From assembly GCF_003691365.1 (NCBI RefSeq), contig NZ_CP033087.1, positions 1,502,501-1,566,500 of the forward strand: a stretch of DNA of 64,000 bases, given 5' to 3'. This DNA is from Commensalibacter melissae. GTDB taxonomy: Bacteria > Pseudomonadota > Alphaproteobacteria > Acetobacterales > Acetobacteraceae. A model generated the notes under the pieces. It was not told the DNA's origin, made no database searches, and was given only the letters and a program-made list of their open reading frames with translations. The position numbers and the translations under genes were made by a program. Positions 1 to 64,000 of this stretch are shown in pieces (position 1 is the stretch's first letter; each line of letters opens with the position of its first letter).

Positions 1-2
1 TC

Positions 3-161
3 TTCACATGTCAGGGATTATGCGCATCATGCAGTCATTATCTTGCAGGAACAATAGCAAAATACCATGGTTATGATCAGGCTTTTCTCACGCTTTCACT
101 GATTGCCCTTTGTGCCCTGGTTTTCTGGTTGGTTTTTACTAAAGACGTATCTTTTGGCTAA
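3..161 (+). CDS. C-terminal end of a membrane transporter, probably MFS (partial)
   Basis: An open frame enters from the left edge and stops at TAA 159-161. The 52 visible residues hold a glycine/alanine turn (AGTIAKYHGYDQAF) followed by a hydrophobic stretch of about 20 residues ending in LVFWLVFTK and a short polar tail. That is the usual shape of the last transmembrane helix of a major facilitator transporter, where a G-x-x-A...GY-x-x-AF segment precedes helix 12. The family call rests only on this shape and the substrate cannot be inferred. The gene converges on msrB with a 5-base gap and no visible terminator between them. Confidence 0.5.
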   Translation, partial: FTCQGLCASCSHYLAGTIAKYHGYDQAFLTLSLIALCALVFWLVFTKDVSFG

Positions 162-166
162 ATGAA

Positions 167-550
167 CTATTTTATTTGTCTTTCAAAATTGAGTGCAATC
201 CCGTTGATACAATACCTTTCCCCATTTGGCGCAGGTCCATCCTGAAACAAATGACCCAAATGTGCCTTACATCTGGCACAATGAACCTCAATCCTTTTCA
301 TATGATGACTTGTATCTACTTCCGTTTCGATCGCACCATTTATTACAGAAAAAAAAGATGGCCAGCCACAACCACTTTCAAATTTCATATTTGCCTTGAA
401 CAGGGGTGCATGACAGGCAATACATTGATACACCCCTTCTCTCCATTCATAATTCAAAGGACTGCTGCCGGGTGCTTCAGTACCATGATCTCTGATAACG
501 TGTAATTGCTCTGGAGTTAGATTCATCATCCATGAATTCTCTTTTTTCAT
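167..550 (-). CDS. msrB: Peptide-methionine (R)-S-oxide reductase MsrB
   Basis: MsrB reduces methionine-R-sulfoxide in oxidised proteins in the cytoplasm, using thioredoxin. The 127-residue length is normal for a single-domain MsrB. Two CxxC pairs (Cys43/Cys46 and Cys91/Cys94) form the structural zinc site. The GCGWPSF motif (60-66) carries the cysteine usually used for resolving, and RYCINGIAL (112-120) holds the catalytic Cys114 and the conserved Asn116. The common serine after that Asn is glycine here. The start ATG at 548-550 is preceded by an AAAGG ribosome site 8 bases upstream. The gene stands alone, converging on a transporter gene and divergent from gpmI. Confidence 0.95.
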   Translation of the reverse strand: MKKENSWMMNLTPEQLHVIRDHGTEAPGSSPLNYEWREGVYQCIACHAPLFKANMKFESGCGWPSFFSVINGAIETEVDTSHHMKRIEVHCARCKAHLGHLFQDGPAPNGERYCINGIALNFERQIK

Positions 551-915
551 TTTTAAAACCTTTATATTTTTAATTTTTATAAAAAAATCTATTATTTACA
601 AATTATTTCAATAATAATAAATAATTTTAATTTATTTAAACAATTATACTTATATTTATTAATTATTTTTATATAATTTCGTTAAAATTACTGATATTAT
701 TTCAAGCATTAAATAAATATCCCCATGAAATCAGATTATGAATCATAATATTATGATTTTCCAAAATATGGTTAGTTTATAAGATCATAGTCAATCATTG
801 ATAAAATTTAAATTCTGGTTGCATTCATTTATCTACTTAACTAACTTTTAATTATATAACGTTCATCAAAAACAAAAATTAAAACGATCCATGAACAAAT
901 AAACAGGACATAAAA
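551..915. other. AT-rich divergent promoter region between msrB and gpmI
   Basis: 365 bases without a gene between divergently transcribed msrB and gpmI. The centre (about 590-720) is nearly all A/T with long T and A runs. The region must hold both promoters, but the composition makes any -35/-10 choice arbitrary, so I name none. The only clear site is the AGGA ribosome-binding sequence just before gpmI. I see no convincing inverted repeat or small gene. Confidence 0.6.
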
Positions 916-2442
916 ATGACTCAAAAAAAATATCGCCCCGTTATGCTGACAATCCTTGACGGATTTGGGTATAACCCAAATAAAAAAGATAATGCTATTG
1001 CCAATGCCAGCATTCCCAATATTGATGCACTTTTTAAAAATTCTCCACATGCTCTTCTTGATGCAAGTAATGAAGATGTTGGATTGCCTCATGGACAAAT
1101 GGGAAATTCTGAAGTCGGACATATGAATATCGGCGCTGGCCGTGTCATTATGCAAGAACTTCCAAAAATTACCCATGCCATTAAAACTGGAGACATTCTG
1201 AAAAAACCATTGTTTAAGGATTTTGTTGAAACCCTGAAGAAAAATGGCAAGACTTGCCATTTACTCGGACTTTTCTCACCAGGAGGCGTGCACGCCCATC
1301 AGGAACATGCCATTGGTCTGGCCAAGGCCTTACACGATTATGGCATTAAAGTTGCACTACATGTCTTTACTGATGGACGTGACACTCCTCCTGAATCTGC
1401 GAGGGGCTATATTGAGACGGCTTTAAATGAACTACCAAAGGATGTAAAGATTGCCACTGTTTCAGGACGTTATTATGCAATGGATCGTGATAAACGTTGG
1501 GATCGTGTTGAAAAAGCCTATGATGTTATTGTAGAGGGCAAGGGTCCTCACAAAACGGATGCGTTTGCTGCAATCTCTGAATCATATAATCAAAAAGTTA
1601 CCGATGAATTCATCGTGCCAACAGTTATTGGTGATTATAAGGGAATGGAGGATCAAGATGCCGTTTTATCCTTTAATTTCAGAGCTGATCGTATCCGTCA
1701 GTTAATGGATGCGTTATTGGAACCTGATTTTACAGGTTTTAAACGTACCAAAACCGTCCAATTTTCTAAAGTGTTGGGGATGACACAATATAGCGATACA
1801 TTAATCAAGAAAATGGGCGTGTTATTCCCACCAGAAACATTAACCAATGTTCTGGGTGAAATCGTTTCCAACGCTGGATTGAAACAGCTCAGGGCTGCGG
1901 AAACGGAAAAATATCCTCATGTCACTTATTTCTTGAATGGTGGTCGTGAAGACCCCTTCCCTGGCGAAGATCGTATTCTGGTCAACTCTCCAAAAGTTGC
2001 AACTTATGACCTTCAACCTGAAATGTCGGCACCCGAATTAACTGAAAAAGTTGTAAATGCCATCAATAGTGAAAAATATGACCTGATCGTTGTCAATTTC
2101 GCAAATCCTGACATGGTGGGTCATACAGGTAAGATTGATGCTGCCATTAAAGCGGTTGAAGCGGTTGACAAAGCTATAGGAAAAATTGTTCCAGCCATCA
2201 GGAAACAACATGGAGCCCTAATTATTACGGCTGACCATGGAAACTGTGAAATGATGGTTGATGAAAAAACTGGTGAACCTCATACTCAACATACGCTTGA
2301 CAGAGTTCCCGTTATCCTTGACGGTGTTGAAAATGTTCAACTGCATGACGGTCGTTTGGCAGATCTGGCACCAACGATTTTAAAATTGATGAATTTACCA
2401 CAGCCCAAGGAAATGACAGGTAAAGTGCTGATCAAAGAATAA
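916..2442 (+). CDS. gpmI: 2,3-bisphosphoglycerate-independent phosphoglycerate mutase
   Basis: GpmI interconverts 3-phosphoglycerate and 2-phosphoglycerate in central carbon metabolism, using two manganese ions and a phosphoserine intermediate. The 508 residues match the family length. Visible motifs are LDGFG near the start (metal-binding Asp15), GNSEVGHMNIGAGR with nucleophile Ser65, GRYYAMDRDKRWDR in the phosphate-binding phosphotransferase domain, and the C-terminal metal sites ADHGNCEMM and HTQHT. The start ATG has AGGA 8 bases upstream. A perfect 12-bp terminator follows the stop, so it appears to be transcribed alone, although envC, ctpA and rppH continue on the same strand. Confidence 0.97.
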   Translation: MTQKKYRPVMLTILDGFGYNPNKKDNAIANASIPNIDALFKNSPHALLDASNEDVGLPHGQMGNSEVGHMNIGAGRVIMQELPKITHAIKTGDILKKPLFKDFVETLKKNGKTCHLLGLFSPGGVHAHQEHAIGLAKALHDYGIKVALHVFTDGRDTPPESARGYIETALNELPKDVKIATVSGRYYAMDRDKRWDRVEKAYDVIVEGKGPHKTDAFAAISESYNQKVTDEFIVPTVIGDYKGMEDQDAVLSFNFRADRIRQLMDALLEPDFTGFKRTKTVQFSKVLGMTQYSDTLIKKMGVLFPPETLTNVLGEIVSNAGLKQLRAAETEKYPHVTYFLNGGREDPFPGEDRILVNSPKVATYDLQPEMSAPELTEKVVNAINSEKYDLIVVNFANPDMVGHTGKIDAAIKAVEAVDKAIGKIVPAIRKQHGALIITADHGNCEMMVDEKTGEPHTQHTLDRVPVILDGVENVQLHDGRLADLAPTILKLMNLPQPKEMTGKVLIKE

Positions 2443-2477
2443 AATATTTATCAACCGAGTTTTGCATGTCATTAACG

Positions 2478-2510
2478 AACCTTTAGAATAATTCATTCTA
2501 AAGGTTTTTT
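2478..2510 (+). terminator. Rho-independent terminator after gpmI
   Basis: The arm 2478-2489 (aacctttagaat) pairs perfectly with 2495-2506 (attctaaaggtt) around a 5-base loop and runs into six T residues at 2505-2510. It lies 35 bases after the gpmI stop and separates gpmI from envC. Confidence 0.92.
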
Positions 2511-2592
2511 ATGATCTTCATTTTATCACTGTAAAATTTTAATATATCAATGATTGAATATTTTTACATAAATTGAATTTATCGAGGCCGTT

Positions 2593-3906
2593 CTGAAACT
2601 CTGTCATTTATCTTCATTTTTTAAATTTCATGTTTTTATATTTATAATCCAGATAAGTATTTACCTTACCGGATTACCCCATCATGCCTGTGCTCAACAG
2701 CAAAAGCAAACGAGATTACAGGAAATTCTGAATAAAAGCGAACAAACACAAAAAAAACTTTTGAAAGAAAAAGAAAAAATAAATTCAAATTTGGAAACTA
2801 TTCAAAAAGAAAAACAACGTGCAATTTTAAAAGCCCGGCAAGATAAAAAGCGAACGCATCAAATCAATAACAATATGGTTCAGGCAACTGAAAAACTACA
2901 GACAACCGAAACCCGAATTCAGGAAATTAACAAGGAAATAATAAATCTGAAATCTAAGATTGTAACCTTGAATATACAGTTGCAAAACGAATCAAAAAAT
3001 TTTTCAAAATTCCTCCCCTTAATTGAACGGTTATCCCTATATCCCTCAGATACATTACTCGCGGCACCCTCGCCATCCTTCCATACAACAATAGGTTTGT
3101 CCATCATACAGAACCTATCCAAGCAGCTGGAAAATCAGGCAAAAGTTCTTAAGCAACATAAAGAGGAAATCAATCAGCTACAAAATCAATTTACAATTCA
3201 GATCACGAATCTTGCCCAACTTCACAAAAAACAGGAAAATGAACAAAATCAATTAACCAAGGCTTTAAAGCAGGCCCGCATCACTCAACAGGAATCTTCC
3301 AAAATGGTTTTTGAGATTTCCCAGAATGCCGCTAATGCAGCTCAGAAGGCGCAAAGTCTTAATGATGCAATTCGACAGATCAATCTAACAAAAATCAGGG
3401 CACAACGCGCTTTAAAAGCTGAAATTATCCGCGCGCAAAGAGCACATAATATGGCACGATTGCAGAAAGCACGGAAAGAGTCAGCCATGATCTCATCAGC
3501 CAACAACGGTCCTGGTCTCAACTCAAGAACCACATCCAAGGCCAATGCACCCGTCATCGGACCCATTGTCTCATTATGGGGAAGTAAAACAGAAACTGGT
3601 CCAGCGCAGGGAATTACCTATGCCCCCCAATCTCAAGCAACAGTCCGTTCCCCTTGCAGCGGATTAATCGAGTTCGCTGGACCTTTTAGAGGGTATGGGC
3701 ACATGATCATTCTGAATTGTGGAAAAAGCTACCGGTTCGTGTTGGCTGGTATGGATAGTTTATCCGTAGCCATTGGACAATCGATTCAAAAAGGGATTAT
3801 GATCGGTCAAATGCCGGCCTGGTCAGGCGGAAAAACCGGACGTCCCACCCTTTTTGTGCAATTACGAAGGGGCGAGAGAGCAATCAATCCATCTCCTTTT
3901 TTATAA
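2593..3906 (+). CDS. envC: EnvC-type murein hydrolase activator, non-standard start
   Basis: This is a periplasmic activator of peptidoglycan amidases that act at cell division. The body is a long coiled coil rich in Q, K, E and N (about residues 25-290). It ends in a LytM/M23-like domain with GLIEFAGPFRGYGHMIILNCG and a PTLFVQLRRGERAINPSPFL tail. The zinc ligands of true M23 peptidases are absent, as in EnvC. The frame opens after TAA 2569-2571 and encodes a good signal peptide (hydrophobic VFIFIIQISIYLTGL, then HHACA-QQ), yet has no ATG, GTG or TTG before TTG 2761, which would cut the signal off. I place the start at CTG 2593, which has GAGG five bases upstream. An alternative is ATG 2630, one base out of frame. 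It is followed by ctpA and rppH. Confidence 0.8.
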   Translation: MKLCHLSSFFKFHVFIFIIQISIYLTGLPHHACAQQQKQTRLQEILNKSEQTQKKLLKEKEKINSNLETIQKEKQRAILKARQDKKRTHQINNNMVQATEKLQTTETRIQEINKEIINLKSKIVTLNIQLQNESKNFSKFLPLIERLSLYPSDTLLAAPSPSFHTTIGLSIIQNLSKQLENQAKVLKQHKEEINQLQNQFTIQITNLAQLHKKQENEQNQLTKALKQARITQQESSKMVFEISQNAANAAQKAQSLNDAIRQINLTKIRAQRALKAEIIRAQRAHNMARLQKARKESAMISSANNGPGLNSRTTSKANAPVIGPIVSLWGSKTETGPAQGITYAPQSQATVRSPCSGLIEFAGPFRGYGHMIILNCGKSYRFVLAGMDSLSVAIGQSIQKGIMIGQMPAWSGGKTGRPTLFVQLRRGERAINPSPFL

Positions 3907-4023
3907 GATAATTTCGTTTAATTTTATAATGGTAAAGATATTTCTTAACATATAACATGATTTTAATTATAAAAGACAGGTTAACATTTCCACTTTAGGA
4001 TCAAGTATTAGGAGAAAATCAGC

Positions 4024-5583
4024 ATGAAGTTCCGTACAGGATTATTGCTAGGTACGACACTTTTTATCGCTGGCATTGGATTGGGACCACAGATTCAAAA
4101 TTGGATACGGTCGGATAACCAACTGACCATTCAAGCATTGGCCGAAGATGTAAAAAAAGATCAGGTACAAAATAACAGTGCTGAAACCTATCGCTTACTC
4201 ACCTTATTTGGAGATGTGTTTGAACGCGTTAGAGCCGGCTATGTTGAGCCTGTTGCGGACAAGGACTTGATCACCAATGCGTTGAATGGAATGTTGACAG
4301 GACTTGATCCCCACAGTTCATATATGACGGAAAAACAATTTGCCAACATGCAGATTCAAACCAAAGGTGAATTTGGTGGCCTTGGCTTGGAGGTACAAGA
4401 AGATGAGGGGCATATTAAGGTAGTTTCACCAATTGATGGAACACCTGCCGCACGGGCCGGTATAAAACCCGGGGATTATATCATTGCGATTGATGGCAAA
4501 AATATTGACGGAATGACCCTTAATGCAGCCGTCGATAAAATGCGTGGCAAACCTAAAACACAAATCACCCTGACTTTGATCCGTCTGAAAGAACCGAAAC
4601 CTATTAAAGTAACCCTGATCCGTGAAATCATTCACATTCAAGTAATAAAGTCAGCTCTTTATGATCGTATAGGCTATATTCGAATTTCTCAGTTTAACGA
4701 AGAAACAGAGAAAAATATGCGTCAGGCCTTTGATAAACTACAAAAAGAAAGCAACCACAAACTTGCAGGTCTGGTCATTGACCTTCGTAATGATCCAGGC
4801 GGACTACTTGATCAGGCTATTTCTGTCAGCCGGGATTTCATAAAGGAAGGTGCCATTGTTTCAACCAAAGCACGCAATCCTAAGGATAATCAAAGATGGA
4901 ATGCCAAGGGGAAAGATATTACCAATGGATTGCCTATTGTCGTTCTTATTAATGGAGGTTCGGCATCGGCAAGTGAAATCGTGTCTGGAGCCTTGCAAGA
5001 TCATCATCGTGCTGTGCTCGTAGGGGAAAAAACCTTTGGTAAGGGATCTGTTCAATCTGTCATGCCTATTCCTGGAAATGGTGCAATCCGCCTAACGATA
5101 GCGCGATATTACACACCATCTGGCCGTTCAATCCAGGGGTTGGGTATCAGCCCCGATATCAAGGTGCAAGATAGTTACGATGCACCAGAATTTAGCATTC
5201 GTGAAGCTGACCTAAATCATATTATCAAAAATGAAGGCGGAAACCAAACCAAAGCTCCCATCAGAAATGATCTACCTGCAATTGCCAAATCAATACCGGC
5301 CCAGCCTCCTAAAGATTGGGCAAAATTTGATTATACGAACCCCTCAACTGATTTCCAGCTACAACAGGGTCTAAAAGTTGTAAGATCCATGGCCGGATTA
5401 TCCAATGATAAGCCTTTTCCTATCCCATTAAAAAAATCGGCCTCTTTAGACAGTAAGGGTAAAAACACCGTTCAGCAAAAACCTTCCAACGATAACAAAG
5501 CCAATTCTTCAAAACAAGAACAAAAGCAGCCCAATCATCAGGACAAGTCTGTTCCTGATCATCCTGCTATCCATTCCAAATAA
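4024..5583 (+). CDS. ctpA: S41-family carboxyl-terminal processing peptidase CtpA
   Basis: This is a periplasmic serine protease that trims or degrades envelope proteins, often peptidoglycan enzymes. An N-terminal hydrophobic segment (about 5-25) serves as signal or anchor. A PDZ domain (about 110-190: GGLGLEVQEDEGHIKVVSPIDGTPAARAGIKPGDYI) precedes the S41 core. The catalytic dyad motifs are both present: GGSASASE at 311-318, and TFGKGSVQ with Lys340. The last 60 residues are a polar low-complexity tail rich in K, N, Q and S. AGGAGA stands 8 bases before ATG 4024. The EnvC-CtpA neighbourhood parallels amidase activation and murein remodelling, and rppH follows after 10 bases. Confidence 0.95.
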   Translation: MKFRTGLLLGTTLFIAGIGLGPQIQNWIRSDNQLTIQALAEDVKKDQVQNNSAETYRLLTLFGDVFERVRAGYVEPVADKDLITNALNGMLTGLDPHSSYMTEKQFANMQIQTKGEFGGLGLEVQEDEGHIKVVSPIDGTPAARAGIKPGDYIIAIDGKNIDGMTLNAAVDKMRGKPKTQITLTLIRLKEPKPIKVTLIREIIHIQVIKSALYDRIGYIRISQFNEETEKNMRQAFDKLQKESNHKLAGLVIDLRNDPGGLLDQAISVSRDFIKEGAIVSTKARNPKDNQRWNAKGKDITNGLPIVVLINGGSASASEIVSGALQDHHRAVLVGEKTFGKGSVQSVMPIPGNGAIRLTIARYYTPSGRSIQGLGISPDIKVQDSYDAPEFSIREADLNHIIKNEGGNQTKAPIRNDLPAIAKSIPAQPPKDWAKFDYTNPSTDFQLQQGLKVVRSMAGLSNDKPFPIPLKKSASLDSKGKNTVQQKPSNDNKANSSKQEQKQPNHQDKSVPDHPAIHSK

Positions 5584-5593
5584 GGATTTTATC

Positions 5594-6061
5594 ATGAAAG
5601 CCCTACCTTATCGTCGTAATGTTGCAGCTTTTATCCTTAACAAAAAGGGGGAAATTTTCATTGCATTACGCCATGATCTTGCAAAAGATGGGATATGGGC
5701 CTTTCCCCAAGGTGGGATCGACAAAAATGAAACCCCGCAAGAAGCGCTTAAACGTGAATTGTTGGAAGAGATTGGTACAAGTAATATAGAAATTCTGGAG
5801 GAATATCCCGAATGGTTATCCTATGATTTCCCATCCAATGTGATTGGCAATCCTCTTAAACGTAAGTATAAAGGACAAACCCAAAAATGGTTTGCTGTTA
5901 GATTTCTGGGGAAAGATAGCGATATTGATCTAAATACCCATAATGAAAAAGAGTTCAATGAATGGAAATGGATTTCATCTTCCGAATTGGCGAAAATCAA
6001 CACCGGGTTCAAACATGATCTTTATCAAAAAATAGCCGAATATTTTCATAAATACATATAA
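5594..6061 (+). CDS. rppH: RNA pyrophosphohydrolase RppH (Nudix)
   Basis: RppH removes pyrophosphate from triphosphorylated 5' ends of mRNA and so triggers RNase E decay. The family also hydrolyses dinucleoside polyphosphates. At 155 residues it has the RppH size. YRRNVAAFI begins the fold and WAFPQGGIDKNETPQEALKREL shows the Nudix box (40-62) with the R-E-L-x-E-E metal-binding core at 54-59. It is the last gene of the envC-ctpA-rppH run, 10 bases after ctpA. Its stop codon directly abuts the stop of convergent emrB with no space and no terminator, so the two transcripts must overlap. Confidence 0.93.
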   Translation: MKALPYRRNVAAFILNKKGEIFIALRHDLAKDGIWAFPQGGIDKNETPQEALKRELLEEIGTSNIEILEEYPEWLSYDFPSNVIGNPLKRKYKGQTQKWFAVRFLGKDSDIDLNTHNEKEFNEWKWISSSELAKINTGFKHDLYQKIAEYFHKYI

Positions 6062-7642
6062 TTAGCTATCTGCCTTTTTTTTCTTTGCTGTATAGCCATC
6101 CAGAAAAAAACAAAATGGTACGAGAAGAAAAGCCAAACAACCTAAAATCATAAATACATCGTTAAAGGCCAAAATTGCCACCTGTTTAATGAAATCCTGA
6201 TAAAGATACTTCATGGCTGTTTCTGCCTGATCCTGTGTTGCATATCCCAATTGCTGAGCCACTGCACGCATATGTGCCAAATAATCATTAAAAGGCTGAT
6301 AGAAAGGAGACATCCAATGTACCATGTGTGCCTGATTTACCTGCCTTCTTTCAGTGATTAAAGCTGTTGCTCCAGAAATACATAAGGCTCCCAACACGTT
6401 TCTTGTCATACTAAACAATGCCGAAGCATCTGCATTATATTTTTCTTCAATTGTCATAAAGGCAATGGTTGAGAGAGGAACAAATAGGAAAGCGAGACAA
6501 ACCGATTGTGATATTCTGTACATGACCAAATGCAAAAAATCCGAATTTGGCACCAAATTGGCTGAATAAAACAACGCGCAGCCGAATAGGAAAAAACCCA
6601 TCGCTATTACATAACGTATTTGAACAACATTGATCACTTTGCCAATAACAGGAATTAAAATAATGATGGCAATCCCACCTGGTGTCAGAACCAATCCCGA
6701 AAGAAAAGCCGTGTATCCAATAATCTGCTGCGTAAATTGTGGAACAATTACAGCTGATGCATATAGACATCCACCCAATCCAGCCATTAAAATTGAACTT
6801 ATTGCAAAATTACGATCTTTGAATACTTTTAGATCAACAACAGGTTTTTCTGTATAAAGAAGCCATATTATTGCGCCTATGATACCAATTACGGAAAAAA
6901 AACCCAACCAACAGATGAAAACCGAACCAAACCAGTCAGCATTTTCCCCACGATCCACCATGACTTCCAGACAACCAAGTCCCAGCGTTATTAAGCTGAC
7001 TCCAATATAATCAATTCGTTCACTACGCTTTCTGGCCCATGGCGGATCATCAACAAGCATGGCCACTGCAAACACTGTTATGATTCCGACAGGAACGTTA
7101 AGAAAGAAAATCCATCGCCAGGAATAACTATCCGTGATCCATCCGCCCAAGGATGGACCCAATACAGGTGCAACCACAGTGGCAATTGCCGTTAGTCCGA
7201 AAGCTGCCCCCCGTTTATCTGGTGGGAAGGTATCGAGAATTATCGATTGCTGGTTTGGTTGAAGCCCCCCTCCAAAAAATCCTTGCATTAGACGGAATAA
7301 AACGAGCTGAGCCAAGCTATTCGCGATACCACATAAAAAAGAAGATACGGCAAACATGAATATACAGATAAGAAAATAACGTTTTCGTCCAAGGATCCTT
7401 CCTAACCATCCCGAAATTGTTAAAACAATTCCGTTAGCCGCCAGATAGGAGGTCAATGACCAAGTCGCATTATCATAGGTTGTTGATAAACTACCAGCAA
7501 TATGGGGCAAAGATACATTGACAATTGTCGTGTCCAGAATTTCCATAAAAGCGGCAAGAGTTACGACAATGGCAATTAACCATGGATTATGTTTTGGCTT
7601 CCATTCCTCTTTTACGGTATTTAAGGTAGCGGATTGACTCAT
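6062..7642 (-). CDS. emrB: EmrB-type DHA2 drug efflux permease (MFS, 14 TM)
   Basis: This inner-membrane proton antiporter of the DHA2 family exports hydrophobic toxic compounds with an EmrA adaptor. The 526 residues fit a 14-helix protein. Diagnostic segments are the first helix ending in LDTTIVNVSLPHIAGSL, the loop GRILGRKRYF, and the antiporter motif C region APVLGPSLGGWITDSYSWRWIFFLNVPVGI. It begins inside the end of emrA (4-base ATGA overlap), so the two are translationally coupled. The C-terminus ends in a short lysine-rich tail. The substrate cannot be told from sequence. There is no terminator at its end, because the gene abuts rppH. Confidence 0.92.
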   Translation of the reverse strand: MSQSATLNTVKEEWKPKHNPWLIAIVVTLAAFMEILDTTIVNVSLPHIAGSLSTTYDNATWSLTSYLAANGIVLTISGWLGRILGRKRYFLICIFMFAVSSFLCGIANSLAQLVLFRLMQGFFGGGLQPNQQSIILDTFPPDKRGAAFGLTAIATVVAPVLGPSLGGWITDSYSWRWIFFLNVPVGIITVFAVAMLVDDPPWARKRSERIDYIGVSLITLGLGCLEVMVDRGENADWFGSVFICWLGFFSVIGIIGAIIWLLYTEKPVVDLKVFKDRNFAISSILMAGLGGCLYASAVIVPQFTQQIIGYTAFLSGLVLTPGGIAIIILIPVIGKVINVVQIRYVIAMGFFLFGCALFYSANLVPNSDFLHLVMYRISQSVCLAFLFVPLSTIAFMTIEEKYNADASALFSMTRNVLGALCISGATALITERRQVNQAHMVHWMSPFYQPFNDYLAHMRAVAQQLGYATQDQAETAMKYLYQDFIKQVAILAFNDVFMILGCLAFLLVPFCFFLDGYTAKKKKADS

Positions 7643-8745
7643 TTCGTGTAAACCGTTGGCACGACTGAAAGACCTATGGCCAAGGGAACCTTGGGATCCA
7701 GTCCTTCATCAATCAATATTTTAACAGGAACACGCTGTACAATCTTGACATAGTTACCCGTAGCATTTTCTGGTGGAAAAGCACTAAAGACAGATCCTGT
7801 TCCTGCCTGGATTGAATCAACATGCCCCTTTAATTTCATAAATGGATATGCATCCACCTCAATTTTAACCTTTTGACCCGGACGAACATTGGTAATCTGT
7901 GTTTCCTTGTAGTTTCCAATTACCCAAACCTCTGGTTCAACTATGGATAAAAGAGATTGACCAACGGTTACATAACTGCCCTGCTCAACGTTACGTTTGG
8001 AAATCCATCCATCATGCGGTGCCCTGATTTCAGTCCATCCAACATTTAAAGCGGCCGTTTCCAATTGTGCTTCCGCTGCCTTAACAGCCCCACCCTGATC
8101 AGAAACCTTACTTTTGACATTGCCAATATTGGCTTCGACTGGAGTGGCAATTAAATAATTACCTTCAGCTCTGTCCACTTCCGCTTTTGCCTGGTTAAAA
8201 GCGGAAGTAGCGTAATCAATCGCCTGCTGGGTTGTAGCAGGACGCGCAATATTATGTTGACGAACATAATCCGTTTTGGCCTTGAATAATTGCGCTTTCG
8301 CGGCTTCCAATTGTCCCTCGGCAACTTTTAGCTGACCTGGATAATTCTTTTTTGCAACTTCCAATAAATATTGTGAGGCAAGATACTGGGCTTTTGCCCT
8401 TTCCAAATTACCTTGCGCCTGTAAAAGAGATGCTTTGTAATCCCTTGAATCAATCCTCAACAAAACCTGACCCTTATGGACAAACTGATTATCATTGACC
8501 AATAATTCAGTCACGTAACCATTGACATGCGGTGCGATCGTAATGGCACGCCCGGCGGTAAACGCATCATCCGTACTAACATCATTACGTGTAAACCACC
8601 AATATAAACCAATTAAAATGACAACAATGATCATAATGAAAAACATTAGATACCGGATCGCCTTTTTTTTATTTTTAGGATTGGTGGATTTTTTTTCTTC
8701 AGATGAATCAAGATCCTGTTTCGAGTCAGTTGTATCCGCTGTCAT
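7639..8745 (-). CDS. emrA: EmrA-type HlyD family membrane-fusion protein
   Basis: This is the periplasmic adaptor that joins EmrB to an outer-membrane channel. The 368 residues show a cytoplasmic polar head, one transmembrane helix (about 29-50: YLMFFIMIIVVILIGLYWWF) and the biotinyl-lipoyl/barrel core beginning DAFTAGRAITIAPHVNGYV. A long alpha-hairpin rich in A, Q, K and E (about 105-215) follows. The core resumes at GWTEIRAPHDGWISKRNVEQGSYVTVG, and the tail PVKILIDEGL is typical of EmrA. It sits 27 bases after the ABC exporter gene and overlaps emrB by 4 bases, indicating one transcript. No dedicated outer-membrane factor gene is in this cluster, so a TolC partner encoded elsewhere is inferred. 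Confidence 0.92.
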   Translation of the reverse strand: MTADTTDSKQDLDSSEEKKSTNPKNKKKAIRYLMFFIMIIVVILIGLYWWFTRNDVSTDDAFTAGRAITIAPHVNGYVTELLVNDNQFVHKGQVLLRIDSRDYKASLLQAQGNLERAKAQYLASQYLLEVAKKNYPGQLKVAEGQLEAAKAQLFKAKTDYVRQHNIARPATTQQAIDYATSAFNQAKAEVDRAEGNYLIATPVEANIGNVKSKVSDQGGAVKAAEAQLETAALNVGWTEIRAPHDGWISKRNVEQGSYVTVGQSLLSIVEPEVWVIGNYKETQITNVRPGQKVKIEVDAYPFMKLKGHVDSIQAGTGSVFSAFPPENATGNYVKIVQRVPVKILIDEGLDPKVPLAIGLSVVPTVYTK

Positions 8746-8772
8746 AAATGTCCATCCACAATGATAAAATTA

Positions 8773-10575
8773 TTAATAATCCAGATTCTGCGTCTGTATC
8801 AATCTGGCATACATGCCCTGCTGTTTCATTAAATAATCATGATTTCCCTGTTCTACAACTTTTCCATCCGAAACAACGATAATGACATGGGCTGTTCGTA
8901 TAGTAGACAAACGGTGAGCCACAATTAAAGTCGTGCAATCCCTTCGCAATTTAGCCAAGGCTTTTTGTATGACATGTTCACTTTCCGTATCCAATGCACT
9001 TGTCGCTTCATCCAATAACAATAAACGAGGGTTTCTTATTAACGCACGTGCAAGGGCAATTCTCTGACGCTGACCTCCTGAAAGACATTGTCCACCATGA
9101 CCAACATTTGTATCCAGGCCTTTTGGTAAATCTCCAAGAAAACGATTGATAGCTGCCCCTTCCAAGACTTTTTCGATCTCCTCTTTGCCTGCATACGGAT
9201 TACCGATCCGAATGTTATCGATAATAGACATATCAAATAACAACGGATCTTGTGGAACATAGGCGATTGCTGAACGCAATTCATGAATTTTGATGTTCCG
9301 CAAGTCAACTCCGTCAAAAATGATCTGTCCCTTCTGTATATCGTGTAGACGGGGGATCAAAGTCAACGCCGTTGATTTTCCCGCACCCGAGGGCCCAACC
9401 AGGGCAACAGTCTGGCCCGGTTCAATTTCAAAATTCAAACCATGCAATCCGACTTCACGATCTGGATATATAAAATGCACATTTTGAAATTGAATTTTCC
9501 CTTTTCCATTAGGTAAAGGCAATGCATTCATTTTATCTTTTATTTTGATAGGTTGATCAATTATATTAAAAATACGGTTTAGACCAGATATGCCTTCCTG
9601 CATTGCCGCATTTAAAGATCCCAGGGCTCGCAATGGTCTTGCCGCCAAAAGCAAAGCCGCTACAAAGCCTGAAAAATCCCCTAAGGTTGCACCGCCCATC
9701 GCGGCACGCCAGCCAGCAAATCCTAAAACCGCCGCAACGGCACTTCCTCCCAAAACCTCCATAATTGGATCAACTTTTGCACGACCTCGAATAATTTTTA
9801 GAGTAGCATCATATAATTGATCAAATGATTGACCCAACCGTCTGATTTCACGCTTTTCCATTCCATAGACACGAACGGTTCTGGCCTGTGAAAAAGTCTC
9901 ATTCAATAACGCTGCGGTTTTTCCAACCTGTTCCTGCATATTTCCGGATGCTTTGCGCACTCGCTTTCCCAATTTTTGAATAGGTACAGCAGCAATTGGA
10001 TATAATAGAGCCGCGATTAAACTCAACTCCCAATCCATATAGAACATCGAAACAATCAAACTAATAACCGTAATTGCATCTCCAAACGCATTAACCATTC
10101 TTATCATGGCTTCACGTATGGATAACGCATCAGTGGTAAAACGGGCGGAAAGCTGTGCGGGGGCTTCCTTTTCAACTAACGAGATATCTGCATAAACCAG
10201 ATGCAAGAACATTTTTTTCTGCAGCCCCCGTATAATCTGTAAAACCAAATCTTGTACGGAAAGCGTCTGAATATATTGTGACGCGGCCTTTGCGGCCGTC
10301 ACCATAACAACCAGGGCGGGGATCTGATACAAAATTCGAGGATCATTATCCTTAAACATATCCAATGCGCGCTTTATCACCAAAGGGTATAAAGCTGTCA
10401 ATCCGGCCATAAAAATTGTCGAGATAACAATCAATAAAATACGTTTCGGATAAAAACGTATTTGCTCTCTCCATAAACGTTGAAGAAAAGGCCAACTTTT
10501 ATCTTCCCCCAGTATCAGGGATAAAATCATCTTTCTTTTAGTTTGTTTCTTATTGTATTTCTGTTCTTGATTCAC
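8773..10575 (-). CDS. MsbA-like ABC exporter, fused permease and ATPase
   Basis: This is a half-size ABC exporter that works as a homodimer in the inner membrane. Residues 1-330 form the six-helix type-1 exporter domain. The remainder is the ATPase, with Walker A GPSGAGKST at about 393-401, signature LSGGQRQRIALARAL at about 497-511, Walker B LLLLDEATSALD at about 516-526 and an H-loop VAHRLSTI. At 600 residues it resembles MsbA-like lipid flippases and drug exporters, and sequence alone does not separate lipid A export from drug export. It is first in a run with emrA and emrB, which leans towards export. It starts 72 bases after cca, and its own promoter is not obvious. Confidence 0.88.
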   Translation of the reverse strand: MNQEQKYNKKQTKRKMILSLILGEDKSWPFLQRLWREQIRFYPKRILLIVISTIFMAGLTALYPLVIKRALDMFKDNDPRILYQIPALVVMVTAAKAASQYIQTLSVQDLVLQIIRGLQKKMFLHLVYADISLVEKEAPAQLSARFTTDALSIREAMIRMVNAFGDAITVISLIVSMFYMDWELSLIAALLYPIAAVPIQKLGKRVRKASGNMQEQVGKTAALLNETFSQARTVRVYGMEKREIRRLGQSFDQLYDATLKIIRGRAKVDPIMEVLGGSAVAAVLGFAGWRAAMGGATLGDFSGFVAALLLAARPLRALGSLNAAMQEGISGLNRIFNIIDQPIKIKDKMNALPLPNGKGKIQFQNVHFIYPDREVGLHGLNFEIEPGQTVALVGPSGAGKSTALTLIPRLHDIQKGQIIFDGVDLRNIKIHELRSAIAYVPQDPLLFDMSIIDNIRIGNPYAGKEEIEKVLEGAAINRFLGDLPKGLDTNVGHGGQCLSGGQRQRIALARALIRNPRLLLLDEATSALDTESEHVIQKALAKLRRDCTTLIVAHRLSTIRTAHVIIVVSDGKVVEQGNHDYLMKQQGMYARLIQTQNLDY

Positions 10576-10647
10576 ACTTTGATACTTTTACATGGAGCAA
10601 ATGATATGAAAGCCTTTTAACCCAAATTAAAATATTAAATCGAATAT

Positions 10648-11847
10648 TTAATCTGTATTTTTCAAACTGTGTCTTTTTAACCACTCTATACAATCCAAGG
10701 CGGAAGCATAACATCCACCATCAATCCACCATATTTTAACCGATTCAAGAATTTTCCCCATGATTGGACCTTTTTCAACCCCCAGTTCAATTAAATCCTT
10801 ACCTTTTACGGGGAAAACTGGTGTTGGTATATCAATAACCCGTTTACGCCATTTATCCCATAGAATGAAATCATCATCCTGGTGTTTAATCTGTTCTAGC
10901 CAGCTTTGGCCAATAAGAACGTCAAGAGAATATAATGCCTTTAATTGAACAAGCCGCTTATCCGATGCATCGGCTTTTAAGGATAACGGTTTTTCCAATC
11001 TTGATAAGAATTTAGCATCTTTATTGGACAATTTAAACTTTTTTGCAACTAATGTGGCAGACCCCTTAATTAAGGCAGACAAGCGAATAATTGCATTATC
11101 AGGCACTCCTGCCGCAATAAGTTTAAGAAACGGATCAAGACGATACCCAAAAGGCATTAAAACGGTTAAAACCCCATATCTATCCATCAAATTTAATACA
11201 TCCCCCGCTCTTGGACCCGTGATAATCTTTCTTAATTCTGACCAAACTCGCTCTGCCGACAAAGTATCAAGCTGTGTCGCATAAAACTGAATGGCATTCA
11301 CAGCATCTAAATCCGGTTGAGTTTTGCCATAGCGCGCATAAAAACGAAAATATCTTAAAATCCTTAAAAAGTCTTCTGCAATACGTTCATGTGCCGTTCC
11401 TACAAAACGAACATGACCTAATGAAAGATCTTCCTGTCCATGGAAATAATCCCATAATTTTCCGTTTTTATCACAATATAAAGCATTAATTGTAAAATCA
11501 CGTCTGGCAGCATCCTCTCGCCAATCTTGTGTCCAAACAACCTTGGCATGTCGCCCATCAGTCTTAATATCCTTACGTAATGTCGTTATCTCATATGAAT
11601 GATGATTTATTATTGCCGTAACTGTTCCATGTTCAATACCTGTAGGTATCCCCTTTATCCCTGCCCGACTTAATTTTTCAATTATACGATCAGGGGGATC
11701 CATGGCTGCGATATCAATATCAGAAATTGGTTTCTGAACAAGCAAATCCCGAACCACACCGCCAACTAAACGTGCATCAGGAAAAATATCCCATAATTTT
11801 TTTAAATTCTTTTTGGATTGATCAGGTAATTTATCCAAAATATTCAT
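10648..11847 (-). CDS. cca: CCA tRNA nucleotidyltransferase / poly(A) polymerase family
   Basis: This class II nucleotidyltransferase builds or repairs the CCA 3' end of tRNAs. Residues 25-45 carry the LVGGVVRDLLVQKPISDIDI head with the DxD metal-binding pair. Residues 105-125 show REDAARRDFTINALY, and RILRYFRFYARYG follows in the neck domain. The 399 residues match the alphaproteobacterial family, which has no HD domain. Related poly(A) polymerases share these motifs, so the CCA call is by overall similarity. It is first in a minus-strand run with the ABC exporter and emrAB, but the functions are unrelated. A weak AT-rich hairpin overlaps its stop codon (10634-10652). Confidence 0.9.
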   Translation of the reverse strand: MNILDKLPDQSKKNLKKLWDIFPDARLVGGVVRDLLVQKPISDIDIAAMDPPDRIIEKLSRAGIKGIPTGIEHGTVTAIINHHSYEITTLRKDIKTDGRHAKVVWTQDWREDAARRDFTINALYCDKNGKLWDYFHGQEDLSLGHVRFVGTAHERIAEDFLRILRYFRFYARYGKTQPDLDAVNAIQFYATQLDTLSAERVWSELRKIITGPRAGDVLNLMDRYGVLTVLMPFGYRLDPFLKLIAAGVPDNAIIRLSALIKGSATLVAKKFKLSNKDAKFLSRLEKPLSLKADASDKRLVQLKALYSLDVLIGQSWLEQIKHQDDDFILWDKWRKRVIDIPTPVFPVKGKDLIELGVEKGPIMGKILESVKIWWIDGGCYASALDCIEWLKRHSLKNTD

Positions 11848-12243
11848 GAAACAGTAACTTTTATAATCATTCTATTGAAACGACCCATCCTATTCCTTAG
11901 AGATTAATTCAACAACAGACCCATCAATAATTCTTTGCGGCTTTGCAAAGCTGTCAGTAAACAATACAAAATTAAAATTATTTTCTTGAAAATTTATATT
12001 ATTCCCATCTCAATTCTTTCTTGATGAATAATGGTTATGTTATAAATCTATCACGTCCACATCATTTCTATTTTGAATTTTATCATTATGTCATAACAAA
12101 TAAACTGTAAATGCATATCCGTGAACATAATAAGCAAAATATCTTTTGAAATATGATATAAAGAAAGTGTTTCTTCTTCATGATTGATTTGATAAAAGAA
12201 ATATTAGCTTTAGGATTTTGGTTTCTATCAAGAGAATAATTAC
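11848..12243. other. 396-base divergent spacer between cca and the ankyrin gene
   Basis: This spacer separates two divergent genes. The part next to cca (11890-12009) reads like an old coding remnant on the minus strand and is listed separately. It includes a GCTTTGCAAAGC palindrome. The rest (12010-12243) is AT-rich, should hold the promoter of the ankyrin gene, and shows no confident motif. No tRNA or terminator is visible. Confidence 0.5.
11890..12009 (-). pseudogene. Possible decayed gene fragment upstream of cca
   Basis: On the minus strand a 39-codon stretch is open from just after a TGA (12010-12012) to TAG 11890-11892. It encodes a peptide that looks protein-like rather than random (..NFVLFTDSFAKPQRIIDGSVVELISKE). 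The segment is richer in G/C than its flanks. It has no ATG, GTG or TTG near the beginning and no ribosome site, so it would be a C-terminal remnant. The parent family is not recognised. Chance openness in AT-rich DNA is a real alternative. Confidence 0.22.
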
Positions 12244-12855
12244 ATGAATTATCAATCTCGTTTATTATCTTTGCTATTCTGCCTTGCGTTCAGCGGATAT
12301 TTTACATTACCCGTCCTGTCTGGCGTTGCCCAGACAGCAAAAAACAACCCTAAACAAAAAACATCAAAAGTAACTTCTTCATCCAAAAACAACAAGCAAA
12401 ATAGTCAAACAAACAAAACATCAACAAATGATGACGATGATGATCCAAATGATGATGATCCAAATGATGATGATAGCAAAAATCCAACACAATCCCTCTT
12501 TGAAGCGATCAATGTCGGAAACCTTTACGCTGCACAAGATGCTTTAAACCGTGGTGCCGATTTACATGCAACCAACGTCTTGGGTCAAACACCTCTGGAA
12601 ATGTCCATTGATCTTAATCGCGATCGCATCACCTTTTTGCTTTTGTCAATGCGTGGCTATAATAACTCACCTCAAAAACTAAATGGTGATAGAGAAATAT
12701 CAACGGTTTCGGTTAAAAGTGAAAAAGGATATTTATCCATTAAAGGTCAAAATCAACGTAAAACTGTTTCAAATCTCAACCAATCAAACACATATTCACA
12801 TTATAACAATATTTCCAAACCTGAAATCGGCTTTCTCGGTTTTAACAAAAGCTAG
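12244..12855 (+). CDS. Secreted ankyrin-repeat protein with acidic linker
   Basis: A 203-residue protein of unknown function. Residues 1-29 are a signal peptide (LLSLLFCLAFSGYFTLPVLSG-VAQ), so it is exported to the periplasm or beyond. Residues 30-62 are rich in K, N, Q, S and T. Residues 63-77 are an aspartate block built from a DDDPN repeat. Residues 80-135 hold one clear ankyrin unit (ALNRGADLHATNVLGQTPLEMSIDLNRDRITFLLL), preceded by a partial one. The C-terminus (145-203) is polar and low in complexity. Ankyrin repeats bind proteins, and the partner is unknown. It converges on ccrM with a 15-base gap and stands alone. Confidence 0.75.
   Translation: MNYQSRLLSLLFCLAFSGYFTLPVLSGVAQTAKNNPKQKTSKVTSSSKNNKQNSQTNKTSTNDDDDDPNDDDPNDDDSKNPTQSLFEAINVGNLYAAQDALNRGADLHATNVLGQTPLEMSIDLNRDRITFLLLSMRGYNNSPQKLNGDREISTVSVKSEKGYLSIKGQNQRKTVSNLNQSNTYSHYNNISKPEIGFLGFNKS
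12430..12474 (+). repeat. In-frame 15-bp tandem repeat encoding DDDPN
   Basis: The unit gatgatgatccaaat occurs twice (12436-12450, 12451-12465) and is followed by a partial third copy (12466-12474), with a related GAT/GAC run before it. Being a multiple of three, copy-number change would lengthen or shorten the acidic linker of the ankyrin protein without breaking the frame. Confidence 0.85.
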
Positions 12856-12870
12856 GTTTTACATTTGAAT

Positions 12871-13974
12871 TTAAGATTTGGCCAATTTAGTCATTGCATT
12901 ATATTCATTACGCAATATATCAAGAGCATATAATCCTCCATTTCTTTCGAAATGCCAAAAGGTCCATCCATTACAAGAAGGTGAATTTGTTACAAGGGCC
13001 CCAATTTTATGAATGGAACCTCTTTTGTTTCCACTGATAACAGTGCTATCGGATGTTACTGTAGCAAAAACGCGTTTATTTCGATCCATCAAGATTGTTC
13101 CTGGCTGAATAAATCCCTGTTCAATCAGGTTTCCAAAAGGAACACGAGGAATCTCTCGTTTGGAAGGGGTGACTTTAATATCTTCAATCGATAACGGCTT
13201 TTCATTGTTCACACGTCGAAGTGCGGCTTTCATATAGTCTGGATGACGCTCAATCCCGATATAACGTCGCTGAAGTTTTTTTGCCACGGCAAGGGTTGTT
13301 CCAGTTCCAGCAAAAGGATCCAATACAACATCTTCAATATTTGTAGAGGACAAGATAACGCGATATAACAAGCTTTCTGGTTTTTGGGTCGGATGTAATT
13401 TTAGTCCATGTTCATTTCGAAGTCTTTCATGTCCAGTACATAAAGGCAGAAACCAATCAGAACGCATCTGAATATCATCATTTAAGGTTTTCATGGCCTG
13501 ATAATTGAAACAATATTTACTATCAGCATCTTTGGCTGCCCATATTAATGTCTCATGCGCATTGGTAAATCGTCTTCCCTTAAAATTTGGCATGGGATTG
13601 GATTTCCGCCAAACAATATCATTCAAGATCCAGAAACCAAGATCCTGTAAAATTGCTCCAATTCTGAAAATATTATGATAGGAACCAATAACCCAAATTG
13701 TTCCATTTTTTCTCAATAAACGATGACATTCCTTCAACCAGCTTCGACAAAATTGATCATATAGTTGGAAACTCTTAAATTTATCCCAATCTTCATTAAC
13801 CCCATCCACAATTGTATCATCTGGACGACGCAACTCTCCCTGTAATTGCAAATTATATGGGGGATCGGCAAAAATACAGTCAATTGACGCAGAAGGTATG
13901 GTTTTCATGACCTGAATACATTCACCATTCAAAATCTGATCCAAAGGTATATTTAATTTTACTGCTTCACTCAT
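12871..13974 (-). CDS. ccrM: CcrM-type adenine DNA methyltransferase (GANTC)
   Basis: This is an orphan N6-adenine methyltransferase. Alphaproteobacterial CcrM methylates GANTC sites once per cell cycle and helps time transcription. The catalytic DPPY is at 37-40 (ADPPYNLQL). The SAM-binding motif DPFAGTGTTLAVAKKLQRRYIGIE lies at about 218-241, giving the beta-class order. The C-terminal domain (about 270-355, GTILMDRNKRVFATV..GSIHKIGALV..CNGWTFWHFE) is the extra DNA-recognition domain of CcrM. The 367 residues match. No restriction partner is adjacent. It overlaps the end of rnhB by 8 bases, a coupling often seen in alphaproteobacteria. The target site is inferred from the family. Confidence 0.94.
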   Translation of the reverse strand: MSEAVKLNIPLDQILNGECIQVMKTIPSASIDCIFADPPYNLQLQGELRRPDDTIVDGVNEDWDKFKSFQLYDQFCRSWLKECHRLLRKNGTIWVIGSYHNIFRIGAILQDLGFWILNDIVWRKSNPMPNFKGRRFTNAHETLIWAAKDADSKYCFNYQAMKTLNDDIQMRSDWFLPLCTGHERLRNEHGLKLHPTQKPESLLYRVILSSTNIEDVVLDPFAGTGTTLAVAKKLQRRYIGIERHPDYMKAALRRVNNEKPLSIEDIKVTPSKREIPRVPFGNLIEQGFIQPGTILMDRNKRVFATVTSDSTVISGNKRGSIHKIGALVTNSPSCNGWTFWHFERNGGLYALDILRNEYNAMTKLAKS

Positions 13975-14602
13975 AAAATCCTTGACCTTTTCCTTGCTCT
14001 TTTTGCTCTACATCCATTGAAAACGAAAATTGTCTTACGGTGATATATCCTTGGCGATGATGTGGAGAACAACCATATTTCCTCAAGGCCTCACGATGCA
14101 TAACCGTTGGGTAGCCCACATTATGCTCCCATCCATACCGATCCCATTTCCGTGCCAGACCAACCATCAGCTTATCGCGCAAAACCTTTGCGATAATTGA
14201 TGCCGCAGCAATTGAATATGAAAATCCATCTCCCTTGATAATGGTTTGCGTGGCACATCCAAAATCAGGAGCGATCGTTCCATCAACCAATACAAGATCA
14301 GGAAGAATATTTAGTTTTGATACAGCCCTTTGCATTGCCAAGCTGGCGGATTTCCTGATATTTAAATGGAAAATTTCATCAACTGATGCCGCGGCCACAC
14401 CAATCTTGACATGCGGCATTTGATTTAAAACCACATAAATTTCTTGTCTCAATGCAGGTTTGATTTTCTTTGAATCATCAAGCAATTCTGAAATATCCTC
14501 AGGAATATTTTCCTGAAACATTACAGCGGCAGCAACAACAGGACCAGCAAGACAACCCATTCCCACTTCATCCACGCCTGCAATTGATACTTTATGATGC
14601 AT
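13967..14602 (-). CDS. rnhB: Ribonuclease HII
   Basis: RNase HII cuts RNA in RNA-DNA hybrids and removes single ribonucleotides misincorporated in DNA. The catalytic AGVDEVGMGCLAGPVVAAAV is close to the N-terminus, LVDGTIAP carries the next acidic residue, and GDGFSYSIAAASIIAKVLRD the following conserved block. I choose ATG at 14600-14602 (211 residues), which has GAG upstream. A TTG at 14609-14611 would add three residues but lacks a ribosome site. The C-terminus has a glutamine/glycine-rich tail and overlaps ccrM by 8 bases, so both genes share a transcript. Confidence 0.93.
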   Translation of the reverse strand: MHHKVSIAGVDEVGMGCLAGPVVAAAVMFQENIPEDISELLDDSKKIKPALRQEIYVVLNQMPHVKIGVAAASVDEIFHLNIRKSASLAMQRAVSKLNILPDLVLVDGTIAPDFGCATQTIIKGDGFSYSIAAASIIAKVLRDKLMVGLARKWDRYGWEHNVGYPTVMHREALRKYGCSPHHRQGYITVRQFSFSMDVEQKEQGKGQGFYE

Positions 14603-14686
14603 TCTACTCAAATAATTCGTTTCTAAACCAATAACCTACTATACTCAACGAGTCGCAAATGAATAGCCCTAAAATGAAAAAAATAA

Positions 14687-14722
14687 AAAAAGCTGTTAAT
14701 AACTTCTGATTAACAGCTTTTT
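14687..14722 (-). terminator. Bidirectional terminator between the small stress genes and rnhB
   Basis: The arms 14687-14700 and 14709-14722 form a perfect 14-bp stem (AGCTGTTAAT core with A/T extensions) around an 8-base loop. T runs occur on both strands. It lies 30 bases beyond the stop of the minus-strand 135-residue gene and ends that transcript before rnhB. Confidence 0.88.
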
Positions 14723-14752
14723 TAAGCCTAAATTTTAAATTTAATTATTAGT

Positions 14753-15160
14753 TTATTTACATTTACGATGTTTACAACAACATTTAAACATCCTTGATAA
14801 AAATGTTCCGGCAATCAAAACGATAACCAATGCTGCAACAGGACGGTTCCGAATGAAATTCATCAAGCATTCCATTTTTCCCTCAGAACCATATAGACGC
14901 GAAAATTCATTATCGGCAACACCCGCAAAATCCTCAAAACGTTTTCCTTTTTGATCAGATGCTTTATTTCTTAAATCCTGGCCTTTTTCTCTGGCCTGGT
15001 CCGCGACGTTTTGAACCTTGTCTTTTAATTGATCAATAGTATCCTGTTTTTTATCCTGGGCACGAGAAAAGGCATCCTGTGCTTTATCTTTGGCATCATC
15101 AATCGAGCTGCCAATTTTTGCACCAACTTCCCTTAAAGTATCTTCCATATTCTTTGACAT
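14753..15160 (-). CDS. DUF883/ElaB-YqjD-like tail-anchored protein with Cys-rich end
   Basis: A 135-residue protein of uncertain role. Residues 1-75 are a charged amphipathic helix rich in K, D, Q and A with repeated AQD/KDK units, as in CsbD, LEA-like and YqjD proteins. Residues about 102-122 are one hydrophobic helix (FIRNRPVAALVIVLIAGTFLSRMF), matching the C-terminal anchor of ElaB/YqjD proteins, which bind ribosomes or membranes in stationary phase. It then ends with CCCKHRKCK, four cysteines in a basic tail, which is not a standard trait of those families. It is preceded by a small related gene on the same strand and followed by a strong terminator. A GGAGG-like site lies upstream of the ATG. 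Confidence 0.65.
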   Translation of the reverse strand: MSKNMEDTLREVGAKIGSSIDDAKDKAQDAFSRAQDKKQDTIDQLKDKVQNVADQAREKGQDLRNKASDQKGKRFEDFAGVADNEFSRLYGSEGKMECLMNFIRNRPVAALVIVLIAGTFLSRMFKCCCKHRKCK

Positions 15161-15193
15161 TGTTCCCTCCTTAAAAAAAGGATTGCAATCTTA

Positions 15194-15355
15194 TCATTTT
15201 TTTATGTTTTTAAGTGTATCTTTCGCTTCGTTTTTCACCGATTCATAATTTTGCTTGGCATGGTCAACCGCGTCCTTTAATTTTGCCTTTCCATCCGTTA
15301 ATGTATTTTCAATTTTTTCAGCAGTATTTTTAATAAAATCTTTTACATTACTCAT
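15194..15355 (-). CDS. 53-residue charged helical protein, CsbD/LEA-like
   Basis: A short gene from ATG 15353-15355 to TGA 15194-15196. AAAGG precedes the start by about 9 bases. The peptide begins MSNVKDFIKNTAEKIENTL and continues as an unbroken lysine-, glutamate- and aspartate-rich amphipathic helix without cysteine or membrane segment. It resembles the N-terminal half of the next gene (14753-15160) in composition and KD/AK spacing, so the pair may have come from duplication or fusion. Such proteins are usually general-stress induced. No biochemical function is known. Confidence 0.65.
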   Translation of the reverse strand: MSNVKDFIKNTAEKIENTLTDGKAKLKDAVDHAKQNYESVKNEAKDTLKNIKK

Positions 15356-15563
15356 ATTATGCACCTTTTATAATAACAATTCATAGACTATTGGTAATTA
15401 TGACAACTCCAAACCAAAAAGTCTATAAAATTATCAATCACTTAGATTACAATACCGCTTTTTAGAGATATAAAATCTCCAGGGTTAAGGAATATTAAAA
15501 AATGAAGTAATCAACTTTAATATTGATTAAATTCTGCAATGATTTATTTTGTCACAATTAGTT

Positions 15564-15591
15564 TTGTTATTTTGATTTTTAATTATATAAA
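15564..15591 (+). promoter_or_regulatory. Candidate sigma-70 promoter for the first RND operon
   Basis: TTGTTA (15564-15569) and TATAAA (15586-15591) are 16 bases apart, in the spacer before the adaptor gene. Initiation near 15598 would leave a leader of about 30 bases to ATG 15627. The region is AT-rich, so a chance match is possible. Confidence 0.4.
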
Positions 15592-15626
15592 TTTAGATAT
15601 TGCCATTAAAAATAAGTTTCTTGCAT

Positions 15627-16814
15627 ATGACTTTACCCCAAAATACAACAAATTCTGATAAATCTCACTCACGTTTGCATCCATGGTTAAAAATATTTTT
15701 ATATATTAGTTTAATATCTGTCATTATTGGGGTAACATATCGTTTTTATGGTGTATTTTCATCAAATTCCGAGCATTCCCATTATGTTGTTGAACAACCC
15801 GTTGCAGCAACAATTGTAAAGAAAAGCCATCTACCTGTTATTCTAACTGAACTTGGAACAGTCGTTCCCATTTCCAATGTTACCGTACAAACACGAATTT
15901 CCGGCTATTTACAACAAGTATTTTTCACGGAAGGGCAATTGGTTAAGAAAAATGATTTACTTGCCCTTATTGATCCACGTCCCGCAGAAGCTTTGAAGGC
16001 ACAATATGAAGGCAATTTAAAAGCGGACACGGCCTTACTGCAACAGGCAAAATTGGACAATAAGCGCTATCAAACCCTTCTAAAACAAAACAGTATCGCC
16101 CCCATGACGGCTCAAGATCAGCAATATAAGGTTGCCCAGCTTGAAGGACAGGTCAAAACAGATCAGGCCCTAATCAAACAGCAAGAATTAAATCTTATCT
16201 ACTGTCACATCCGTGCACCTGTTGACGGTCGCATCGGGATCAGACAGGTTGATGCGGGAAATTATATTACTGAAGGCCAAAGCGGAGGATTGGCCACTTT
16301 AACCCAGATGACCCCCATGTCGGTTATTTTTACCTTACCTGAAAATCAATTGGGCATTGTCTTGGAAGCTTTGAAAAATAAAAAAGAACTAACCGTTGAG
16401 GCTTGGAACACCGATAATACGACCAAACTTGCCACAGGAAAAACAAGCGTGATAGACAGTCAGATTGACACATCAACTGGAACTGTTCGGTTGAGAGCCA
16501 TTTTTGAAAATAAAAACTGGGAACTTTTTCCAAACCAATTTGTAAATGCCCATTTACTAGTTAAGATTATTAAAGATGCTTTGATTTTACCAAATAATGC
16601 TATTCAAACAGGACCAAATGGTTCCTTTGTGTATGTTATTCAAAAAGATTCAACGGTTAAAATACAGACAATCAAAACAGGATATAATGATGGTGAACAT
16701 ACGGTTATAACCGCTGGTTTAGTTGAGAATGAAAAAATAGTTACTGACGGAATTGATACTTTACATGAAGGTTCAAAAGTCATCATTCCCGAAAATACGC
16801 AATCTTCTGAATAA
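15627..16814 (+). CDS. mdtA: RND efflux periplasmic adaptor, MdtA-like
   Basis: This is the membrane-fusion subunit of a tripartite efflux pump, linking the RND pumps to the outer-membrane factor in the periplasm. An N-terminal anchor helix (about 18-38) is followed by the lipoyl half-motif VTVQTRISGYLQQVFFTEGQLVKKNDLLALIDPR. Next comes an alpha-hairpin (KADTALLQQAKLDNKRYQTLLKQN), the second half HIRAPVDGRIGIRQVDAGNYIT, and the beta-barrel and membrane-proximal domains. I choose ATG 15627 (395 residues). The upstream TTG 15600 would lie almost at the predicted transcription start and has no ribosome site. Two RND pump genes follow, as in mdtABC. Confidence 0.9.
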   Translation: MTLPQNTTNSDKSHSRLHPWLKIFLYISLISVIIGVTYRFYGVFSSNSEHSHYVVEQPVAATIVKKSHLPVILTELGTVVPISNVTVQTRISGYLQQVFFTEGQLVKKNDLLALIDPRPAEALKAQYEGNLKADTALLQQAKLDNKRYQTLLKQNSIAPMTAQDQQYKVAQLEGQVKTDQALIKQQELNLIYCHIRAPVDGRIGIRQVDAGNYITEGQSGGLATLTQMTPMSVIFTLPENQLGIVLEALKNKKELTVEAWNTDNTTKLATGKTSVIDSQIDTSTGTVRLRAIFENKNWELFPNQFVNAHLLVKIIKDALILPNNAIQTGPNGSFVYVIQKDSTVKIQTIKTGYNDGEHTVITAGLVENEKIVTDGIDTLHEGSKVIIPENTQSSE

Positions 16815-16879
16815 TAATTAACTTGAAAATCATAACAGTTTCCTAATTTTGTCAAGTTTATAAATAAATAGAGATTTTT

Positions 16880-19800
16880 ATGAATCCATCACGCCTTTTT
16901 ATTTTGCGCCCCGTGGCAACAACCCTTCTTATGATTGCCATCATGATCTGCGGAATATTAGGCTATCGTTTCTTACCCCTGTCCGCGTTACCTGATGTTG
17001 ACTATCCAACAATAACCGTTTCAACATTTTATCCGGGCGCAAGTCCGGATGTCATGATGACCTCGGTCACAGCACCATTGGAAAGTGAATTGGGATCCAT
17101 CCCTGGATTAAATCAAATGATTTCCCAATCCTCTGGAGGGGCTTCAGTCATCACGTTACAATTCAATCTTTCAGTCTCCATGGATGTCGCAGCCCAGGAA
17201 GTGCAAGAAGCTATCAATCAGGCCAACTCCCTTTTGCCCACTGATTTGCCTGCACCTCCTGTTTATGCAAAAGTAAATCCTGCTGATACACCTATCCTTA
17301 CGCTTGGCATTACTTCAAAATCTCTACCCCTGACCGAGGTTGAGGATTACGTTAATAACAGGTTGGCCACAAAAATAAGCCAGATTAATGGGGTAGGACT
17401 GGTTACCCTATCAGGAGGACAACGTAAGGCAATCCGTGTACAAATCAATATTCCTAAAATAACTTCATATGGAATTGATCTGGACAGTATCAGAACAACA
17501 ATCGGTAACGTTAATGTCAATTCCCCCACCGGAAATTTGGATGGCCCAAAACGCGCCGTCACTATCCAGACCAATGGACAAATAAAAAATCCGGAACAGT
17601 TACTTAACCAAATTATCGCCTATAACAATAATGGGCCTGTTCGATTACGTGATGTGGCCACCGTCATAAACGGTCCAGAAAATAGTCAATTGATGGCATG
17701 GGCAAATAAAACACCAGCCTTGATTTTAAATGTACAACGGCAACCCAAGGCCAATATCATCTCGGTTGTTAACAATATCAATGAAATATTACCACAATTA
17801 AAAAAATCATTGCCTTCTGGTATAACATTAACGCCATTGACCGACCGCACGACATCCATTCGCGCTTCAATTCATGATGTAAAATTTGAGCTCATTCTGT
17901 CAATTATCTTGGTTATTTTGGTCATCTTTATCTTTTTAAGAAATATTTCTGCAACAATTATTCCCAGTCTTTCCGTTCCCCTATCCTTGATCGGAACCTT
18001 AGCGGTAATGTATCTTTTTAATTTCTCACTAGATAATTTATCCTTGATGGCATTGACAATAGCGACCGGTTTCGTTGTGGATGATGCAATTGTTATGATA
18101 GAGAACATTACACGATATATCGAAATGGGTGAAAACCGGATTCAAGCCGCTTTAAAAGGGTCAGAAGAAATAGGGTTTACAATCATATCGCTTACGATTT
18201 CTTTAATCGCTGTCCTTATCCCTCTATTATTCATGGGGGATATTATTGGTCGTTTATTTTACGAATTTGCAGTTACCCTGTCTATTACAATCATCATATC
18301 CGCCATTGTTTCCCTAACCCTGGTTCCAATGTTGTGTGCGCATATTCTGACCGAAATCGAAAAAAAACAGAACAACTATTTTTTTGATCGTGTGATAGAC
18401 AGAATAATAGAATTTTACAATACCGGACTACAATTTGTCTTCAAACACCAGCTTCTAACCTTATTTATCACCTGTTGCACCTTTGTCATAACCCTCATAA
18501 TGGCTTACTACATCCCCAAAGGTTTCTTTCCCGTTCAAGATAACGGTATGGCACAAGGCATATCCATCATGCCTCAAAATGCCTCGCTAAAAGCGGTCGC
18601 AAACAAGCAAAAAGCTCTGGCAAACACAATTTTAAACGATCCAGACGTGGATAACCTTTCATCATTTATCGGCATTGACGGACAGAATATGACCCTTAAT
18701 CAGGGACGTTTCTTGATCAATTTGAAAAACCGAAAGGAACGTAAAACATCTATTGAAAAAACAATCAAAAGAATAACCCGGGCATCAAAACAGGTTGTTG
18801 GAACACAACTTTATCTTCGACCCATACAAGATCTCTCGCTAGAAACAACTTTTTCAGCCACCCAATACCAACTTTTGATCGAAAATCCGGATTACAGGCA
18901 ACTTGAACTCTGGGTACCTAAAATTGTTAACCGTCTGCAAAAAGAACCTGCCCTTTCCGATGTCTCCTCAAACCTGCAATCACAGGGATTGGTTGCCAAT
19001 ATCACCCTTGACCGTACCACAGGTGCTCGTTATTCCATCACACCTCAAACAATTGATAATGTTTTATATGACTCTTTTGGCCAACGCCAAATTTCCACTA
19101 TTTTTACAGAATCAAACCAATACAGGATCATTCTGGAAGCCGATCCAAAATTTCAAAAACATTTGACCTCTTTGAACCAGCTTTATCTTCCCGGAATAAA
19201 TGGCAACAATTCCGCTTCAACTTCTGGTCCAACAAGAAATCCAACCTCCGGTCTGGTTCCTTTATCCCAGGTGACAAAAATCACTCATGACACCGCACCC
19301 CTTCTAGTCACTCACTTCGGTCAGTTTCCAGCCATATCGATTTCCTTTAACATCAACAAGGGTCATTCCCTGGGGGAGGCAACACAAATCATTAATTCCA
19401 TCCACAAGGAACTTAATCTTCCCTCAAGCTTCCAGGTCAGTTTTCAAGGAATAGCGGCTGCATTTGAAAAGAGCCTTAAAAATGAATTGTTTCTTGTTAT
19501 AGCGGCCATTATTGCTGTTTATATTATCCTTGGCATTCTTTATGAAAGCTTCATTCATCCCATAACTATTTTGTCAACCCTTCCCTCGGCCACGATTGGT
19601 GCACTATTTGCACTATGGATTGATGGATGCAACTTAGATATTATGGGAATTATTGGCATCATTCTATTAATTGGAATTGTCAAAAAAAATGCCATTATGA
19701 TGATTGATTTTGCGCTGGAGGCTGAAAGGAAAGACAAGAAATCCTCACTGGAGGCAATTCATCAGGCAGCACTTCTACGATTCAGGCCCATTCTGATGAC

Positions 19801-20035
19801 AACCCTGGCGGCCATGTTGGCGGCTATTCCCATGATGCTGGGAACAGGAACCGGATCTGAACTAAGGCATCCTTTGGGTATCAGCATTTTTTGGGGGCTT
19901 CTTGCCAGCCAATTGCTCACTCTTTTTACAACTCCCATTATTTATCTATATATGGAAAGATTTAAAAACTGGGGGCATCATTTTTTTTCATCATTATCCA
20001 ATCACCAACCAATTGATGAAAAACCTGAATCATGA
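16880..20035 (+). CDS. mdtB: RND multidrug efflux permease, MdtB-like
   Basis: This is a proton-driven inner-membrane pump of the HAE-1 RND family. The 1051 residues show the twin architecture: helix 1 (LRPVATTLLMIAIMICGILGYRFLPLSALPDVDYPTI), a periplasmic porter domain, helices 2-6 with the proton-relay pair in TGFVVDDAIVMIEN, a second porter domain, and helices 8-12 with GIVKKNAIMMIDFALEA holding the conserved lysine. Phe/Arg motifs such as LRFRPILMTTLAAMLAAIPMM are present. In MdtABC pumps two different RND subunits form the trimer, and the 4-base overlap with the next RND gene fits equal production of both. The substrate is unknown. Confidence 0.93.
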   Translation: MNPSRLFILRPVATTLLMIAIMICGILGYRFLPLSALPDVDYPTITVSTFYPGASPDVMMTSVTAPLESELGSIPGLNQMISQSSGGASVITLQFNLSVSMDVAAQEVQEAINQANSLLPTDLPAPPVYAKVNPADTPILTLGITSKSLPLTEVEDYVNNRLATKISQINGVGLVTLSGGQRKAIRVQINIPKITSYGIDLDSIRTTIGNVNVNSPTGNLDGPKRAVTIQTNGQIKNPEQLLNQIIAYNNNGPVRLRDVATVINGPENSQLMAWANKTPALILNVQRQPKANIISVVNNINEILPQLKKSLPSGITLTPLTDRTTSIRASIHDVKFELILSIILVILVIFIFLRNISATIIPSLSVPLSLIGTLAVMYLFNFSLDNLSLMALTIATGFVVDDAIVMIENITRYIEMGENRIQAALKGSEEIGFTIISLTISLIAVLIPLLFMGDIIGRLFYEFAVTLSITIIISAIVSLTLVPMLCAHILTEIEKKQNNYFFDRVIDRIIEFYNTGLQFVFKHQLLTLFITCCTFVITLIMAYYIPKGFFPVQDNGMAQGISIMPQNASLKAVANKQKALANTILNDPDVDNLSSFIGIDGQNMTLNQGRFLINLKNRKERKTSIEKTIKRITRASKQVVGTQLYLRPIQDLSLETTFSATQYQLLIENPDYRQLELWVPKIVNRLQKEPALSDVSSNLQSQGLVANITLDRTTGARYSITPQTIDNVLYDSFGQRQISTIFTESNQYRIILEADPKFQKHLTSLNQLYLPGINGNNSASTSGPTRNPTSGLVPLSQVTKITHDTAPLLVTHFGQFPAISISFNINKGHSLGEATQIINSIHKELNLPSSFQVSFQGIAAAFEKSLKNELFLVIAAIIAVYIILGILYESFIHPITILSTLPSATIGALFALWIDGCNLDIMGIIGIILLIGIVKKNAIMMIDFALEAERKDKKSSLEAIHQAALLRFRPILMTTLAAMLAAIPMMLGTGTGSELRHPLGISIFWGLLASQLLTLFTTPIIYLYMERFKNWGHHFFSSLSNHQPIDEKPES

Positions 20036-23000
20036 ATATAGCAAAACCCTTTATACAACGGCCTGTTGCAACAATTTTACTCACAGTTACATTATTTCTA
20101 ACAGGTATACTGGGTTACGAACTATTACCGGTTTCTGATCTTCCCAACGTAGATTTTCCTGTAATCATGATACGTGCCCAACAAGCGGGCGGCACACCAG
20201 AGGAAATTGCCAGCTCTATTGCTGCACCATTGGAGAGAAGGCTGGGACAGATACCCGGCACCAATGAAATGACTTCACAATCAACCCAAAACCAGGTCAG
20301 GATCATTTTACAATTCGATCTTTCCAAAGATATCAATAATGCGGCAAGGGATGTAGAAGCCGCCTTACAAGCTGCACGTGCCGACCTTCCCTCTTCGATG
20401 CGTTCCAATCCATCCTATTTCAAGATGAATCCCTCCACCTCTCCCATCATGATCTTGGCCATGACATCCAAGACCAAAACCTTGCCACAGCTTTATGATT
20501 ATGCGACAACTGTTTTGCAACACCAGCTCTCAAGTATCAAAGGGGTCGGGCAAGTTGAACTAGGGGGAAGTTCACTACCGGCAGTCAGAATTGAACTAAA
20601 CCCGCATGCTCTTTACAAATACGGTATTGGATTTGAAGATGTCAGGGCGGCACTGGCATCAACCAACGCTCATACTCCCAAAGGTTTTATTGAGGAAGGT
20701 GACAAACGCTATCAATTAGCAACCAATGACCAGGCAACAAAGGCTGAAGCCTATCGAAACCTCGTAATTGCATACAGAAATCATGCACCTGTCATGTTAG
20801 AGAACATCTCAACAGTAAAAGACGACGTTGAAGACTTACATCATGCGGGATATTATAACGATAAACGCTCCATCATTCTGGTTATTTTCCCTCAAGCCGG
20901 TAGTAATGTCATCAAGACAACCAGTTTGATTCATAAAAAGTTATCATTGATAAAGGCAGCCTTACCTACCGATGTGAATCTGCACATTGCCATTGATCGT
21001 TCAACCACAATCAGGGCCACCCTGTTTGATACCCAAATGACATTGGTCATATCCATTGTTCTAGTCATAACGGTTGTTCTGGTTTTTCTAAGAAACATTC
21101 GAGCCATTATTATTCCTGCCGTTGTTTTGCCAGCCTCCATTATCTCCACATTTGCCATTCTTAAATTATTGGGTTATTCACTTGATACGTTTTCCTTAAT
21201 GGCGCTAACCATCGCAACCGGCTTTGTCGTGGATGATGCCATTGTTGTGCTGGAAAATATAAACCGGCATTTGGAGAATGGTATATCTCCCAAAGCTGCC
21301 GCTTTATATGGCGCAAAGGAAGTCTCGTTTACGGTAATCTCGATCACTATATCTTTGATTGCCGTGTTCCTGCCGATATTGCTGATGGGTGGTTTGATAG
21401 GAAAATTGTTTCATGAATTTGCCATGACCCTTTCCATAACCCTGATTATTTCGATGGTCCTTTCCCTGACCCTAACTCCCATGATGTGTGCCTTTATTCT
21501 TATGCGAAACCAAGGAAACAATAATAAACGGGGATATAAAATTAATCATTATTTTATAAAATTATTTGATTATTGTGATCAACTCTATCAAAGCACTCTT
21601 TCGCACATCCTTAAATATCCTTTTCTCGTTGCCCTATCAATTCCTGCAACGATTATCCTGATGATTTTCCTTTTTATAACCATGCCTAAAGGTTTCATGC
21701 CTAATGAGGATATCGGGGTTTTGTTATGCCATCTTCAGGGCGATCAATCCATTTCCTTTCAAAACATGAAAGAAAAAATCCAGTTTGTTCAGAAAATACT
21801 TATAAATGATCCGGATATTGCATCCATTTCCTCCTTTACTGGAGGCAAAGCGGTCAATCAGGGAAATATCTTTATTTCCTTAAAAGATAAAAAATTACGA
21901 AAAAACAATATTTTTGAAACTCAAGCGCGACTTTCTAAAAAATTACAAAATATGGTTGGCGCGAAATTCTATATTTTCCCTCCCAATATATTACATGTAG
22001 GCGGGCGTTCAAGTAACGCAAACTATCAATATACTTTACAATCAGATTCCTCTAGCGAATTATATAAATGGATGCCCAAACTTGTTGAAGCACTAAAAAA
22101 GCATCCCGGTATCATCACAGATGTCTCTTCCGATGTCCAACAGGGAGGTGAAGCAATCAATATTGATATTCTTCGGGATACAGCCGCACGAGTTAACTTA
22201 ACACCACAACTTATTTCAAATACGTTGTTTGATTCTTTTGGACAGCGTGCCGCTTCAATTATTTATAATCCGTTAAACCAATATCGGGTCATTATGGAAA
22301 CGGATCCGCGTTACGCCCCTCATACCGGTGTCTTGAATCAGGTATGGGTCAGTGTTGCAGGAGGATCACCCGGTGGCGGAACCGTATCAAATACAATCCG
22401 TGTCAAATCGAATGCATTTTTAAGTCAAGAGGATAAAATCGAGCAGGAAAACTTTAGAAACCAGATCGCGAATAGACTTGCCGGGGGTAATGGTGCATCC
22501 AATGGTTCAGCTGTCTCCACCAATCATGAAACCATGGTCCCATTATCTTTTGTCACTAACCAGAACAAAGCATTAACCTCATTATCAGTCAATCATCAGG
22601 GTATGTTCGTTGCCGCGACTTTATCATTTAACTTGGCAAAAGGAAAATCACTGAGCGATGCCATTCAGCTCATCAAAACGGAAACCGTCAAAATTCATTT
22701 ACCAAAAAATATAGCAGGAAGTTTTTCTGGCAATGCAGCCCAGTTCCAGAGCAGCATCAAAAATAATATCATTATCATATTTGCCGCAATTGCCGCCGTT
22801 TACATTACACTGGGTATATTATATGAAAGCTACATCCATCCTTTAACAATTCTATCCACCCTTCCCTCGGCAGGTGTTGGCGCATTACTGGCGCTTGATC
22901 TGTTCGGGGAAGAATTTACTATTATAACCATGATTGGCATTATCCTACTTATTGGGATTGTCAAAAAGAATGCCATTCTTTTGGTTGATTTCGCTATCAA

Positions 23001-23301
23001 GGCAGAAGAGTCAGAAAACATGGATACAAAATCAGCAATTTTACTAGCATGTAAATTACGTTTTCGTCCTATTCTCATGACTACCGTTGCAGCTGCATTT
23101 GGTGCAGTTCCTCTTATTCTTTCCAATGGATATGGTTGCGAGATCAGACGTCCACTTGGAATCGCGATTGTAGGGGGTTTAGTGGTCAGTCAGGCTCTGA
23201 CCTTGTATACAACCCCAGTAATTTATATCTATATGGATCGATTACGACATAACCGTCTGTTAAAGAGACTATTTTTTCATGGGGGACAACAACGTGCATA
23301 A
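20032..23301 (+). CDS. mdtC: RND multidrug efflux permease, MdtC-like
   Basis: This is the partner pump of the preceding RND gene, translationally coupled by a 4-base overlap. The proton-relay residues are intact (TGFVVDDAIVVLEN; GIVKKNAILLVDFA). At 1089 residues it is about 40 longer than its partner. The extra length lies mainly at about 772-830, in the second periplasmic half, as a Gly/Ser/Asn-rich insert (SVAGGSPGGG...RLAGGNGASNGSAV) where the partner has a short loop. The two pumps are otherwise alike (LPSAGVGALLALDLFG versus LPSATIGALFALWIDG), consistent with an old tandem duplication. The role is inner-membrane drug/proton antiport. Confidence 0.93.
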   Translation: MNIAKPFIQRPVATILLTVTLFLTGILGYELLPVSDLPNVDFPVIMIRAQQAGGTPEEIASSIAAPLERRLGQIPGTNEMTSQSTQNQVRIILQFDLSKDINNAARDVEAALQAARADLPSSMRSNPSYFKMNPSTSPIMILAMTSKTKTLPQLYDYATTVLQHQLSSIKGVGQVELGGSSLPAVRIELNPHALYKYGIGFEDVRAALASTNAHTPKGFIEEGDKRYQLATNDQATKAEAYRNLVIAYRNHAPVMLENISTVKDDVEDLHHAGYYNDKRSIILVIFPQAGSNVIKTTSLIHKKLSLIKAALPTDVNLHIAIDRSTTIRATLFDTQMTLVISIVLVITVVLVFLRNIRAIIIPAVVLPASIISTFAILKLLGYSLDTFSLMALTIATGFVVDDAIVVLENINRHLENGISPKAAALYGAKEVSFTVISITISLIAVFLPILLMGGLIGKLFHEFAMTLSITLIISMVLSLTLTPMMCAFILMRNQGNNNKRGYKINHYFIKLFDYCDQLYQSTLSHILKYPFLVALSIPATIILMIFLFITMPKGFMPNEDIGVLLCHLQGDQSISFQNMKEKIQFVQKILINDPDIASISSFTGGKAVNQGNIFISLKDKKLRKNNIFETQARLSKKLQNMVGAKFYIFPPNILHVGGRSSNANYQYTLQSDSSSELYKWMPKLVEALKKHPGIITDVSSDVQQGGEAINIDILRDTAARVNLTPQLISNTLFDSFGQRAASIIYNPLNQYRVIMETDPRYAPHTGVLNQVWVSVAGGSPGGGTVSNTIRVKSNAFLSQEDKIEQENFRNQIANRLAGGNGASNGSAVSTNHETMVPLSFVTNQNKALTSLSVNHQGMFVAATLSFNLAKGKSLSDAIQLIKTETVKIHLPKNIAGSFSGNAAQFQSSIKNNIIIIFAAIAAVYITLGILYESYIHPLTILSTLPSAGVGALLALDLFGEEFTIITMIGIILLIGIVKKNAILLVDFAIKAEESENMDTKSAILLACKLRFRPILMTTVAAAFGAVPLILSNGYGCEIRRPLGIAIVGGLVVSQALTLYTTPVIYIYMDRLRHNRLLKRLFFHGGQQRA

Positions 23302-24826
23302 TAGGGGCATCAACCTGTTCTCCTTACGATATATGGGGATCACTTTCTTTTTTTTACTAAGCGGCTGTATGGTTGGACCAAATTATCATCGCCCCGCTCC
23401 AATCATTTCACAACGGTTCAAGGAATTAAAACCAGTTAACGGATGGCAGACAGCCAATCCCAGTGCCGCCGCCTTTCCTAAAGGTGAATGGTGGACTATC
23501 TATAATGATCCTGTTCTTAATCAGCTGGAAGAACAGGTTGATATTTCCAACCAGAATTTAAAACAGGCAGAAGCAAATTATCGTTATGCGCGTGCCTTGA
23601 TTGACCAAACTAAGGCAGCTTTATACCCAACATTAAATCTTGGCACGAATTTTGACCGTCAAGGTAACGGAGGTGGTGCAAGAAGCATCGGTAATGGGGG
23701 CGGAAATATTAATTATTCATCCGGAATGACAAGAAATACTTATGCATTACAAACCTCTGCAAGCTGGGATCTCGATCTTTGGGGAAAAATACGACGTAAC
23801 ACGGAAAGCCAGGTAGCAGCTGCACAAGCCAGTGCCGCAGATCTTGCCAATGCAAGACTATCTTATCAAAGCCAGTTGGCCCAGACCTATTTTAACTTGC
23901 GATATCAAGATTCATTAATCGATTTATTGCAAAAAACCGTTAAAGCCTATGAGCAATCCTTAAAAGTAACCCAGGATCAACATAATGCCGGTGTTATTGA
24001 ACCCACGGCGTTATTACAGGCACAGACACAGCTTGAGCAAACCAAGGCACAATTGACAGCTGCAGGTATTTCTCGAGCCCAATACGAACATGCTATTGCC
24101 ATTTTAATTGGAAAGCCCCCGGTAGATTTATCAATTCCTCACGGTATTTTAAATGACACCATACCTCAAATTCCAGTAGGTGTTCCATCCATTTTATTAC
24201 AAAGAAGGCCTGATATCGCTTCAGCCGAACGCCATATGCAAGAAAAAAATGCCCAGATAGGAGCTGCTATTGCAGCGTTTTTTCCCGATGTAACCTTATC
24301 AGCCAATTTATCCTATAGTGGCAATCCGGTAGGCAGCCTTGTTCAAGTTGCCAACCGCATCTGGTCTTTGGGGGCATCCGCTTCAGAAAACTTGTTTGAT
24401 GGCGGGGTAAGAAGTTCAATGGTCAAACAGGCAGAGGCACAATATGATGCTTCTGTGGCTCAATATAGGCAAACCATTCTTGCAGCCTTACAATCCGTTG
24501 AGGATCAAATATCTAACCTTAATATCCTGGCCGATCAAAAAATCCAGCAACAAGCAGCGGTTAAATACGCTGACAAAGCCCTTAAAGTAGCCCTGGCGCA
24601 ATATATGAGCGGCACTCACGATTATACCACTGTTGTAACTCAACAAGTCGCTTTATTAAATAACCAGCAAACAGCTCTTGGAATACGGCAACAGCAAATG
24701 GTGCATAGCGTCTTGTTGATCGAAAACCTTGGAGGTGGCTGGAAGGATGATCGATTGCCAAGCAAATCCTCTTTAACCTCCAATATACCTTTTATACCTC
24801 CTGTATTACAGCAAAACAAAAACTAG
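23279..24826 (+). CDS. Outer-membrane factor, NodT-family lipoprotein
   Basis: This TolC-like channel completes the tripartite pump. The signal region ends in the lipobox LLSGC (about residues 27-31), so the mature protein is a lipoprotein anchored in the outer membrane. Two repeated outer-membrane efflux halves follow, each with a long coiled helix and beta-barrel strands. The family landmark PKGEWWTIYNDPVLNQLEEQ opens the first half, and RRPDIASAERHMQEKNAQIGAAIAAFFPDVTLSANLSYSG opens the second. At 515 residues it is of normal size. The start overlaps the end of the mdtC-like gene by 23 bases, indicating a four-gene operon that ends at a hairpin just downstream. Confidence 0.92.
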   Translation: MGDNNVHNRGINLFSLRYMGITFFFLLSGCMVGPNYHRPAPIISQRFKELKPVNGWQTANPSAAAFPKGEWWTIYNDPVLNQLEEQVDISNQNLKQAEANYRYARALIDQTKAALYPTLNLGTNFDRQGNGGGARSIGNGGGNINYSSGMTRNTYALQTSASWDLDLWGKIRRNTESQVAAAQASAADLANARLSYQSQLAQTYFNLRYQDSLIDLLQKTVKAYEQSLKVTQDQHNAGVIEPTALLQAQTQLEQTKAQLTAAGISRAQYEHAIAILIGKPPVDLSIPHGILNDTIPQIPVGVPSILLQRRPDIASAERHMQEKNAQIGAAIAAFFPDVTLSANLSYSGNPVGSLVQVANRIWSLGASASENLFDGGVRSSMVKQAEAQYDASVAQYRQTILAALQSVEDQISNLNILADQKIQQQAAVKYADKALKVALAQYMSGTHDYTTVVTQQVALLNNQQTALGIRQQQMVHSVLLIENLGGGWKDDRLPSKSSLTSNIPFIPPVLQQNKN

Positions 24827-24836
24827 TTCTATTATA

Positions 24837-24888
24837 AAAAAATGAAATCATTTTAATAAATAATAATTTGTTAGTGATTTCATTTTTT
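24837..24888 (+). terminator. Probable terminator of the first RND operon
   Basis: The arm 24837-24850 pairs perfectly with 24875-24888 (14 bp, ATGAAATCA core), and the 3' arm ends in six T residues. The loop is long (24 bases), which is less typical. It starts 11 bases after the stop codon. Confidence 0.7.
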
Positions 24889-25170
24889 CAGAAACAAGGT
24901 TTTTTAATTTTGAACAATTTCCAAAATCCTAAAATATTTAATTTAAAATCAAACATGTAAAATATATTAAACTATCATAAAAAAATTCACATAATAAAAT
25001 TGGTTTCTTATAAAAAGCCAATATTTAAGACATTTTTAAATCAATGATATTTTTAAGCTTAATACTGCGAACTCATTCCCTATCTTTTTTCATGTCCCTA
25101 AAAAATAACAAACAAATAAATTATTTTAACATATCACTAAAAATAATTTACAACTCAACATCTCAAGAAA
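24889..25170. other. AT-rich spacer without recognisable features
   Basis: A very AT-rich stretch between the efflux-operon terminator and the DUF1328 gene. No open frame has a ribosome site, and I see no strong inverted repeat or RNA gene. Confidence 0.5.
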
Positions 25171-25350
25171 TTAATTATTAAGTAATTTTCTTCCAACCAA
25201 AAACGCAAGGATAAAAAATAAAAAAGCGAATAACAGTGCAATAAAAAATATAATCTTAGCAATACCTGCTGCTATAATTGCCACACTTGTAAAACCAAGA
25301 AGCCAAGCCAATAAAGCAATTAAAAGACAAATAAATGCAATTTTAAGCAT
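25171..25350 (-). CDS. DUF1328-family small membrane protein
   Basis: A 59-residue gene (ATG 25348-25350, stop TAA 25171-25173) with an excellent AAGGAG ribosome site 9 bases before the start. The product begins MLKIAFICLLIALLAWLLGFTSVAIIAAGIAKIIFFIALLF and ends in a short basic tail (VGRKLLNN). It has two hydrophobic helices around a glycine/alanine turn. This matches DUF1328 (YtjA-type) proteins of about 55-60 residues, which have two transmembrane helices and a conserved GIAKI..F segment. No biochemical function is known for the family. The gene is monocistronic, lying downstream of the ribosomal cluster terminator. Confidence 0.8.
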   Translation of the reverse strand: MLKIAFICLLIALLAWLLGFTSVAIIAAGIAKIIFFIALLFAFLFFILAFLVGRKLLNN

Positions 25351-25461
25351 ATCCCGGCTCTCCTTTTCAATCTATCCCAAGATTCTTCCAAAAGCCTAAC
25401 GCGTTAACATATATTTTTTTTACAACTTAATTATAATCCCAATTTTGTTCATTACAAACAA

Positions 25462-25489
25462 AAAAAGAGATAGAAACCTATCTCTTTTT
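25462..25489 (-). terminator. Terminator at the end of the ribosomal supercluster
   Basis: A perfect 12-bp stem (25462-25473 with 25478-25489, AGAGATAG core) with a 4-base loop and A/T runs on both sides. It lies 25 bases beyond the rplQ stop and ends the alpha operon transcript. Its symmetry would also stop transcripts entering from the left. Confidence 0.9.
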
Positions 25490-25513
25490 AAAAATCAAAA
25501 GGGTATTTTAATA

Positions 25514-25939
25514 TTATGCAGCTAACTCGTCTGAATCTTCATCAGTGGGGTTTGGTCCACTGTCAAGCCCTTTTGCATTTACATCACGTTCAATAAATTC
25601 GATAACTGCCATATCAGCAGCATCACCATAACGGACACCCGCTTTCAACACACGCAAATATCCACCTTGACGCGATTTGTAACGATCAGCAATAACAGAA
25701 AATAACTTAGCAACAATAGTCTCGTCACGCAACATGGCATAAGCCTGTCTACGTGCATGCAAATCACCACGTTTTCCCAATGTCACAAGTTTCTCGACAA
25801 TTGGACGTAATTCCTTAGCTTTTGGCAAAGTCGTTGTAATCTGTTCATGCTTAATTAATGCAACGGCCATATTTCTGAACATTGCAAGGCGATGCGATGA
25901 AGTCACACCCAATTTACGGCCGGATATACCGTGACGCAT
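25514..25939 (-). CDS. rplQ: Large-subunit ribosomal protein bL17
   Basis: L17 sits near the peptide exit tunnel of the 50S subunit. [51 protein letters not shown] is the strongly conserved N-terminal block. The 141 residues include a C-terminal acidic extension ([12 protein letters not shown]) beyond the roughly 120-residue core, as is common in alphaproteobacteria. It is the last gene of the alpha operon, 29 bases after rpoA, and is followed by a strong terminator. Confidence 0.97.
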
Positions 25940-25968
25940 AATTTCAATCCTCTTCTATCATACTATGC

Positions 25969-26988
25969 TTAAAACAGCTCATCCAGCCGTTTAGCTAACT
26001 CTTCAATATTTTCTGGTGGCCAAGCAGGCACATTCATTCCCAATGACAATCCCATTGAAGAAAGAACTTCCTTGATTTCATTCAATGACTTGCGACCAAA
26101 ATTAGGAGTGCGTAACATTTCTTGCTCTGTCCGCTGCACCAGATCGCCAATATACACAATGTTATCATTCTTGAGACAGTTGGCGCTACGAACTGACAAT
26201 TCAAGCTCATCAACTTTGCGCAATAAATTACGATTGAATGGAAGCTCTTCCTTAGGCTCTTCCGTCACGACTGGTTTAGGCTCATCAAAATTGATAAAAA
26301 GCTGGAACTGATCTTGCAAAATACGCGCAGCCAAAGCTACGGCATTTTCAGGCGTTACAGAACCATCTGTTTCCAAAGTCAATAACAGCTTGTCATAATC
26401 TGTTACCTGACCAACACGGGTTGGCTCAACTTTATAGGAAACACGACGAACAGGTGAATATATCGCGTCAATTGGAATCATCCCAATCGGAGCATCCTCC
26501 TGACGGTTAGTAGAGGCAGGCACATAACCTTTACCCATTTCAACGGTAAATTCCATACCCAACTTTATTCCATCATCAAGTGTGCAAATCACAAGATCAG
26601 GATTCATGATTTCAATATCATGATCTGTCTGAATCTGTCCAGCTGTAACTTGGCCTGGACCTACCGCGGACAAAATCATCCGTTTTGGACCATCACTATG
26701 CATACGTATGGCCAGTTGCTTAACATTCAGAACAATATCCGTGACATCTTCCCGCACACCATTGACTGATGAGAATTCGTGAAGAACGCCGTCAATACGA
26801 ACAGCTGTAACAGCAGCCCCTTGAAGAGAAGATAAAAGTACTCGCCGAAGCGCATTACCGAGCGTCATGCCGAAGCCACGTTCAAGCGGCTCCGCCACCA
26901 CGGTCGCCACATTTTGTGACGCCGAGCCCGGTTCGACTTCCAGCTTCTCCGGCTTAATAAGAGATTGCCAGTTTTTCTGGAGGACCAA
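25969..26988 (-). CDS. rpoA: RNA polymerase alpha subunit
   Basis: Two alpha subunits scaffold RNA polymerase assembly. The N-terminal domain (1-235) contains [29 protein letters not shown], used for dimerisation. The C-terminal domain (about 255-325: [49 protein letters not shown]) contacts UP elements and activators. The start is TTG 26986-26988 with AAAGG 8 bases before it, giving the usual [17 protein letters not shown] beginning. The 339 residues are normal. The 121-base gap to rpsK contains a terminator-like hairpin, so rpoA may be partly uncoupled from the ribosomal genes before it. Confidence 0.98.
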
Positions 26989-27018
26989 GGTGGTGGCCTT
27001 TCAATTCAAATTATTACC

Positions 27019-27074
27019 AAAAAAGTAACAAAATCTTAACCTCGAAGTCAGCTTTTGTTACTTGAATATTATTT
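27019..27074 (-). terminator. Hairpin with T run between rpsK and rpoA (attenuator-like)
   Basis: The arms 27023-27033 and 27053-27063 form a perfect 11-bp stem (AAGTAACAAAA/TTTTGTTACTT) with a 19-base loop. Read on the minus strand it runs straight into a T stretch ending near 27019. A second AT-rich inverted repeat (ATATTATTT near 27066-27074 with a matching arm near 27090-27100) precedes it. Its position inside the alpha operon suggests partial termination or mRNA processing. Confidence 0.6.
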
Positions 27075-27109
27075 CCATTCATTATTGATTGAAAATAATA
27101 TACGAACGA

Positions 27110-27502
27110 TTAAACGCGACGACGTTTACGTGGACGACATCCGTTATGTGGCACTGGTGTGGTATCCCGGATTGAAGTAACCGTAAAACCTACCGCCTGT
27201 AAAGCACGCAATGCGCTTTCACGTCCAGATCCCGGTCCAGACACTTCAATTTCAAGAGTTTCCATACCATGTTCACGAGCTTTACGTCCCGCATCCTCAG
27301 CTGCAACCTGTGCTGCATAAGGTGTAGATTTGCGTGAACCTTTAAATCCCTGAGCACCCGCTGAAGACCATGAAATTGCATTTCCTTGAACATCAGAGAT
27401 AGTGATCATCGTATTATTAAACGTAGACAAAACATGCGCTACGCCAGAAGTAATGTTTTTGCGTTCTTTTTTTCTAAGACGCGGTGTGGCGGGTTTCGCC
27501 AT
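27110..27502 (-). CDS. rpsK: Small-subunit ribosomal protein uS11
   Basis: S11 lines the platform of the 30S subunit near the E site and mRNA exit. Its 130 residues carry [52 protein letters not shown] and the C-terminal VRDTTP-type motif ([20 protein letters not shown]). That tail is the universal S11 signature. It is in the alpha operon between rpsM (52 bases upstream) and rpoA. Confidence 0.98.
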
Positions 27503-27554
27503 GGCTTTTATTATCCTGTCCGTTTAGTTATAAAAAATTAAAACAAACCAAGGG

Positions 27555-27932
27555 TTAACGTGTTACTTTTTTCTTACCAGCAATAGCAACCGCCTTACCC
27601 TTACGTGTACGAGCATTTGTGTGAGTTCTCTGACCTCTTACAGGCAAACCACGACGATGACGCAATCCACGGTAACATCCCAAGTCCATCAAACGCTTGA
27701 TATTCATTGAGATTTCACGACGAAGATCACCCTCAACCTGATACTCGCTATCAATTAACTCACGGATTTTCAGAACCTCATCGTCTGAAAGTTCGTTCAC
27801 CCTACGTTCGTCAGGAATTGACAATTTATTACAAATTTCCTGCGCTTTTGTCGGCCCAATGCCGTATATATAACGCAGACCAATGGTTACCCGCTTATTC
27901 GTCGGGATGTTTACGCCGGCAATACGCGCCAC
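27555..27932 (-). CDS. rpsM: Small-subunit ribosomal protein uS13
   Basis: S13 lies in the head of the 30S subunit and contacts the P-site tRNA and bridge B1. I choose GTG 27930-27932, giving the universal beginning [20 protein letters not shown] is 8 bases upstream of it, while the alternative TTG at 27936-27938 would be only 2 bases from that site. At 125 residues it ends in the basic [15 protein letters not shown] tail that reaches the decoding centre. rpmJ, often just upstream in other bacteria, is absent here. A terminator-like hairpin separates it from adk. Confidence 0.97.
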
Positions 27933-27990
27933 GCCCAATACTCCTTAATTAGCCTTAATAATTTAGGTCTATTCTTAACAGCTAGCCACT

Positions 27991-28023
27991 AAAAAAGCAA
28001 CAGTTACGAGATCAATAACTGTT
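27991..28023 (-). terminator. Terminator-like hairpin between adk and rpsM
   Basis: The arms 27999-28006 (aacagtta) and 28016-28023 (taactgtt) form an 8-bp stem with a 9-base loop. On the minus strand two bases separate it from a run of six T (positions 27996-27991). It would end or attenuate transcripts leaving adk, and implies that rpsM-rpsK-rpoA-rplQ also have their own promoter in 27933-27990. Confidence 0.65.
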
Positions 28024-28126
28024 TCATTAATAGCTAACGTGTTTGAAATACTTTTAAAAGCATCAATATAACTTTCATACTAACAGAGTCAATATAGTAT
28101 GATAATTTTTTCACAAAAATATAAAC

Positions 28127-28783
28127 TTACATTTTATTTTTTTTTAAAATTAAATCAATATCTTTTGTCACCTCATCCACATTTTTCATACCATCAATGG
28201 GATACAAGCATTTTTTTTCTTTATAATATGGCAATAAGGGAGCGGTCTGTTCACGATAGACCCTTAAACGTTCCAGAACGGTATCTTTATTATCATCAGC
28301 TCTTGAGACAAATTCCGTTGAACCGCAGGCATCACAGACTCCGTCTTTTTTTGGTTTTTTAAAAAGTTTATTATAACTGGCACCACATTTTGCACAACTA
28401 AACCGGTTGGAAATTCGCTCTGCAAGTATTTCCTCATCCACTTTTAATAATAATACAGCATCAAGTTTCAGATGTTCAGAGACAAACATTTTATCCAACG
28501 CTTTTGCTTGATCCACATTGCGAGGGAAACCATCAAGAATAAAACCGTTTTTACAATCATCCTTTTTAATTCTTTTTGCAATCATTTCAACCATCAGATC
28601 ATCAGGAAACAATAACCCCTTATCCATAATATCCTTGGCTTTTTTCCCGATTTCTGACCCTGACCTCACCTCAGCCCTCAGCATATCTCCTGTGGAGATT
28701 TGCGCGATATGATATTTTTCTGACAAACGTTGAGCCTGCGTCCCTTTACCTGCCCCTGGTGGGCCCAAAAATATTAGCTTCAC
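28127..28783 (-). CDS. adk: Adenylate kinase, zinc-LID type
   Basis: Adk converts ATP and AMP to two ADP and keeps the adenylate balance in the cytoplasm. Its 218 residues open with the P-loop MKLIFLGPPGAGKGTQAQRL, followed by STGDMLR (AMP site) and LDGFPRN. The LID domain (about 125-160) carries CAKC and CDAC, four cysteines predicted to bind zinc. Many Gram-negative enzymes, such as E. coli Adk, lack them. The start overlaps the end of secY by 4 bases, so the two are coupled. The tail is lysine-rich and ends in KKNKM. Confidence 0.96.
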   Translation of the reverse strand: MKLIFLGPPGAGKGTQAQRLSEKYHIAQISTGDMLRAEVRSGSEIGKKAKDIMDKGLLFPDDLMVEMIAKRIKKDDCKNGFILDGFPRNVDQAKALDKMFVSEHLKLDAVLLLKVDEEILAERISNRFSCAKCGASYNKLFKKPKKDGVCDACGSTEFVSRADDNKDTVLERLRVYREQTAPLLPYYKEKKCLYPIDGMKNVDEVTKDIDLILKKNKM

Positions 28784-30129
28784 CGCTTTTTTCCTTTTCC
28801 AAACCTGGATTTGCGTAATAGACCCTGATATTGGTGCGCAACCAAATGGGATTGAACCTGCGTTACCGTATCTATTGTCACGGAAACTATGATTATCAAA
28901 CTGGTTCCACCAAAATAGAAGGGAACATTGTAATGATTGATTAAAAATTGTGGCAATAAACAGACAACAACAAGATATAGCGCTCCAATTGTTGTTAACC
29001 GTGTCAGGATATTATCAAAATAGGTTGCTGTATTTGCACCTGGACGAATACCGGGAATAAATCCACCCTGTTTTCGTAAATTATCTGCCGTTTCTTTGGG
29101 ATTAAAGGATACAGCTGCATAAAAATATGAGAAGAAAATAATCATGGCAGCATAAAAGACCATATATAAAATATGACCCTGACCGAATTCCTGTCCTAGA
29201 TATGCCAACCATCCTGGTGTCGATTCATTTGATAGAAATCCAGCTATTGTTACAGGTATCAATAAAACTGAAGACGCAAAAATAGGCGGTATAACTCCAG
29301 CGGTATTAACTTTTAATGGCATATGTGTTGAATCACCACCATACATGCGTTGCCCAACCTGCCGTTTGGGATATTGTATGACAACTCTTCTTTGCGCCTG
29401 TTCCATAAACACGATAAAGGCGATTGTAACCGCTGCCAATACAAGAAATGCAACGACAAAAAATGGAGACAAAGCGCCAGTGTAACCCAGTTGAAATAAA
29501 CTTGCCAAAGCCGTTGGTAAATTGGCGACAATACCGGCAAAAATAATCAATGATATTCCATTACCGACCCCGCGTGCCGTGATTTGTTCCCCCAACCACA
29601 TCAAAAACATCGTTCCCCCAACCAGCGTGATGACGCAGGTTAACAAGAAAAGCATTCCCGGATTGGTAACGGCAGAACCTGCGGGACTTTTCATACTTTC
29701 CAACCCAATGGCAATTCCATAAGCCTGGAATAAAGCAATGAAAACCGTCAGGTAACGTGTATATTGATTAAGCTTTTTACGTCCTTGCTCCCCTTCCTTT
29801 TTCAAGGATTCAAGAGATGGCATCGCAGATGACATCAACTGAATGATAATAGATGCACTAATATAGGGCATGATGTTCAGGGCAAAAATGGTCATGCGAC
29901 CCAAGGCGCCACCACTGAACATATCAAACATACCAAGAATACCACCCTGGTGTTTAGCCAGCAATTGTGCCATTACCGTAGCATCCACTCCCGGAACCGG
30001 GATATAGGTACCTAGACGGTAAATAATTAACGCACCCAATGTAAACCAAATACGCTTTTTTAATTCAGTTGCTTTAGAAAACGCACTGACATTAATATTC
30101 GCCGCTAGTTGTTCGGCCATAGAGGCCAT
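28780..30129 (-). CDS. secY: Protein translocase channel subunit SecY
   Basis: SecY is the central pore of the inner-membrane Sec translocon. Ten hydrophobic helices can be placed in its 449 residues. Signature stretches are YRLGTYIPVPGVDATV near helix 1, the plug region GGILGMFDMFSGGALGRMTIFALNIMPYISASIIIQLM, and the cytoplasmic ribosome-binding loop EGEQGRKKLNQYTRYLT. Near the end is QGGFIPGIRPGANT. A terminator-like hairpin lies directly before its ribosome site (GAAAGGA), so its level can be set separately from the ribosomal proteins upstream. adk overlaps it at the 3' end. Confidence 0.98.
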   Translation of the reverse strand: MASMAEQLAANINVSAFSKATELKKRIWFTLGALIIYRLGTYIPVPGVDATVMAQLLAKHQGGILGMFDMFSGGALGRMTIFALNIMPYISASIIIQLMSSAMPSLESLKKEGEQGRKKLNQYTRYLTVFIALFQAYGIAIGLESMKSPAGSAVTNPGMLFLLTCVITLVGGTMFLMWLGEQITARGVGNGISLIIFAGIVANLPTALASLFQLGYTGALSPFFVVAFLVLAAVTIAFIVFMEQAQRRVVIQYPKRQVGQRMYGGDSTHMPLKVNTAGVIPPIFASSVLLIPVTIAGFLSNESTPGWLAYLGQEFGQGHILYMVFYAAMIIFFSYFYAAVSFNPKETADNLRKQGGFIPGIRPGANTATYFDNILTRLTTIGALYLVVVCLLPQFLINHYNVPFYFGGTSLIIIVSVTIDTVTQVQSHLVAHQYQGLLRKSRFGKGKKR

Positions 30130-30144
30130 AATTTTTATCCTTTC

Positions 30145-30182
30145 AAAAAAAACAGCGTCACCGTAACAAAACGGGACGCTGT
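30145..30182 (-). terminator. Strong hairpin with T8 between rplO and secY
   Basis: Arms acagcgtc (30152-30159) and gacgctgt (30175-30182), extended inside by CCGT/ACGG with one bulged base, make a GC-rich stem of 12 pairs around a 6-base loop. On the minus strand it is followed at once by eight T residues. It has the full form of an intrinsic terminator although it lies within the spc operon, and the secY ribosome site begins just after it. Confidence 0.8.
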
Positions 30183-30264
30183 AATTTTACCTTAAAATTA
30201 GAATGTAACATAATGTTTTGATCTAAAAATTGATCAAACTTAAATTATATTACCTCTTCATTTC

Positions 30265-30753
30265 CTAGGCATCTGCAGAAACATCCCCAGATGACGATAA
30301 AAGCTTTAGAGAACCACCAGCTTTTTTAACCGCTTCAACAGCTGCCGCTGATGCTCTTGACACTTCCAAGTTGATGGCCTGATTTAGATTTCCATTAGCA
30401 AGCAAACAAACGCCAGAATATTTTTTTCCCTTAAATAAACCGGCTTCACGCAATGCTTTTTCATCGATTAAAGATGATGCATTCAATTTGCCCTGCTCAA
30501 TAGCGGATGAAAGGGTCCGAAGATTAATTTCCACATAATTTTTGCGAAAAATATTCTTGAACCCTCTTTTTGGCATACGACGGTAAAGTGGAAGCTGTCC
30601 ACCTTCAAAGCCATTGATTGCCACACCTGAACGTGCCAACTGACCTTTCACGCCTTTACCTGATGTTTTGCCTTTACCAGAACCAATACCTCGTCCAAGA
30701 CGTTTTTTACGGTATCTTGCTCCGGCATTATCACGAAGTTCATTTAGATTCAT
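30265..30753 (-). CDS. rplO: Large-subunit ribosomal protein uL15
   Basis: L15 is a late-assembly protein of the 50S subunit. The N-terminal half is the glycine/lysine/arginine-rich extension ([31 protein letters not shown]) that threads into 23S rRNA, followed by [18 protein letters not shown]. At 162 residues it is slightly longer than the E. coli protein (144) because of an SSGDVSADA tail. It directly follows rpmD (adjacent codons) and precedes the terminator before secY. Confidence 0.97.
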
Positions 30754-30936
30754 TTATCCCTCCACCTTAACGAGGTGGCGAATCTTATTGATCATTCCCT
30801 GGACAGCTGGTGTATTTTCCAACTCACGGGTTGCACCAACACGATTCAAACCAAGACCAGTCAATGTTTGCTTTTGATCTTTCTTACGACCAATTGCAGA
30901 TGCTATCTGAGTTACTTTTACCGTATTACTAGCCAT
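30754..30936 (-). CDS. rpmD: Large-subunit ribosomal protein uL30
   Basis: L30 is a small 50S protein of 60 residues. [51 protein letters not shown] shows the GLGL-x-(R/K)-x-x-x-x-x-E-L-x-x-TP motif of the family. Its start lies within the last codons of rpsE (8-base overlap) and its stop touches rplO, a tight spc-operon arrangement. Confidence 0.97.
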
Positions 30937-31507
30937 TTACAGCCTCCGCATTTTGAGACGCATGACCAGAATCACGGCGACCAAGAATTTCAGACACCTT
31001 CTTTCCACGTCTTGCTGCAACAACTCTTGGACTTGCACATCTACGCAATGCATCAAAAGTTGCCTTTACCATATTATGTGGATTACGTGAACCTGTTGAT
31101 TTCGCAACAACATCATTAATTCCAAGGCTTTCAAAAACCGCACGCATTGGACCGCCAGCAATAATACCAGTTCCCGAATCGGCAGATCTTAACACGACCT
31201 TACCGGCGCCATAAAAACCTTGCACATCATGATGCAATGTTCTGCCTTCTTTCATGGGAACACGTATCATTGATTTTTTAGCCTGCTCAGTTGCCTTGCG
31301 AATTGCTTCAGGCACCTCTCTAGCTTTACCGGCACCATATCCTACACGTCCACGCTGATCACCAACGACGACCAATGCAGCAAAGGCAAAGCGTCGACCA
31401 CCTTTTACAACTTTAGCAACACGATTAATCGATACCAATTTGTCGATCAAATCTTCATTTTCACGTTCACGTCCACCGCGACCGCCTTCTTTCACTTCAC
31501 GTGCCAT
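30929..31507 (-). CDS. rpsE: Small-subunit ribosomal protein uS5
   Basis: S5 shapes the mRNA entry channel and affects translational accuracy. Its 192 residues hold the double-stranded RNA-binding fold ([53 protein letters not shown]) and the C-terminal ribosomal fold ([43 protein letters not shown]). The N-terminus is glycine/arginine-rich ([11 protein letters not shown]). It is in the spc operon between rplR (12-base gap) and rpmD (8-base overlap). Confidence 0.98.
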
Positions 31508-31519
31508 TCGCGACTCCTC

Positions 31520-31882
31520 TTAGAACGAGAGCCCGCCCTCACGGGCAGCCTCAGCAAGCGCTTTTACACGCCCATGATAAATATAGGAGCCACGATCAAA
31601 TACGACCTGTTCCAATCCTGCTGCCTTTGCACGCTCAGCAATCAACTTGCCTACGACACGAGCAGCATTAATATCAGCTCCAGTTTTAATTTGTCCTTTA
31701 GCCGCTGCATCCAAAGTTGAAGCAGCAACTAAAGTCTTACCAGCCATATCGTCAATAACTTGAGCATAAATATTTTTGCTTGAACGGAAAACCGAAAGAC
31801 GTGGACGCCCGTTTCCTTTCTGACGAAGCTGATAACGCAACCGTCTGCGACGGCGCGTTTGTAATTCACGTTGCATACCCAT
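31520..31882 (-). CDS. rplR: Large-subunit ribosomal protein uL18
   Basis: L18 binds 5S rRNA together with L5 in the central protuberance. Its 120 residues show a basic head ([36 protein letters not shown]) and the tail [28 protein letters not shown], both typical. The start and the rplF stop share one base (TAATG), which couples their translation. Confidence 0.98.
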
Positions 31883-32415
31883 TATTTTTTCTTGCCTTCT
31901 TTGCGACGTATAATCTCATCTTCATAACGAACACCTTTACCTTTATAAGGTTCAGGTTTTCTAAAATTACGTATATCCAGTGCGATTTGACCAACACGTT
32001 GTTTATCATTACCCTCAACAACAATTGCCGTTGGACGTGGCGTTGTAATTTTAATATCAGATGGAATTGGATAAACAACATCGTGTGAATAACCAAGATT
32101 CATAACAAGATTTGAACCTTGAACAGCGGCACGAAACCCAGTTCCCGTGATTTCCAAGGCCTTGGTATAACCTTCAGAAACACCTTTGACCATATTCGCA
32201 ATTAATGCTCTGGTAGTGCCCCACATTGTTCTTGCGGCAACACCATCATCTTTTGGCTTAACAGTAACCTGATTATCTTCAATAACAGTTTCAATATGTT
32301 CAGATACAGGCAGAGACAATTCGCCTCTTTTACCTTTGACAACAATTTTACCGTCTTTCAGAGAAACTTGTACCCCTTGCGGAATCTGCACGGGATTTTT
32401 GCCTACACGTGACAT
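31882..32415 (-). CDS. rplF: Large-subunit ribosomal protein uL6
   Basis: L6 lies at the base of the L7/L12 stalk near the sarcin-ricin loop. It has two repeated RNA-binding domains within 177 residues. [32 protein letters not shown] opens the first and [15 protein letters not shown]-type sequence ([26 protein letters not shown]) closes the second. It sits in the spc operon between rpsH and rplR. Confidence 0.98.
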
Positions 32416-32427
32416 TGATCCCTCCTC

Positions 32428-32826
32428 TTAGAATACACGACAGAGCACTTCACCACCAACATTGGCGGCACGTGCTTCAATATCAGATAAAACACCCTGA
32501 GGTGTTGACAAAATGGATACTCCAAGGCCGCCATAAACACGTGGCAATTCTTTAATTTTAGAATAAACGCGACGACCTGGTTTAGATACTCTCTGAATTT
32601 CTTTTATAACAGGAGCACCTTCAGAATACTTCAATTCAATGCGAAGCTGACTTATTCCCTTGCGAAGCTCTTCTTTTTTATATCCGCGAATATAACCTTC
32701 ACGCTTTAATGCTTCCAAAACATTAACTCTCAAATTAGAAGCGGGAACCACACAAAATGAATGACGAGCTGATTGTGCATTACGTATACGGGTGAGCATA
32801 TCACCCAATGGATCAGATAATGACAT
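32428..32826 (-). CDS. rpsH: Small-subunit ribosomal protein uS8
   Basis: S8 is a primary 16S rRNA binder of the 30S central domain and, in E. coli, the translational repressor of the spc operon. Its 132 residues carry SLSDPLGDMLTRIRNAQSARH and the C-terminal VYSKIKELPRVYGGLGVSILSTPQGVLSDIEARAANVGGEVLCRVF motif. Whether it represses its own operon here would need an S8-like target in the rplE/rplX leader, which I cannot assign. Confidence 0.98.
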   Translation of the reverse strand: MSLSDPLGDMLTRIRNAQSARHSFCVVPASNLRVNVLEALKREGYIRGYKKEELRKGISQLRIELKYSEGAPVIKEIQRVSKPGRRVYSKIKELPRVYGGLGVSILSTPQGVLSDIEARAANVGGEVLCRVF

Positions 32827-32837
32827 CTATATATCCC

Positions 32838-33143
32838 TTACCAGCTTGATTTAACCATACCAGGGATTTGCCCGGTAGATGCCAATTCACGCAATGCGAT
32901 ACGGCAAAGTTCAAATTTACGGTAATTCCCACGAGAGCGACCAGTTAGTTTACAACGCAAACGCACTCTTACTCGTGAACCATTACGAGGAAGTTTAGCC
33001 AGCTTTAAAGATGCATCAAAACGATCTTCAACTGGTAAACTTCTATCCATTACAATATTCTTTAACGCAATGCGTTTTGCTTTATCACGTGCGGACATAC
33101 GTGCACGCTTCGCATTACGATAAATGGCTGAAGTTTTTGCCAT
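32838..33143 (-). CDS. rpsN: Small-subunit ribosomal protein uS14 (zinc-independent)
   Basis: S14 sits in the 30S head next to S3 and S10. I choose ATG 33141-33143, giving [24 protein letters not shown] and the usual 101 residues, with GGAGG upstream. The frame stays open for 22 more codons, but these do not look like S14. The conserved [34 protein letters not shown] tail is complete. It lacks the two CxxC pairs of the zinc-binding form, so this is the long zinc-free version. Confidence 0.97.
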
Positions 33144-33244
33144 GTTTAATTTTACCCTCCGGAACCTGTCGACTATATCGACCGTTTTCCAAAAAAAACA
33201 AATTTGCAAGGTAGTGTATCACCTTGCAGCGAAAGAACAATTTC

Positions 33245-33814
33245 CTATCCAATAAATGGAAGAGAAAATGCTTTTAACAAAGCCTTGGCTTCGTCATTGG
33301 TCTTGGCTGTTGTTACAAACACAATATCCATACCACGTACTTCGTCTACTTTATCGTAAACGATTTCAGGAAATACAATCTGTTCTTTCAAACCCATTGC
33401 AAAATTTCCACGACCATCAAATCCTTTGTTTGCTGGCAATCCTCTAAAATCTCGAACACGCGGTAAAGCGATTGTAACCAAACGATCCAGAAATTCATAC
33501 ATACGGTTTTTACGTAATGTAACTTTACATCCAATGGGTAAACCAGCACGAATTTTAAATCCAGCAATCGCTTTCTTAGTAAGTGTTTTAACGGCTTTTT
33601 GACCGGCAATCAAGGTCATTTCTTCCGTGGCAGCATCCAGTTTCTTTTGATCACCTGCCGCTTCTCCAACACCCATGTTTAAAACAATTTTTTCAAGACG
33701 CGGGATCTGCATCTCGTTTTTGTAATTGAATTGTTCACGTAACTTTTGACGCAATTCATTTTTGTAAAGCGTGTAAAGGCGTGCTTCAGAGCGAACTTGA
33801 CTATTTTCTGACAT
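33245..33814 (-). CDS. rplE: Large-subunit ribosomal protein uL5
   Basis: L5 binds 5S rRNA and contacts the P-site tRNA. I choose ATG 33812-33814, which has GAGAGG at good spacing. A GTG two codons upstream would overlap that site. The 189 residues include [56 protein letters not shown] and [28 protein letters not shown], all conserved in bacterial L5. It lies between rplX (gap of 11 bases) and rpsN. Confidence 0.97.
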
Positions 33815-33825
33815 ATCCACCTCTC

Positions 33826-34146
33826 TTAACCTTCGATCACTTCACCGGTGGTTTTGGCAACACGAACCTTACGACCGTCTTCCAAAACTCTAAATCCAAC
33901 ACGAGTAGGTTTCCCTGATTTTGGATCTACCAATTTAAGATTTGACAAGTGAATAGCCTTTTCACGCTCAATAATACCACCAGCATCACCCATACGGGTT
34001 GGTTTCTTATGATGTTTGGCAACCGCCACACCACGAACCACTGCCTTATTTTCAACAGGGGAAATTGACAGGACTTCACCTTGCACACCTTTCTGAGGCC
34101 CTGTAATAACGATTACTTGATCGCCTTTTTTAATACGTGCGGCCAT
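33826..34146 (-). CDS. rplX: Large-subunit ribosomal protein uL24
   Basis: L24 is an assembly initiator of the 50S subunit near the exit tunnel. It has 106 residues, and the KOW motif ([24 protein letters not shown]) is at the N-terminus. [43 protein letters not shown] is typical. Its start shares one base with the rplN stop (TAATG). Confidence 0.97.
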
Positions 34147-34514
34147 TATAAAACCTCCGGAGCTAAGGAGATAATTTTCATGAATTGACGTGCACGCAAT
34201 TCCCTTACTACCGGGCCGAAAATACGTGTGCCAATTGGTTCATTTTGTTTATTTATCAATACAGCAGCATTTTTATCAAAACGTATTGAGGTTCCATCAG
34301 GACGACGAACAGGATAGCTTGTTCTAACAATCACAGCTTGATGGACATCACCTTTTTTTACTTTGCCACGAGGAATAGCCTCTTTGACAGAAACGACGAT
34401 CACGTCGCCGACCGAAGCGGTTTTCCGCTTTGAACCGCCCAGTACCTTAATGCACTGCACCTCTCTTGCACCTGAATTATCAGCCACAGTTAGGTTGGTC
34501 TCGGGATGGATCAT
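34146..34514 (-). CDS. rplN: Large-subunit ribosomal protein uL14
   Basis: L14 forms intersubunit bridges and is the docking site of the silencing factor RsfS. It has the canonical 122 residues: [57 protein letters not shown] and [26 protein letters not shown]. It is the first gene of the spc set, 13 bases after rpsQ, with no sign of a separate promoter between them. Confidence 0.98.
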
Positions 34515-34527
34515 AGTTAAGCCTCCC

Positions 34528-34806
34528 TTAAGCTTCTATGCTGGATACTTGCTCAGCCGCACCAAGAGGTGCACCGTTGCGAGAAATCACAGTCCATGTT
34601 TTCCTTTTTGAAATCGGAGGAGATTCAATGATACGAACCATATCTCCAATTTGACACTCATTTAATTCATCATGCGCCGCATATTTTTTCGAACGACGAA
34701 TGAATTTTTTATAAAGCGGGTGCATAACGCGACGAACAACCAAAACAGAAACTGTTTTGTCCATTTTATCGCTTGTCACCCGACCGGTTAGAACGCGCCT
34801 TGGCAT
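34528..34806 (-). CDS. rpsQ: Small-subunit ribosomal protein uS17
   Basis: S17 is a primary binder of the 16S 5' domain. It is 92 residues long, with [71 protein letters not shown]. This contains the D-x-x-x-x-x-GD-x-V-x-I-x-E-x-R/P-P-x-S-x-x-K signature. It ends the S10 operon after rpmC (14-base gap). Confidence 0.97.
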
Positions 34807-34820
34807 CGCCCATTAACTCC

Positions 34821-35057
34821 TCAGGACTTGCCGGCAGATGCGGCAGCACCTGCGGCGTTTTTGTTAACTTCAGTCATAATGGTCTTAATCCGTGCAATAT
34901 CTCGACGGATTACCCCAATTCGACCCATACCCTCATTTTGACCAGTCGCACGTTGGAAACGTAAATTAAATTGTTCACGTCGCAAATCAATTAACAACGT
35001 CTTTAATTCGTCTACCGTTTTAGCGCGCAGATCAGCTGGCTTATTTGCCTTTGCCAT
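34821..35057 (-). CDS. rpmC: Large-subunit ribosomal protein uL29
   Basis: L29 lies at the nascent-chain exit and helps to dock trigger factor and SRP. The two-helix core (DLRAKTVDELKTLLIDLRREQFNLRFQRATGQNEGMGRIGVIRRDIARIKTIMTE) is intact. The 78 residues include a short alanine/glycine-rich C-terminal tail. It is one base after rplP. Confidence 0.97.
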   Translation of the reverse strand: MAKANKPADLRAKTVDELKTLLIDLRREQFNLRFQRATGQNEGMGRIGVIRRDIARIKTIMTEVNKNAAGAAASAGKS

Positions 35058-35058
35058 T

Positions 35059-35475
35059 CTAGGCCTCTCCTATACGGGTTACAAATTTCGTTTTAATTGG
35101 CAGCTTCGCAGCACCGAGCGTTAACGCCTCTTTTGCAATTTCGGGACTTACACCTTCAATCTCAAATAGGATACGACCTGGTTTGATACGAGCAACCCAA
35201 TATTCAGGAGACCCTTTTCCAGATCCCATACGAACTTCTGCTGGTTTACTAGAGACAGGAAGGTCTGGAAAAACTCTAATCCACACACGTCCCATACGTT
35301 TCATCGCACGTGTAATCGCACGACGAGACGCTTCAATTTGACGGGCTGTAATACGTTCTGGCTGCAGTGCTTTCAAACCATAGGTTCCAAAATTAAGCTC
35401 TGTCCCACCTTTAGCCATTCCGTGAATACGGCCTTTATGAGCTTTGCGGAATTTAGTCCGCCGCGGAGATAGCAT
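35059..35475 (-). CDS. rplP: Large-subunit ribosomal protein uL16
   Basis: L16 helps shape the A-site tRNA pocket of the 50S subunit. Its 138 residues start [37 protein letters not shown] and contain [59 protein letters not shown], the full family pattern. It is followed by rpmC after one base, and a 62-base gap separates it from rpsC. Confidence 0.98.
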
Positions 35476-35537
35476 TATTTAAAATCCTCATGCGTTGTAA
35501 TAGCTTTATTAATAACTATTATGCTCCAATTAATCAA

Positions 35538-36215
35538 TTACCTTTGTGGTGCCTGATCAGCAGCACGGCGATCCTGGGCCAATGGATCATGGGCCATGAT
35601 TTCGCCCTTAAAGATCCAAACCTTTACACCACATTTCCCATAGGTTGTATGAGCTGCGGCAACACCATAATCAATATCTGCTCTTAAAGTATGCAAGGGA
35701 ACACGTCCTTCACGATACCATTCGACGCGTGCAATTTCAGCTCCGCCAAGACGACCACTGCAATTGATACGAATTCCCTGTGCACCTAAACGCATTGCTG
35801 ACTGCACTGCTCTTTTCATCGCACGACGAAACGCCACACGTCTTTCCAGCTGCTGGGCAATATTTTCAGCAACAAGTGTCGCATCAATTTCTGGTTTACG
35901 TATTTCAACAATATTCAATGCAACCTCTGCACCGGCCATTGATGTTAATTCTTTACGTAAGCTATCAATATCCTGACCTTTTTTACCAATAACAATTCCG
36001 GGGCGCGCCGCATAAATCGTTACACGAGGCTTTTTAGCTGGTCGTTCAATAACAACCCTGGAAACACCCGCACCTGCAAGTTTCTTGCGTAAATGGTCAC
36101 GAAGTTTGAAATCTTCAAATAATAATTTGGTATAATCATTATCTGCATACCAACGACTATCCCAAGTACGATTGATACCCAAACGCAACCCAATTGGATT
36201 AACTTTTTGACCCAT
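35538..36215 (-). CDS. rpsC: Small-subunit ribosomal protein uS3
   Basis: S3 is part of the mRNA entry channel and helicase activity of the 30S head. I choose ATG 36213-36215, giving [24 protein letters not shown]. Upstream in-frame codons overlap rplV and do not look like S3. The KH domain motif ([17 protein letters not shown]) is at about residues 62-78, and the C-terminal domain has [38 protein letters not shown]. It has 225 residues. The gap to the rplV stop is one base, so the two are coupled. Confidence 0.97.
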
Positions 36216-36216
36216 A

Positions 36217-36618
36217 TTATGCTGCCTTTCCTTCAGAAGAATCGTTTTCGTCACGCTCAGCAACGACAATCTTCAAATGACTAAAGAATTTCTGAATTTG
36301 CGCTGAACGTCCACGACCCCTCGCATGAAAACGACGCATAACCATCGCTTTACCCACCTCTGCCTTGGATACAATCAAACGGTCTACATCAAGTTGATGA
36401 TTGTTTTCCGCATTTGCAATCGCGCTTTCCAGAATTGTTTTAACTTCTTTAGCAATTCTTCTTTTAGAAAAGGTTAATTTTGCCAAAGCAGTGGATGCAG
36501 GTTGATTACGAATCAATCCAGCAACAAGATTTAGTTTTCGTGGACTTACACGAATATTACGTCCAATTGCCTGTGCTTCGGTTTCAGCGAGTGCACGATC
36601 ATGTTTTGGTTTACTCAT
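36217..36618 (-). CDS. rplV: Large-subunit ribosomal protein uL22
   Basis: L22 lines the exit tunnel of the 50S subunit. Its 133 residues include [54 protein letters not shown]. The long beta-hairpin [37 protein letters not shown] forms a tunnel constriction, where macrolide-resistance changes occur in other bacteria. No deletion is evident in the hairpin. A short polar tail ([11 protein letters not shown]) follows. Confidence 0.97.
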
Positions 36619-36621
36619 ATC

Positions 36622-36900
36622 CTAGCCCCGCTTTACTTTTTTGTCTGCTGCATGACCATTGAATGTACGGGTTGGCGAAAATTCACCGAATTTATGACCT
36701 ACCATATTTTCACTGACCTGCACTGGTAAAAATTTATGACCGTTGTAAACACCAAAAACCAAACCAACAAACTGCGGCAAAATGGTGGAACGGCGTGACC
36801 AAATTTTGATCACATCGTTACGACCTGAAGCACGCGCGGTTTCAGCTTTCTTAAGTAAATACCCGTCTACAAACGGGCCTTTCCAGACGGATCTTGCCAT
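36622..36900 (-). CDS. rpsS: Small-subunit ribosomal protein uS19
   Basis: S19 binds S13 in the 30S head near bridge B1a. It has 92 residues: [20 protein letters not shown] and [50 protein letters not shown], containing the S19 signature. It lies 3 bases from rplV and 15 from rplB. Confidence 0.98.
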
Positions 36901-36915
36901 CTCTATTTGCCCCTT

Positions 36916-37746
36916 TTATTTGCCTGTCTTACGGCGACGGATAATCAAGCTGTCCGTACGCTTATTGACTCTTGTTTTATAACCTTTAGTTGGTTTACCC
37001 CATGGTGTCACAGGATGACGACCACCAGAAGTACGACCTTCACCACCACCATGAGGATGGTCAACCGGGTTCATGACAACACCACGGTTGTGTGGACGAC
37101 GGCCTAACCAACGGCTACGTCCCGCCTTACCAAAATGCTGGTTCATGTTATCTGGATTCGATACGGCACCAACTGTTGCCATACATTCACCACGTACCAA
37201 ACGCAATTCATTCGACTGCAGTTTGATTTGTGCATATCCAGCATCCTTACCAACCAACTGAGCGTAAGTTCCAGCTGAACGAACCAGTTTTCCACCGGCT
37301 CCTTCTTTTAATTCAATATTGTGAATAATGGTTCCTACAGGGATAGCTGCTAAAGGCATTGCATTTCCAGGTTTAACATCTACACGCTGACCTGCGATTA
37401 CAACATCTCCAGCTTTTAATCTTTGAGGTGCCAGAATATAAGATAACTCACCGTCTTCATATTTGATCAACGCGATAAAAGCAGTTCGATTGGGATCATA
37501 TTCTAACCGTTCAACAGTTGCAGGCATATCATATTTACGTCTTTTAAAATCGACATAACGGTATGACTGTTTATGCCCACCCCCAATAAAACGAGAGGTA
37601 ATTCGACCATTATTATTACGTCCACCCGTCTTGTTCTTACCTTCGGTAAGCGTCTTGACAGGTTTACCTTTCCAAAGCTCTTTACGGTCAATTAGAACCG
37701 TGCCACGGAGACTTGGAGTAACTGGTTTAAAGTGCTTAAGTGCCAT
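36916..37746 (-). CDS. rplB: Large-subunit ribosomal protein uL2
   Basis: L2 is required for subunit joining and lies near the peptidyl-transferase centre. The 276 residues are canonical. They begin [21 protein letters not shown], with [29 protein letters not shown] and the essential histidine-rich [36 protein letters not shown]. It is in the S10 operon between rplW (17-base gap) and rpsS. Confidence 0.98.
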
Positions 37747-37763
37747 TAATTCCTACCTCACAC

Positions 37764-38099
37764 TTATGACAACTTGGTTGTCAAATCAATTGACTGACCT
37801 TCAGCAAGTTGAACAAAAGCTTTTTTAACATCAGAACGACGCCCTAACCGACCTCGAAATCTCTTTGTCTTACCTTTTAAAATCAGCGTATTAACACCCA
37901 ACACTTTCACACCGAACAAAGTTTCAATCGCAACTTTGATTTGAAGCTTAGTAGCGTTTGATGCAACTTTAAACGCAATTTGATTTTTTTCAGACAAAAA
38001 GGTTGCCTTTTCAGTAATCAAGGGTGCGCGAATAATGTTAAACATCGCTTCACGAGACATTTTTTCCGCCTTTTGGCGAATTGAAAGAATATTCGTCAT
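37764..38099 (-). CDS. rplW: Large-subunit ribosomal protein uL23
   Basis: L23 is at the exit tunnel and binds trigger factor and SRP. The core is [85 protein letters not shown]. The 111 residues include an N-terminal extension of about 17 residues ([17 protein letters not shown]) as the first ATG. The start overlaps the rplD stop by 4 bases, which supports this longer start through coupling, though a later Met is possible. Confidence 0.96.
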
Positions 38100-38710
38100 A
38101 CCAGGCGCTCCTTTAACCCATCAACTGCTGCCCGCGTAATAGCCAAAATGTCATGATTTAGAATGTCATAAACATTTGCACCAATTGTTGGAAGAATATC
38201 TACTGAAGCGATATTTCTTACTGCACGTCCGAAATTCTCATCAATATTTGCATCAATAATTAAAGTTGAATTCCAGCCCAACACTTTTAATTTTGCAGCC
38301 AATTCAGATGTTTTTGCAGTATTATTGGCTTCGTCAATAACGACCAACTTACCTTCTGCCAATTTCTGTGATAAAGCAGAAATAAGACCAAGACGCCTTA
38401 CTTTCTTTGGCAAATCATACCCATGATCACGCACTACTGGACCATGAACAATGCCACCGGTACGAAACTGCGGTCCACGTAACGAACCTTGACGCGCATT
38501 ACCTGTACCTTTTTGCCGATAAGGTTTTTTTGTTGTTCCAGAAACTTCACCACGCCCCTTAATCTTATGATTGCCAGAACGACGTTTGGCAAGCTGCCAA
38601 TGCACAACTCTTGCCATAATATCTTGACGGGGTTCAATACCGAAAATTTCATCTGGAAGCGTAATATTGCCAGCACTTCCATTATCGAAGGTTTTGATTT
38701 CTACATCCAT
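38096..38710 (-). CDS. rplD: Large-subunit ribosomal protein uL4
   Basis: L4 stabilises 23S domain I with its extended loop at the tunnel. In some bacteria it also represses the S10 operon, which is not testable here. I choose ATG 38708-38710 ([14 protein letters not shown]), with GGAAGG about 9 bases upstream. A TTG three codons earlier overlaps the rplC stop and crowds that site. The 204 residues show [50 protein letters not shown], the tunnel loop. Confidence 0.96.
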
Positions 38711-38715
38711 AGTGT

Positions 38716-39405
38716 TCAACCTTCCTCAGCAACCGTTGCTAACGCTGCCGGAAATGGTGCATCAGCATGACGAGGCTTTTTGATCGCATCACGCAAGAGA
38801 ACAAACCCGTTTTTCGCACCAGGCACTGCACCTTTAATCATGATCAAATTTTTCTCTACATCTACAGCAGCAACCTCAAGATTCTGCGTCGTTACACGCT
38901 CACTACCTAAATGGCCTGCCATTTTCTTATTCTTAAATGTTTTACCAGGGTCTTGTCTATTCCCTGTGGAACCATGCGAACGATGACTAATTGAAACACC
39001 ATGAGTTGCTTCCAACCCCTTGAAGTTCCAACGTTTCATTCCACCTGCAAATCCCTTACCTTTACTGGTCCCAGTTACGTCCACCTTTTGTCCTACAACA
39101 AAATGAGCGGCAGTCAATCTTGCCCCTGCCTCAACAACAGCGTCTTCCGTAACACGAAATTCTACAAGCTTCTGTTTTGGTTCAACTTTTACCCGTGCAA
39201 AATGACCACGATTAGGCTTGCTAACATTTTTTACTTTAGCTTTACCATACCCCAATTGAAGGGCTGTGTATCCATCACGTTCATTTGTACGAGCATCAAC
39301 TACTTGTACTTCATCCAAGTACAATACAGTGACTGGCACATGAGTGCCGTCCTCTTTAAATAGTCGGGTCATTCCCAACTTTTTTGCGATCAATCCTGTA
39401 CGCAT
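38716..39405 (-). CDS. rplC: Large-subunit ribosomal protein uL3
   Basis: L3 organises early 50S assembly and reaches the peptidyl-transferase centre. I choose the ATG at 39403-39405 ([30 protein letters not shown]), because the upstream in-frame codons fall inside rpsJ and lack L3 character. The 229 residues contain [63 protein letters not shown], the central extension. It lies 10 bases after rpsJ. Confidence 0.97.
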
Positions 39406-39415
39406 CGTCTGGACC

Positions 39416-39724
39416 TTATAGCTTAATCTCGACATCAACGCCAGCGGCGAGGTCAAGTTTCATGAGAGCGTCCACGGTCTGCGGGTTGGGCTCAACAATA
39501 TCTAACAAACGCCGGTGCGTTCTGATTTCGAACTGCTCACGACTCTTCTTATCAATATGGGGTGAGCGGTTAACTGTAAACCGCTCAATGTGCGTTGGCA
39601 ACGGGATTGGTCCCCTTACCTGTGCCCCCGTACGCTTCGCTGTATTTACGATTTCACGAGTGCTATTATCCAACACACGATAATCGTAAGCTTTAAGGCG
39701 AATACGGATGTTTTGGCTTTCCAT
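39416..39724 (-). CDS. rpsJ: Small-subunit ribosomal protein uS10
   Basis: S10 is a 30S head protein that also acts as NusE in antitermination. It has 102 residues: [79 protein letters not shown]. The rRNA-binding loop is intact. It is the first gene of the S10 operon, 96 bases after tuf, with a stable hairpin in the gap. Confidence 0.98.
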
Positions 39725-39772
39725 TTATTTCTGCCTACAAAAACGAATCCTTTTCGGATCCAAGAACAACAA

Positions 39773-39802
39773 GATTCCCAGCCGCAAAAACAGCTGGGAA
39801 TC
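39773..39802 (-). terminator. GC-rich hairpin between tuf and rpsJ (partial terminator)
   Basis: The arms 39773-39782 (gattcccagc) and 39793-39802 (gctgggaatc) pair perfectly over 10 bp with a 10-base loop. On the minus strand the stem is followed by a T-rich TTGTTGTTCTT rather than a pure T run. It lies 19 bases after the tuf stop and probably reduces read-through into rpsJ or sets a processed 3' end. Confidence 0.55.
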
Positions 39803-39820
39803 CAAACTAATTAGCCGAGA

Positions 39821-41011
39821 CTATTCGGTAATTTTGGAAACTACACCAGCCCCAACAGTACGTCCACCTTCGCGAATAGCGAATCGCAGACCTTCATCCA
39901 TGGCAATAGGAGCAATCAATTCAACATCCATTGCCGCATTATCACCAGGCATCACCATTTCCACACCTTCTGGAAGATGTACAACACCAGTTACGTCAGT
40001 TGTACGGAAATAGAATTGTGGACGGTAATTGGTAAAGAATGGAGTATGACGCCCACCTTCTTCTTTTGTAAGAATATAAGCTTCCGCCTTGAATTTGTTA
40101 TGTGGCTTAATGGTTCCTGGTTTAGCCAGAACTTGACCACGTTCAACATCTTCACGTTTTGTTCCACGAAGAAGCGCACCGATATTGTCACCCGCTTCAC
40201 CACGGTCAAGCAACTTGCGGAACATTTCAACACCGGTAACTGTTGTTTTGGTTGTTGGATGAATACCAACAATTTCAACTTCTTCACCAACAGTGATTTC
40301 ACCACGTTCCACACGTCCGGTAACAACCGTACCACGTCCAGAAATAGAGAAAACATCCTCAATTGGCATCAAGAATGGACGATCAATTGGACGTTCTGGC
40401 TGCGGGATATATTCATCAACAGCATTCATCAGGTCAAGAATACGGTTTTTACCCAATTCTGGATCACCATCTTCAAGAGCAACCAAAGCTGATCCTTTGA
40501 TAATGGGAATATCATCTCCAGGAAATTCATACGAAGAAAGTAATTCACGAATTTCCATTTCAACAAGCTCAAGAAGTTCAGGATCATCAACTTGATCACA
40601 TTTATTCATGAATACGACCAATGCTGGAACACCAACCTGACGAGCCAAAAGAATGTGTTCACGAGTCTGTGGCATAGGACCATCAGCAGCTGAAACAACC
40701 AGGATAGCACCATCCATCTGTGCCGCACCTGTGATCATATTTTTAACATAGTCAGCGTGACCAGGACAGTCAACATGAGCATAGTGACGTTTATCTGTTT
40801 CATACTCAACGTGCGCCGTTGAAATGGTAATACCACGGGCACGTTCTTCAGGCGCCTTATCAATCATATCATAGGCAGTAAAATCCGCACCGCCTTTTTC
40901 TGCCAAAACTTTTGTTATAGCAGCCGTTAATGTTGTTTTACCATGATCAACGTGACCAATAGTTCCAATGTTACAGTGCGGTTTATTCCGCTCAAATTTA
41001 GCCTTTGCCAT
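39821..41011 (-). CDS. tuf: Translation elongation factor Tu
   Basis: EF-Tu delivers aminoacyl-tRNA to the ribosome with GTP. Its 396 residues hold the G1 motif GHVDHGKTT (19-27), switch region [24 protein letters not shown], and NKCDQVDD. Domains 2 and 3 follow, with [14 protein letters not shown] and [11 protein letters not shown]. It is the only tuf copy in the window. In the standard str operon fusA would come between rpsG and tuf, but here only 67 bases separate them. A hairpin follows the stop. Confidence 0.98.
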
Positions 41012-41078
41012 TGTCTCTCTCCGTTAACTCGGTTTTTACCAAGAAATTCGGTTAAAAAAATTAAGTTCAAACTTATAC

Positions 41079-41570
<492 letters not shown>

Positions 41571-41942
41571 TTATTTTGGACGTTTAGCACCATACAAAGA
41601 ACGACGTTGACGTCGCTTTGCAATTCCTTGTGTATCCAGAACACCACGTAAAATATGATAACGCACGCCTGGCAAATCCTTAACACGTCCACCACGTATT
41701 AAGACCACACTATGTTCTTGCAAGTTATGACCCTCACCAGGAATATAACTCACCACCTCATAACCGTTCGTCAGACGTACCTTTGCAACTTTACGCAATG
41801 CTGAGTTTGGCTTTTTAGGTGTTGTTGTATAAACACGAGTACATACCCCTCGTTTTTGCGGGCATCCCTGCAAAGCAGGAACCTTATTGCGCTTGGCAGC
41901 AGGTTCGCGGCCTTTAGCGATTAATTGGTTAATGGTCGGCAT
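41571..41942 (-). CDS. rpsL: Small-subunit ribosomal protein uS12
   Basis: S12 sits at the decoding centre and governs accuracy. It has 123 residues: [14 protein letters not shown], then [61 protein letters not shown]. The two lysines that change in streptomycin-resistant mutants (in TPKKPNS and RVKDLPG) are wild type. It is the first gene of the str operon. A 369-base spacer with its own candidate promoter separates it from rpoC. Confidence 0.98.
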
Positions 41943-42083
41943 TCGCCTTTCCCGATCCTTACTATTTCTAGGTCAAGCAACGCAATATCGTTACTCGACG
42001 GTCATTACAACAATTAACATTTAATTAAATAAATGCCACTAAAGTTGGCATAAAAATAAAACCATATACCTTATAAACTATGT

Positions 42084-42112
42084 TTTATCTAATGTGCCAT
42101 AAATTTATTCAA
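42084..42112 (-). promoter_or_regulatory. Candidate promoter for the str/S10 transcript
   Basis: On the minus strand TTGAAT (42112-42107) and GATAAA (42089-42084) are 17 bases apart; each matches 4 of 6 consensus bases. The position after the rpoC hairpin and before rpsL fits a promoter, but the flanks are AT-rich and another site could be used. Confidence 0.35.
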
Positions 42113-42246
42113 CAGATAACGATGCTTTTTAACAAGACCCTTGTTAAATTGCAAGCTATTTTTAAAACAGCTTAAAATTGAACTAGGTAACCTTGTAAAA
42201 AAACATTTTATTTTTGCCAAAAGACAAAAATGACCCGTATTTTAAC

Positions 42247-42278
42247 TTATTAAATGGGTAATAATACCCATTTAATAA
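42247..42278 (-). terminator. Perfect 14-bp inverted repeat downstream of rpoC
   Basis: The arms 42247-42260 and 42265-42278 (TTATTAAATGGGTA core) pair perfectly around a 4-base loop, 33 bases after the rpoC stop. On the minus strand it continues as GTTAAAATAC, so the T run is weak. It is best read as the rpoC 3' end, by termination or exonuclease blocking. Confidence 0.6.
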
Positions 42279-42311
42279 AACTGAAAACGAATAAAGTTAT
42301 ATACCTATACC

Positions 42312-45300
42312 TTATTCAGTGACCTGAGTCACGTCCTTTATTTCATTATTTTCTGATGTAACAGAAGAAAGTTCAATTTCCGCTTCATCATTCATCTTAT
42401 TTGCATCCAGAATTCGCTGTCTATCTCTTGAATAAGCCATGGCACGGAATCTGTTCATAACACTACCCGTTCCTGCAGGAACAAGACGTCCGACGATTAC
42501 ATTCTCCTTTAATCCCATCAAGGTATCAACCTTCCCCGCAGATGCGGCCTCTGTCAATACACGAGTTGTTTCCTGGAAGGAAGCCGCTGAAATAAAGGAT
42601 TTGGTTTGTAACGCAGCTTTGGTGATACCCTGTAAAACTGGTGAACCAGTTGCTGGACGCTCGTTGGCGTTCATCCGTTTGATATTTTCTTGTTCAAATT
42701 CCAAGCGATCTACAGTTTCACCAATTAAATAAGTCGTATCACCTGGATCCGTCACCTCAATTTTCTGCAGCATTTGACGAACAATCACTTCAATATGTTT
42801 ATCATTGATCTTCACACCCTGAAGACGATAAACACTTTGAATTTCATCAATCAGATAATCCGACAAGGCTTCAATTCCAAGAACCTTTAAAATATCATGA
42901 GGAACACGTGGTCCATCAACAAGAGGATCGCCCTTACGGACAAAGTCACCTTCCTGTACAGAAATATGTTTTCCTTTAGGAATCAAATATTCTGTTTCTT
43001 CACCAGCATCCTCATTACGTACAACGATCCGACGTTTTGCCTTATAATCTTTTCCGAATTCAACCACACCATCATTTTCGGCAATAATCGCATGATCTTT
43101 CGGACGACGAGCCTCGAAAAGTTCAGCCACCCGTGGAAGCCCCCCGGTAATGTCACGTGTCTTGGAACCTTCTCTTGGAATACGTGCCAAGACATCACCG
43201 GCATTAACCTGCGCCCCATTTTCCACAGAAAGCAGGGAATCTGGAGACAAGAAGTAACGTGCGTCATTACCGTTCCCCAACTTCATAACTTCCCCATTTG
43301 AATCCTTTAACTGCAAGCGTGGCCTCAAATCACGAGATTTACTTGTTTGCTTATAGTCAACAACAACTTTTGAAGAAAGACCCGTGACTTCATCCATCCG
43401 TTCAACCAGTGTGATACCTTCAATCAGATCCTGATACTCAATTGTACCTGATTTTTCAGTAATAATAGGTAGGGTATATGGGTCCCATTCTGCCATTTTC
43501 TGATGACGCTTGACATTCGATCCATTTTTAGCAAGCAAACGTGCACCATAGGGAATACGGTAATGAGCGCGTTCAATTCCATTATCATCCAACAGGATAA
43601 TTTCACAGTTTCTGGACATGACAATGTCAAATCCCTGACTGTTTTGAACAACATTCAGATTTACAATCTTGATCTTGCCATCGCGGGAGGATTCAACCAT
43701 AGATTGTTCTGCACCTTTTTGTGCTGCACCGCCAATATGGAATGTACGCATTGTCAGCTGAGTCCCAGGCTCACCAATTGACTGAGCAGCAATAACACCG
43801 ACAGCCTCTCCTATATTAACGGGAGTTCCGCGAGCAAGATCACGACCATAACAATGAGCGCATACGCCAACCTGACTGTCACAGGTTAAAACAGAACGAA
43901 TCATCACACTTTCAACATTGGCCTTTTCGATCGCCTCAACCTCGGCCTCCTCCAGAAGCGTGTTACGAGGATAAAGAATTTTACCAGTTGCTGGATCAGT
44001 TACATCTGCCGCCAATGTACGTCCAAGAATACGTTCTGCAAGTGAAGAAATAACCTCACCACCATCCATTACCGCACGAACAACCAATCCGCGTTCTGTT
44101 CCACAATCTGGCTCAATAATAATGCAATCCTGAGCAACATCAACCAGACGACGAGTAAGATATCCAGAGTTTGCAGTTTTCAGGGCCGTATCAGCCAATC
44201 CTTTACGTGCACCATGAGTCGACGTAAAGTAATCAAGAACAGAAAGACCTTCCTTGAAGTTGGCAATAATAGGTTGTTCAATAATTTCACCTGACGGTTT
44301 TGCCATCAGACCACGCATACCGGCCAACTGCTTCATCTGGGCTGGGGACCCACGAGCTCCAGAATGGCTCATCATCCAGACAGAGTTGATGGGTTGACCA
44401 GGCTCTACATGCGAAATCTTTTTCATCATCGCTGCCTGAACCTCATCCGTACAACGTGACCAGGCATCAACAACTTTGTTATAACGCTCTCCTGCTGTAA
44501 TCAAACCGTCCTGATATTGCTGTTCAAACTCCTTAACCTCTTCGGTTGTCTTGGCGACCAGTTCCTTTTTCGCATCAGGAATGATCATATCATCCTTACC
44601 AAAGGAAATACCAGCTTTAGCAGCGTAAGAGAATCCTAGTCCCATCATACGATCTGCAAAAATCACACATTCCTTCTGACCACAATGACGATAGACAATA
44701 TCGATAATATCTGAAATTGTCTTTTTCGTTAATTGTTGATTGATCAATGAAAAATTGATTGCTGGGTGTTTTGGAAGAATCTGTGAAATCAGCATTCTAC
44801 CTGCGGTTGTCACTACCTTTTGATAAACTAGCTCACCATCCGCATTCTTTGTTTGAAAACGACAACGAATTTTATCGTGAAGCTTCAAGATTCTGGATGA
44901 CAATGCATGTTCAATCTCACCAATATTCGCAAAAAGAGGTGCACCCTTTTTAATAAGATGACCTTCAGAATCATATTCGGATTGATCGGGAGTTAATTTA
45001 AATTCAGGAATTTCCAGACTTAGATAATACAGCCCCAATACAATATCCTGAGATGGAACAATAATAGGCTTACCACTAGCAGGACTAAGAATATTATTTG
45101 TGGACATCATCAAAACACGTGCTTCGAGCTGTGCTTCCAAACTCAATGGCACATGAACCGCCATCTGATCACCGTCAAAATCTGCATTGAAGGCAGTACA
45201 TACCAATGGATGCAACTGAATCGCTTTACCCTCAATCAAAACAGGTTCGAAAGCTTGAATACCCAAGCGGTGTAAAGTTGGTGCACGGTTAAGCATGACA

Positions 45301-46562
45301 GGATGTTCACGAATAACCTCTTCAATAATATCCCAAACTTCTGGGCGTTCTTTCTCAACCATACGCTTAGCTGCCTTAATGGTCGTCGCATGCCCATATT
45401 TTTCAAGCTTGGAATATATAAATGGTTTGAACAATTCCAATGCCATTTTTTTAGGCAAACCGCATTGATGCAATTTTAGCTCAGGACCAACCACAATCAC
45501 TGAACGTCCAGAATAATCCACACGTTTACCAAGCAGGTTTTGACGGAAACGTCCCTGTTTTCCTTTAAGCATATCTGCCAAGGATTTTAATGGTCGTTTA
45601 TTCGCCCCTGTAATTGCCCGTCCTCTACGTCCATTATCAAACAACGCATCAACAGATTCCTGCAACATACGTTTTTCGTTACGAATGATAATATCCGGTG
45701 CACGCAATTCCATTAACCGTTTCAACCGGTTATTACGGTTGATGACCCGACGGTACAAATCATTGAGATCTGATGTGGCAAAACGGCCCCCGTCCAATGG
45801 GACAAGCGGTCTTAATTCAGGTGGAATGACTGGTACAACACTCATGATCATCCATTCAGGACGACAACCACTTTCTGCAAAAGCTTCCACCAGTTTTAAA
45901 CGTTTTACAAGCTTCTTACGTTTGACTTCAGAGGTCGTTTCTTTTAATTCGGCACGTAATTCTACCTTTTCAACATCACAATCGATATTGACCAGAATTT
46001 TCTTAATCGCTTCCGCACCAATCCCTATTTCAATACCTTCATGCCCATATTCTTCCATAGCATCAAGATATTGATCCTCAGTCAGCAGGCTATATTGTTT
46101 TAATGGCGATGTCCCGGGTTCTAAAACAACATAATTTTCAAAATACAAAACCCTCTCGAGATCTTTCAAAGTCATATCAATCATTAATCCGATACGACTT
46201 GGAAGAGATTTCAAAAACCAAATATGTGCAACCGGGCTTGCAAGCTCAATATGCCCCATACGTTCACGACGCACTTTGGCAAGCGTAACTTCAACACCGC
46301 ATTTTTCACATACTATGCCACGGAATTTCATCCGTTTATATTTACCACAAAGACATTCATAATCTTTGATCGGACCGAAAATGCGCGCACAAAACAATCC
46401 ATCCCGTTCTGGTTTAAAAGTACGATAATTGATTGTCTCTGGCTTTTTCACTTCACCATAAGACCAAGACCGTATCTGTTCAGACGAGGCCAATTGAATT
46501 TTAATCTGATCAAACGTCATTGCTTGGCCAGTCTGACCAAGAATTTTCATAAGTTCATTCAT
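42312..46562 (-). CDS. rpoC: RNA polymerase beta-prime subunit
   Basis: RpoC forms the clamp and catalytic cleft of RNA polymerase. I choose ATG 46560-46562 ([12 protein letters not shown]). The 17 codons upstream are open but lack similarity to RpoC. It has 1416 residues. The first zinc site [23 protein letters not shown] is near residue 75, the active-site NADFDGDQM (magnesium) at about 458-466, and the second zinc cluster [13 protein letters not shown] in the C-terminal third. AAAGG precedes the start. It follows rpoB after 82 bases and ends at a perfect inverted repeat. Confidence 0.98.
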
Positions 46563-46644
46563 TCGCCAAAAACCTTTTGGGGGGTTGAGGTATCCATAAA
46601 CTGAATACCTCATTGATAATATTTAAAAAACCTAACAATCTACT

Positions 46645-49600
46645 TTATTCAGCACTTTGTTCAAGTTCAACATTTAAGCCAAGGGATTTTAATTCCTTCA
46701 CCAGCACATTAAAGCTTTCAGGTATACCAGCCTCAAAATCGTCCTGATCTTTAACGATCGCTTCATAAACCTTAGTACGGCCTGAAACGTCATCTGATTT
46801 AACCGTAAGCATTTCCTGCAAGGTATAGGCAGCCCCATAAGCCTCCAAGGCCCATACCTCCATTTCTCCGAAACGCTGGCCACCAAATTGGGCTTTACCA
46901 CCCAATGGTTGTTGCGTCACCAATGAGTAAGGACCAATAGAACGCGCATGGATTTTGTCATCAACCAGGTGATGCAACTTAAGCATGTAAATATAACCAA
47001 CCGTCACTTGGCGCTCAAAAGGATCTCCCGTACGTCCATCAATCAATGTACTTTGCGCCGAAGGATTAAGCCCCGCCTCTTTCAACATGTTTTCGATATC
47101 AGGAATGCTTGCTCCATCAAACACCGGAGTCATAATCGAGACACCCTTACGAAGATCATTACAGAAATTAAGCAGTTCAGCCTCTAAAAGATTGGCAATT
47201 TTTTCATTAAACGTTTTTTCGCCATAAATCAATCTAAGGCGATCCAAAAGTTCCTGCTTCTTTTCACCAGTCTTCATATACTGATCAACAACTTGGCTGA
47301 CTTGTCTACCCAAATTTGCACAGGCCCATCCCAAATGAGTTTCAAGGATCTGACCGACATTCATACGGGAAGGCACACCCAACGGATTCAACACGATATC
47401 AACAGAGGTTCCATCCTCAAGAAATGGCATGTCCTCAACTGGCACAACACGGGAAACAACACCCTTATTTCCATGACGACCGGCCATTTTATCCCCAGGC
47501 TGTAATTTTCTTTTAACGGCAATGAAAACCTTAACCATTTTCATAACACCAGGAGGAAGCTCGTCACCACGCTGGATCTTATCAACCTTGTTGTTGAAAC
47601 GCGCCTGAATATTGGAAACCTCACGATCAAAGTCACGTTTAATCTGTTCAATATTAGCCATTACATCATCATCGGCAACAATGATATGACGCCATGTTCC
47701 ACGGGGATGTTCGGCCAACACTTCTTCTGTTAAATCCGTTCCTGATCTAATTCCCTTAAATCCTGCCCCAGCTTTCTGATTGAGAAGATTCTCTTTCAAC
47801 CTGTTATAGAACGCACGTTCTTGAATGGCTAACTCATCATCACGATCCTTGCTTAACCGTTCAATTTCAGCACGTTCAATAGCCATTGCACGTTCATCTT
47901 TATCAATACCACGACGAGAGAAAACACGAACGTCAACAACGGTCCCACTTGTTCCAGGCGGTAATTTCAATGATGTATCACGAACATCAGAAGCCTTTTC
48001 ACCAAAAATAGAACGTAAAAGCTTTTCTTCAGGTGTCATCGGGCTTTCACCCTTGGGGGTGATTTTACCCACCAAGATATCACCAGGATTTACTTCAGCA
48101 CCAATATACACGATACCAGCTTCATCCAGATTACGCAGCGCTTCCTCCCCGACATTGGGGATATCCCGAGTTATTTCTTCTTGACCCAATTTTGTGTCAC
48201 GTGCCATCACCTCAAATTCTTCAATATGAATAGAAGTAAACACATCATCCCGCGCAATACGTTCTGAAATCAGTATTGAATCTTCGAAATTGTAACCGTT
48301 CCATGGCATGAAGGCAACAAGAACGTTCCGGCCAAGCGCCAATTCTCCAAGCTCTGTTGAAGGACCATCAGCGATAATATCGCCAGCCTTAATATAATCG
48401 CCAACATAAACCAATGGACGCTGATTGATACAAGTTGACTGGTTAGAACGCGTGTATTTCCGTAAACGGTAAATATCAACACCTTGCGTTGCACCATTTT
48501 CATCCGTTGCACGGACAACAATACGAGCTCCATCAATCTGATCGATAATACCACCGCGACGAGCCACAATCGTTGCTCCAGAATCTCTTGCAACTGCGGC
48601 TTCCATTCCTGTTCCAACTAATGGCGCATCTGACCGAATTAATGGAACGGCTTGACGCTGCATGTTTGACCCCATCAAGGCACGGTTTGCATCATCGTTT
48701 TCAAGGAACGGAATCAGAGCGGCGGCAACAGAAACCAATTGCTTTGGCGAAACATCACAAGCAGTAACCTCTTCTGGTTTTACCAGTTGAAAATCGCCAT
48801 TTTGTCTTACAGAAACAAGATCTCCTGTCAAATGTCCATGACTGTCCTGTTTGGCATCTGCCTGTGCGACGATAAGCTTTTCCTCTTCCATGGCGGAAAG
48901 ATATTTCCACCCATCTTGCAACTGACCATCCTTGACCAAACGATAAGGTGTCTCAATAAACCCATATTTGTTTACTTTTGCATACGTTGCCAAAGAATTG
49001 ATCAAACCAATATTTGGACCTTCGGGCGTTTCAATCGGACAAATACGTCCATAATGTGTCGGATGAACGTCACGAACTTCAAATCCGGCACGTTCACGGG
49101 TCAGCCCGCCCGGTCCCAAAGCGGATAAACGACGTTTATGTGTAACTTCTGACAATGGGTTTGTTTGATCCATAAATTGCGATAACTGTGATGAACCAAA
49201 AAATTCACGAACGGCGGCAACAGCCGGTTTTGCATTAATAAGGTCATGCGGCATGACTGTATCAATATCAACAGAGCTCATTCTTTCACGAATGGCACGT
49301 TCCATTCTTAACAAACCAAGACGATATTGATTTTCCATCAATTCACCCACAGAACGTACACGACGATTTCCAAGATTATCGATATCATCGACACTTCCTT
49401 GTCCATCTTTTAATTCGCACATGATTTTGATCGTCCGCAAAATATCAATTTTACGAAGTGTACGAATAGTGTCATCCCCTTCCACACCAAGACGCATATT
49501 CATTTTTACACGTCCAACAGCAGAAAGATCATAACGGTCAGCATCAAAGAATAACCCGTGGAACAACGCCTCTGCTGTTTCAGCCGTTGGAGGCTCACCA

Positions 49601-50817
49601 GGACGCATGACACGATAAATATCAACCAGCGCATCATCTCTGGACGTATTTTTATCAACAATCAATGTATTTCTGATCCAGGGACCGACATTATTGTCAA
49701 TCGCCAGCGTCGGTATTTCTTTTAAACCAAGCTCTTCCAGCGTATCCAGTATAGCTTCGGTAATCTCTACACCAGCCTCGGCATAAATTTCACCGGTTTC
49801 TTCATTGACCAGATCATGAGCAAAATAACGTCCAAGCAAATCTTCCCGTTTAACAAGCACGTTTTTCGTTTTTTCAGCAATCTTGCGAATAAGCCTTGCA
49901 GTCAACTTGACATTTTCTTCAGCTACAATCTCACCAGTATCCGCATCAACCAAAGGGGACAGTAATTTTAAATTGCGAAAAGCATCCTGCTCAAACGTGC
50001 GAGACCAACCATCAGCAACTTTTTTGAAAACTACTGTATTATAAAAATATGAAAGGATTTCATCATCATCCATTCCATGAACAAGAATGGAATCCACATC
50101 CCCACCCTCTTTAATTTTCGCCTCTCGCAAAGCGATCGAATTTTCACCCTCAAGAGCATACAAAAAGGTTGTGACAGGAATTTTTCTCTTTCGATCTATT
50201 CGGACATAAATTAAATCTTTACTATCAAATTCAAAATCTAGCCAGGAACCACGATAGGGAATTATTCTTGCCGTAAACAAAAATTTGCCTGATGAATGGG
50301 TTTTCCCGCCATCATGGTCAAAAAACACCCCTGGACTGCGATGCATTTGAGATACAATTACACGTTCAGTACCGTTAATAATAAAGGTGCCATTTTCTGT
50401 CATCAAAGGCATATCGCCCATATAGACAGGTTGTTCCTTAATATCACGAATAGAACGAGACCCCGTATCTTCGTCAATATCCCAAACGATCAAACGAAGA
50501 ACGACTTTTAATGGTGCCGCGTAAGTCAATCCCCGCTGAAGACATTCCTCAACATCATATTTAGGTTCTTCAAATTCATAATTTACAAATTCAAGACGAC
50601 CATTACCTGCAAAATCGCTGATTGGAAAAATAGATCGAAAAACCTCTTCCAAACCAGTTAATGAACGATTTTCCGGCTTTACATCTCGTTGTAGAAAAGC
50701 CTCATAACTTGCCCGTTGCACATCAATTAAATTTGGCATCGGAGCAATTTCAGGAATCCGTCCAAAATTTTTACGAATGCGCTTGCGCCCAGTGAACGAT
50801 TTGCTTACCGCGTTCAT
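46645..50817 (-). CDS. rpoB: RNA polymerase beta subunit
   Basis: RpoB forms one pincer of RNA polymerase and the fork region. It has 1390 residues, from [18 protein letters not shown] through to the C-terminal [42 protein letters not shown]. The rifampicin pocket (about 535-565) reads [32 protein letters not shown]. The Asp, His and Ser positions that mutate to resistance are wild type, and the one difference from E. coli (Asn to Thr after the DQ) is not a classical resistance change. It follows rplL after a 256-base spacer with several hairpins. Confidence 0.98.
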
Positions 50818-50888
50818 CGTGTATTGTGCCCTATCGCCTGCTTCCGGATAAATTTGTCACACAAACCATCTGGATAATTATAAACTCA

Positions 50889-51015
50889 TGATCCCAATAA
50901 GGGATCACACTCTCATTAATCCCTAATATATAAAGGGAATACTATTTTACAATCGTTAAATATATTTCCTTTTAACGACCAAGCAGGCGGAAACCCCTAC
51001 TCACGAGTTCCGCCT
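50889..51015 (-). promoter_or_regulatory. Cluster of hairpins in the rplL-rpoB spacer
   Basis: Three inverted repeats lie in tandem: AGGCGGAA/TTCCGCCT (50985-50992 with 51008-51015), TCGTTAAA/TTTAACGA (50953-50960 with 50971-50978), and TGATCCC/GGGATCA (50889-50895 with 50901-50907). None has a full T run. In E. coli this spacer holds a partial attenuator and an RNase III site that lower rpoBC relative to rplJL. The position suggests the same function here. Confidence 0.6.
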
Positions 51016-51073
51016 TACCTTATTTTAAAGTCTAACAGCAGAAAGAGAATTTTCTACCGTTTGCTTCATAGCC

Positions 51074-51448
51074 TTATTTAATTTCGACTGAAGCGCCTTG
51101 TTCTTCAAGGGTCTTTTTAATTTTTTCAGCTTCATCCTTACTTACGCCTTCTTTAAGCGTTTTAGGAGCCCCTTCAACCAAATCCTTAGCTTCTTTCAAA
51201 CCCAGACCTGTGATGGTGCGCACTTCTTTAATAACATTGATCTTCTTATCACCAGATTTAGCAAGAATTACATCGAATTCAGTTTTTTCTTCAGCTGGAG
51301 CAGCACCACCAGCAGCTGGAGCAGCGGCAACAGCAACAGGAGCAGCAGCAGAAACGCCCCATTTTTCTTCCAACATTTTAGAAAGCTCAGCAGCTTCTAA
51401 TACGGTTAAAGCAGATAATTCATCAACAAGTTTAGCTAGATCAGCCAT
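51074..51448 (-). CDS. rplL: Large-subunit ribosomal protein bL12 (L7/L12)
   Basis: L12 forms the flexible stalk that recruits translation GTPases. Its 124 residues show the N-terminal dimerisation helix ([33 protein letters not shown]), an alanine-rich hinge (about 35-52) and the C-terminal domain with [71 protein letters not shown]. It follows rplJ after 87 bases. Confidence 0.98.
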
Positions 51449-51535
51449 TTATATTCTTCCTATTCATATACTAATAAGTGATTTGAGATAAGTCTACTGA
51501 TTATTCAGTAACTTTTTAAAGACTTAATTATTTTA

Positions 51536-52060
51536 TTAAGCCGCTTGTACATCACCTTTGTCCGCATAAGCACCAAAAACCCGCGCCAATTGACCAGCAG
51601 GAGCTTGTAATACACCAGCAATACGTGTGGCAGGTGTAGAAATAAGCCCAACCAGTTGTGCACGAAGCGCATCCAAGGATGGAAGCTCTGCAAGGGCCTT
51701 GATCTGATTCAAATCAAGCAATTGGCCACTTAACGCTCCACCAAGCACAACAAGTTTTTCATTGGTTTTGGCGAACTCGACGGCTACTTTCGCAACAGCA
51801 ACTGGATCCTCTGCCCAAGCAAGAGCTGTAGGCCCAGTTAGCATTGGCGTAATGCCTTCGAATGGGGTACCTTTTGCGGCGAGGGTGACCAAGCGGTTTT
51901 TCCCAACTTTATAAGTTGCCCCAGCAGCACGCATACGACGACGCAAATCCGTAACATCAGCAACCGTTAATCCCGCATTGCGGGTAACAACGACCATTGA
52001 AGTGTTTGCGAAAACAGATGCCATGGAAGCAACAAAAGCTTGTTTTTCCGTGCGGTCCAA
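51536..52060 (-). CDS. rplJ: Large-subunit ribosomal protein uL10
   Basis: L10 anchors the L12 stalk and, bound to L12, represses its own mRNA leader. Its 174 residues start MDRTEKQAFVASMASVFANTSMVVVTRNAGLTVADVTDLRRRMRAAGATYKVGKNRL. The L12-binding C-terminal helix follows ALRAQLVGLISTPATRIAGVLQAPAGQLARVF. The 273-base region before it carries the probable leader control element. Confidence 0.98.
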   Translation of the reverse strand: MDRTEKQAFVASMASVFANTSMVVVTRNAGLTVADVTDLRRRMRAAGATYKVGKNRLVTLAAKGTPFEGITPMLTGPTALAWAEDPVAVAKVAVEFAKTNEKLVVLGGALSGQLLDLNQIKALAELPSLDALRAQLVGLISTPATRIAGVLQAPAGQLARVFGAYADKGDVQAA

Positions 52061-52073
52061 ATCCCGTCTCCAT

Positions 52074-52320
52074 TTTGATCAGTTAAATTTACAACTGTTC
52101 AGGTTACCATTTAGATCAATAAAATGAATTTTATTGATCCGGTTCGCCTGCCCTTAACGGAATCACTAGCATATAAATAATTTTTCAATCTATAATACCA
52201 GCCCCGTCTTCCATGCGCGGTCCTAAACCTTTAAAATCTTACATTACGCACGGTCTTGGACAGGTTTGAGACATTTTAAAATGTCTCGACAATACTATCC
52301 CCTTATCAAAAAGGGATAAT
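52074..52320 (-). promoter_or_regulatory. rplJ leader: L10 autoregulation region and two perfect palindromes
   Basis: The 273-base rplA-rplJ spacer is structure-rich. A perfect 12-bp stem with a 2-base loop (52114-52125 with 52128-52139, GATCAATAAAAT) lies 50 bases before rplJ. Just upstream on the minus strand is a GTTAAGGGCAGGCGAACCGG-type segment at about 52138-52160, resembling the conserved part of L10 leaders. A 20-base perfect palindrome (52268-52287, GAGACATTTT core) and a TATCCC/GGGATA hairpin (52297-52318) are close to rplA. I infer L10(L12) repression and an rplA 3' element. The exact fold was not computed. Confidence 0.55.
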
Positions 52321-52333
52321 AAAACTTTTTTTA

Positions 52334-53029
52334 TTAACCAGCGTTAACACTAGCAATATCCACTTCAATGCCAGGACCCATTGTTGAAGAAAGATAAATC
52401 TTTTTCATATAAGTGCCTTTAACCCCTGTTGGGCGTGCTTTTTGCACAGTATCAACAAAAGCTCGGATATTTTCAAGAAGATTTTCAGCACTAAATGATA
52501 CCTTACCCACACCAGCATGAATGACACCGCCCTTTTCGGCACGATATTCAACCTGACCTGATTTTGCAGCTGTTACAGCAGACTTAACATCCATTGTAAC
52601 AGTTCCCAATTTGGGATTAGGCATCAAACCACGTGGACCAAGAATCTTACCAAGACGCCCAACCAGCGCCATCATGTCAGGGGTTGCAATACAACGGTCA
52701 AAATCAACCTGACCCGCCTGCACTTTTTCCGCAAGATCTTCATCACCAACAATATCTGCGCCAGCCGCTTTAGCCTCTTCGGCTCTTTCACCCCGTGCAA
52801 AAACAGCAACACGCAAAGTTTTTCCTGTTCCATGTGGCAGTGACATTAAACCTCGAACCATCTGATCCGCATAACGAGGATCAACACCTAGATTAATGGC
52901 AATTTCAACTGTTTCGTCAAATTTAGCCTTCGCATTATCACGAATCAATGCAACAGCATCTTTCAATGCGTAAAGCTTATTTCTTTCAATAGAAGCATAA
53001 GCTGCAGCAATACGTTTATTTTTTGCCAT
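52334..53029 (-). CDS. rplA: Large-subunit ribosomal protein uL1
   Basis: L1 forms the mobile stalk at the E site and, in E. coli, represses rplK-rplA. The 231 residues include the standard blocks [74 protein letters not shown] and [22 protein letters not shown]. It is 3 bases after rplK. The next gene rplJ is separated by 273 bases containing regulatory structure. Confidence 0.98.
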
Positions 53030-53032
53030 CTC

Positions 53033-53467
53033 TTAAGCCTCCTCAACCTTCAAGCCCATGGAACGTGCAGATCCTATCAACATACGAACGGCACCATCAA
53101 CGTCATTCGCATTCATATCTTTCATCTTTTGCTCAGCAATTTCACGCAATTGACTGATTTTTACTGTACCAACAGTTGCACCCTTACCAATAACAGAGGC
53201 ACCTTTGGAAATTTTTGCAGCTTTCAATAAAAAGTAAGTATTAGGGGGTGTTTTAGTGATGAAGCTAAATGTACGATCTGCATAAGCTGTAATCACGACA
53301 GGAATAGGCATTCCTGGTTCCAGGCTTTGTGTTGCAGCATTAAACTCTTTACAAAATTGCATAATATTTAAGCCGCGCTGACCTAGGGCAGGTCCAACAG
53401 GTGGGGATGGATTCGCCTTTCCAGCTGGAATTTGCAATTTAATGTAGCCAACAATCTTTTTGGCCAT
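53033..53467 (-). CDS. rplK: Large-subunit ribosomal protein uL11
   Basis: L11 binds the GTPase-associated centre of 23S rRNA and is needed for RelA activation. It has 144 residues: [44 protein letters not shown] and the tail [33 protein letters not shown]. Usually secE and nusG lie just upstream. Here it is the first gene, transcribed from a strong promoter that faces away from a tagD-like gene. Confidence 0.98.
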
Positions 53468-53582
53468 ATCCGGGTCTCCTTAACATTAATCTACCCAGAC
53501 CGCGGTTCACACGAAAACCCAAAGAAAAATTCTTTTTTCCTTGTTGCTAAAGTAATCTCCCGCGTTCCGATATGAAGCTTAT

Positions 53583-53610
53583 TTCATAGTCTTTTTTACA
53601 AAATTGTCAA
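53583..53610 (-). promoter_or_regulatory. Sigma-70-type promoter of rplK
   Basis: On the minus strand a perfect -35 TTGACA (53610-53605) and a -10 TATGAA (53588-53583) are 16 bases apart. Initiation near 53576 gives a leader of roughly 110 bases before rplK. It is the best promoter match I see in the window. Confidence 0.7.
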
Positions 53611-53707
53611 GAATTATATTCAAATAAAATTTAATTTAATTGTAATTTTTTTAATGATTTGTTAATTATTTTATTTTTTTAAAAAAACCAGTATTTAAGG
53701 AATATTT

Positions 53708-54100
53708 ATGACTATTGTTATCACCTATGGAACATTTGATCTTTTCCACATAGGTCATTTACGTATACTTCAAAGAGCAAAACAATTAGGCAACAAACTT
53801 TACGTAGGCATATCTTCAGATGAATTTAATACCCTTAAAAAAAAACAGAGTATTTTTCCTTACACACAAAGAGCTGAAATTGTCAAAGCTATTAAATATG
53901 TGGACGGTGTCTTTGCAGAACAATCATGGGATCAAAAAAAAGAAGATATCCTTCGACTAAAAGCTTCTTTACTTGTCATGGGTGATGATTGGGTTGGTAG
54001 GTTTGACCAATATAATAAATATTGTCAAGTAAAATACCTACCAAGAACAAAAAATATTTCTACGACTTTAATCAAACAAAAATTTAAAAAATATTCTTAA
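53708..54100 (+). CDS. tagD: Glycerol-3-phosphate cytidylyltransferase (TagD-like)
   Basis: This enzyme makes CDP-glycerol from CTP and glycerol-3-phosphate, the activated unit for glycerol-phosphate polymers such as teichoic acids or phosphoglycerol capsules. Its 130 residues match TagD length. TYGTFDLFHIGHLRIL contains the nucleotidyltransferase HxGH motif (14-17), RTKNISTT at 113-120 the CTP-binding RTxGISTT motif (Gly to Asn here), and MGDDWVGRFD is typical of TagD. AAGGAA precedes the ATG. The gene is much richer in A/T than the ribosomal genes beside it. It converges on a glycerophosphotransferase gene, supporting a joint role. Confidence 0.9.
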   Translation: MTIVITYGTFDLFHIGHLRILQRAKQLGNKLYVGISSDEFNTLKKKQSIFPYTQRAEIVKAIKYVDGVFAEQSWDQKKEDILRLKASLLVMGDDWVGRFDQYNKYCQVKYLPRTKNISTTLIKQKFKKYS

Positions 54101-54110
54101 AATTCTTTTT

Positions 54111-55712
54111 TCAATTTTTAACATCTATTAAATTAAAATAAAGTTTTACACTATCAACAATATTTTTAGCAGCTCCTTTTTTAAACGGCATTAATTTATG
54201 AAAAAGCTTTTCTCGTTTTTTGAGACGAACATCGTTTTTCTTATTACAACAGATTTTTCTAACAAGGTCTTGAATTTCTTCAACTGAATGAACTACATAG
54301 GAAGCATTTTTAATTAATTCTCCCATTTCATTAAAAGGAGCATGCTTCTTATTTTCAAGAAAAACCAAAGGTTTTTGCCAAAAGATTGAATACTCTGCTA
54401 AAAAACTAACTCCATCCGTAATCATCATATCCGAAGCTGCCATAAGTGCTCCATAGTCCCCACCTTCAATAATTGTAGCATTAGGCAACAACATCCATTC
54501 TTTGATAAAAGAATCTAATTCTTCTTTTAACACAAGCTTATTATCTATCAAGGTAGAAAATAAAGCTGGATGAGGTTTTAAAACCATTTCTATTTCTTCA
54601 TTTAACCTCACCCATCTTATCATATCCTTATATACTTCCGTAAACAAACCAAAAGATAACCACTGGGATCCAGTAAAACTATGATGAGGAGCCCAAATAA
54701 TTTTAAAAACTTTATTTCGTTGATTATTTGACAATGGCCATTGTGGGTTATTTTGAGCTTCCAATAACTTTTCTAATTTTGGATGACCGGTTACTATTAA
54801 ATTATCACCACCTCTATCATTATTCGTAGACATCTCTTTTTTTGTCATATCGGATTCACAGAAAATCTGAGCACATGCTTTATGAAAATCCAAATTAGAA
54901 TAAAAATTAGTATAATTATTTTGAATATTAAATTTTTTTAAAATATTAAATCCATAATAAGGAACATAAAATAAATTAGTAAAACTTAAAGATTTTGTAG
55001 AATATTCTTCAGGTATATCATTATCCCATGGAGCCTGTCTAAATACTGCATCTGGATTAATATATTTTAAAAGTTGCAAATTATTAATATTTGACTTTGA
55101 AAACCGTATATGAGGAATTTTTTTAAATTCAAAAAAATTATGGCTTTCATCTTCATGTGCAAATGAATTCTCGCCAGGAAAACGTCTTGGAATGGTAATA
55201 ATAATAACTTCAATTCTGCTTTCCTTACACATCATTTCATAAACACTTGCCAAACTATCCCAGGTCGCAATATTATGAACTAAAAAAACAACCTTGATTT
55301 TACGATTGGTTCTTTCCAAACGGGCAACTTGCCTTGATAAAGAAAATATATTATTATCAAGGTCTGTAGATTTTAGATTTATTTTTTGTTCTATTTTTCT
55401 TAATGCAGAATGTAAACCAATTGTTTCTGTAATATTTTTTTCTAGTAATAAATGATGGACTTCGCGTGTCGGCTTATCACAATAACTGCCTAAAAAAATT
55501 AATTTTCCTTCTAAATTGATTTTAATATGAAATTTTGTTGTTACCTGACCATTCAAATTTAAAAAAACTAAATTGTTTTCTCTTATCTCCCACCGACTTT
55601 CATTAATGCAATTAATACCTTTTATTGTATGATCATTTTGTAATATAACATTATTTGCAATAATAACCCCATCAACTCTACAAAAGTAAAATATTTTTTT
55701 CTCAAAATTCAT
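54111..55712 (-). CDS. CDP-glycerol glycerophosphotransferase family protein
   Basis: This protein probably transfers glycerol-phosphate from CDP-glycerol to a surface polymer or glycan. Residues about 290-520 form the TagB/TagF-type domain: GHPKLEKLLEA, IIWAPHHSFTGSQWLSFGLF, EMVLKPHPALFS, the ASDMMITDGVSFLAEYSIFWQKPLVFLE signature, and a HAPFNEMGELI segment. Residues 1-130 are a separate domain I do not recognise, with alternating short strands (WEIRENNLVFLNLNG..FHIKINLEGKLIFLGSY). A short coiled region (about 110-140) precedes the catalytic part. No signal peptide or transmembrane helix is visible, so it would be cytoplasmic or peripheral. It is strongly AT-rich and ends 10 bases from convergent tagD. 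Confidence 0.78.
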   Translation of the reverse strand: MNFEKKIFYFCRVDGVIIANNVILQNDHTIKGINCINESRWEIRENNLVFLNLNGQVTTKFHIKINLEGKLIFLGSYCDKPTREVHHLLLEKNITETIGLHSALRKIEQKINLKSTDLDNNIFSLSRQVARLERTNRKIKVVFLVHNIATWDSLASVYEMMCKESRIEVIIITIPRRFPGENSFAHEDESHNFFEFKKIPHIRFSKSNINNLQLLKYINPDAVFRQAPWDNDIPEEYSTKSLSFTNLFYVPYYGFNILKKFNIQNNYTNFYSNLDFHKACAQIFCESDMTKKEMSTNNDRGGDNLIVTGHPKLEKLLEAQNNPQWPLSNNQRNKVFKIIWAPHHSFTGSQWLSFGLFTEVYKDMIRWVRLNEEIEMVLKPHPALFSTLIDNKLVLKEELDSFIKEWMLLPNATIIEGGDYGALMAASDMMITDGVSFLAEYSIFWQKPLVFLENKKHAPFNEMGELIKNASYVVHSVEEIQDLVRKICCNKKNDVRLKKREKLFHKLMPFKKGAAKNIVDSVKLYFNLIDVKN

Positions 55713-55788
55713 TATGTACCTTTAATTAAAAAATTGTAATAAACATTATATAAATATGAAAATTATTAATAACAATTAATTTTTTGTT

Positions 55789-57294
55789 TTATTTTAAATT
55801 CAAATGTTCATATTGAAAAACACCGAATGATGTTAATTTTTTTTCGGGAAGCCACTTCATATCCCATCCTCCTCCCAATGCAATAATTAGTTTTACAGAT
55901 GCCTGCATCAATTTTGTCTTGCTTCGGACTTCATCCAATTGGGCGGCTAATGCGGCGTTCTGGGCTATAACAACGTCTAGATAAGTGGTTAATCCTCCTG
56001 TATATAATGACATTGCCATTCCCTGTGTCCGTAAGGCCGCTTCAGAGGCCTCCTTATTTTGTTCTAATTCCAGCCGCATCTTTTGCGTTAAAGTAAGATT
56101 ATCCTCAACCTCACGAAACGCATTCAAAACAGTGGAGCGATATTGATCACGTGTTTGTCGGTAGACTGACCAGCCCTTTTGTAAACTTGCCCGACGTAAT
56201 CCCCCCTGAAACAAGGGTAAAGCCCCCTGAATTGCCGCAGACCACATGCTGTTGGCCATATTTGCCAAGCCAAATCCCTTGTCCTGAAAACCACTTGCCG
56301 CGTTAATCGTGATATCAGGATAAAATGCAGCTTTTGATATGCCTATATGGCGATTGGCAGCAGCCATCTGTCGCTCAGCACTGGCTATATCAGGTCGACG
56401 TTGTAATAGAGATGAGGGAAATTCCACCGGTATATTCGGTATATAATCATTTAGATTTGTTTTTACCGATTTTATATGAAAATCTTCGGGAAATTGATTA
56501 ACCAAAACAGCGATCGCATGTTCGGTCAAATCCCGTCTGGCCTGTATCTCTGTTTGTTGTGCCTTTGTAATTGCCATTTGATTTTCGGCACGTGAAACAT
56601 CTATCCCAGCCGAAATGGCACCTGCCTGACGCATACGCGTGATATCAACCGCAGCTTCATAATATTGTATGGATTGGCTTAAAACCTCATTCTGAGCATC
56701 ATACCCACGTAAAAGCATATAACTGCCTGCCAGATCCCCTTCCAGAGATAGTTTTGCAGATTCATAATCAGCTGCTTTCGCTTGAACCAGGTTTCTTTGC
56801 ATCCTTATTTCATTTCTAATTTTACCCCATAAGTCTGCTTCCCATAAAACAGAAGCCTGATATTGAATATTTGTTTCTTCAATTGGAGCATGACTGGTTT
56901 TACTTCGGAATAACCGGTGATGGGATTGTTTATATCTTCCACCACCAGCTTCAAGATTTAATTGTGGGTACAAATTCGATCTAACCTCTCCAAGAACAGC
57001 GCGACTTTGCATATAGGTTTCTGCTGCCGCTTGCAAATCAGGATTATTTTTTTCCAGATCGCTTTCCAGTTGATTTAACACAGGATCATGGAATATCTCC
57101 CACCATGCACCTTTAGGAATCTGATCCTCAGGTTGAGCAATATGAAAAGGGGCTGTTCCATGCCAATTTTCAGGCAGAACATAATGAACAGGTTTGTAAT
57201 GCGGGGCTAAATCACATCCATTCAGAAAAACAAGACATGCCATTAACAAATAACCATATGGTATATTGGCTTTATCTGCCTTCTTATTCCACAT
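55789..57294 (-). CDS. Outer-membrane factor, NodT-family lipoprotein (second RND system)
   Basis: This is the TolC-like exit duct of the second tripartite pump. I choose ATG 57292-57294 (MWNKKADKANIPYGYLLMACLVFLNGC), which places the lipobox cysteine at residue 27 and overlaps the adaptor gene by 11 bases. Upstream ATGs (57309, 57333) are possible, and none has a good ribosome site. The mature part shows PKGAWWEIFHDPVLNQLESDLEKNNPDLQ and LLQRRPDIASAERQMAAANRHIGISKAAFYPDITINAASGF, the two repeated OMF halves. It is the last gene of the minus-strand operon permease-adaptor-OMF, and resembles the OMF of the first system in order of motifs. Confidence 0.88.
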   Translation of the reverse strand: MWNKKADKANIPYGYLLMACLVFLNGCDLAPHYKPVHYVLPENWHGTAPFHIAQPEDQIPKGAWWEIFHDPVLNQLESDLEKNNPDLQAAAETYMQSRAVLGEVRSNLYPQLNLEAGGGRYKQSHHRLFRSKTSHAPIEETNIQYQASVLWEADLWGKIRNEIRMQRNLVQAKAADYESAKLSLEGDLAGSYMLLRGYDAQNEVLSQSIQYYEAAVDITRMRQAGAISAGIDVSRAENQMAITKAQQTEIQARRDLTEHAIAVLVNQFPEDFHIKSVKTNLNDYIPNIPVEFPSSLLQRRPDIASAERQMAAANRHIGISKAAFYPDITINAASGFQDKGFGLANMANSMWSAAIQGALPLFQGGLRRASLQKGWSVYRQTRDQYRSTVLNAFREVEDNLTLTQKMRLELEQNKEASEAALRTQGMAMSLYTGGLTTYLDVVIAQNAALAAQLDEVRSKTKLMQASVKLIIALGGGWDMKWLPEKKLTSFGVFQYEHLNLK

Positions 57295-58528
57295 TGGATT
57301 CAGCCGCATTTTTCTTGAACGAATCATTATCATATTTTTTTGTTACAGATTCGCTATTTTGAAAATTATCATTATATCCTGGTGTGCTATCTACAATTTT
57401 AACCTGTTGCCCATTTAATAACCCAGCTGATGGATTATTCACAATCCAATCCGTTTTTTTTATCCCTGCCAATACCTGAATTGATTTACCAAGATTATTT
57501 CCTAATTTTACCTTCTGCATCCGAACCCGATGATCATTCCCGACAACGGCAACTTGCATACCCTCACTACGAAAAATTAAAGCCTGTTCTGGAATGATCA
57601 AAATATCTGGATCTGCTGGGGTTATAAAATGAACCTGTACAAAAGTTCCGGGCCATAATATATGAGAGGCGTTTTCAACGGTCAATTCAGTTGTCACTGT
57701 ACGGCTGGCCATATTAAACGCCCTTGCAGATGTCAAAAAATCCGCCTGAAAGGTTTTTCCCGGATATTGAATTGTTGTCAATTCAGCCTTTAACCCTTTT
57801 TTCAGGATTGATGCATAATCCTGCGGCACATCTACAAAAATACGGAGTTTATGAATATCAGAAACCGTAAACAACTCGGTTGCCTTACCTTGACGGCTTA
57901 AATCTCCATTATTATTCACAAAATCCCCTACATCCGTTAATCGCGACGTAACAACACCACTAAAGGGGGACCTGATTTTTTTGAATGCCTGTAAAGCCTC
58001 ATACCGGGCCACTTCATGGCCCGCTGCATCCACTTCAGCCTTTTGAACTTTAGCATTGGCGACCTGAACATCAACTTCCTGCTGAGATACCGCTCTGGTT
58101 CCTGACAAGGCCTGCCAACGTTTTGCCGTAACTGCCGCCAATTGGTAGCGTGTCTGGGCAACTTTCAAATTTGCTTTTGCAGCCTCATACTGCGCGTCCA
58201 GACCAGGAGTATCAATTGTTGCCAGTAATTCACCCGCTTTTACAGTCGCACCATAATCCTTGTACCAATGTTGGACATATCCTGATACCTGTGCATAGAT
58301 TGGCGCCTGATACCATGCCGATACATCTCCAGGCAAAGTAAGACTTCTTATCGCTGGACCTTTTTGTGGCTGGATACATTGAACAATGGGAAATGAATCT
58401 TTCCTGGCCTGTTCTGTCAGTTTGACAACATCGTGCTGTCGCTCAACAATTCCAAAAATTGCGTAAATACAAGCGCAAATTCCAATCATTAAAAAAATAG
58501 CCTTGGTTTTTTTTGAAAAGTTGGACAT
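57284..58528 (-). CDS. RND efflux periplasmic adaptor (second system)
   Basis: This is a membrane-fusion protein of 414 residues. Helix about 9-27 (AIFLMIGICACIYAIFGIV) is the anchor. The lipoyl half-motif IYAQVSGYVQHWYKDYGATVKAGELLATIDTPGLDAQYEAAKANL leads into a short alpha-hairpin, then IRSPFSGVVTSRLTDVGDFVN and the barrel domain VDVPQDYASILKKGLKAEL. The C-terminal 35 residues are a polar Asn/Ser/Lys-rich tail (TPGYNDNFQNSESVTKKYDNDSFKKNAAESNVE) that runs into the OMF gene start. It is 3 bases after the permease gene. Confidence 0.9.
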   Translation of the reverse strand: MSNFSKKTKAIFLMIGICACIYAIFGIVERQHDVVKLTEQARKDSFPIVQCIQPQKGPAIRSLTLPGDVSAWYQAPIYAQVSGYVQHWYKDYGATVKAGELLATIDTPGLDAQYEAAKANLKVAQTRYQLAAVTAKRWQALSGTRAVSQQEVDVQVANAKVQKAEVDAAGHEVARYEALQAFKKIRSPFSGVVTSRLTDVGDFVNNNGDLSRQGKATELFTVSDIHKLRIFVDVPQDYASILKKGLKAELTTIQYPGKTFQADFLTSARAFNMASRTVTTELTVENASHILWPGTFVQVHFITPADPDILIIPEQALIFRSEGMQVAVVGNDHRVRMQKVKLGNNLGKSIQVLAGIKKTDWIVNNPSAGLLNGQQVKIVDSTPGYNDNFQNSESVTKKYDNDSFKKNAAESNVE

Positions 58529-58531
58529 TTA

Positions 58532-61500
58532 CTATTCCTTTATCCGGCCATGACGGTTATAAACCAATGCAAACACACATGGAACAAACAACAAGGTTGC
58601 AAATGTAGCCAGAGTTAGCCCCCCCATAACGGCTTTACCTAAAGGGGCATTTTGTGTGTTACTGAATGACATCGGTATCATGCCAATTATCATTGCCGAA
58701 GCCGTCATTAAAACAGGCCTGATACGACCATATCCGGCCTCAACTGCGGCTTTTACCGCATCTCCATGCTCAGCAAGCCGTTCCCGAGCGAAAGAAACAA
58801 CAAGAATGGAATTAGCAGTGGCCGTTCCCATGCACATAATTGCCCCTGTCAACGCGGGAACAGACAATGCATTATGACTGATAAACAAACTCCAAGAAAT
58901 CCCTGCCAGGGCACCCGGCAATGCAGTGATGATAATAAATGGATCTAGCCAGGATTGAAAATTGACAACGATAATCAGATAGACAAACAATATAGATAAT
59001 GCCAATCCCCCCAGTAATTGCATATATGCATTATACATTGTTGTAGCCTGCCCCTGAATGGCTATTGTAGAGCCACGGGGTATTGTCGCCTTTTCCCTTT
59101 TGATAACTTTTTTGATATCCCTGCTGACAGCCCCCAGATCTCGCCCTTCATTACTGGCATAAATCTCAAATACGGGCATGATATTGTAATGGGATATTTC
59201 ACCACCTGATCCTGTATGATCAATACGGCTCAAGGATCCCAAAATCTGCGACTTGATTTTCTTTTCCCCTCTTTCGGAACCATTGACAGGAATGGTTTCC
59301 AGATCATTCATATTCTGTAAATCAGATTGTGGGGTTTGAATATTCACCAAATGAGACACCCCTGTCTTGATATCCAGCCAATAAGTGGGTGCGACCTGTC
59401 CGCTTCCCGATAAGGTTGCAAGAGCATTATTTGCAATATCCGCCTCAGTTAATCCTGTACTAAGAGCAAAATCACGACGGGTATTAATCATCAGGGTTGG
59501 TGTAGAAACCGTTTGTTGAACCCTTACATCCGCAATACCAGGAATACGCTTTAATTTTGCGGCAATATGTTTTGCATACTCATAGTTACCTGCCAAGTTT
59601 CGACCCACGATCTGCACATTGATCGGGGCAGGTAAACCAAAATTTAAAATTTTGGCGGTGATATCACCCGGCGTGAAGGCAAAGTCTGTTCCTGGAAATT
59701 TTTTTCTTAATCCATGTCTGAGAATCTGGCGATATGCTGCAACAGGAGATTCAGAATTCCTTAATGAGATTGTCATGTCACAATCCTGTGACCCTATTGT
59801 CGGAGTTGCAACATAAGCCTGGTTGATACTGCTAAAGGGCAAACCACAATTATTGACAATTTCATAAACTTGCCCAGGTAACAAATCACTGATTTCTGAA
59901 TTGACTAGATAAGAAATTTTACCTGTTTCCTCAATTCTTGAACCCAGAGGAGCACGCATGTGTAAATCTAGTTCACCAGATTTAATTTCTGGAAAGAAAT
60001 CCTGTCCGACAAAAAATAATAAACCTACAGACAAAAAAGAAAAACTTAAAAAAATTAGGATAAATTTTTTCTTAACAAAAAGAATTTTATGCAAAAAAAT
60101 CCGATAGTATCTTCTGAATTTCTCAAATCCCTGATCAAAATCATGCTGGAATCGTGCGAAAAAAGTTTCTTTTTTTTTATTGATGCCATGATTTTCCACT
60201 TGTCCACGCAACAGATAATAAGCCATGGTGGGAACAAAAGTTCTGGATAAAATAAAGGATGCTATCATTGCAAAAATGATCGCTTCAGCCATGGGCATGA
60301 ATAACCATCCTCCCACCCCGGTCAGTTGGAACAACGGAAACCAGACGACACAAATACAGAGCGTTGAAACAAAAGTTGGAATCACAATTTGATTGGCCGC
60401 ATCCACAATTGCATCATACAAGGGTTTACCCATTTCAAGATGCGTGTCAATATTCTCAATCATGACGGTGGCATCATCCACCAAAATCCCGACAGCCAAG
60501 GCCAGACCTCCCAATGTCATGACATTGATTGTCTGATGCATTGCCTCTAGACCAATCAGGGCGGATAAAATCGCCAAGGGGATGGAGGTTGCTATAATCA
60601 GGGTTGATCGCCATGAACCCAGAAATAGAATTACCACAATACTGGTCAGAAATGCAGCCGTGACCATTTCCCTTACAACATCATGAACGGAATCCTTAAC
60701 AAAAACTGAGGCATCTGATAGAATGCTAACATCTACCCCTGGTGGCAGTGTCTTTTGCACTTGTGGCAGTAACCTTTTGATACCAGCCACTACCTGAAGG
60801 GTGGAAATATCCCCTGTTTTCATAACGACCATCAAAATTGCCTTGTGCCCCTTCACCAAGACAAGATTGGTTTGCGGCGGGCCACCTCGATGTACCCAGG
60901 CAACGTCCCTTAAAAAAACCGTTGCATTGCCGACTTTTTTAATTGGAATATTGTTAAATTCGTCAACAGCTCTGGGACTGGCATTGGTTTGAACCATAAA
61001 ATCAATGGAACCGACTTTCTGGTCACCAGCTGGCAAGACAATATTTTGCTTGCCAAGGGCATTACCTACATCCGTTGCCGTTAACCCGTAAGCCAGTAAG
61101 CGAGCCTGATTCAAATCAACTTGAACATAATTGGAAACACCTCCATAAGGTGAGGGTAATGCCGCCCCCGCAACAGAAATCAAGGCCGGTCGTATTAGAT
61201 TAGATGCCATATCATAAAGCTGGGACCCGGTAATAGTTTTGGATGAGACCTTTAACATCATGACAGGGATGGATGAAGCACTGTATTTAATGACCAGGGG
61301 GGGCGTCGTACCTTTGGGCATCTGTTTTAAAACAGTTTGGGAAACCGAGGTAATTTGTGTCTGGGCCTCTGCAATATCAGTACCGGGTTGAAAAAAAATC
61401 TTCACAATTCCACGCCCATAGTAAGAATTGCTTTCAATATGCTCAATATTATCAACCGTGGATGTCAAGGCCCGTTCATAATAGTAAACAATCCGCCCCG

Positions 61501-61681
61501 ACATATCCTCTGGCATCAAACCTGTATAATTCCAGACAACAGCTACCACTGGAATTTTAATATCAGGAAATATATCCGTTGGTGTCCGGAATATAGCCAA
61601 CACCCCAAAAACAAGAATTAAAATAGCCAGAACAACAAATGTATATGGACGCTTTAATGCCGTAATTACAATTGCATTCAC
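58532..61681 (-). CDS. RND efflux permease (second system)
   Basis: This is a proton-driven inner-membrane exporter of 1049 residues, with helix 1 (RPYTFVVLAILILVFGVLAIFRTPTDIFPDIKIPVVAVVWNYTGL), a porter domain, the relay pair in GGLALAVGILVDDATVMIENIDTHLEMGK, and the second half with SILVVSFARERLAEHGDAVKAAVEAGYGRIRPVLMTASAMIIGMIPMSF. The N-terminal sequence differs from the HAE-1 pair in the first operon. The conserved lysine of helix 10 is not in the usual GIVKKN context (TATANSILVVSFARERL), placing it in a different RND subfamily. It heads the operon permease-adaptor-OMF. The substrate is unknown. Confidence 0.88.
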   Translation of the reverse strand: MNAIVITALKRPYTFVVLAILILVFGVLAIFRTPTDIFPDIKIPVVAVVWNYTGLMPEDMSGRIVYYYERALTSTVDNIEHIESNSYYGRGIVKIFFQPGTDIAEAQTQITSVSQTVLKQMPKGTTPPLVIKYSASSIPVMMLKVSSKTITGSQLYDMASNLIRPALISVAGAALPSPYGGVSNYVQVDLNQARLLAYGLTATDVGNALGKQNIVLPAGDQKVGSIDFMVQTNASPRAVDEFNNIPIKKVGNATVFLRDVAWVHRGGPPQTNLVLVKGHKAILMVVMKTGDISTLQVVAGIKRLLPQVQKTLPPGVDVSILSDASVFVKDSVHDVVREMVTAAFLTSIVVILFLGSWRSTLIIATSIPLAILSALIGLEAMHQTINVMTLGGLALAVGILVDDATVMIENIDTHLEMGKPLYDAIVDAANQIVIPTFVSTLCICVVWFPLFQLTGVGGWLFMPMAEAIIFAMIASFILSRTFVPTMAYYLLRGQVENHGINKKKETFFARFQHDFDQGFEKFRRYYRIFLHKILFVKKKFILIFLSFSFLSVGLLFFVGQDFFPEIKSGELDLHMRAPLGSRIEETGKISYLVNSEISDLLPGQVYEIVNNCGLPFSSINQAYVATPTIGSQDCDMTISLRNSESPVAAYRQILRHGLRKKFPGTDFAFTPGDITAKILNFGLPAPINVQIVGRNLAGNYEYAKHIAAKLKRIPGIADVRVQQTVSTPTLMINTRRDFALSTGLTEADIANNALATLSGSGQVAPTYWLDIKTGVSHLVNIQTPQSDLQNMNDLETIPVNGSERGEKKIKSQILGSLSRIDHTGSGGEISHYNIMPVFEIYASNEGRDLGAVSRDIKKVIKREKATIPRGSTIAIQGQATTMYNAYMQLLGGLALSILFVYLIIVVNFQSWLDPFIIITALPGALAGISWSLFISHNALSVPALTGAIMCMGTATANSILVVSFARERLAEHGDAVKAAVEAGYGRIRPVLMTASAMIIGMIPMSFSNTQNAPLGKAVMGGLTLATFATLLFVPCVFALVYNRHGRIKE

Positions 61682-61804
61682 CTTATTAAGATCCCATCCG
61701 TCTTTCTTTAATTAACCATATGATTTGCTCGTTCCTTGATAAAATGCTGTTAAACTATTTTAAAACATACCCATCTCTCGTTAAAATAATCTTATCCATT
61801 CTGG

Positions 61805-63022
61805 TTATTCAGTTTCCTTTTCCCCAATTTTTTCCAGCGATTGAATAAGTTTTTGGGTTTTACGACGGGCATCAGTGACGGAAGTGGCCGTATTTTCTAT
61901 ATAACGGGTCAATTTTTCAAAAATCATATCAATTTTTATCATTTCTTGTCTGGTCTTGCCCAATAAACTTGAAACAAATTCCGTTTTCTCACTCAATGCC
62001 AATGAAACATAACCGAGATGAATAGTCCGTAATAAAGGCGGCATTAAGGCGGGGGACATAATTAAAATATGATAAACTCTGCCGATTTCGTCGATAAGAC
62101 CGGGAATCCGAGCGATTTCCGTATAAAGTCCATCAGTTGGAACATATAAAACAGCGAATTCAACCGTTTTTGGCGGTACAATATATTTTGAAGCGATCTT
62201 TTTCGCCTCCTGCTTGACACAACTTTCCAGAGCTTTACGGGCAGCCTGTTCCGCGCCACTATTTCCTTCTTCAATAGCTTGTATTAATCGTTCATAAGCT
62301 TCCGTTGGGAATTTAGAATCAATGGCCATTAAAGGTTTATGGGAACCTTGTGCAGGCATATGAACGGCGAATTCGACAATTTCCATGCTGTTATCCTTTA
62401 AACGCACATTCCTTTCATAGGTTCCAGTTGGTAAAATATCATCTAATATTGATTGTAGCTGCGCCTCACCCCAGCCGCCACGCGTCTTAACATTTGTAAA
62501 CAATCGCTTTAAATCGCTCATCTGCGCAGTTACAGAGTTAACCTCCCCCATCAATTTTTGAATCTCGGAAAACTGTTCAACCACACGCTGAAAAGATGAC
62601 TGCATTTGAGTTTCAACAGCCTTGTTCAGTCTTTCCGTTACAGATTGGCGCAACTCTGTTAAATTCTGTGAACTTTGCTCTGTTAAAAGCTGCATCGCCC
62701 TTGCCTGATCCAACCTTAACGTGGATTGTTCCTTCATCAAACTTTCGTTCATGACATGCAATCGCTCAGCCAGTTGGTTTTGACCATTCTGTAAACGGTC
62801 GAACAATTCCTTCTCAATTTTATCAAGATGTTGCTGCTGACGGTCTTGATCCTGTATTCGTGCGGAAGATTCTTTCTCGATTAAAAATGTTATTCTTTTT
62901 AAAATATCCTCCTGCCGATCATTTTTTTTTATTGATTGTTTCAATATAAAAACAGCAGCCAAACCAAAGCCAATCAATACAATAATATAAATAAAAAAAT
63001 ATTCCGTATAATTACTTATCAT
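61805..63022 (-). CDS. rmuC: DNA recombination protein RmuC
   Basis: RmuC-family proteins are membrane-anchored, coiled-coil, nuclease-fold proteins that limit inversions at short repeats. Helix 8-29 (FFIYIIVLIGFGLAAVFIL) is the anchor. Residues 35-190 are a coiled coil. The C-terminal domain has GGWGEAQLQSILDDILPTGTYERNVRLKDNSMEIVEFAVHMPAQGSHKPLMAIDSKFPTEAYERLIQ, with the D-S-K-F-P catalytic-like block of the PD-(D/E)xK fold. At 405 residues it is somewhat shorter than E. coli RmuC (475). It lies 37 bases after the AsmA-like gene. Confidence 0.93.
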   Translation of the reverse strand: MISNYTEYFFIYIIVLIGFGLAAVFILKQSIKKNDRQEDILKRITFLIEKESSARIQDQDRQQQHLDKIEKELFDRLQNGQNQLAERLHVMNESLMKEQSTLRLDQARAMQLLTEQSSQNLTELRQSVTERLNKAVETQMQSSFQRVVEQFSEIQKLMGEVNSVTAQMSDLKRLFTNVKTRGGWGEAQLQSILDDILPTGTYERNVRLKDNSMEIVEFAVHMPAQGSHKPLMAIDSKFPTEAYERLIQAIEEGNSGAEQAARKALESCVKQEAKKIASKYIVPPKTVEFAVLYVPTDGLYTEIARIPGLIDEIGRVYHILIMSPALMPPLLRTIHLGYVSLALSEKTEFVSSLLGKTRQEMIKIDMIFEKLTRYIENTATSVTDARRKTQKLIQSLEKIGEKETE

Positions 63023-63059
63023 TGGTCTATCGTCTCAACTTCAATTGTCTATACAATTA

Positions 63060-63998
63060 TTAAAATAGATTTCGTAAAAAGCCCGGAGTTAGCAACATTG
63101 AAGGATATGCCTCCATATGAGGGTCTTTGAATTTTCCGTTAATGACAAAGGGAACGGCAATAAACCCCCCCCCTTTTTCTGGAACAAATAATTTTCCCAC
63201 CCCCGGGACATGACTGAATAGTTTATTCACCGCATAAATCGGCACTATTGTTCCCTGCAAATCCAAAACCGCTTTATCAAGATTGATATCGCCCTTCAAA
63301 GTCGCTCCAAGTTCATCATTGAAAACACGACCATTTTTTATTTTCAGAATCCCCTTATTCAAAAAGATATTTCCTTTGAGAGCATCAATATTCAACGCAT
63401 CCGCCTTTTGCCTTTTGAACCAACCATAAACAGAAAGATTACTGATCCGTTTTAAGGCGGTGGGAACATGATCAACAACAAAAGGCTCGATTTGTATCTT
63501 GCCGGTAAACGGGGCCTCAGGATCATTGTCATCAAAATTACCACTCAAAACACAATGCCCTCCTGAAATTCTATTTGATATTCCAACAATATCCAATAAA
63601 TTGCCAAGATTCTGAGCATCCAGATAAAATTGTCGATTTGAATCCTTGGGAAATAATGACGCAGTTACCAAAGTTGGTTGGCGCATTCCATAAGAAAGAC
63701 GCATCAACCGTAATCCATTATATTCAATATAGGCTGTCACTTCGCCCAGCTTCTTATTCTTATCATAAAAGATTTTCTTGGCCTGAAGGTTAAAGATCCA
63801 ACGTCTTCCCTTAAGTCCTTTGTACTTTCCTGTAGCTGCAACAGGAATATTATAATTCTGTGATTTCTTGGAAACGGCATGTTTTTTCCTGGATGATCCC
63901 AGATAATCCTGAATAAATGGGGAAAGATCCAATGTATCTGCCTTGACAGAAATACGTACATCACCTTTTAAAGGGTTATGAAACGCTTCATCCGTCAT
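63060..63998 (-). CDS. AsmA/YhdP-like envelope protein, C-terminal part (runs off window)
   Basis: The visible 312 residues begin at a Met two bases from the window edge, which is probably internal, so the gene is taken as partial at its 5' end. The sequence is beta-rich with repeated D/N-rich strands (GDVRISVKADTLDLSPFIQDYLG, GHCVLSGNFDDNDPEAPFTGKIQIEPF). It closes with GGGFIAVPFVINGKFKDPHMEAYPSMLLTPGFLRNLF, the tail of AsmA-like/DUF3971 proteins, which act in phospholipid transport to the outer membrane. The role follows from family resemblance only. Confidence 0.7.
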   Translation of the reverse strand: MTDEAFHNPLKGDVRISVKADTLDLSPFIQDYLGSSRKKHAVSKKSQNYNIPVAATGKYKGLKGRRWIFNLQAKKIFYDKNKKLGEVTAYIEYNGLRLMRLSYGMRQPTLVTASLFPKDSNRQFYLDAQNLGNLLDIVGISNRISGGHCVLSGNFDDNDPEAPFTGKIQIEPFVVDHVPTALKRISNLSVYGWFKRQKADALNIDALKGNIFLNKGILKIKNGRVFNDELGATLKGDINLDKAVLDLQGTIVPIYAVNKLFSHVPGVGKLFVPEKGGGFIAVPFVINGKFKDPHMEAYPSMLLTPGFLRNLF

Positions 63999-64000
63999 TG

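Follow-up and report, generated by a model that had tools for sequence, protein, structure and literature searches.

The interval between rplK, which encodes ribosomal protein L11, and an outer-membrane efflux (OEP) gene is a variable slot, with conserved borders and alternative glycan-modifying genes across the genus Commensalibacter. In the 64,000-nucleotide stretch of Commensalibacter melissae DNA analysed here (the window, from genome G000), the slot holds a convergent pair of genes for a TagD-like cytidylyltransferase and a divergent transferase (T), which we read, with a probability of about 0.6, as an exchangeable phosphoglycerol cassette that decorates and diversifies a surface glycan. 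The initial annotation had described the two genes; the slot, which is the main finding, lay outside it, as did the exchange in a conspecific genome (G003) and the N-terminal β-domain of T. The features concerned are:

53033..53467, minus strand: rplK (ribosomal protein L11), left border of the slot (PF03946/PF00298; 95-100% identical within the genus)
53468..55788, no strand: variable slot, from rplK to the OEP efflux gene (rplK contexts in G000-G007)
53614..55224, no strand: segment replaced in the conspecific genome G003 (alignment against L050)
53708..54100, plus strand: TagD-like glycerol-3-phosphate cytidylyltransferase, 130 aa (PF01467, TIGR01518, phmmer, motifs)
54111..55712, minus strand: T, a 533-aa GT-B transferase (β-domain, coiled coil and catalytic GT-B fold), predicted glycerophosphotransferase (PF04464, hhalign, AlphaFold2, Foldseek)
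55434..55712, minus strand: N-terminal calycin-like β-domain of T, residues 1-93 (alignment, genus search, fusions, AlphaFold2, Foldseek)
55789..57333, minus strand: OEP outer-membrane efflux gene, right border of the slot (PF02321; the same neighbour in other species where read)

Reading outward from rplK in eight Commensalibacter genomes (G000-G007; rplK was not found in G008), we found T with TagD in G000, T without TagD in G003, a Glyco_tranf_2_4/GT92-like glycosyltransferase gene in G001, in G002 a DUF707-like gene that ends in the β-domain of T and is oriented opposite to the efflux gene, and a PS_pyruv_trans (pyruvyltransferase-family) gene in G005, the slot being empty in G004, G006 and G007, the last of which carries its T elsewhere in the genome. 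All identified slot cargo is glycan-related. No description of this rplK-adjacent locus was found in the open-access literature, which is not proof of novelty. C. melissae has reduced genomes (PMC10149009), and the locus is a small and testable one for surface variation in an insect-gut acetic acid bacterium.

By Pfam assignment, the pair is flanked by rplK/rplA and, at its other end, by an OEP/HlyD/AcrB efflux operon. The two open reading frames converge, as first described, with ten bases (54101-54110) between their stop codons, and the foreign, A/T-rich composition attributed to them is borne out by their being the two lowest in GC among the 56 ORFs of at least 100 aa in the window: T is at 28.2% (GC3 0.19) and TagD at 30.3% (GC3 0.20), followed by a next lowest value of 36.4%, the median being 41.7%. 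The separate control that had been read into the convergent orientation was not borne out: promoter-like matches did not exceed the level in shuffled sequence. No terminator was found between the two genes.

The identification of TagD is supported by a family profile, a match to a solved structure and motifs. The protein scores 90.4 bits against PF01467 and 150 bits (E 3e-44) against NCBIfam TIGR01518, 15 bits under the equivalog cut-off of 165.4, and it is therefore named TagD-like. By phmmer it is closest to the B. subtilis GCT (1coz/1n1d, E 7e-41); it also matches 2b7l, and both the HxGH (HIGH) and RTxxISTT (RTKNISTT) motifs are kept. It thus resembles TagD/GCT (1coz, TIGR01518) in length and motifs, with 45-55% identity to other GCTs, but differs in falling below the equivalog cut-off and in lying outside any teichoic cluster. 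The protein is predicted to make CDP-glycerol, and by analogy to its family would do so from sn-glycerol-3-phosphate and CTP. Strong TagD matches (E ≤ 4e-36) occur in 8 of 299 Acetobacteraceae genomes, bearing out its rarity in this family.

Two genomes of the species were compared, that of the window and G003, whose same-species status is an automated kinship label. The flanking DNA is about 98% identical on both sides (96-100% outside the segment), and in the alignment against L050 the identity steps abruptly at ~53.61 kb and ~55.22 kb. The N-terminal ~160 residues of T are identical in the two genomes; the catalytic halves share ~60% protein identity, and the DNA of this half is 59-76% identical per 100 columns (~68%). 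The T gene is a mosaic between the two conspecific genomes. TagD was found in G003 neither at the locus nor genome-wide, which supports the view, implied by the initial annotation, that the pair is not simply vertically inherited. G000 and G003 otherwise agree in their IspD-, CTP_transf- and NTP_transf_3-family genes, the last equal in number and at corresponding positions, which leaves TagD as the one donor-synthase difference seen between them; neither a hidden second CDP-donor gene nor Bcs1 or TarI was found in G003. Between two near-identical genomes, a donor enzyme and the catalytic half of its transferase vary within a slot that houses alternative glycan enzymes across the genus. We infer that the mosaic arose by homologous recombination. 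The occurrence of T without TagD in G003 would also follow if TagD had been lost by deletion and the transferase had then drifted, with no exchange of diverged alleles; however, the fall in DNA identity at a single point inside the gene, with its return to 96-100% in the far flank, together with an intact G003 ORF whose catalytic half keeps the invariant residues of the T family, makes such loss and drift most improbable.

The reading of T as a CDP-glycerol glycerophosphotransferase stands in part: homology to PF04464 is present, if remote, but the label is weak, the protein is divergent and the histidine of the HGTP motif is not conserved. T scores 17.6 bits (E 0.002) against PF04464, over residues 303-520 only and short of the Pfam gathering cut-off of 22.1; its Rahnella relative scores 22.7 bits. 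With hhalign, a T-family profile built from 59 sequences matches true PF04464 glycerophosphotransferases in the C-terminal donor half (E 2.8e-9, probability 96%), where the second histidine (HP) and the TDxSS-type motif of these enzymes are aligned. At the HGTP motif, which contains the catalytic base histidine (H444 of TagF, H479 of CgoT; PMC11666461), T aligns FYVPYYG and the histidine column is a gap, within the low-confidence, poorly aligned N-terminal half of the profile. The AlphaFold2 model of T (pLDDT 80) has an all-beta domain at the N-terminus as well as a coiled coil and a GT-B fold, and its best Foldseek matches are UDP-GlcNAc 2-epimerases, TarL (8va1, CDP-ribitol complex) ranking fifth. 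PDB sequences searched with T by phmmer and profile yielded no real match, and PHROGs contained no family for T. Judged by its sequence, T is a divergent GT-B enzyme and a remote relative of the PF04464 enzymes. It shares with these transferases (TagF, TarL, Bcs3 and CgoT) the GT-B fold, the donor-half homology, the second His, the TD-S motif and a TagD partner, but differs in its score below the cut-off, its unaligned HGTP histidine, its calycin-like domain and coiled coil, and its stand-alone locus.

Because T is divergent and its HGTP histidine is not conserved in the alignment, teichoic-type polymerisation is not indicated. A polymerase that builds poly(glycerol phosphate) on a capsule or on LPS, the role implied by the initial annotation, would suit the pairing of TagD with a PF04464-like protein, which is standard in Gram-positive teichoic-type gene sets (L150, L187); such a role is, however, very unlikely in view of the divergence of T from the TagF-type base motif, of a slot without primer, export or capsule genes, and of its single-gene cargo, which suggests decoration over polymer assembly. 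The TagD and PF04464 pairs of Gram-positive exopolysaccharide plasmids (Lactiplantibacillus, L150/L187) likewise set a donor synthase beside a presumed transferase, but theirs are co-directional, lie within larger glycan clusters and include a canonical transferase.

Further evidence on the donor comes from the relatives of T. Catalytic homologues are present in 9 of 299 Acetobacteraceae genomes, and 68 T-related loci were retrieved from GTDB genomes with an alignment query, which was needed since a single-protein query found nothing; they span Acetobacteraceae, Rhizobiales, Gilliamella, Erwinia, Comamonas, Herbaspirillum, Pseudonocardia and others. TagD lies beside the T homologue co-directionally in Acetobacter oeni (78 bp) and in G142 (38 bp), and convergently, as in the window, on plasmid p98 of Entomospira culicis (L148 7851-9521), with a 9-base overlap of the 3' ends. 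The neighbour is a Bcs1-like (IspD+SDR) gene in G067, Acetobacter garciniae and Gluconacetobacter dulcium, a TarI-like gene in Pelistega, and a LicC-like NTP_transf_3 gene with HAD in Rhizobiales; other relatives lie in Glf clusters, in several phyla, or have no CDP-donor gene near. In the T tree, the window and G003 sequences are sisters (97*) within a clade of Asaia, G297 and A. oeni, 4 changes are required to explain the TagD linkage and a total of 15 for the five neighbour classes, and the donor class switches within clades. The neighbour classes and the tree provide the main support for regarding T as a CDP-alditol phosphotransferase with a changeable donor.

An ordinary GT-B glycosyltransferase using a nucleotide sugar, or a 2-epimerase-like enzyme, with TagD as unrelated slot cargo, would account for the epimerases heading the fold matches, for the weak match of the Pseudonocardia relative to Epimerase_2, for the unconserved HGTP motif and for the many relatives in Glf/galactofuranose clusters without a CDP-donor gene. 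It accords poorly with the finding that unrelated bacteria repeatedly carry a CDP-donor synthase, of three kinds in all, beside the T relative, with the donor-half match to true glycerophosphotransferases (E 2.8e-9), in which the second histidine and TDxxS are aligned, and with the place of TarL among the fold matches, and we consider it unlikely. T and its relatives appear to form an under-annotated GT-B subfamily, whose members are found with TagD or with a Bcs1-like (CDP-ribitol type) or LicC-like synthase; comparison of close homologues could therefore be used to study donor specificity.

The N-terminal β-domain may bear on the acceptor. Modelled alone (residues 1-94), it reaches a pLDDT of 92 and resembles small calycin-like barrels, namely I38-type inhibitors, at a TM of 0.62-0.64 that is not significant (E 0.07-0.1, Foldseek). 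The alignment and a genus search show copies of it at the N- or C-terminal end of further enzymes, both in the genus and in the family, its fusion partners including the DUF707-like protein, a hexapeptide acyltransferase and a Nucleotid_trans glycosyltransferase, and this recurrence on other polysaccharide-modifying enzymes suggests an accessory, perhaps acceptor-binding, role. In G297 (L057 9547-12428), the T homologue is split, with a DDE/DUF772 transposase gene between the β-domain ORF and the catalytic-half ORF.

In the phosphoglycerol cassette that we favour, T would move phosphoglycerol from the CDP-glycerol supplied by TagD to a surface polysaccharide, with the β-domain and coiled coil holding or recognising the acceptor. 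Two crossovers, one near codon 163 of the T gene and the other in the leader of rplK, would exchange the catalytic half and TagD together; the likely effect of the swap would be an altered surface decoration, and perhaps altered phage or host recognition, with the acceptor-binding end kept. This reading is supported by the family evidence for TagD, the sharp identity steps, the slot variation, the CDP-donor neighbours and the glycerophosphotransferase homology; counted against it are the position of T below the PF04464 cut-off, the unconserved HGTP histidine, the 2-epimerases as top fold matches and the many relatives, including the G003 allele, without a nearby CDP-donor gene. More tentatively, T may represent a recombining transferase, in which a constant acceptor-recognition end (β-domain and coiled coil) is joined to a swappable catalytic half with its own donor-making gene, within a new GT-B phosphotransferase subfamily devoid of the TagF base histidine. 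If so, a single recombination event would let a strain put a different chemical group on an unchanged surface glycan.

In serotype-conversion and O-antigen modification cassettes, a compact, exchangeable unit alters a single substituent on a surface polymer. The pair would be like them in this respect, but here the crossover lies within the gene for T, and the slot adjoins a ribosomal operon and is not a prophage. Phage records contained no T homologue, and a phage-borne cassette is not supported outside one Rahnella relative that lies beside tail-fibre genes on a plasmid.

There is no acceptor gene adjacent to the pair, which also counts against the favoured reading. Galactofuranose was considered as the acceptor, since all five family genomes that carry the closest T relatives (G000, G003, G007, G197 and G297) have glf and none of the three with the other T branch does; it is kept as a weak lead, given the base rate of 124 in 299 Acetobacteraceae genomes, the origin of three of the five from one genus with mostly glf-positive members, and the position of the G000 glf (L164 8421-9575), which stands alone among non-glycan genes, and at the same position in G003.

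Several other loci are of note. The Entomospira culicis p98 pair sits inside a glycosyltransferase cluster. At L085 7743-11372 and similar Rhizobiales loci, a T homologue, a HAD phosphatase, a LicC-like NTP_transf_3 gene and a methyltransferase form an operon-like set, which suggests an unidentified CDP-linked donor. At L054 8967-10733 and L055 9974-11718, TagD is directly followed by a different protein of 423-449 aa, whose only Pfam match is a DUF4214 tail and which may represent a further family of TagD-dependent transferases. Finally, on plasmid pRAHAQ01 of Rahnella aceris (L149 7584-11043), the T homologue adjoins genes for phage tail fibres and their assembly, which may be a setting for lysogenic conversion.
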